From positions 1 to 25,321 of the IMG/VR virus record IMGVR_UViG_3300042353_000255: a DNA stretch of 25,321 nt; one strand, given 5' to 3'. Position 1 is the stretch's first letter; each line of letters opens with the position of its first letter. The notes below the pieces were generated by a model. The model saw only the letters and a list, made by a program, of their open reading frames with translations. It made no database searches and was not told the origin of the DNA. Source of the stretch: a virus. This document shows positions 1-25,321 of this stretch, piece by piece. A program made the translations under genes and the position numbers.

Positions 1-1324
1 TTACAATGGTTTTACATAACGCATCCAATTGACCTTTCCCATTTCGGTATCGGTTATGGTCAATGTATTCATTTATTGGGTTAAATTCCTGTGTAAAGTC
101 CGAAAATATAACCCGTTCAATTAGGTCAAAGGTTACATCTTTAGTGTTAAACATTAGGCGGCCACGTAAATAAATACTGTTTAGCCTTTCTTTGCTTACC
201 TCTTGCCCGTTTTCTTCCAGCTTTTGAGTAATGGCATTTTTACGAATTGGATGGTTTTGCCTTATCCATTCCATAACTCCTTCAATTAAGTTTTCGGGAT
301 CACTCGAAACTTTGCGAAGGTCTATGTCATCGCGGCTATAAACCTCTTTGGCAACCGACATAGCTTGTTCTTGACTTAGCCCGTCAATTTCTACAAGTTG
401 CTGCACGACCCCTTCAATTTGTCGGCCAGCACGTTTACCCATCGCAGCAACTTGCACTGAACGGCTATTAGTTTTTGGGGCATGGATGCCAACTTGCTTT
501 AACATCCAATAGAACGTACCAACACCAACCTTTGAACGGGGCGCGGTCTTTAGGCATTCGGTATATTTGCGGTCGGCCTGACTTGAATCATATTTTGGCG
601 AAGCAAAACACAACGCATGAAACATGGAACGCCCGTCCTCACCAAAGCCAGCCGCAACCGATAACCCTAATCGCAAGTAGCTTTCGTAGTCAGGTGCAAT
701 ATCAATACCCAATGATTTGACCTCTTGACACATTTCACCAGCAACTGACGGAGGACAAACAACTGGAATACTTTGAATTTTGGCGCGGCTTTCGGCTTTT
801 ACTCCTGACTTTTTACTCTTTTCGTTTATAAAAATTTCGGGGTCGTATGAAACAAAACGCAATGATGCTACGTTCTTAGGTGCTTCATCAACTACAATCC
901 CGTAAGTTGTAAAGTAGTAATTTGATAACCACGCATAGCTTTCTTTGTGCTTTTCGGGGTTTACCTTAACCACGCAAACAAGCCCTTTCCCGCTTGCTGA
1001 AAAGAACAACGCATGAGTGTAGGCATCGGCCAGCAGTTCGGTTTTATCGCTAAACTTATCAATGTCTACCGCTAAAAATCCACTATGGTCAATTAGTAGC
1101 TCGCCTTTCCTTTCTCGAAACGTGCCAGCGATGGTAACGGATGGAAGGTTTAACTTTGCCCTATCGCGGGTCTTTTTATCTTCAATTCCACGAATTGCAA
1201 TAACTTGGTCTTTCCATTGGCCATACTTAACGGCACTAAAGAAGTCGAACATCGTCATTAGTTCATCGCAAATATGCGGCTGACCTTTTAACGGTAGCTT
1301 TTTGAATAGGCTAATTTTACTCAT
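1..1324 (-). CDS. BT4734-type primase / VapE-like replication protein, C-terminus beyond the window
   Basis: This is the first 441 residues of an open frame that runs off the left edge. Residues 1 to about 185 match the BT4734/VirE_N family of archaeo-eukaryotic primase folds: a catalytic D-I-D (D87, D89) in FLAVDID, a SASGKG loop at 109-114, and the family-typical ASLRFVSYDPEIFIN stretch at 153-167. Residues about 200-275 look like a PriCT-2 primase C-terminal domain (SYLRLGLSVAAGFGEDGR, then KYTECLKT and VGTFYWMLKQVGI). The remainder resembles the region preceding the VapE P-loop helicase in Bacteroidota prophage proteins; the P-loop itself would lie outside the window. The role is probably primer synthesis and helicase loading or unwinding for phage replication. 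The ATG at 1324 follows a structured leader and a promoter-like box. The domain calls are recognised by eye. Confidence 0.9.
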   Translation of the reverse strand, partial: MSKISLFKKLPLKGQPHICDELMTMFDFFSAVKYGQWKDQVIAIRGIEDKKTRDRAKLNLPSVTIAGTFRERKGELLIDHSGFLAVDIDKFSDKTELLADAYTHALFFSASGKGLVCVVKVNPEKHKESYAWLSNYYFTTYGIVVDEAPKNVASLRFVSYDPEIFINEKSKKSGVKAESRAKIQSIPVVCPPSVAGEMCQEVKSLGIDIAPDYESYLRLGLSVAAGFGEDGRSMFHALCFASPKYDSSQADRKYTECLKTAPRSKVGVGTFYWMLKQVGIHAPKTNSRSVQVAAMGKRAGRQIEGVVQQLVEIDGLSQEQAMSVAKEVYSRDDIDLRKVSSDPENLIEGVMEWIRQNHPIRKNAITQKLEENGQEVSKERLNSIYLRGRLMFNTKDVTFDLIERVIFSDFTQEFNPINEYIDHNRYRNGKGQLDALCKTIV

Positions 1325-1337
1325 GGTATAACATAGA

Positions 1338-1407
1338 TGCAAGGGCTGTGTAGACGCACAGTAATTACAGACGCGACATGGCCGCCTGTAATGTTTTTAC
1401 CCTTGCA
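1338..1407 (-). ncRNA. Candidate structured leader RNA (three-way junction) before the primase gene
   Basis: Read as minus-strand RNA, TGCAAGGG (1407-1400) can pair with CCCTTGCA (1345-1338), a perfect 8-bp closing stem. Inside it sit a 10-bp hairpin with one G-U pair (ATTACAGGCG 1392-1383 with CGTCTGTAAT 1373-1364, 9-nt loop) and a 5-bp hairpin (CTGTG/CACAG, 1361-1346, 6-nt loop). The second hairpin stacks directly on the closing stem. The element ends 13 nt before the primase ATG, where a translation-controlling leader would be placed. I do not recognise it as a known riboswitch. A DNA-level role, such as an origin or protein site, is equally possible. Confidence 0.4.
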
Positions 1408-1442
1408 AGATGTTTAATGTGTGAATCATATCGTTTTAGCAT
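1365..1442 (-). CDS. Possible 25-residue leader ORF in the primase leader
   Basis: An ATG at 1442 opens 25 codons to a TAA at 1365; the peptide begins MLKRYDSHIKHLARVK and is basic and helical in character. Its last dozen codons lie inside the closing stem and first hairpin of the structured leader, so translating it would disrupt that fold. It starts about 20 nt after the presumed transcription start of the primase transcript. It may be a leader peptide or a chance frame; nothing but position supports it. Confidence 0.25.
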   Translation of the reverse strand: MLKRYDSHIKHLARVKTLQAAMSRL

Positions 1443-1467
1443 TCGGGCGTCTAACTCCGAACGGTTG

Positions 1468-1499
1468 CAAATGTAGTAAATAGTTTTCAATTATGCAAG
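1468..1499 (-). promoter_or_regulatory. Bacteroidota-type promoter candidate for the primase gene
   Basis: The -7 box TACATTTG (1475-1468) matches TAnnTTTG. A CTTG (1499-1496), one mismatch from TTTG, lies 20 nt upstream, which is the usual spacing. The transcript would start near 1463, giving a leader of about 139 nt. Confidence 0.5.
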
Positions 1500-1549
1500 C
1501 CCTCACAACTAAATGCAAGGGCTTCTTTTAATCGTTCGGTTTGGGTCAT
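1487..1549 (-). CDS. Possible 20-residue coupled ORF
   Basis: An ATG at 1549 overlaps the previous stop as ATGA and gives a 20-residue peptide, MTQTERLKEALAFSCEGLHN, ending in TGA. It is the last frame in a chain of ATGA-coupled small genes. Its DNA carries a CCCTTGCA identical to the 3' arm of the primase leader stem. It is very short, and the coupling is the only support. Confidence 0.3.
   Translation of the reverse strand: MTQTERLKEALAFSCEGLHN
1497..1524. repeat. Inverted repeat, 7-bp arms
   Basis: AAGCCCT (1497-1503) and AGGGCTT (1518-1524) are separated by 14 nt. On the minus strand no U-tract follows, so it does not look like a terminator for the phage operon. It overlaps one copy of the TGCAAGGG-type repeat. 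Confidence 0.4.
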
Positions 1550-1704
1550 TTCATTATGTCGTTATAGAACATTCTTTGCTGCTGTACCGTAAACAACTTA
1601 ACGTGCGTTGGTATCTCATGCGTTTCCTTGCATACGTGCGGTTCGTATGCCGCGATTGGGCAAAGAAGGCACGAAATGTAATAAGTTAGGAATAGCGACC
1701 TCAT
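1546..1704 (-). CDS. Small hypothetical protein, 52 residues
   Basis: An ATG at 1704 overlaps the stop of the upstream gene as ATGA and gives 52 residues ending in TGA. The N-terminus (MRSLFLTYYISCLLCPIAAY) is hydrophobic with two cysteines and could be a signal or anchor segment, followed by a polar stretch with three histidines and a C-terminal QQQRMFYNDIMK. The exact coupling to both neighbours and the protein-like composition support a real gene. The function is not recognised; a small membrane-associated or exported phage protein is possible. Confidence 0.6.
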   Translation of the reverse strand: MRSLFLTYYISCLLCPIAAYEPHVCKETHEIPTHVKLFTVQQQRMFYNDIMK

Positions 1705-1910
1705 GGCAGTAGTTCAGCTAATCGGTTCTCAATTATCGACATAGCCCGATCCGATACGATGTCGGTTATATCTTGGCCATCCTCACTATGTACGCTGTAA
1801 ACTTCGCACTCAAAGTATGACGGGGTGTCTTGCGTGGCTTTCTCGCTTTCATAGTTGCCTTGCACCTGTAGAGTGATGCCCCAGACTTGTACTGTTTTCT
1901 CGAATGTCAT
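1701..1910 (-). CDS. Hypothetical protein, 69 residues
   Basis: The gene starts at an ATG overlapping the previous stop (ATGA) and is itself coupled to the next small gene by ATGA. The product begins MTFEKTVQVWGITLQVQGNY and has alternating polar and hydrophobic residues typical of beta strands, then an acidic middle and a short C-terminal helix (DRAMSIIENRLAELLP). There are no membrane segments and no catalytic motif I recognise. It belongs to the short operon started by the promoter at about 2457. The function is unknown. Confidence 0.75.
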   Translation of the reverse strand: MTFEKTVQVWGITLQVQGNYESEKATQDTPSYFECEVYSVHSEDGQDITDIVSDRAMSIIENRLAELLP

Positions 1911-2230
1911 GATTTTAGTGTTTCTGAAAGTGAATTAACTGAAAGCGTAACGCCACTGCATTCGATGAAGATGGTGTACGTGATGCCGCTGTAAATGCTT
2001 ACTTCTACATTGGTCACTATTGCATCCAGTCCTAAGTACTTGAACTTGTTACCAACGCTGAAATCGTCCTCATCTTCTATTTCTCCCGACCCGTCACACC
2101 GGTCGCACGTCACTTCATAACCGCAACCTCCGCAGCATTCTTGCCAAGGGGTCTTTGTGCATTGTCTGCTTGTATCAACATAGTACTTTCCTTCTTCGCA
2201 ATCAGGGCAAGGCTTCATTTTGGTTTCCAT
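1907..2230 (-). CDS. DnaJ-type zinc-knuckle protein, 107 residues
   Basis: The N-terminal 52 residues carry a cysteine array like the zinc-binding centre of DnaJ: CPDCEEG (8-14), then C24, then CCGGCG (32-37) and CDRCDGSGEI (42-51). The rest, about residues 56-107, is beta-rich and polar. Small proteins with one such knuckle are common in phage early regions, where they probably mediate protein or nucleic-acid contacts. No J-domain is present, so it is not a full co-chaperone. The ATG at 2230 follows TAAAACCAAACCACA, a leader shared almost exactly with the gene at 5865; a second Met at codon 5 is an alternative start. Confidence 0.8.
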   Translation of the reverse strand: METKMKPCPDCEEGKYYVDTSRQCTKTPWQECCGGCGYEVTCDRCDGSGEIEDEDDFSVGNKFKYLGLDAIVTNVEVSIYSGITYTIFIECSGVTLSVNSLSETLKS

Positions 2231-2242
2231 TGTGGTTTGGTT

Positions 2243-2434
2243 TTAGTCTTGGTTAGTTATCGTATACAAATTGCCATCCTGTTCAACTTGATGGCTTTTC
2301 TTTAGTTCTTTAAGGTCGGATTCAATAACTGATATACTCAATTTGCGCCCCATTTGCTGACCTACAAGCAACGCTATTGATTGTTTTGAATAACTACCCG
2401 AACGGAGTAACGATAGTACGTGTGATGTTCTCAT
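2243..2434 (-). CDS. Possible small winged-helix regulator, 63 residues
   Basis: The sequence fits a winged-helix pattern: helix (SIALLVGQQMG, 19-29), recognition-like helix (SISVIESDLKELKKSHQV, 33-50), and a wing ending GNLYTIT (54-60). It is the first gene behind the promoter with box TATATTTG and the 19-bp palindrome. A DNA-binding protein at that place could control its own promoter and the sister promoter at about 6174. That role is inference; the fold call is weak because the protein is short. The ATG at 2434 follows an A-rich leader containing TTAAACCAC. Confidence 0.6.
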   Translation of the reverse strand: MRTSHVLSLLRSGSYSKQSIALLVGQQMGRKLSISVIESDLKELKKSHQVEQDGNLYTITNQD

Positions 2435-2456
2435 TTTGATGTGGTTTAATGTGCTG

Positions 2457-2486
2457 CAAATATATACATAAATTCGTTACCACAAC
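2457..2486 (-). promoter_or_regulatory. Promoter with box TATATTTG, second early/middle operon
   Basis: The -7 box TATATTTG (2464-2457) is preceded 8 nt upstream by GTAACGAA (2480-2473) and by GTTG (2486-2483) with an 18-nt spacer. The same three elements with the same spacings occur at 6174-6203. The start would be near 2450, leaving a leader of about 16 nt before the 63-residue gene. Confidence 0.7.
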
Positions 2487-2496
2487 GCCAAACGTA

Positions 2497-2515
2497 ATTT
2501 AGAACGATTCTAAAT
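2497..2515. promoter_or_regulatory. 19-bp palindromic operator candidate, copy 2
   Basis: ATTTAGAAC-G-ATTCTAAAT is a palindrome with 9-bp arms and one inner mismatch. It differs by one base from the perfect copy at 6226-6244. It lies 16 nt upstream of the GTAACGAA box, between the stop of the 126-residue gene and the promoter. Confidence 0.65.
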
Positions 2516-2520
2516 AAGGG

Positions 2521-2901
2521 TTAACGGGTCGCAGCCATTACCGCAATCACAACGCTTTCAACCGCTACGATGGTTGCAAGGATTACCCCCGTGGTTTGCC
2601 TACGTCTAACCTTAGCCGTTTCGCGTTTGAGCATACTTTCTAAAGCCTTCGCCCTATCCGTTTCAATCGCGGCTACTTCGCTAATGTTCGCCACCTGTGA
2701 TTCAGCGTTCAATCTTAGCCGTTCACTTTCGGAGTGCGCCCTTTGCCATAGTTGCCTTTCTAAAGTTTCGTTTGCAAGTTGCTCAATCAAGTATTCGCGT
2801 TCATCCAGCAGCACGTTAGCCCTTCGCACTTGGATAGGCGTTAGGGTTACTTGCGCGGTTGCCGACAAGGATAGGAGTAAAAGGAGTGAGGTTAGTTTCA
2901 T
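2521..2901 (-). CDS. Exported coiled-coil protein with C-terminal membrane anchor, spanin-like
   Basis: Residues 1-17 (MKLTSLLLLLSLSATAQ) form a signal peptide with a likely cut after ATA. Residues 25-100 are charged and heptad-like, suggesting a coiled coil. Residues 104-123 (TGVILATIVAVESVVIAVMA) form a transmembrane helix, preceded by basic KVRRRQ. A leader at the N-terminus and an anchor at the C-terminus is the layout of unimolecular spanins, which join inner and outer membrane at lysis, but the lipobox cysteine that defines them is absent. It follows the endolysin and another membrane gene, which supports a lysis role. The gene overlaps the upstream one by 4 nt. Confidence 0.65.
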   Translation of the reverse strand: MKLTSLLLLLSLSATAQVTLTPIQVRRANVLLDEREYLIEQLANETLERQLWQRAHSESERLRLNAESQVANISEVAAIETDRAKALESMLKRETAKVRRRQTTGVILATIVAVESVVIAVMAATR

Positions 2902-3119
2902 TTTTCAGAAACAAATGTAGGCCAATCCAGTTCTTTAATTTCGCTAATACTAAGTAAAATTAAATCCCTCTGATTTGGGAATTTTTCATGTGATAATTCT
3001 AAGCATCTTTTTATTGTAGGATGCCCGTACGTTGTAATAAATTCAAATGTATTAAACGACAAGCTTTGATTTGGATTCTTGCCAAGCGTACAAATAAAAA
3101 AGTAACGTTGCTTTCTCAT
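2898..3119 (-). CDS. Hypothetical protein, 73 residues
   Basis: It is coupled by 4-nt overlaps to both neighbours, which are lysis candidates. The product is short and mixed: MRKQRYFFICTLGKNPNQSL at the start, a possible helix around RCLELSHEKF, and ISEIKELDWPTFVSEK at the end. No signal peptide or clear transmembrane segment is seen. The DNA is more A+T-rich than its neighbours. The function is not recognised; location suggests a lysis accessory or an inserted small gene. Confidence 0.65.
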   Translation of the reverse strand: MRKQRYFFICTLGKNPNQSLSFNTFEFITTYGHPTIKRCLELSHEKFPNQRDLILLSISEIKELDWPTFVSEK

Positions 3120-3445
3120 TCGCTTAATCTGTTTACCAAAACAACCCCCTGAATACTATCCCCTTGCGACATTCTAACGCTTTTAACCCCCTCAAACTTT
3201 GCCTTACTTACCCTTTTCACCTTAGGCATTTCCTCCGCTTGCTTAACCGTTTCGCTATGGGTCGTTTTAAGCGTATTTGCCGTGTTCAAACTATCTTTAG
3301 CGGTTTGGAGTAGTTCCACCTTGCGCGGGTCGATTGGGGGCGGTGTTGGAGGGTTGTAAAATGATAGGTAAGCGATGCAAAGAATAGCCCCAATAATTAA
3401 CGCGGTGCATATTGCTGTAATGGCGTGTGCTTGGTTTGTGGTCAT
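3116..3445 (-). CDS. Single-pass membrane protein, lysis cassette candidate
   Basis: One transmembrane helix (about 9-29, ITAICTALIIGAILCIAYLSF) is followed by a proline-rich linker (NPPTPPPIDP, 31-40) and a polar, largely helical domain of about 65 residues. This is the layout of an inner-membrane spanin (Rz-like) subunit, and the gene is coupled by TAATG to the endolysin gene upstream. With the exported coiled-coil protein downstream it could form a two-part spanin. No sequence motif proves this, and a pinholin or generic membrane protein is possible. Confidence 0.6.
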   Translation of the reverse strand: MTTNQAHAITAICTALIIGAILCIAYLSFYNPPTPPPIDPRKVELLQTAKDSLNTANTLKTTHSETVKQAEEMPKVKRVSKAKFEGVKSVRMSQGDSIQGVVLVNRLSE

Positions 3446-3864
3446 TATTTCTTCAGCTCAAAATGTGGTAGGTCAATCACCTTGTTTTTACCCAATCCAT
3501 CACCTCCCCAAATTAGTACCACGCCAAATTCCACCCACGCAATTCCTTGCAAGTGTCGTGCAATTGGTTCGTAGTGCTTAGGATCCCAGCTTGCCTTGCC
3601 ATCTACAAATGCGTAGATGTCAAAGGCATCTCCGTCTTGGTGGCGTGAGCGTTTCTTCATTCCATCCACCCATGTAATGATTTGCCCAGCTTCGGTTCGC
3701 CCTTTGGCATACAGTTGATTTTGACGGTAGGCAGTACGCAATCCACCATCGGGAGGAATGCCGAAGTCGATTGGCGTGTCAATTATCGCCCGTTCAATTA
3801 TCTCGATTAACACGGGTTTGATTCCTTCAAGCCGTTCGCGGCTCTTATTGGATAGTACTGGCAT
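3445..3864 (-). CDS. M15-type L-Ala-D-Glu / D-Ala-D-Ala peptidase endolysin
   Basis: The 139-residue product matches the peptidase M15 family (VanY, T5 Lys and Ply118-type endolysins). Zinc ligands are visible: H75 and D82 in SRHQDGDAFD and H134 in DLPHFEL, with D131 at the catalytic-acid position. Other family landmarks are GLRTAYRQNQLYAKGRT (41-57) and IWGGDG (118-123). It would cut peptide cross-bridges of peptidoglycan at lysis. No signal peptide is present, so a holin should release it. It overlaps its neighbours by one base on each side. Unusually, it lies between a single-strand-binding protein and small regulatory genes rather than in the late operon. Confidence 0.9.
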   Translation of the reverse strand: MPVLSNKSRERLEGIKPVLIEIIERAIIDTPIDFGIPPDGGLRTAYRQNQLYAKGRTEAGQIITWVDGMKKRSRHQDGDAFDIYAFVDGKASWDPKHYEPIARHLQGIAWVEFGVVLIWGGDGLGKNKVIDLPHFELKK

Positions 3865-4211
3865 TAGAACGGTAATGAATCACTATCTACGTCCTCAACT
3901 AATGCGGCCGCTACTGGTATTGGATTAGCCCGTTGGTTACTTGCGACAATCGGGGTAGCTTCTATTTTCCAACCCGTAATGCTTGGGTAGTACTTGCCGC
4001 TATATTCTCGACCACCTAAATTTATAGATACTTTTACGGTTTGCCCAACCTTCAAGTTGTCCAATAAGGCAACCTTATCTTTCTTAAATTCGATTGGAGT
4101 TAGTGCATCGTATTGCGCACCCGTGTCGACCACCAATAATCGCTTGGTGAATCCGTTTGCTCCTACTGTTTCTGTTTGCCCGATGTGAGCCACTTTACCT
4201 TCTACTTGCAT
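3864..4211 (-). CDS. DUF3127-like OB-fold single-stranded-DNA-binding protein
   Basis: From the ATG at 4211 the product is 115 residues and begins MQVEGKVAHIGQTETVG. It matches the DUF3127 family of Bacteroidota: GFTKRLLVVDTG, KVGQTVKVSINLGGREYSGKYYPSITGWKIE, and an acidic tail ending DVDSDSLPF, like the DDLPF tip of bacterial SSB. It probably coats ssDNA for the adjacent ERF annealing protein and recruits partners through its tail. The frame is open to 4397, but those extra residues do not fit the family and that stretch encodes another small gene, so the internal ATG after an A-rich leader is preferred. Confidence 0.85.
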   Translation of the reverse strand: MQVEGKVAHIGQTETVGANGFTKRLLVVDTGAQYDALTPIEFKKDKVALLDNLKVGQTVKVSINLGGREYSGKYYPSITGWKIEATPIVASNQRANPIPVAAALVEDVDSDSLPF

Positions 4212-4336
4212 GGTTTGTTTTGTTTTTGCGAATTTACTACTTTTTTGGTTTCTATGAATTGCCCATCTACTAATTTCTTGCCGATTATCCATTGACGGGG
4301 TAATGGACGTCCTACGGTTTCTGTTAAGTATCTCAT
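4202..4336 (-). CDS. Small hypothetical protein, 44 residues
   Basis: An ATG at 4336 overlaps the stop of the Gp157-like gene as ATGA and opens 44 codons to a TAG at 4202, overlapping the start of the DUF3127-like gene by 10 nt. The peptide begins MRYLTETVGRPLPRQWIIGK and ends with a lysine-rich tail. Its coupling on both sides and lack of any gap support a real gene. The function is not recognised; with eight lysines and four arginines it could bind nucleic acid. Confidence 0.6.
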   Translation of the reverse strand: MRYLTETVGRPLPRQWIIGKKLVDGQFIETKKVVNSQKQNKPCK

Positions 4337-4818
4337 TTGATTTGCAAGCTAAGTTTCTCCAACACTTGATACCCTTTGACTTCGCGGCCTTCCTCAATAG
4401 CCGCTTTGATGGCGGTTAGATTCGGGCTGTAACTTTCGGGCTTCACGGTCAGAAATTCCTTGTCCAGTCCTTCGCTACTTCCAACGGTCTGTTTTGATTT
4501 GCGAAAGGATAGTTTTACCAATTCGCTTTTGACTTCGGTTATCCCGTAGAATTGCATGGCATTGCTTATCGTTTCCTTTAGCTTTTCGGCTTTGGCTTGC
4601 TCGGTCTTTTTACGTGCCATTAGCCGCGCTATCTCCGCATCTATAATGTCTACGGTTGCCAGCGCATCTTTAATCACGTAGGCATAGGCTACTGCCTTAC
4701 CTTGCAACTCCGATTGGTTAATGGCCAAAGCGGTTTCTAATTCGGCTGTTAGTTCGCCTTGCTCCAGTTGGTTAGCAAGGTCAAGATATTCCTGTTCGAT
4801 GTGGTAAAGGCTTTTCAT
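4333..4818 (-). CDS. Siphovirus Gp157-like protein
   Basis: The 161-residue product has the layout of the Gp157 family: an N-terminal helix (MKSLYHIEQEYLDLANQLEQ), a central long coiled coil (AYAYVIKDALATVDIIDAEIARLMARKKTEQAKAEK split across 44-80), then a beta-rich C-terminal part with ELVKLSFRKSKQTVG and a helical segment around LTAIKAAIEEG. Family members sit beside single-strand annealing or SSB genes in many siphoviruses; one was linked to phage resistance in Streptococcus thermophilus. The neighbours here, ERF and an SSB-like protein, fit. It overlaps the upstream gene by 4 nt. Its biochemical role is not settled. Confidence 0.85.
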   Translation of the reverse strand: MKSLYHIEQEYLDLANQLEQGELTAELETALAINQSELQGKAVAYAYVIKDALATVDIIDAEIARLMARKKTEQAKAEKLKETISNAMQFYGITEVKSELVKLSFRKSKQTVGSSEGLDKEFLTVKPESYSPNLTAIKAAIEEGREVKGYQVLEKLSLQIK

Positions 4819-5075
4819 GATTCTAAATTGTTAATAATTGAGATAGCTTCTTCGATTGTTTTGCACCATTTCAAATGCTGTTTGCCGCCTTTAAGCATAA
4901 CCTTCCACGGTCGGCTACTGTCATTATGATTAGTACAGTTATACGCTACAAATCTTTTTGATTTATAAGATTCTTCCTTTTTGTATTTGACCTCAATAAC
5001 CTGTAAAGATTCGTTTACATTAAAGTCAATACCCATTTGCTCGAATAAATCGATGGTTTGTTTTTTGGTTTTCAT
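4815..5075 (-). CDS. Hypothetical protein, 86 residues
   Basis: It is coupled by 4-nt overlaps to ERF upstream and the Gp157-like gene downstream. It is lysine-rich and likely alpha/beta: MKTKKQTIDLFEQMGIDF at the start, a strand-like SLQVIEVKYKKEESY, RFVAYNCTNHNDSSRPWKVML in the middle and a C-terminal helix TIEEAISIINNLES. There are two cysteines, too few for a zinc site on their own. The place in the operon suggests a recombination or DNA-processing accessory protein; no family is recognised. Confidence 0.75.
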   Translation of the reverse strand: MKTKKQTIDLFEQMGIDFNVNESLQVIEVKYKKEESYKSKRFVAYNCTNHNDSSRPWKVMLKGGKQHLKWCKTIEEAISIINNLES

Positions 5076-5614
5076 TTGGATGTAAGTAATTCAGCGTTGG
5101 CTGCGGTTAATGTATAGGCTTTCTCAATATCTGCTACGGTGGTGCTGCCTTCGCTTACGGCTTTCTTTGCGGCTTCCCATTTTGGATGCGTAGGCGTTAA
5201 TTCGGCTTTTGCTTTTGGTTGTGCAGCTGGTGCTACCGTTGCCCTTTGCGCATCATCGTCTTCATCAATATTCAAGTTCAAAGCCCCAGCGTAACTGTAC
5301 CTTTTTGCGTAGGTCAAAGCAGACCCCAAAGCCTGTGGATTGCTTGCGTCCTTGCATGGAGTAAGTGATACGCTACTAATGTATTCGCCCGATGTATGCA
5401 ATAGCATCGTCTCTAAGCCACTTTCACATGGCAACTGGATAATCGATAGCCCAACCGCGTTTAAGTGCGGTGTGGTTGCTTCTATGATGTTGCTCAAAGA
5501 TGCGTACTTGTTTTTGAAATGTGGGTTAACGGCATCCTTGCCTACCTTACCCATTAGGCCGTGAAACTTGTGTAATGCTACGGCTATTGATGTAATTGAT
5601 TCGCTGGTTTTCAT
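5072..5614 (-). CDS. ERF-family single-strand annealing protein
   Basis: Landmarks of the ERF superfamily (P22 Erf) are clear: NPHFKNKYASLSNIIEATTP (30-49), LNAVGLSIIQ (51-60), and PQALGSALTYAKRYSYAGAL (93-112), followed by the acidic DEDDDA. An alanine/proline-rich linker (127-140) and a small C-terminal helical part follow. ERF proteins anneal complementary ssDNA in phage recombination and circularisation. The 180-residue length is normal for the shorter members. The adjacent Gp157-like and DUF3127-like genes complete a recombination module. No exonuclease gene is seen next to it. Confidence 0.92.
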   Translation of the reverse strand: MKTSESITSIAVALHKFHGLMGKVGKDAVNPHFKNKYASLSNIIEATTPHLNAVGLSIIQLPCESGLETMLLHTSGEYISSVSLTPCKDASNPQALGSALTYAKRYSYAGALNLNIDEDDDAQRATVAPAAQPKAKAELTPTHPKWEAAKKAVSEGSTTVADIEKAYTLTAANAELLTSK

Positions 5615-5865
5615 AGTATTATGGTTTTAAAGATTACTTGGTTTGTGTTATGTTCAAAGGTTAGTGAGTAAACGCCATCGTTTTCTTCGCAATTGACTTG
5701 CATCGCACGTGCTAAAGTACCAAGCTGAACGCTGCTTACTTTAATGATAGCAGAACATTTGGCGTGGAGAATGTCAGAGCCTGACACGATTATTTGCCAA
5801 TCGTCATTTTTTTTGAAATTAGCTACCTCAATAGCGTTTTCGAGTTTTTGGAGTGAATAGGTCAT
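5611..5865 (-). CDS. Hypothetical protein, 84 residues
   Basis: It overlaps the ERF gene by 4 nt and follows a leader TAAAACCAAACCAC immediately before ATG, nearly identical to that of the gene at 2230. The product has an N-terminal helix (SLQKLENAIEVANF), a strand pattern (DDWQIIVSGSD) and a beta-rich C-terminus ending NQVIFKTIIL. No known motif, signal peptide or membrane helix is seen. As the gene just upstream of ERF it is likely an early accessory protein. Confidence 0.75.
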   Translation of the reverse strand: MTYSLQKLENAIEVANFKKNDDWQIIVSGSDILHAKCSAIIKVSSVQLGTLARAMQVNCEENDGVYSLTFEHNTNQVIFKTIIL

Positions 5866-5929
5866 GTGGTTTGGTTTTATGCAGTTGAGCGGGTTTGATT
5901 TCTCGCCCCCTTACTCAACCACGAGTGAG
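5866..5929 (-). other. Intergenic stretch with weak stem-loop potential
   Basis: Between the extended small ORF and the 84-residue gene the minus strand holds GTTGAG and CTCAAC arms about 25 nt apart, plus a competing ACTCA/TGAGT pair just upstream. No U-tract follows, so a terminator is unlikely; it may only be a leader or processing element. Confidence 0.25.
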
Positions 5930-5986
5930 TTAATATCCAGCAATGTATTCTAAAATGTTATCACGGGTAACGTATGCGCCACCAAA

Positions 5987-6133
5987 CTAAGGATTAGAAT
6001 CAAAAAAGGTTAGATTGCCTTTTAGGTCGTGTGCAATATAGCCAGCAGTTCTTTTGTAAAAGTCCATTTTATACAAAACGGCTTGCAAATCTTCAACGGT
6101 AATTTGTTTGCTTTCGGTAGTTTCAGTTTTCAT
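5987..6133 (-). CDS. Small early protein, 48 residues, possibly cut short by an amber codon
   Basis: This is the first gene of the early operon: its ATG at 6133 lies about 34 nt after the presumed start from the TATATTTG promoter, behind the leader AACAACCACG. The product begins MKTETTESKQITVEDLQAVL and continues with KMDFYKRTAGYIAHDLKGN. It stops at a TAG (5989-5987), but the same frame continues with 18 protein-like codons (FGGAYVTRDNILEYIAGY) to a TAA at 5930. A full-length protein of 67 residues, by readthrough or in an ancestor, is therefore plausible. The function is not recognised. Confidence 0.65.
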   Translation of the reverse strand: MKTETTESKQITVEDLQAVLYKMDFYKRTAGYIAHDLKGNLTFFDSNP

Positions 6134-6173
6134 CGTGGTTGTTTTGTCCTTAGCGTTGTTGCTTTTGGTTCGA

Positions 6174-6206
6174 CAAATATAGGCGTAATTTCGTTACTAC
6201 AACAAA
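6174..6206 (-). promoter_or_regulatory. Promoter with box TATATTTG, early/middle operon
   Basis: The -7 box TATATTTG (6181-6174) and a TTTG (6206-6203) with a 21-nt spacer match the Bacteroidota promoter consensus well. Within the spacer, GTAACGAA (6197-6190) sits exactly 8 nt before the -7 box, as in the promoter at 2457. The start would be near 6167. It should drive the ERF, Gp157-like, DUF3127-like and endolysin genes. Confidence 0.75.
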
Positions 6207-6225
6207 GCAATGAAAAATAAATCTA

Positions 6226-6244
6226 ATTTAGAATGATTCTAAAT
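6226..6244. promoter_or_regulatory. 19-bp perfect palindromic operator candidate, copy 1
   Basis: ATTTAGAAT-G-ATTCTAAAT has perfect 9-bp arms around one base. It lies 28 nt upstream of the GTAACGAA box, 12 bp further than in the sister promoter, about one helical turn. A dimeric regulator is the natural reader; an activator site or distal repressor site fits the position. Confidence 0.7.
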
Positions 6245-6371
6245 AACGGAGGTGGTGCAGTACACTACCTAACTGGTGCACTTTGAACAATTAACAGAAA
6301 CAGGGCTAAGTAGTTGAAGTATAGCGCGGTTTGACTTGCTATGAATTAACAAACTCGGTTTAAGGAATTAA

Positions 6372-6411
6372 CAAAAGAAACCCGTCAAGGATAACCACAA
6401 ACCTTGACGGG
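6372..6411 (-). terminator. Rho-independent terminator at the end of the late or small-RNA transcript
   Basis: Read on the minus strand, CCCGTCAAGG (6411-6402) and CCTTGACGGG (6390-6381) form a perfect 10-bp stem with an 11-nt loop, followed by TTTCTTTTG (6380-6372). This is the strongest intrinsic terminator in the window. It would stop readthrough from the late operon into the early promoter region and would end any transcript from the box at 6474. Confidence 0.85.
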
Positions 6412-6467
6412 CTAAGTAAACGACCCATGACTGGTACGCTGTTCTAATGGTAAGCGTTCGGGTACTG
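6372..6467 (-). ncRNA. Candidate small RNA, about 95 nt
   Basis: A TATATTTG box at 6481-6474 would start a transcript near 6467, and the only clear downstream element is the intrinsic terminator at 6411-6372. The product would have a 5' part that can form a small hairpin (ACGCT/AGCGT) and the terminator hairpin at its 3' end. A 22-codon ATG frame (MGRLLSPSRFVVILDGFLLLIP) overlaps the terminator; it looks like chance but a hydrophobic peptide cannot be excluded. No homology is recognised. Confidence 0.35.
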
Positions 6468-6473
6468 TTGGTG

Positions 6474-6481
6474 CAAATATA
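6474..6481 (-). promoter_or_regulatory. TATATTTG box, operator-overlapped promoter candidate
   Basis: The -7 box is perfect but no TTTG lies at the expected distance. That place is occupied by the proximal copy of the 20-bp repeat (6487-6506), which suggests control by a protein binding there, either an activator replacing the -33 contact or a repressor. Confidence 0.45.
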
Positions 6482-6486
6482 CTATT

Positions 6487-6547
6487 TATACCCGATGCGG
6501 TATGAATTGCCACGCATTGCTCCTAAATATACCCGTTAAGGTATGAA
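6487..6547. repeat. Two direct copies of a 20-bp palindromic repeat
   Basis: TATACCCG-ATGC-GGTATGAA (6487-6506) and TATACCCG-TTAA-GGTATGAA (6528-6547) match at 17 of 20 positions. Each contains ATACC-N6-GGTAT arms. The copies start 41 bp apart, close to four helical turns, so dimers bound there would face the same side. They lie between the last gene of the late operon and the box at 6474. Confidence 0.7.
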
Positions 6548-6559
6548 ATATGCGCCTAT

Positions 6560-6760
6560 TTATTTCGCATCGCGCCCGAAAGTATCGTTTGAAAAGATAG
6601 GGCTGCCATCTAGATCTAAAGTTGGGTAATGCCTTAAACATCTCCGCGCCCGTTCCTTCAATTCCTTCACGGTCTTTGGTCGGGTGCTTGTGTTAAGTAA
6701 ATCAAACAGAAACTCACGGGTCATTAACAAAGATGCTTCTTGCTCAAAGCGTAGGCTCAT
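6560..6760 (-). CDS. Hypothetical protein, 66 residues
   Basis: It overlaps the phosphoesterase gene by 4 nt (ATGA) and is the last gene before the control region. The product is helical and charged: MSLRFEQEASLLMTREFLFD, then KTVKELKERARRCLRHYPTL with a strongly basic helix, then a loop and DTFGRDAK at the end. No family is recognised. Its coupling suggests it acts with the phosphoesterase or is co-expressed with it. Confidence 0.75.
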   Translation of the reverse strand: MSLRFEQEASLLMTREFLFDLLNTSTRPKTVKELKERARRCLRHYPTLDLDGSPIFSNDTFGRDAK

Positions 6761-7764
6761 CGAATTTTCCCCTTTATAATAGTATGGTTGTGAACAGTGA
6801 ACCCGTTATCCTGTTCGCGTTCTGCATAGGCAAATCCAAGATTCCATTTGTTGATGGGCATATACGTTGGATGCAACTCGCAAAGGCAGCCTGTTGACCA
6901 CGTGTTAACTACATGGCCGTTCATGCTTGGTTCTACGTGGCTGCTTGTTTGGTGATTGTGGCCAGCGATGCAGTTTTCTTTTCCTCTCATGTAAAGACCA
7001 CGTGCTGGGTTAACAGGCGAAAATACCGACTTGCCAAACTCGTGACCGTGCATAATGTTTAGATTACCAAACTTGATGATGCGTTTATCGTCTATAAGTT
7101 CAACTTTATGTTCTCCGAATTTTAATAATACATCCATTCTAAACTCTGGAACATCCAACAACTCAGGTGCTTTAATTCTAAGGTAGCGTTCGTATCGTTC
7201 GCAATGGTTGCCCAACTTAAAGTAAATTGGCACACCGTCAAACTCTTTTCTTATTATTTTAAGGAACTGCCGACCCATTTCAAGTTCCTCCGAAAACCGT
7301 CTTTTACGCGGGTCTTTCTCGAAGGTTGATAGCCCATAAAAGTCGAGTATATCACCGTTCAACATTATCCCGTTTACGTTGCGTTCCTTGCCGTATTGTA
7401 GGGCTAACGTAATCGCGTTAACGTTGTGGTATGGGATGTGTATATCGGATAGGATAAGTAACCGCGTTACCGATGGAGGAATGATGTATGGCTCCCATTC
7501 TACTTCATCTGAATCAGGAAGGAAAAACGGATTGGGGATGCCCATTGCTGTAGCTTGCATAGCTGGTTGTGGTTTTTCGATATTTCTATTTTGGCGGTGG
7601 GCATTGCCCGTTGTTCCGCGATAGTAGCGAATTAACGACCTTGCGTGTTCTAACGTGGTAAACAGTTCGGGGTTATCTTCGATTAGCTTTCGGGCTAATG
7701 TTACTGACGGCAAGTTAGACCACTTTAGTAATGCTTCTTTGACTACTTCGCCTACTAATGCCAT
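6757..7764 (-). CDS. Calcineurin-type metallophosphoesterase
   Basis: All metal-binding motifs of the calcineurin-like superfamily are present: D107 and H109 in SDIHIPYH, D138 in NGDILD, N186-H187 in GNHCER, H239 in IMHGH and GHNH at 268-271. It should be a two-metal phosphodiesterase or phosphatase. Residues 1-60 form a helical extension (EALLKWSNLPSVTLARKLIE and a RSLIRYYRG segment) that resembles a DNA-binding fold, so a nucleic-acid substrate is plausible; that is inference. Phage relatives commonly lie near replication or late genes, with function rarely proved. A TATATTTG box stands 4 nt before the ATG. Confidence 0.88.
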   Translation of the reverse strand: MALVGEVVKEALLKWSNLPSVTLARKLIEDNPELFTTLEHARSLIRYYRGTTGNAHRQNRNIEKPQPAMQATAMGIPNPFFLPDSDEVEWEPYIIPPSVTRLLILSDIHIPYHNVNAITLALQYGKERNVNGIMLNGDILDFYGLSTFEKDPRKRRFSEELEMGRQFLKIIRKEFDGVPIYFKLGNHCERYERYLRIKAPELLDVPEFRMDVLLKFGEHKVELIDDKRIIKFGNLNIMHGHEFGKSVFSPVNPARGLYMRGKENCIAGHNHQTSSHVEPSMNGHVVNTWSTGCLCELHPTYMPINKWNLGFAYAEREQDNGFTVHNHTIIKGKIR

Positions 7765-7768
7765 GCGA

Positions 7769-7776
7769 CAAATATA
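7769..7776 (-). promoter_or_regulatory. TATATTTG box directly before the phosphoesterase gene
   Basis: The box ends 4 nt before the ATG at 7764, so a transcript from it would be nearly leaderless. No TTTG at the usual distance is seen. The 11-bp string TATATTTGTCG is shared with the early promoter at 6181-6171. Confidence 0.35.
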
Positions 7777-7779
7777 GTA

Positions 7780-7893
7780 TTATCTTCCTTGTCCCCTGTA
7801 CACTTTAAATCCCTTCGCCCGATACTTGCTATGCCTACAGAGTTTGCGTTTAACACGGGGCTTAAATTTGCCCCCTACGGTAATCTTTGCCAT
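7780..7893 (-). CDS. Small basic protein, 37 residues
   Basis: The ATG at 7893 shares one base with the previous stop (TAATG) and opens 37 codons to TAA. The product starts MAKITVGGKFKPRVKRKLC and has about a third basic residues with one Cys and one His, no acidic residues. The tight coupling and composition support a real gene. It could bind nucleic acid or virion DNA, or be a ribosomal-protein-like basic peptide; no family is recognised. Confidence 0.6.
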   Translation of the reverse strand: MAKITVGGKFKPRVKRKLCRHSKYRAKGFKVYRGQGR

Positions 7894-8216
7894 TACTCCT
7901 TATTCAGTTTAGTTGGTATTCCTGTAAATGAGCGAATGCCACGGTCAAGTTCATCTATTCGCCTAATTGCTTCGCGGTGTTGTTGAAAGCAAAGTTCTTC
8001 CGCTGCCTTTGATTTGTCTAATTGTTCTCGAATATCCACTAAGTCCTCCTTTGTGATTTTGTGCGCTTCTTGATATTCAGTAATAAGCCCTTTGACTTCT
8101 TCAAGTTGTTGGTTCTTGCCTAAGCGAATACCACCAAAGACCCCTCCCGCAAGTCCTCCAATCGCTGTTAAAATTGCGCCTATTCCCTCCGCTTCCATAG
8201 TCTTATGTAGTTCCAT
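7893..8216 (-). CDS. Membrane-associated coiled-coil protein, holin or spanin-like
   Basis: From the ATG at 8216 (14 nt overlap with the upstream stop) the product has 107 residues. Residues 10-32 (EGIGAILTAIGGLAGGVFGG) are glycine-rich and hydrophobic, one membrane span. Residues 35-95 form a charged coiled coil. The frame extends upstream to 8258, but the overlap pattern of its neighbour, also 14 nt, favours the internal ATG. It follows the two-span holin candidate and might be a second holin/antiholin or an Rz-type spanin subunit. No diagnostic motif is present. Confidence 0.65.
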   Translation of the reverse strand: MELHKTMEAEGIGAILTAIGGLAGGVFGGIRLGKNQQLEEVKGLITEYQEAHKITKEDLVDIREQLDKSKAAEELCFQQHREAIRRIDELDRGIRSFTGIPTKLNKE

Positions 8217-8427
8217 TGTTTCGTTTGTCTTTGTCGGCTGAACCCATCGAACTACCAAAGAAGTAGCCGATTAGCCCCGTAATCGCTAATCTCATGTAAT
8301 CACTTGAAGCGGTTGCGTTGGCATGGTTTGCCGTTGGTATTTGTAGAATAGTAGTCATAGTTAGGTAACCCATAGCGGATACGAATACAAGCAACCCTAA
8401 AAGGAATTTTTGGTTATGGCTGCTCAT
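8203..8427 (-). CDS. Two-span membrane protein, holin candidate
   Basis: The 74-residue product has two hydrophobic segments, about 7-29 (KFLLGLLVFVSAMGYLTMTT) and 46-61 (RLAITGLIGYFFGSSM), and a charged, positive C-terminal tail (ADKDKRNNG). This size and topology fit class II holins, which permeabilise the inner membrane to release endolysin. It lies at the end of the structural region, after the fibre genes, as holins often do. The endolysin, however, is far away in the early operon. Confidence 0.7.
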   Translation of the reverse strand: MSSHNQKFLLGLLVFVSAMGYLTMTTILQIPTANHANATASSDYMRLAITGLIGYFFGSSMGSADKDKRNNGTT

Positions 8428-8608
8428 ATTGCTTCAATTGTTCCGCAACCCATTCGTCACGGTCGGCAGTCTTTAACATTGCGCCAAACATCCACTCGAA
8501 GGATTCGTTAATGGTTGCCCAAATAGTCACGAACTCGCCTACGGTATTGCCTTCATAAAATACGAAAGTCGGGTCGGTTACTGTGATATTGTCAAATTTA
8601 TATGTCAT
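8414..8608 (-). CDS. Hypothetical protein, 64 residues
   Basis: The ATG at 8608 overlaps the stop of the fibre gene as ATGA, which decides the start; the frame is open further upstream to 8647. The product begins MTYKFDNITVTDPTFVFYEG and has two tryptophans in a helical segment (FVTIWATINESFEWMFGAML), then DEWVAEQLKQYEQP. No signal peptide or membrane span is evident. It sits between the adhesin and the holin candidate; a small fibre-assembly or tail accessory protein is possible. Confidence 0.7.
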   Translation of the reverse strand: MTYKFDNITVTDPTFVFYEGNTVGEFVTIWATINESFEWMFGAMLKTADRDEWVAEQLKQYEQP

Positions 8609-9525
8609 GATAATAGTCCTGCATCGGTTAGGGTAAAAGTACGGCAACCCATCATAAAGTAAGATCCGCCTTTGTCACGCGATTGAACGGGTACGGTCGA
8701 ATAGTTGAATACTAGCCACGCATCGGCCGTAACAAGGTTATTTGATGTTCCGCACCAAAGATAATCCCCTGTGCCAGCTCCTGTATAAGCGAAGGGGGCA
8801 TTTGACCATTTGAAGTTTACCCCTCCCCATCGCGATATTTGGAACAACTCCGTAAAATTACAAGGTCGCCAACTTCCGTAACCGCTATTGGTTTTTGCAG
8901 CAAAGTAGGTTAGGTGTGCCGCCCAAGTTCGCGCAACTATCACATCCGACCTATCATAGCCCAATAGCCGCCCCGTGAGCGGGTTTCTATGCCTATGGTC
9001 TAAAACTATATTGTTTGCATACGTTTGACCGCCTAACGTGTCTGTATAGGCATTCGTATTGCCAAACATATTATTTTCCGACATTACTAACCAACTTACA
9101 CCATCACCCGATTGAACTTGACCGTCCGAACCGTTGCCGTAGTTAGTTGTTTCGCCTGTTTTCCACGCAAAGCCCGTAGTTTTTGGCGTTGGTATTGCGG
9201 AGGTAAAAGATAGGGTATCAGTAGGGGCATCGTACGAACCCGAATTAACCACGCCATCTAACTTAGTGATTAAGTTGAACGTAACGCCCGCTGCTATACT
9301 TTCCTTGTTTACCGCGTTGATTTGGAAAGTGACGGGCGAACATGGCGCGGAGGTAAAGTCTAAAGTGTCTACACCATCCCATGTGCCATTGTTTGCCGCC
9401 CCGTCCAGCTTTGTGATTAAATCAAATGTCGAACCGCTTGCCACGTCAAATAACGGGCTGCCATTTTGGGTAACGCTACCATCTGCACACGCAATTGCCT
9501 TAACTATTACCTTAACGTTTGCCAT
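8605..9525 (-). CDS. Tail fibre/adhesin with Lcl/DUF1566-like C-terminal domain
   Basis: The 306-residue product has two tandem beta repeats (31-60 and 80-110) sharing the core LITKLDG and a D-TL-FTSA ending. Residues about 117-300 resemble the DUF1566/Lcl C-terminal domain of bacterial surface proteins: GSWRPCNFTELFQI (217-230), DYLWCGTSNN (254-263), a DAW--F stretch and GGSYFMMGCRTF (286-297). Such domains adopt C-type-lectin-like folds in related proteins and bind ligands, so this is the best receptor-binding candidate in the window. It closes the run of fibre genes before the holin candidate. Confidence 0.7.
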   Translation of the reverse strand: MANVKVIVKAIACADGSVTQNGSPLFDVASGSTFDLITKLDGAANNGTWDGVDTLDFTSAPCSPVTFQINAVNKESIAAGVTFNLITKLDGVVNSGSYDAPTDTLSFTSAIPTPKTTGFAWKTGETTNYGNGSDGQVQSGDGVSWLVMSENNMFGNTNAYTDTLGGQTYANNIVLDHRHRNPLTGRLLGYDRSDVIVARTWAAHLTYFAAKTNSGYGSWRPCNFTELFQISRWGGVNFKWSNAPFAYTGAGTGDYLWCGTSNNLVTADAWLVFNYSTVPVQSRDKGGSYFMMGCRTFTLTDAGLLS

Positions 9526-9526
9526 G

Positions 9527-10114
9527 TTATCCTATATATTCGTGCAATCCAAAGTAAAGATTAACAGTTGCAGCGTTGTGTGTTGGGCATAATATACGCG
9601 CCCACATCTTTGTTCCAACCGCTTGCCTTTCGCTAACGATGGCAATGTTGATGCTATTATTAACCGCGTCAAATGATGGCGCAATGGTGGTATAAGTATT
9701 TGCAGCCAACGCAGCCGCTCCACTTGTACCAAATCCCACTTGAATAAAATAGGTGTGCGCTTTATTGTTCCCCGAAAATGCTATTTCCGAAAGGTTATAT
9801 TTTGCATTTGGCGCAATAACTGGAGTGTCCGAACTGCCAAGCAATTGTGTCCATGCTCCGAAATTATCGTTTCCGCTTGTCAATAGAAATGATGCAACTG
9901 GCGCAACATTGGTATAAGTAGCCATTTGAGTTGCTACGCTTATCTCTCCATTTGGTATTGTTTTCTTACCAAACCAACGCTCGTAGTTGTGAGCGTGGCG
10001 GTTAACTACTGCAGTTAAATATGCAACCGAATCAACAACGCCAAGCATTCCATCGGCAGCGGCCGCATCAATCTTATCTATATCCGTGTTAACCGTTACG
10101 TTTAAGTCTGCCAT
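9527..10114 (-). CDS. Beta-rich virion accessory protein, fibre region
   Basis: The 195-residue product shares one base with the previous stop (TAATG). After an N-terminal helical part (DIDKIDAAAADGMLGVVDSV and RHAHNYERWFGKK) that could be a docking segment, the rest (about 65-195) is a beta-sandwich-like domain with many N, T, A and aromatic residues, for example TYFIQVGFGTSG and VNLYFGLHEYIG. The place among fibre genes suggests a spike, fibre or decoration protein. No named family is recognised. Confidence 0.7.
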   Translation of the reverse strand: MADLNVTVNTDIDKIDAAAADGMLGVVDSVAYLTAVVNRHAHNYERWFGKKTIPNGEISVATQMATYTNVAPVASFLLTSGNDNFGAWTQLLGSSDTPVIAPNAKYNLSEIAFSGNNKAHTYFIQVGFGTSGAAALAANTYTTIAPSFDAVNNSINIAIVSERQAVGTKMWARILCPTHNAATVNLYFGLHEYIG

Positions 10115-10896
10115 TAGTTTATGTTTATATTGATGTCATCGCCAGCGGTTACGTTCACAACTTGCGAGAAAACACCGTTAATATTTAGGTTGTATTGGAA
10201 ATTTAAGCCCGTTGCGAAGTTAAAGGTTTCGGGTATCATCGCTGGTCTTATTTCGGTAGCTATGACCGTACCGCTTGCATCTTGAAACTCAAATTCGTAA
10301 TCGTCTAAAACGTATGTTGCACCCGAAACAATATCTTGAGTAAAGGTAACGTCTGAATTTTCAACGGTTGCATCCAAACACGGGTCGCTTGTAACCTCCC
10401 AAGTTTGCGTTCCAGAATTCCACGTTCCCGATGGATTGCCGTCCAATTCAACAGCAATAAAGGCATCTTGTTCAGCAGCTTGGTCGGTAACTTGAACGCT
10501 ATTGATATAGGTTGCGTTGTTTGCAATTACGTAATCTGTGCCAATTTGTGAGCCAACTGGATTAGCACCCGTGTCAATAACAGGAATGTCCAAGCTCCCT
10601 CCGCTTGGTACGGTATCGAATGGCACACCGTTAATATCAATAGTAACGTCTGCACAAGTATCACTTGGCACATCTATTATACCTCCGCTTAATACTGAGC
10701 CATAAGGTAACCCATCCCGTAAAACAGTTCCATCGGGTGCTATAATGGTTTCCGCACCGCCCGAAACGATTGAACCCGTGTCCAGCACATTGGCATCTTC
10801 ATCGACAAGAGTCCATGTGGCTGGCTGGCATACGTTGCCGCCTAAAGATGCGGTAACTACTATCGTTTCCGTAAGTATCGCGGTTGCCGTTATCAT
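10114..10896 (-). CDS. Repeat-containing fibre protein
   Basis: The 260-residue, acidic protein is composed of beta repeats built on a Cys-containing start and an SGG turn: CADVTIDINGVPFDTVPSGG (82-101) and the looser DPCLDATVENSDVTFTQDI. Such modules, with strings of the form SGG-x-DIPV, are frequent in tail fibres of Bacteroidota phages. Its N-terminus begins MITATAILTETIVVTASLGG. Gene position, after portal and connector genes and before the adhesin, supports a fibre shaft. Coupled to both neighbours by 1-4 nt overlaps. Confidence 0.7.
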   Translation of the reverse strand: MITATAILTETIVVTASLGGNVCQPATWTLVDEDANVLDTGSIVSGGAETIIAPDGTVLRDGLPYGSVLSGGIIDVPSDTCADVTIDINGVPFDTVPSGGSLDIPVIDTGANPVGSQIGTDYVIANNATYINSVQVTDQAAEQDAFIAVELDGNPSGTWNSGTQTWEVTSDPCLDATVENSDVTFTQDIVSGATYVLDDYEFEFQDASGTVIATEIRPAMIPETFNFATGLNFQYNLNINGVFSQVVNVTAGDDINININ

Positions 10897-11258
10897 TGCT
10901 CATAAGCCGTTGGGCTATCTTCAACTATTGATAACTCTATTCCTGTGGCCACATCGCGCTTAATACCACCTTCAAAATCAATATCCGTAAATGATGCAAC
11001 CACCTCCAATAAACAAGGATCGTTCTTAAAGTTTAGCGTTTGAGTATTTGCGCGGTCAAAATTCACGCTTACAATACCAGCAGCATTATTAACCGTAGTT
11101 ATTTCACTATCTGAAAGCAGCCATCTTTGAATGATGCGCTTCGGAAATTGATAGGCTAAAATTTCCAAATCGGCAAGCGTTGAAATGGTTACAGGCGTTC
11201 CATTGCCTCCCGTAACCGTAACCTGAATTACCCTGTCGGACTTTCTAACTATGCTCAT
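10893..11258 (-). CDS. Small beta-rich structural protein, fibre/baseplate region
   Basis: The 121-residue product begins MSIVRKSDRVIQVTVTGGNG and has an alternating strand pattern (IQVTV, VTIST, LEILAYQF, IVSVNFD), with a C-terminal EGGIKRDVATGIELSIVED. This layout is like small upper-baseplate or fibre-base domains that link a virion to longer fibres, but no family is firmly recognised. It is coupled to both neighbours by ATGA overlaps. Confidence 0.7.
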   Translation of the reverse strand: MSIVRKSDRVIQVTVTGGNGTPVTISTLADLEILAYQFPKRIIQRWLLSDSEITTVNNAAGIVSVNFDRANTQTLNFKNDPCLLEVVASFTDIDFEGGIKRDVATGIELSIVEDSPTAYEQ

Positions 11259-12016
11259 AATTCAACAAGCGTATATGTCATGTAAACATCTATGTTACTA
11301 TTGCCAGCTGTTGGGTTGCCAACACCAACGAATACTTCCAAATCAACGCCATCAATAAATTGGGTTTGCCCAGCCGTTGGTGCTATGTTTATATTTAAGT
11401 TGCTTACTTTTGAAAGTGTTGCTGCTAATGGTGCTGTGCTTGACCCAATCGCAACATCTGCCCCAACCGCACGAACCGAAAGGCTTGTATTGGTAGCATA
11501 AGCCACGGTGTTAAAATCTACTCCGCATTGAAGGCTTAAAGGCTGAACAAAATACCCAACAGGAACGGTAATTCCAAAGGCAACTGGAGTAGTATACAAT
11601 GTCAATACTTGTGCAGTAGGAATGGTAATTTTTACCGTCTTAACCGATTGGCTTGCACCACTACCAATTTCGGCCAGCTTCAAAACATTTGGCAGCATTT
11701 GAGCCAAAGTGACCTGAGTCCAATAGATACCCTCAGCAGGCGTTTCACCTGAAAACGTGCCAGCAAAAACCGCTTGCCAAATACGTGAATTATAGCCTAC
11801 GAATTTTAGGTAAACATCTGAGGACGTCCCATCGTATGTTGTAGCAGGATTATACGCATCCACGTTGTCGCCATTCACCACGTCTTGAATTACGCGATAA
11901 ATATCAATAACACGGTCGTCCCATTCGGTGAATGTTAACTCCGCATTTTTGGTTGGCATAGGTGGATAAACCTCCTGCCGTAACACCATTCCATCCAAAT
12001 CATTTAATGCGCTCAT
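11255..12016 (-). CDS. Structural protein with carbohydrate-module-like segment
   Basis: Residues about 50-105 show the sequence style of small carbohydrate-binding modules: YNPATTYDGTSSDVYLKFVG, then an SRIWQA segment and GIYWTQVTL, where aromatic residues would line a sugar site. The N-terminal 45 residues look like a docking part (LRQEVYPPMPTKNAELTFTE), and residues 120-253 form a beta-rich domain. It is likely a fibre or virion surface protein that contacts glycans, by inference. It is coupled by ATGA to the connector gene upstream. Confidence 0.65.
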   Translation of the reverse strand: MSALNDLDGMVLRQEVYPPMPTKNAELTFTEWDDRVIDIYRVIQDVVNGDNVDAYNPATTYDGTSSDVYLKFVGYNSRIWQAVFAGTFSGETPAEGIYWTQVTLAQMLPNVLKLAEIGSGASQSVKTVKITIPTAQVLTLYTTPVAFGITVPVGYFVQPLSLQCGVDFNTVAYATNTSLSVRAVGADVAIGSSTAPLAATLSKVSNLNINIAPTAGQTQFIDGVDLEVFVGVGNPTAGNSNIDVYMTYTLVEL

Positions 12017-12528
12017 ATTGCTTTCATTCTAAATCCGTGACCATTATTTTTGCGAACGCCCTCACAATAAAGAGGATAAACCGCTGAGTAATTGCAAAGA
12101 AAATCCCTCACTTCCGTTTCGTATACCTTAGCACCGCTGCGAGTTTGGGCTATCATTTGAGTTAGCTGCGTTCCGCTTATCCTTTCGCTATTTTCTAACG
12201 TCTTTTGCACAAAACCGCTATTTGTAGACTTAACTCCATTGACCACCAAAAGGCGAGCGTATACATAGTATTTCAACGCCATTTTTAACCCCGAAAAATA
12301 GATGGCATCTGCCTCACCGTTTGGCGTGTATATTTTTCCATCCAGCAAGTCAACGTATTTCACCGCGTTTAGGTTATTCATCATGTCCAAATACATAGCC
12401 GCACCAATTATGGGCTTAATATCGAACTCCTGAGCCTCTGTAATTATCGGGTCAATATCGCGGTCGTCTAAGTTCTGAGTAAGAAACTTGTTTTCCGTGA
12501 AATCCGTTATGTTGATTAGGTTTATCAT
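12013..12528 (-). CDS. Head-tail connector candidate, DUF6712-like
   Basis: The 171-residue, mainly helical product directly follows the portal gene with a 4-nt overlap. It begins MINLINITDFTENKFLTQNL and has a helix-rich centre with FDIKPIIGAAMYLDMMNNL and GLKMALKYYVYARLLVV. Small helical proteins in this place (gp6/gp15-like adaptors) dock under the portal and join head to tail. The DUF6712 suggestion is from memory of Bacteroidota prophages and not proved. Confidence 0.65.
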   Translation of the reverse strand: MINLINITDFTENKFLTQNLDDRDIDPIITEAQEFDIKPIIGAAMYLDMMNNLNAVKYVDLLDGKIYTPNGEADAIYFSGLKMALKYYVYARLLVVNGVKSTNSGFVQKTLENSERISGTQLTQMIAQTRSGAKVYETEVRDFLCNYSAVYPLYCEGVRKNNGHGFRMKAI

Positions 12529-13628
12529 AGTATGGGCGAAGTTCTCATATCTAAAGGCTTAATCTTGTAACTGCCTCCAAAAGTATCGAATAATAACCAG
12601 TCAAATGTTTCCTCTAAAATTGCTCTTTCGTCCTGAGTCATACGATTATAGAATGAAACCGCATCATCTAACTGAGCCGACAAACCAAGCGAACCAGCAA
12701 CGGCATCTAAAAATACCGTAGGGATTGCAAACACTTTACGGATATTGTCCTGCGTGCTTTTCTCGTGGTATTCAAATAGCTTGTCGTTATTTGAATGCGT
12801 AAACGGGATTAACTCAGGTTTTTGCTCAGGAGTGTCAATATCCAAAAGCATTAAGCGGTTAAAATTGTCCGCGCCTTGAAATTCCTTTAGCTGTTCTACT
12901 AGGCCATCTGAGTTGTTATTGTCGCCCTCAGCTTGGCCGTACCTCACCATCATATGCGAAGCCATAAACGAACCGCTTATATTGCGATACTTAAATAGCT
13001 TTATTTGGCTGTCCGTTTCAATGTCCTCAAGTTCACTGTCAAAGTGTGACAAAGGATAGGCAACGTCACCGCCAGCACCGTGATAATAGATTTGCCCTTT
13101 GTAGTATTCAATTCCTCCTGCCTGTTCTATTTGCTTTTTGACTATTCCGGGGTCGGGATTGTAAAGGTCTATAAAGTCAATCTTTGCTTTATCTATTCGC
13201 TTGTCAATTTCGCGCCCCCAATCATTATAGACCGCAATTGAATCGGGCTTTCTGTCCCTGTCAATTCCAATCCTGCAGTGCGAAAAAGGAACATGGCTAG
13301 AAGTTGTTTCCTTGCCTGTTATGTCGTAATTTTTATGGATAGCAAACCCTCCATGCATTGCGAAATCATAGGCGCATCTGCGAAGTAACTTGTCAGCGGT
13401 TAATCGGTCGCCATCTACCACCGTTGCGCCTAAAGCAGCATCTGCAAAGCCTGTACCGTTAATGAATTTGAAATATATGTCAATGCAAGTGATGGCAACG
13501 CCTGACCCGTTAACAATGTCCACAACCCTTTGAGGATAAGCGTTGTCAATATCGTAGTTGATAATCCCTAAAGACTTGTCGTCCCTGCGAATTATGCGTT
13601 TTTGGATTTTGGCGATGTTAATTCTCAT
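12525..13628 (-). CDS. Portal protein
   Basis: The 367-residue product has the flow of Bacteroidota phage portals: an N-terminal wing starting MRINIAKIQKRIIRRDDKSL, a CIDIYFKFINGTGF helix region after about 45, a segment where drawn-out strands alternate with FIDLYNPDP, and a C-terminal stem/crown with HEKSTQDNIRKVFAIPTVFL and LGLSAQLDDAVSFYNRMTQD, where the motif of a helix that selects IP--L is typical. It forms the DNA gate of the capsid. It is shorter than the usual 400-500. It shares a base with the preceding stop and lies downstream of the capsid gene, not upstream. Confidence 0.8.
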   Translation of the reverse strand: MRINIAKIQKRIIRRDDKSLGIINYDIDNAYPQRVVDIVNGSGVAITCIDIYFKFINGTGFADAALGATVVDGDRLTADKLLRRCAYDFAMHGGFAIHKNYDITGKETTSSHVPFSHCRIGIDRDRKPDSIAVYNDWGREIDKRIDKAKIDFIDLYNPDPGIVKKQIEQAGGIEYYKGQIYYHGAGGDVAYPLSHFDSELEDIETDSQIKLFKYRNISGSFMASHMMVRYGQAEGDNNNSDGLVEQLKEFQGADNFNRLMLLDIDTPEQKPELIPFTHSNNDKLFEYHEKSTQDNIRKVFAIPTVFLDAVAGSLGLSAQLDDAVSFYNRMTQDERAILEETFDWLLFDTFGGSYKIKPLDMRTSPIL

Positions 13629-14104
13629 TACTCTTGAATTTGCTCAGTAGCTTCAATAGTCACCACCTCAACTGCCTTAGGCTTCCTGCCTCTTTTACCC
13701 TTTGGCTTTTCAACGCCATCTAATTCGGCAAGTAAAGCCTCGCCATTAACAAATGAGCGTGAGTGTCCTGAGTTGGCTTTTACCATCTCTATTGCCACAT
13801 CGTCAGTAATGTTTGCGACCGTATAATGAGCGTGATTAAAGTAAACCAGCGCGTTCGGTTTTAGTTTGTATTTGCGTTCCATCGTCATCAATTTTAACTG
13901 TGTTTCGGTTAACCCCTTCAATTCAAAAAGCGCATCTAGTATGCAACTTTGACAAGTCCCCTGCCCGACCTTTTTTCCCGTTAATTCTTTGTGAACTGCT
14001 AGGAATTTCACCACAACTGGGTGCGACTTATCAATTTGACCTTTGGGGACAACGACTAAAGGGCTGACCTCTTCGAGTAATGCTTTTAATTCTAGTGGTG
14101 TCAT
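13628..14104 (-). CDS. Hypothetical protein with AT-hook-like tail
   Basis: The 158-residue product has a helical N-terminal half (MTPLELKALLEEVSPLVVV), a CQSC pair (51-54), a beta-like middle with YKLKPNALVYFNHAHYTVAN and a basic tail containing KGKRGRKPKAVE, an AT-hook-like RGRKPK. AT-hooks bind the minor groove of AT-rich DNA, so a role in packaging, DNA tethering to the portal or scaffolding is possible; that is inference. It is coupled to the portal by TAATG and follows the mid-operon terminator. Confidence 0.75.
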   Translation of the reverse strand: MTPLELKALLEEVSPLVVVPKGQIDKSHPVVVKFLAVHKELTGKKVGQGTCQSCILDALFELKGLTETQLKLMTMERKYKLKPNALVYFNHAHYTVANITDDVAIEMVKANSGHSRSFVNGEALLAELDGVEKPKGKRGRKPKAVEVVTIEATEQIQE

Positions 14105-14117
14105 GCTGCGAATTTAC

Positions 14118-14161
14118 AAAAAAAAAGCGGTGTCATGTTTCCACGCGCACCGCCTTTTTTT
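14118..14161 (-). terminator. Intrinsic terminator between tail-tube and portal genes, possibly bidirectional
   Basis: On the minus strand GCGGTG (14153-14148) and CACCGC (14132-14127) pair around a 15-nt loop and are followed by nine T. An A-tract of seven precedes the stem, so the structure would also work on the plus strand. It would separate the capsid and tube messages from the portal and fibre genes, giving different dosage. Confidence 0.75.
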
Positions 14162-14177
14162 ATTTCAATTGATTAGA

Positions 14178-14753
14178 TTACACTAAGCCGTTAACCAGCG
14201 CAAGAGTAGTGGCATAATCAGTGTCCCACAATGTGTGCGGCAGGCTAGAAGGTCGGCTAATTTCATCGTTGCGAATCAAAAGGTTATATGCACCTTGAGT
14301 TTCAGCATCGGCCAAAATACGCTCCAATTCCTGTAACCGTAGGCCTGTTTCAAGACCGTAGATTTCAAAGGCTGAATTACCGTCTAGTCCCTTCCTGTTA
14401 TTCTGAACGATTGCCACTACCAACGCCCCATCCAATTTGCCCAATTGCAATTTTGCATCCGGGCTATTGTCAAAACATTTGAATCTTACCTCGTGGTCAT
14501 ATCCGTTAACGTAACGGCCTTTAACCATAGCCGAACGTGGCTCATTGGAGTTGTTAACACCTTCATACTCATACCCAACTGCTGGGGCTGTGAGTGTGAT
14601 GTTAGTAACGATTATCGGGTTAGTGTTATCATAAGTAACATTACCGTCAATGTCGGCATAGTTCAAAAGGATAAGCCTATCGTTCACACCCCCGGTTGGA
14701 GGATAAGCGCAATCATAGGCTATCCCTGCTGTGATATTATCGCAAATTGGCAT
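14178..14753 (-). CDS. Probable major tail (tube) protein
   Basis: The 191-residue product follows the capsid gene and precedes a terminator, which suits a highly expressed virion protein. It begins MPICDNITAGIAYDCAYPPT, is beta-rich, and has the phrase FEIYGLETGLRLQELERI (128-145) and a C-terminal ending ATTLALVNGLV; such EIYG--TGL phrases are familiar in Bacteroidota tail-tube or decoration proteins. No decisive motif separates tube from head decoration protein. Upstream leader is A-rich with no Shine-Dalgarno. Confidence 0.6.
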   Translation of the reverse strand: MPICDNITAGIAYDCAYPPTGGVNDRLILLNYADIDGNVTYDNTNPIIVTNITLTAPAVGYEYEGVNNSNEPRSAMVKGRYVNGYDHEVRFKCFDNSPDAKLQLGKLDGALVVAIVQNNRKGLDGNSAFEIYGLETGLRLQELERILADAETQGAYNLLIRNDEISRPSSLPHTLWDTDYATTLALVNGLV

Positions 14754-14777
14754 GATTTCTTTTGTTAAAGGTTAATA

Positions 14778-15881
14778 CTAATAAGCAACTTGAACCAAGT
14801 AGTCTTGCAACACCTTTGCATCGAGGTTAGCGCCAAAGTCAAAGTATGTTTTCTTGTCTTTCTTGTCAACAAAAACGTCTACTTCTGAAAGCGTACCTTC
14901 TTCTTCTGTTCCGAAAGCAATGTTAGCCTTAGTGGTCAACAAAGCACGGTGAGGAAGGTAGTAGTTCAACTCACTTGCAGATGTACGCTGGTATCCTTGT
15001 ATCATTCTGTCCCAAAAGCTATAAGCGTAGATAGTAACACCCATGCGCTTAATTACCATTACACCGTCTTGGATATATTCAAATGCTACAGAAAGACCGT
15101 TGTTTGCTCCAGCTTCCAATTCACGAACGTACTGGTCAGCTACTGACTGAGTTACGATAATAATTTTGTCTGCTTTATCACGTAGACGGAAATCAGAATT
15201 GAATACCAAGTTTTGTAGCGTGTTAGTTACCACACGGTTAGTTGTATCCGTTGAATTGAACGCTTGCAATGCAAAAGTAGTCTGTGCATTTTTAGCAGTC
15301 AAGTCAGTCGTTTTTCTTGCAGGAGTTGTAGCAACGATTGCAAACAATTGTTTCCAAATGCCATCGAAAGCATCCCAACGCTTCGCAACGAATCCAGCCG
15401 TTACGAATATACCACCACCAGCGGTGTCATCTGCTGCTGTGTCACCAAACCAAACAAGGCGATGGAACATTTCAGCAATAGCATCTTGGTAACGCTCAAC
15501 AAAGAAAAGAGCGAAATCAGTATTGGTAAGGTCGCCCTTTTGAACGCCATTCTTCAAACCGTAAACAAAGAAAGTTTCAAGCAAATTGTCGAAACACTCG
15601 CTGAAACGGTCATCAATGTAAGCAGGCTCCCAAAACTTTTCTGTGTTTTCGATAGCCGCATCATTCTCAATCGGAGAACAGCTAGAAGTATCGTGCTTTT
15701 GTCCTACCAAACCCGACAAAATTCCAAGAAAAGCGATTTGCTTCTTGGCTTTGATGCCTGTGTAGATAGTCAAGAATTCGGTCATCGCAGGTTTTGCGTA
15801 CACGTCCTCCATTATACCCTCTGAAAGGGCTTTTATTTCTTCACCGTTAAAGGCTAAGTCTGCTGGGTTAAGGATTGCCAT
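14778..15881 (-). CDS. Major capsid protein
   Basis: The 367-residue product has the pattern of Bacteroidota-phage HK97-fold capsid proteins: an N-terminal arm (MAILNPADLAFNGEEIKALS), the PAMTEFLTIYTGIKAKKQIA stretch, FWEPAYIDDRFSECFDNLLE, and a strand-rich P/A-domain with DKIIIVTQSVADQYVRELEA and MGVTIYAYSFWDRM. It follows the ClpP-like protease, as in head-maturation cassettes. The stop is TAG, followed one codon later by an in-frame TAA. The leader before ATG is A-rich (ATCAAACAAATCAAATCAA). Confidence 0.88.
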   Translation of the reverse strand: MAILNPADLAFNGEEIKALSEGIMEDVYAKPAMTEFLTIYTGIKAKKQIAFLGILSGLVGQKHDTSSCSPIENDAAIENTEKFWEPAYIDDRFSECFDNLLETFFVYGLKNGVQKGDLTNTDFALFFVERYQDAIAEMFHRLVWFGDTAADDTAGGGIFVTAGFVAKRWDAFDGIWKQLFAIVATTPARKTTDLTAKNAQTTFALQAFNSTDTTNRVVTNTLQNLVFNSDFRLRDKADKIIIVTQSVADQYVRELEAGANNGLSVAFEYIQDGVMVIKRMGVTIYAYSFWDRMIQGYQRTSASELNYYLPHRALLTTKANIAFGTEEEGTLSEVDVFVDKKDKKTYFDFGANLDAKVLQDYLVQVAY

Positions 15882-15910
15882 TTGATTTGATTTGTTTGAT
15901 TGGTTAGTTA

Positions 15911-16999
15911 TTATTTTTTAGCCTTACGAGCTGCAAGGGCTTCTTTGATTGTTGAGTAACTTGAAACCTCTTTCGCAGAATCAACTACTTGCTTTTTGAA
16001 AGCCACTTGTTGTGCTGCTGGTTTGTAAGTAGATTGCAATTTTGCCACTTGAGCAAATTCCTTTTGCAATTCAGCAAAGGCAGTTTGTTCTGCTTCGCGT
16101 TCTGCTTTCAAAGTAGCCAGTTCAGAAGCTAATGCCTCAACATCAACTACCTCTACTTCGATGATTTCAGTAATAACACCATCAACGGTAACTACTTGTA
16201 ACCCTTCGAAATTATGAGTTGCATCGGGTACTGGATTGCCCTCAGCATCAATAACCGCATCACCAACTTTAGGCATATCTTCCTCAGTCACTACGACTAC
16301 AGGAACGCCCTCGATTGTGGTTAGATCTAGTGATACTGCTTTAACAGGTTTGCCCGCGATAAGCGAAGCGATTTGAATGCGCATTGCTGCGATTTCTTCT
16401 TTCAATGTTGCCATGATTTCAGTTGATTGTTTTGGTTTAATTAGGGCAACCGCTACGGTTGCATTTGTTACAATTTCAGAGGCGAAGCCAAACTCCACAC
16501 ATTGCTCAGGTGTTAACGCTGTTTCTTGTTGCATAAGCAATTCAAGCGCGGTTTTATCCATGCCTGTAGCCTTTGCGTAGTTGCTCACCATCTCAGCTTG
16601 CGTATGTCCTATTTCAGTAGACATACTTGCCAACTCATCTTTATTCAATGCGATGCCGCGCTGAAATGAGAACATTGGTTGGTGAATAAGGTAGGATGTG
16701 CCTGTAGCTATCCGTCTGCGTTCAATAGGTACGGCCAAGTGAATCTCCGTAGCAATAGAAGCGCATTGAACCTCAGCTAGCGTATGCACGTTTGGAAGTG
16801 ATGCGAGGTATTGGGCTATTTTGCGACCTGAATCCACTGAGCCGCCCTGACTGGTAATATGGCAAGTAATCTTTTCGGCATCAGCATTTCTGCGAACCTG
16901 CGAAATAACGTCTTGTAATTCAACACCGCTGACATCTACCGTTCCATCCTCTTTGTAAGATGAACCGATTTGACCTTCGATGTAAATATGCGCTTCCAT
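15911..16999 (-). CDS. ClpP/S49-type prohead protease with scaffold-like C-terminus
   Basis: From the ATG at 16999 (362 residues): residues 1 to about 180 are a ClpP-like serine protease. The oxyanion strand ITSQGGSVDSGRKI (48-61), the nucleophile S81 in CASIATEIHLA and H106 in YLIHQP are visible, matching ClpP ASMGA and MIHQP. Residues about 190-362 are acidic then coiled-coil (EALASELATLKAEREAEQTA) with a basic tail, as in a scaffold fused to the protease. It would assemble with and then clear the capsid scaffold. A GTG at 17017 in frame would add six residues; the ATG is preferred because MEAHIYIEG fits the first strand. Confidence 0.85.
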   Translation of the reverse strand: MEAHIYIEGQIGSSYKEDGTVDVSGVELQDVISQVRRNADAEKITCHITSQGGSVDSGRKIAQYLASLPNVHTLAEVQCASIATEIHLAVPIERRRIATGTSYLIHQPMFSFQRGIALNKDELASMSTEIGHTQAEMVSNYAKATGMDKTALELLMQQETALTPEQCVEFGFASEIVTNATVAVALIKPKQSTEIMATLKEEIAAMRIQIASLIAGKPVKAVSLDLTTIEGVPVVVVTEEDMPKVGDAVIDAEGNPVPDATHNFEGLQVVTVDGVITEIIEVEVVDVEALASELATLKAEREAEQTAFAELQKEFAQVAKLQSTYKPAAQQVAFKKQVVDSAKEVSSYSTIKEALAARKAKK

Positions 17000-17036
17000 G
17001 TGGTGGCAAAATTCCACACGGCAAAACAGGCTTTTA

Positions 17037-17273
17037 CTATTCGTTTATTGGTGCGGTCATCTTACGCAAAGCCACCCATACAACGTTGTCGCTTACGTCA
17101 AATTGGTCGGCCGTCCTTTTCACCGATTGCGTCTTATTTAGCCCAGTTTGTTTGTGTACTTGGTATGTCAGAAACATATCCTTGTCACGTAATACAGTCC
17201 ACGATATAAATCCGCCCTTAAACAGTTCAAACAATTGACCGCTTTTGTCAAGTTCTAAAATCAGTTCATTCAT
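17037..17273 (-). CDS. Small hypothetical protein, 78 residues, possibly HTH-like
   Basis: It overlaps the tape-measure stop by 4 nt and lies before the protease. After a polar N-terminal helix (MNELILELDKSGQLFELFKG) comes a stretch resembling a helix-turn-helix: TGLNKTQSVKRTADQFDVSD then NVVWVALRKM. The TAG stop is immediately followed by an in-frame TAA. Similar small proteins with an HTH look sometimes act in packaging (small-terminase-like) or as regulators, but here the size is too small to decide. Confidence 0.65.
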   Translation of the reverse strand: MNELILELDKSGQLFELFKGGFISWTVLRDKDMFLTYQVHKQTGLNKTQSVKRTADQFDVSDNVVWVALRKMTAPINE

Positions 17274-19663
17274 AGTTGTAAATTCTGCTCGGTTCTAACT
17301 TGCCTGCCTTGTACGCTTTGGAATTCCTCAATAACCAAAACAGGCTGCGACATACTCATTTGGGCTGCCATCATAGCCACTTGTTGATTTTCGCGGATCA
17401 TTGAAGAACTGGACATGGCAACGCCACCAGTTGCAAATTTACGCACCAAACCGCCCGATGCAAAACCTTCGCCACGATACCAATCAACACCACCACCAGC
17501 CGCGTTTAAAGATGAAAGCAAGGGCGCAAATCGCCTAGTAGTTTCCGCATTATTTACGCTTTCGCCATTTGAAAGCATAGCAGGAATTGAATCACTTGTT
17601 CCACTACCAGCACCCGATACAAATCCACCCGATGCAAAGGCAGGCGGTGGAGGTGGCTGTTGGCTTGCAATCATTCCAATTTGAACCGCACCAAGTAGGC
17701 CAGCCGCGGCAGCCATAGCAGGCCCAGCAACTACACCAGCAGGCCCAAGCGATGACCCAGCCGTAAATGCGGCCATTACTGCCTGTGCCGTTTGAATTAT
17801 CGCCATAACCATACTAATAGCCTTAGCAGAATTAAACTGGTCAAGTTCAATTTTGTATTTTTCCCTTGCAGCTTTTTGCTCTAATACCTTAATTTTTGCC
17901 GCCTTTTGCTCTTCTGAAAGTGTGCTATTTTTGATTGCCTCTATTTCGGCATTTGTACGCGCGTCTATTTGGGCTATTCTATCTTCGGAATCTTGTGCAA
18001 TTGCTGACTGAATAACTCCCAACGCCTCCATAGTCATATTTAGACTTGCTTGCATTAGTTCAAAGTCCTCCTCTGACATCCCTACCGCATCGGCAAATGT
18101 GGGGGCATCTTCATCTGGATTGGCCATATCGCCTTTAATGCGGTCTATTTCACCCTTAAGAAGTTTAAGGTTTGCGATTTCTTCATCGGTTAATTTCTTG
18201 TCCACCATTGCCATGTTTTCCATGACGGAAAGTTTCTGAGCAAGATAATCCAAAGCAATTTTTCCTTTTTTAGCGGTTAAATCTTTTTCGTTTTTTATTG
18301 AATTTTCGGCCGCTTGAATTTCCACTTGCTCCTGTAGTCCAAGCAGTTCAATTTGCTTGGTAAAAGCCTCGGTATCCTTTGCCATTTTTTCGTCTCTTGC
18401 GGCATCTTCAATCTTTTTTACCTCATCATTTATGAATTTAGTTATGGCAACTTCCTCAACACCAGCAGCCCGTGCCGCGTTCGCTCTTTTGCCTATATCT
18501 AATAGTTGCCTGTCAGTATCATCCATTTGCTCACGCATAAAGTCCTCAGCGATTTTCCTCAAATCATCCGCTTGCTTTTTGGCCGCTTCTTTTTCTTTGT
18601 CATCAATAGCCTGTTTCTTTTCAAATTCCTTTTGCCTTTCCTCTTTTGCCTTGTCTAATTCTGCTTTTCTTTTATCAGATTCTTCTTTACGAATGTTCTC
18701 AATATCGTTTAAAGCAATTTTTTCTAAATCAACTCTAAGTTTTGTTTCTTCCGCACCCGTTGTTTTTATTTCCTCAAGTTGGCGTTTAAGTGCTAATTTT
18801 CTTTCAGCTATTTTCCTTTCTTCTGCATTCTTAATTAACGCCACGTTTGCATCCTCTTGTGCCTTGATAACATCCGTTAATTCCTCCGCTCTTTGTTTTT
18901 GATTCTCGTTTAATTTATCAGCTTTAAAATCAGTTAGTCCAAGAAAATCGCTAAAATCCTTAATTTTATCGGTAACCATTTTGACGGTATTACCAATTGC
19001 AGTAATAACATTTCCAACAAGACCACCCGATGCTTTTAACGTATCAAAATTTGCTATTAAAGATGAAACGGCCGCCACAATTATAGGGATGCCCAATGTC
19101 ATTAAAGCCGCTGTTAAACCTTTTACACCACCACCAGCCGCTTTGAAACCTGTAGTCGCTCCATCCAGTCCTTTTTTAAGTCCTTTCAGTCCTGGAACTG
19201 CGCCCGAAATGGATACCAACGCTGTCTTTATTGAATTGGTATAATTGCCCACGTTACGGGTGTTATTGCCCACCGCGCTTTCGTTTGCCTTCAATTCATC
19301 GCTCAGGGCGCGAATCCTTGCACCCATCTTTTGGCCGCTTTCGGTACTTGCCTGCTCTGCTGTTGTTAGGTTGTTATATTGCACCGTTAGCAGCGACAAC
19401 TCGGCCTTTAGCCTTTCTTGCCCTTTCACCGTTTCCGCTGCCAGCGTGTTGGCCTGTTGAACTACACGTAAATCTCGGCTACGTTCTTGGGTTAACGCCT
19501 TAATTGCGGCCGTAGTTTCCGCATCTTGAACACCGCTTGCCTTTTGTGCTTCGCGAAGTTTAGTGATTTCAGCAGTTAGCCTATCCGCGTTGGCAATGCT
19601 GTCTTGTACGACCTTTGAATCAATGCCAATGCTGACAAGTACCTCATATTTTTCAGTTGCCAT
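17270..19663 (-). CDS. Tail tape measure protein
   Basis: The 797-residue product is the longest in the window. It has an N-terminal coiled coil (about 20-135), a hydrophobic segment at 184-205 (AALMTLGIPIIVAAVSSLIA), a very charged helical stretch (about 255-450), a second hydrophobic stretch rich in Ala/Gly before a run of five prolines (670-674), and a C-terminal ASGGFVSGAGSGTSDSIPAM (677-696), the hallmark of tape-measure C-termini. At the usual 0.15 nm per residue this implies a tail of roughly 120 nm. It is coupled to the 78-residue gene by ATGA and starts 1 nt after the previous stop. Confidence 0.92.
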   Translation of the reverse strand: MATEKYEVLVSIGIDSKVVQDSIANADRLTAEITKLREAQKASGVQDAETTAAIKALTQERSRDLRVVQQANTLAAETVKGQERLKAELSLLTVQYNNLTTAEQASTESGQKMGARIRALSDELKANESAVGNNTRNVGNYTNSIKTALVSISGAVPGLKGLKKGLDGATTGFKAAGGGVKGLTAALMTLGIPIIVAAVSSLIANFDTLKASGGLVGNVITAIGNTVKMVTDKIKDFSDFLGLTDFKADKLNENQKQRAEELTDVIKAQEDANVALIKNAEERKIAERKLALKRQLEEIKTTGAEETKLRVDLEKIALNDIENIRKEESDKRKAELDKAKEERQKEFEKKQAIDDKEKEAAKKQADDLRKIAEDFMREQMDDTDRQLLDIGKRANAARAAGVEEVAITKFINDEVKKIEDAARDEKMAKDTEAFTKQIELLGLQEQVEIQAAENSIKNEKDLTAKKGKIALDYLAQKLSVMENMAMVDKKLTDEEIANLKLLKGEIDRIKGDMANPDEDAPTFADAVGMSEEDFELMQASLNMTMEALGVIQSAIAQDSEDRIAQIDARTNAEIEAIKNSTLSEEQKAAKIKVLEQKAAREKYKIELDQFNSAKAISMVMAIIQTAQAVMAAFTAGSSLGPAGVVAGPAMAAAAGLLGAVQIGMIASQQPPPPPAFASGGFVSGAGSGTSDSIPAMLSNGESVNNAETTRRFAPLLSSLNAAGGGVDWYRGEGFASGGLVRKFATGGVAMSSSSMIRENQQVAMMAAQMSMSQPVLVIEEFQSVQGRQVRTEQNLQL

Positions 19664-19664
19664 T

Positions 19665-21668
19665 TTATAAACGTATAAAGGTGCATTTGGTTAATTTATC
19701 TTTCACATAATTGCTCACCTTTTGCCAGTAAAAATAGCTGCCATGCTGTGAAATGTAAACAGGAATAAAAGGATTGTAATTTACAACGTCTGAAATTTTC
19801 AGATTCATTAAGCATTCAAGCGTTTTGCCCCGATAGGTTATCGCCATTACCGTTTGATAAAAGCGGTTTATTAGGTTTTGAAAGTCCAAGCTACTCAGGT
19901 TGCCAGCCTCAGCGAAATACGCAAAGGTTAGGTCGTCCGTTGGGTAATCATAAGGTGCTTCCGTTGCTCGGTTAAAATTCACGTTGTACGGAAAAGGATC
20001 TACTCTTTTAGTCAATAGCAATCTGTGAGTAATTGCATTATTGGGCATTACATCCACATCAAATATCGGTACGTAAGGCGCGGCAACTGAATCAAATCTT
20101 TGACGGGTCGAAGTAGCCGCAAATAATGAAACCTCCACATATTTGCTTTCGGCCTTTAACGTCTGGTCGTCTACATTGATATACCCAATCGCATCATAGC
20201 TAGTAATGTCATCGGGCTTGTATGCCAGCGAATTGGTTTGAGCAAAGCCATCAATTCCGTAGGTTATCTTTTGCTTTCGGACGTCAATATGGTCGCTCAA
20301 ATCAATAGCCGTTGGTATGTTTTCCTGTACCGAATCGTAACGCCTAGCAGTTACCACTTTAGTCACCTCATTTACATCATAAATCCATTGGAACACCTTT
20401 GACAAGTCTTTCAGAAAGTCGCCCTGTTTCATGTCGGGAACAGGAACAAGCCCGTTAAAATAGTTGTAAGGGAACGATGTAGTTATACCTGTATTGGCAA
20501 GCATAACCGCATTTGTAACGGTGTAGCTGCTGCCAGCTTTGATGTAAAATCCCGTATTTGGATTATACAAAACTGCTGGCCTAAATAATATCAATCCATT
20601 AAAATCGCCAACGTCAAAAGTCATGGTGAAATTTAACGTTACTTCGCCATCATATGGTGGCGTGTACTCGTAGGCATTAACCGTAATTGTGTTGCTATTA
20701 TAAACAGTAATCCCATCAACGGTTGTGGCCTCAACATTTATGGTAAAATCGGTGTTAAGTAAATAGTATGCAAAACCTATAATCAACTGAAATTCAACGG
20801 TAACAGTACATGGGTCGGTTAATGTAAATCCAGCATCGCTTGCATTTGGTGAATATAAAGGCAGCCTACTATTAAACTCAGCATCACTGGTATATAATGT
20901 TCCGTTAATAACAGATGTATATTGAAATAACCAATTTCCCGAAAATAAAGGAAATAGGTCTACATCATTCACGACCGTACATAAATGATGGCTCATATCT
21001 TCGCCCCTGTCAGGCTTGCCATTGAACACTATTAGATTGTCGTAAATATCCTCAGCAACTAAGTCGGTCACGAAGGTATAACCCTGCTCTGCAAAGATTT
21101 TACCAATTAAAGTTTTAACGTAGAATGATGGCAATAGCCTAGCCGTTTGAACCGAGTATAAATTCGTTCCATAGGTTCGCATAGTAGAATCAACGTCCTC
21201 TAAATCGCTTTGCTCAAACACCGCGTAAACGTAGCCATCTGTATTATTGCGGTTGTCAAAGGCATTTAGGTTTGTCCAAAAGTGACTATACTCCACTAAA
21301 TCTAATTGCCTTAAATTTAGATTCCGTATAAGGTCAAAAAAGCCTCCGTTACCTCCCACAATTTGCAAGCTGAAATTGTTAGCCGAACTTTTAACGATTG
21401 AATAACCGTTTGTGATTGTTTCATAGCCCTCTTGAATCATTGTTGCATCCGTCCTCCGATACGGGATTAGGCTATCCGTCCCAAATATGTGGGCATTGTC
21501 AAACACCGCCTTGTTGTTTGCGGTCAAAGGTATGGTAACCTCATTAGTACCATCGGCCATAACGGCAACGAAGTCACCAACCTTTGCCGCTTGCCTTGTC
21601 AGCGCAATAGTTTCACCACTATTTAAGTCTAGTGGTCTGTCGCCAATCTTTATGATTAAATTGCTCAC
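19665..21668 (-). CDS. Large tail/baseplate protein
   Basis: The 667-residue product is beta-rich, begins MSNLIIKIGDRPLDLNSGET and includes a central PDMKQGDFLKDLSKVFQWIY (about 410-430) of the kind found in baseplate hub or distal tail proteins of Bacteroidota phages, where a small helical turn carries a receptor or lysozyme module. The stretch around HIDVRKQKITYGIDGFAQTN is also of hub type. No lytic motif is seen. The position immediately upstream of the tape measure suits a tail-tip protein whose gene usually follows it. Confidence 0.65.
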   Translation of the reverse strand: MSNLIIKIGDRPLDLNSGETIALTRQAAKVGDFVAVMADGTNEVTIPLTANNKAVFDNAHIFGTDSLIPYRRTDATMIQEGYETITNGYSIVKSSANNFSLQIVGGNGGFFDLIRNLNLRQLDLVEYSHFWTNLNAFDNRNNTDGYVYAVFEQSDLEDVDSTMRTYGTNLYSVQTARLLPSFYVKTLIGKIFAEQGYTFVTDLVAEDIYDNLIVFNGKPDRGEDMSHHLCTVVNDVDLFPLFSGNWLFQYTSVINGTLYTSDAEFNSRLPLYSPNASDAGFTLTDPCTVTVEFQLIIGFAYYLLNTDFTINVEATTVDGITVYNSNTITVNAYEYTPPYDGEVTLNFTMTFDVGDFNGLILFRPAVLYNPNTGFYIKAGSSYTVTNAVMLANTGITTSFPYNYFNGLVPVPDMKQGDFLKDLSKVFQWIYDVNEVTKVVTARRYDSVQENIPTAIDLSDHIDVRKQKITYGIDGFAQTNSLAYKPDDITSYDAIGYINVDDQTLKAESKYVEVSLFAATSTRQRFDSVAAPYVPIFDVDVMPNNAITHRLLLTKRVDPFPYNVNFNRATEAPYDYPTDDLTFAYFAEAGNLSSLDFQNLINRFYQTVMAITYRGKTLECLMNLKISDVVNYNPFIPVYISQHGSYFYWQKVSNYVKDKLTKCTFIRL

Positions 21669-22102
21669 AGGCTTGAAGTATATTGCTTAGGAATGATAAT
21701 GTCAAATTCCAATTTATGCCTGCTTTCGCCCGTGTCAAATATCTTGTAGCTGCCAGCCTTTACGATAACTTGCACCCAATAGCCTCCGATGTTTGCGTAT
21801 ACCAATGCCGCAGAAAGAACGCCACTTATCCCGATAACTTGCTGGGTATTTAGTTGCTCATATCCCAAATTGACCACAACAAGCAATTCCTTATTCAGTA
21901 CTTTTTGATTTGAGTTGGCAATTTGTAGATAATTTACCACGGGTTCAAATTGGTCAACGTCTGAAACGCTTGCGCTATACTCTTGATGCCTTGAGAATAC
22001 CCAAGTGTCCATGCCGCCTAATGAGTTCAGCCACATCAACTGCAATGGATCTTGAGGCATACAATCTAGGTAATCTATTTCTTTGATTTCTGTAACTATC
22101 AT
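21665..22102 (-). CDS. Tail-associated protein, 145 residues
   Basis: It shares a base with the previous stop (TAATG) and overlaps the next start by 4 nt. The product starts MIVTEIKEIDYLDCMPQDPL and contains LMWLNSLGGMDTWVFSRHQE, a phrase (WLN--GG-D-W-F) seen in structural proteins of Bacteroidota prophages. The remainder is beta-rich with a C-terminal IFDTGESRHKLEFDIIIPKQ. It likely forms part of the distal tail with the large proteins on either side; the exact role is not resolved. Confidence 0.65.
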   Translation of the reverse strand: MIVTEIKEIDYLDCMPQDPLQLMWLNSLGGMDTWVFSRHQEYSASVSDVDQFEPVVNYLQIANSNQKVLNKELLVVVNLGYEQLNTQQVIGISGVLSAALVYANIGGYWVQVIVKAGSYKIFDTGESRHKLEFDIIIPKQYTSSL

Positions 22103-23172
22103 TATCCTGCGTTTTTAGAAGCCCCATTGTACGGAATACCTCCTACTCCAATATACCCATCTGTTTCTGCTGGGCCATCTTCAAGCCATGCCTTAATGAT
22201 TTTTGTGCCAGCATTCGGGGCGCGAAGTATCATATTGTTTACATAATGCTTTTGGCTAACAATTAACGTATTATCTGTTTCCGCACCTACGTCAATACCA
22301 TTTATGTCGGCATCTTGTTGATGGCGTTCGAGCGTAATACCGTCAAAATCTTCATCATAAATAAACGAAAGGAAAAACGGAAACCCATCGAAATAGGTAG
22401 GCCGCTCAAACATCGTTAAGAACTTAGCCTCAGAACTTGCCAAGTTTTTAGGAACAAATTCTTTCAAGTTTTGACCGATTCCACTCATGCCTAGAGCAAT
22501 GTTTCCATCTATTTGTTTCGCAGCAGAAAGCCAGTAGTACTTTTCTTTAACAATTACCTCAGGTGACGTGACGTCCGTAGTGATTTCTTCGCTTACGTAT
22601 AGCCACGTTGCACCGTATCCAATTCTAAATGAACCCGAAATGCCTTTATTAGCCTTGTTAATTGTCGTCTGAGTAGGGTCTGCTGTAGTGTTCAACTGTT
22701 TGCGCAATATGCCCGAAACATCCGCAATTAGCAGCCCTGTGCTATCGGGCGAAAGTCTTAACTCATCTATCAGCACATTGGTAACCCCATCGTAAATTTT
22801 GATATACGCTTTGAAGTTCTGCAGCCTATCCACTAGGTTAACCCATCCAGTTCCACCAACGCCAATGTAAGGAGTATCTAAAACGATGTATTCATTCGTT
22901 ACGCTAAACACCGTGTAAATGCCTTGATACACTCCGCTGTTAACGTATATCCTGTCGCCAGCTAAAACAAATATCGGAACGGTTACAGGGTCGCCTGTAG
23001 TTCTTACGGTCGGTTTTGTCGGATGGTATGCTGGCCGTATTCCTGTAGAGTTAACTCCGTAATCAGATCGGGTTAATTCAAAAAGATACGGGTTGGCAAG
23101 GGCTGTCCATCTTGAAAACTTTACTGAGGATGCAAATAGCTTTTCGGGCTTTCGTGTTATTAGGAAACTCAT
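22102..23172 (-). CDS. Structural tail protein, 356 residues
   Basis: The product starts MSFLITRKPEKLFASSVKFS, is rich in beta strands, Gly, Asn and Thr, and has a central SGILRKQLN stretch (about 155) and ITLERHQQDADINGIDVG later. It resembles the distal tail / baseplate proteins placed before the hub in related elements: one half a strand-rich ring domain with KAYIKIYDGVTNVLIDELRL, the other half a galectin-like domain. The family is recognised only in style. It is coupled to both neighbours. Confidence 0.6.
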   Translation of the reverse strand: MSFLITRKPEKLFASSVKFSRWTALANPYLFELTRSDYGVNSTGIRPAYHPTKPTVRTTGDPVTVPIFVLAGDRIYVNSGVYQGIYTVFSVTNEYIVLDTPYIGVGGTGWVNLVDRLQNFKAYIKIYDGVTNVLIDELRLSPDSTGLLIADVSGILRKQLNTTADPTQTTINKANKGISGSFRIGYGATWLYVSEEITTDVTSPEVIVKEKYYWLSAAKQIDGNIALGMSGIGQNLKEFVPKNLASSEAKFLTMFERPTYFDGFPFFLSFIYDEDFDGITLERHQQDADINGIDVGAETDNTLIVSQKHYVNNMILRAPNAGTKIIKAWLEDGPAETDGYIGVGGIPYNGASKNAG

Positions 23173-23630
23173 TGTAATTCTTTGATTATACCGCTTTTGA
23201 ACTCAGTCATTTGATACACGACCAAAGGCTTAATTAACGCATCAATGTCTAGGTTATCCGTAACAGATGAAAGCGGCTTGGTTAGCTTGGTTTTCCATCC
23301 GTTCTTATGAATGTGCTTAGTGATGGCGTAAACGATTCCTAGCTGTGCTTTGTCGTCCAAATTGGTAACTATGCCACGTATTTTCGCCCATTCTTTGATG
23401 GCTTCAAATAGCGTAGGGTCGCCAGCTTCTGCCCCTTGTCTAGTCGGTTTACGGCCATATTCAGCCGTTCCAATACTTCGCAATGCCAACACCTCTAAAG
23501 TGTTTTCGGTCGCCACGTAGTGTATGCTGTCGCTAGTGCGGCCGCTTGCTTTCATCGGTGCTATATTCGCCCGAAATTGCCCTACTAAGGTCTTGCCTAG
23601 TTGCTCAAGAAGGGGTTTCTGTATGCTCAT
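23169..23630 (-). CDS. HK97-gp10-like tail completion/connector candidate
   Basis: The 153-residue product has an N-terminal helix (LLEQLGKTLVGQFRANI), a basic-Ser segment KASGRTSDSIHYVA, and the phrase AEYGRKPTRQGAEAGDPTLF (56-76), which is like the EyG--P--- turn of gp10-type head-tail joining proteins. A helix-rich C-terminus (DIDALIKPLVVYQMTEFKSG) follows. Such proteins cap the tail or link it to the head. It overlaps the upstream gene by 26 nt. Confidence 0.6.
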   Translation of the reverse strand: MSIQKPLLEQLGKTLVGQFRANIAPMKASGRTSDSIHYVATENTLEVLALRSIGTAEYGRKPTRQGAEAGDPTLFEAIKEWAKIRGIVTNLDDKAQLGIVYAITKHIHKNGWKTKLTKPLSSVTDNLDIDALIKPLVVYQMTEFKSGIIKELQ

Positions 23631-23964
23631 CTTCGTAGGCTGTAAAGGTAATGCGATAATTCTCTTGAGCCTTCGGGTCTTTATGCGTTTCGCGTTGAAT
23701 TTCGCCTAGTGGTTTATTGCCATAAGTCAGCACGTAACCATTAGGCATAGCAATTCGCCCTATTTTTTGAACATCGCTTTGGATTAGCGGCCTGTTTAGA
23801 TATGATTCTAAAACTTGCCTAACAGCTTCCATCTCTATTTTTCGCGCTTCTTCTGCCACGTTACGCATAACCATACTAACGGCCTTAATTTTTGCAGCCT
23901 CGAAATCCTTTAGCTTCTTTTTGCTATGCGATTTGCCCCCTTGCTTTGAATGTGTTACACGCAT
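23605..23964 (-). CDS. Hypothetical protein, 119 residues, tail completion region
   Basis: The N-terminus is basic (MRVTHSKQGGKSHSKKKLKD), followed by a long helix (AAKIKAVSMVMRNVAEEARK and EAVRQVLESYLNRP) and a polar, strand-like end (YRITFTAYEDEHTETPS). It overlaps the upstream gene by 10 nt and the downstream one by 26 nt, unusually deep for this genome. The basic tip may bind DNA or head proteins. The position, between a tail-terminator-like and a gp10-like gene, suggests a head-tail joining role; no family is recognised. Confidence 0.65.
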   Translation of the reverse strand: MRVTHSKQGGKSHSKKKLKDFEAAKIKAVSMVMRNVAEEARKIEMEAVRQVLESYLNRPLIQSDVQKIGRIAMPNGYVLTYGNKPLGEIQRETHKDPKAQENYRITFTAYEDEHTETPS

Positions 23965-24407
23965 ACGCTGTCTGAGTTAAGTGGTGTCGCTGTGAATGTC
24001 ATGAATACTCCCGATGCGTTGGCATCCAATTCGTTAAACGTGTCGGTCGTTTTCACGTTGTCAATTGACTTGAAAATATGCTCACCATACACATTTTTGG
24101 CTGCCTTTAATTTCAAGACAAACTGCCTGCGTAAATCACGCATTGCATCAATTGTAACCCGATGCTGCTCAGGTGTGTATGCTAATTCGGTACGGCCTAA
24201 AAATAGCATAAATAAGGGGTAACTGCTATCTACTAGGCCGCCCTGTCTAAACGTGTCATCGCTGGTGATAGGCTCAACAAGTATCACACATGGAAACCTC
24301 TTTTCATCTGCCTTTAGATTTGCCCATGATTTGAACCCGTGTATGAAATCGGGCTTTGGAGTTAAGTCCAAAACTACCGATTCAATTATGCTGACAATGC
24401 TGCTCAT
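23955..24407 (-). CDS. Tail-terminator-like protein candidate
   Basis: The 150-residue product shows a pattern familiar from tail-terminator proteins: an N-terminal helix (IVSIIESVVLDL), a RFPCVILVEPI strand, a SSYPLFMLFLGR strand, an EQHRVTIDAMRDLRRQFVLK helix and a strand at ASGVFMTFTATP. Tail terminators cap the tail tube at its head end. It overlaps the preceding gene by 4 nt (ATGA). The fold match is by pattern only. Confidence 0.6.
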   Translation of the reverse strand: MSSIVSIIESVVLDLTPKPDFIHGFKSWANLKADEKRFPCVILVEPITSDDTFRQGGLVDSSYPLFMLFLGRTELAYTPEQHRVTIDAMRDLRRQFVLKLKAAKNVYGEHIFKSIDNVKTTDTFNELDANASGVFMTFTATPLNSDSVCV

Positions 24408-25120
24408 TTCTTCTTGTTCAAAATCTTGTTCAACTTCCTTTGGTAAGCGTTTTCATCTGCTGCATATTGCAATTCTAAAATCACCTTGTTGTAACTCCAA
24501 CGGTATACATCTTCATCACTACAATGGTGGCGTAAAGATATGCCCCTAACGAGTCCAAAAGTACCATATTTTTTAAAGTCAGAAATACCAGCTTGCCATT
24601 CTTCGCTTTCGTATTCCGCAGGCTTGATTGCAGCCTCAGCCTTTGACATCTCGGCAAGTTGGCTAGATATGTATTGACCAGCAGCGGCAACCGCAATAAA
24701 CGGCTCATTCAGCAGACGTAAATAGCAGTCCTCAATATCCTTGTCATCTATATCATTTGCGCAATAAATGGCAACCGTTCGCCCGATTAGTTCCGTATCA
24801 ATTAGCTTCAATCTTGCCAGCCCTTCTACGTTTACCTTTCGCGCAAATTCCATGCTCCCCAATGATTTAGGTTTTGGAAGTGATAATGTCCACTCATCTA
24901 AGCTGGGCATCTCACCTAGTGCGTTAATAGGCCACACTATCGCGGAAAGTTGCATTGGTCTAATGTTTTCGCACACCTCCAAGTCTAGGCCACTAACGGC
25001 CGCAAGTATTTCAGCATCTGTTTTGGCCGAATGTAATTTGATGGCTTGCTTTAGTGTAATCTCATTCCACTCAGCAGGAATGTTAACAGGTTGGCCGTTT
25101 ATCGTTATGGCTGTTTTCAA
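24404..25120 (-). CDS. Possible tail assembly chaperone-like protein, TTG start
   Basis: A TTG at 25120 overlaps the terminase stop as TTGA; an in-frame stop lies five codons upstream and no ATG lies near the start, so TTG is the likely start. The 238-residue product is helical, beginning with ITINGQPVNIPAEWNEITLK and ending with a WSYNKVILELQYAADENAYQ helix and a lysine-rich tail. Similar endings (W---Y--V---L---A-----Y) occur in tail-assembly chaperones of siphoviruses, but those normally lie directly before the tape measure. The function is therefore uncertain. Confidence 0.6.
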   Translation of the reverse strand: MKTAITINGQPVNIPAEWNEITLKQAIKLHSAKTDAEILAAVSGLDLEVCENIRPMQLSAIVWPINALGEMPSLDEWTLSLPKPKSLGSMEFARKVNVEGLARLKLIDTELIGRTVAIYCANDIDDKDIEDCYLRLLNEPFIAVAAAGQYISSQLAEMSKAEAAIKPAEYESEEWQAGISDFKKYGTFGLVRGISLRHHCSDEDVYRWSYNKVILELQYAADENAYQRKLNKILNKKK

Positions 25121-25321
25121 AATTGAATCGCTCTAAATGACTTGAATGATGGTTTGATGGTTAGCATCATCTCAACGTATCGCATGGCATCAATAGCGTG
25201 GTTGTGCGCATCAATAGGCTTGTTGATGGTATTGCCATCCTTATCGGTATCCCAGCAATAAGCGTTCAATTCCTTTTTGATATTCGCGCTTCTTTTCGTA
25301 ACTTGAAACGGCTGCCCTTGC
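25117..25321 (-). CDS. terL: Terminase large subunit, C-terminal end only
   Basis: The last 68 residues of a frame that enters from the right edge. They read KRSANIKKELNAYCWDTDKD followed by a PIDAHNHAIDAMRY segment, the typical end of phage terminase nuclease domains; the aspartate of HAIDAMRY is the conserved third acidic residue of the RNase H-like active site. The enzyme cuts and pumps phage DNA into the prohead. The ATPase domain would be outside the window. The stop overlaps the next start as TTGA. Confidence 0.85.
   Translation of the reverse strand, partial: QGQPFQVTKRSANIKKELNAYCWDTDKDGNTINKPIDAHNHAIDAMRYVEMMLTIKPSFKSFRAIQF

Follow-up and report, generated by a model that had tools for sequence, protein, structure and literature searches.

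A conserved phage RNA gene related to Abi_2-linked antitoxin RNAs, with HipB-type operator sequences at its promoter

The window analysed in this study, meaning the whole stretch of DNA, spans an entire IMG/VR virus record (25,321 bases) whose genes run on the minus strand, and it appears to belong to a phage of Bacteroidetes-type bacteria. We found no DNA similarity to deposited phages, and a search for its phosphatase in bacterial genomes returned none. Along the coding strand, a 66-aa gene (stop at 6560) is followed by a distal dyad, 25 bp, a proximal dyad, 6 nt and the box TATATTTG (6481-6474), downstream of which come about 95 nt without a gene and then a terminator (6411-6381) with its U-tract. 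The features of the locus, which we call RNA1, and of its surroundings are as follows.

6757-7764: phosphatase gene, used as query for relatives
6560-6760, minus strand: 66-aa gene of unknown function, which in most close relatives directly adjoins the RNA1 module on its upstream side
6529-6544: distal operator dyad of the HipB type, ATACC-CGTTAA-GGTAT, lying 12-16 bp beyond the 66-aa gene's stop codon
6488-6503: proximal HipB-type operator dyad ATACC-CGATGC-GGTAT, over the -33 region, ending 6 nt before the -7 box
6474-6481, minus strand: -7 promoter box TATATTTG (TAnnTTTG) with no TTG -33 element
6416-6473, minus strand: conserved RNA1 core (model R1), with the topology of abiF antitoxins
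6374-6469, minus strand: RNA1 gene; the transcript is predicted to be about 95 nt long, its start inferred from the position of the -7 box (-12 to -5)
6381-6411, minus strand: RNA1 intrinsic terminator, a 10-bp stem with loop TTTGTGGTTAT, then TTTCTTTT at 6373-6380
6174-6181, minus strand: -7 box TATATTTG that serves the following operon, which encodes the ERF-like annealing protein and others, with a TTG -33 element
5072-5614: ERF-like annealing protein gene, used as query for relatives

An earlier note on this DNA had described a 20-bp repeat occurring twice, 41 bp apart, a TATATTTG box lacking a -33 element and a strong terminator with a 10-bp stem. Our analysis confirms each of these features. 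The repeat TATACCCG-N4-GGTATGAA is found exactly twice, at 6487-6506 and 6528-6547, with a start-to-start distance of 41 bp; with three mismatches allowed, 0.21 chance matches are expected, and both copies have 0 mismatches. There is no TTG 16-26 nt upstream of the RNA1 -7 box in the window, and the proximal copy lies over the -33 region. The terminator arms (6381-6390 and 6402-6411) are complementary at 10 of 10 positions around an 11-nt loop and are followed by TTTCTTTT. The consensus of the -7 element is TAnnTTTG (PMC9723704); among the relatives the RNA1 box is always TAnnTTTG, with nn varying freely, and a TTG -33 element is absent from every RNA1 promoter inspected. The next operon owns a -7/-33 promoter, suggesting that RNA1 is a separate unit. 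The palindrome TTTAGAATGATTCTAAA at 6227-6243, upstream of the promoter of the ERF operon, is kept in several relatives.

We collected relatives by using the phosphatase and the ERF-like protein as queries. A covariance model, R1, built from 11 phage copies and from phage sequences only, finds exactly one copy of RNA1 in each of 18 of 25 related phage records and none in the other seven. The RNA1 core is 88-98% identical to that of the window, compared with 74-83% at the DNA level for the neighbouring phosphatase gene, and the close relatives have in common, between the 66-aa gene and the ERF operon, the block AACAGTACCCGAACGCNTACC..AGAAC.GCGTACCAGTC..GGGTCGTTT. The repeats are likewise retained by close relatives in which the surrounding genes are preserved, which is the opposite of what the earlier note had named as a refutation. 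The core consists of an outer stem, a 5-bp inner stem ACGCN/NGCGU and a 3' bulge ACCAG, and conserved unpaired segments are present. When phage and bacterial RNA1 sequences are aligned on one fold, 97.5% of the cells are paired, against 15-43% when the alignment is slid, and 16 cells show double changes against 4.5 in shuffles. Loop and bulge lengths differ by 1-3 nt among the relatives, so that RNA1 is not coding; a small open reading frame was rejected, as all frames are broken by the loop indels and no start codon is kept. The earlier description of about 95 nt of non-coding sequence thus stands, since none of its frames is conserved in the relatives. The two arms of the terminator differ completely in sequence from one relative to another, and their complementarity is kept. 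We also considered RNA1 as an attenuator of the downstream operon and rejected this, because the core stays the same while the arms vary and because the downstream operon is served by a -7/-33 promoter of its own. A regulated small-RNA gene, which had been called plausible, is therefore supported in that the RNA is conserved, structured and present once in each of 18 phage records.

Several other features of the relatives were observed. The ends of records G001, G003 and G004 have terminal overlaps of 45-127 bp, and therefore these records are circular or complete; they contain few or no opposite-strand genes, and no lysogeny genes were noticed by eye. At the equivalent place, relatives without RNA1 carry another candidate small RNA with a TACATTTG box, a TCTGTTT motif and a terminator (L006 at 2131, L008 and L009 at 7055, L010 at 1762, L013 and L014 at 7112).

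In most relatives a tandem paralogue, RNA2, directly follows the RNA1 terminator, with its own TATCTTTG box and terminator and a stem kept through double changes at three pairs. RNA2 is absent from the window. In one relative (L004) terminators of like sequence (loop GGTTTGTGGTTATCC) flank the piece that is missing from the window, so its loss by recombination appears likely. The earlier note had offered as an alternative that the site is the leftover promoter of a lost gene; this finds no support for RNA1, and what the window has lost is RNA2 instead. The RNA2 of L004 matches the Rfam abiF family with an E value of 0.0002 and 32.7 bits, which is below the gathering score of 37. The RNA2 pattern also matched unrelated viral contigs, one of which matches Rfam abiF with the same topology (E 0.029, below the gathering score). 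Orphan abiF-like RNAs were seen in unrelated viral contigs L318 (4685-4737), L319 (11597-11640), L317 and L320, and an Abi_2-like gene was not found in these four loci.

A search of 396 genomes with R1 gave 11 strong bacterial matches (E 2e-6 to 1.3e-4), and in nine of them an Abi_2 gene lies behind the RNA and its terminator, as judged with a local HMM; at three of the loci (L517, L519, L523) Abi_2 was confirmed with Pfam PF07751. In the tenth match, L516, the contig end cuts just inside the same start, and in the eleventh, L526, there is only a similar N-terminus, by eye. Among the 18 weaker matches (L528-L545) one has a marginal Abi_2 match. The model of RNA2, R2, gave three matches in 297 Bacteroidota-phylum genomes, two of them before Abi_2: in L514 the Rfam abiF RNA (RF03085) is matched at 57.4 bits directly before an Abi_2 gene, in L515 the gene is broken, and L513 is without Abi_2. 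We also observed in L527, around 1500, a bacterial tandem of an RNA1-like and then an abiF-like RNA, which is the phage order; by eye, it directly precedes an hsdR-like restriction gene, not abiF. RNA1 itself gives no match to Rfam abiF, and for this reason we do not assign it to RF03085, although the fold of that family, with an outer stem, a short inner stem, a loop of about 11 nt and a 3' bulge, is common to RNA1 and RNA2. RNA1 is thus homologous, by neighbourhood and fold, to Abi_2-linked antitoxin RNAs and represents a subfamily, Abi_2-linked in Bacteroidota, that Rfam does not cover. It has been reported that in C. difficile the abiF-motif RNA RCd22 lies before abiF and neutralises AbiF by direct protein binding, also in trans, that its stems are required, and that it acts on the protein and generally not on mRNAs (PMC12373285). 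In the AbiF-type (Abi_2) abortive-infection toxin-antitoxin systems of bacteria, the arrangement is promoter, RNA, terminator and abiF toxin gene, of which the phage keeps the first three only; with the RNA upstream of both terminator and abiF, part of the role of the bacterial RNA may be in cis. We found no Abi_2 in the 18 phage records with RNA1, and none of the viral loci retrieved has it either, so the phage RNA1 is toxin-less and, together with the Abi_2-linked bacterial matches, is best read as a stand-alone antitoxin RNA. The link between RNA1 and AbiF rests on genomic neighbourhood and shared topology. Neither RNA1-type RNAs nor orphan hip operators of phages turned up in our literature searches.

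Each 20-bp repeat contains the dyad ATACC-N6-GGTAT (6488-6503 and 6529-6544), and in the window and in the three genomes complete by terminal overlap hip-type dyads occur only at the RNA1 site. A scan of viral sequences for pairs of ATACC-N6-GGTAT with the gap left open between 15 and 45 found them in at least 120 viral stretches; among the matches listed, 93 of 121 viral pairs have a spacing of 40 or 41 (log10 P = -84 against uniform spacing). In a larger bacterial set, obtained by searching genomes with the spacing fixed at 40-41, a HipB-like gene lies by the dyad pair in 91 of 118 loci and HipS- and HipT-like genes in 81 each. An unbiased sample of 198 genomes, with dyad spacing left open, contained the pair in 12 genomes, always spaced 40-42 bp and always with HipB adjoining (12/12). 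The trio in L340, comprising couple_hipB (TIGR03070), a HipA N-terminal domain (TIGR03071) and HipA_C, has the HipBST order. The sequence rule of hip operons in Bacteroidota is TATACC-N6-GGTATA, twice at 40-42 bp, and the distal 16-mer of the window has an identical copy in 8 of 115 bacterial hip-operator loci. The window dyads are therefore identical with hip operators, and binding by HipB is what their sequence suggests. These results support the earlier suggestion of a second regulator; the repeats correspond to operators that hosts have at toxin-antitoxin operons, and the TTTAGAATGATTCTAAA palindrome is unrelated to them.

No hipB, hipS or hipT was found in the window or in the records of four relatives, three of them complete by terminal overlap, and no HTH_3 protein was found in 13 RNA1 phage records. 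Because no hipB was found, the dyad pair of the window is regarded as an orphan operator, and the lack of a HipB-type HTH protein implies a host regulator; the dyads as the operator of a phage-encoded regulator were rejected on the same 13 records. Among viral loci with the dyad pair there is no hipS or hipT, and a hipB-like gene is present in one unrelated locus only. As a separate observation, hip-type pairs at 40-41 bp are present without hip genes in many unrelated viral contigs (L197-L315, such as L202, L209, L241 and L253), with further pairs in L054, L057 and L058; they are mostly intergenic and often a few bp from a stop codon of terminase, tape measure or endolysin genes. Pairs beside terminase genes and outer inverted repeats in some contigs had given rise to the idea of a packaging or attachment site, which was dropped because the arms are no more complementary than random and the bacterial loci show hipB.

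In the RNA1 promoters inspected, the slot upstream of the -7 box is filled by one of three dyad types, whose end lies 6 nt from the box (7 nt in one case); in sister phages it is the second or the third type that is found there. The second, GT[AC]AG-N8-CT[TG]AC, is doubled at 32-33 bp and occurs in 29 viral stretches, with a spacing of 33 in all inspected. Arrays of this dyad, some degenerate, lie directly upstream of XRE genes for mobile mystery protein A in L468, L472, L473, L477 and L483; in L468 and L477 this gene adjoins Fic-domain protein B, and in L440 the dyad lies 3 nt before a mobA-like pseudogene (by eye). RelB/ParD had been considered as its owner (L439), and mobile mystery protein A was preferred after the upstream regions of mobA were inspected. 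Pairs of the mobA type, all with a spacing of 33, were also noticed in about 20 viral contigs outside the RNA1 family (L443-L464). The third type, GTTCA-N7-TGAAC, is found in L003, L067, L174 and L193 and also in L007 near 7000; a search of 396 Bacteroidota-phylum genomes for it gave two chance-level matches and no owner. L174 has in addition an intact hip-type pair at 41 bp, L020 has a gene inserted between operators and RNA1, and the second dyads of the pair are degenerate in several relatives. Judging from the hip and mobA loci, two of the three types thus correspond to sites of autoregulation in host modules made up of an XRE protein together with a kinase or a Fic protein.

Taken together, we consider it quite probable that the locus is a stand-alone phage gene for an AbiF-type antitoxin RNA that neutralises host AbiF and whose promoter is held by host HipB. 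Transcription, HipB binding and the sign of its control, the trigger and the neutralisation of AbiF are all parts that we infer. According to this proposal, host HipB would cover positions -34 to -19 and keep RNA1 low; when HipB is absent, displaced, titrated or degraded, RNA1 would be made, and it would then bind the host AbiF toxin and neutralise it, thereby protecting the infection. In bacterial hip loci with a visible TAnnTTTG box the operator mostly lies 17-19 nt before the box, as compared with 6 nt in the window. Because of this difference from the hosts, and because other phages carry the pair without RNA1, it is possible that repression of RNA1 is not the sole use of the dyad pair. 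A wider proposal, that phages wire toxin-less AbiF antitoxin RNA to host toxin-antitoxin repressors (HipB, mobile mystery protein A and a third) so that loss of these labile antitoxins in the course of infection switches the RNA on as a counter-defence, is one that we advance tentatively, judging its chances as somewhat short of even. Since hip-type pairs occur in about 100 other viral contigs among the matches listed, and mobA-type pairs in about 20, phages may quite generally use orphan operators of host toxin-antitoxin systems as sensors.

Other readings of the same data need to be weighed. The host regulator could be an activator, with the dyad replacing the -33 element and RNA1 made only when HipB or a MobA-like protein is present. 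Such a role is possible, as every RNA1 promoter inspected lacks a TTG -33 element and the dyad-box spacing is fixed across three dyad types; however, HipB proteins have been described as autorepressors (PMC8262856), a missing -33 element is no proof of activation, and the constant spacing may come from a common ancestry of the -7 region. We regard activation as unlikely. It is still less probable that RNA1 is an AbiF-type antitoxin RNA whose dyads serve mainly as decoys that titrate host HipB and disturb HipBST, with promoter control incidental. The many pairs in unrelated phage contigs, mostly intergenic, often near a stop codon and with no TAnnTTTG box 6 nt away, would fit decoys, and one replicated pair per genome could titrate a regulator. 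Yet in all RNA1 phages examined except L020 the dyad ends 6-7 nt before the RNA1 -7 box, a position that a decoy does not need, and a freed hip promoter would raise the antitoxin as well as the toxin. We likewise give little credence to the idea that RNA1 regulates phage or host mRNAs by base-pairing with them and is like abiF RNA by shared ancestry only. Stand-alone small-RNA genes often act by pairing, and the unpaired segments noted above could serve this, but a duplex-energy search in five genomes found no orthologous phage gene start that is consistently a good partner, and conservation falls on the parts that RNA1 has in common with Abi_2-linked RNAs, of which RCd22 acts on protein. Finally, a decaying remnant of an abiF operon and a hip operon once carried by the phage would agree with the absent toxin genes, the degenerate second dyads and the loss of RNA2, but it is highly improbable, as RNA1 is more constrained than the neighbouring gene and keeps its pairs through double changes, the -7 box is kept, the terminator stays complementary despite arm changes, and an intact ancestor is not seen, the viral loci containing no Abi_2, HipS or HipT.

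AbiF counts as an ancestor-like relative of Cas13; only recently has the antitoxin RNA of AbiF been characterised. A conserved phage family with the RNA but without the toxin would represent a natural AbiF inhibitor. The operator rule describes the HipB sites of hip operons, and the same dyad pair is present without the operon in many phages; whether phages sense the toxin-antitoxin state of the host can thus be tested directly. Phage copies of an antitoxin RNA against abortive infection have a precedent in phage PhiTE, in which, according to Blower and colleagues in 2012, a pseudo-ToxI copy of a type III antitoxin RNA reportedly evades ToxIN abortive infection; this RNA is said to have arisen in escape phages. 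RNA1 differs in toxin family and RNA fold and in being a conserved, regulated gene. Similarly, a phage promoter under a host stress repressor is reportedly known from the CTX prophage, controlled by host LexA (Quinones 2005, cited in PMC4439123), whereas the regulators of RNA1 would be antitoxin-type repressors of host toxin-antitoxin operons and its product an antitoxin RNA. As for the operators, hipB of Legionella HipBST is also preceded by several inverted repeats at even spacing, with arms of 6 nt, to which HipB binds in gel shifts, but they have another sequence and 53-bp gaps (PMC10653801), unlike the Bacteroidota and phage dyads TATACC-N6-GGTATA at 40-42 bp. An abiF sRNA has been predicted in cyanophage S-CREM1, another phage genome with an abiF-type RNA, though from a different host group and, in the part of that source available, as one Rfam hit only, with no analysis of promoter, operator or terminator and no RNA1-type RNA (PMC9964418). 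The closest known system is RCd22-AbiF, or abiF RNA RF03085, with which the phage RNAs share the outer stem, a short inner stem, an 11-14-nt loop, a 5-6-nt 3' bulge and a GGGUCGUUU-like trailer, as well as their own promoter, an intrinsic terminator, bacterial homologues directly before Abi_2 and, in most relatives, two tandem motifs. They differ in that no toxin gene follows the phage RNA and the RNA1 subfamily is not detected by Rfam. A single RCd22 transcript contains two motifs; among the phage RNAs there is one motif per transcription unit, each unit with its own -7 box and terminator, and the window has RNA1 only. Unlike the RCd22-AbiF system, moreover, the phage promoter carries the operators of other toxin-antitoxin systems.
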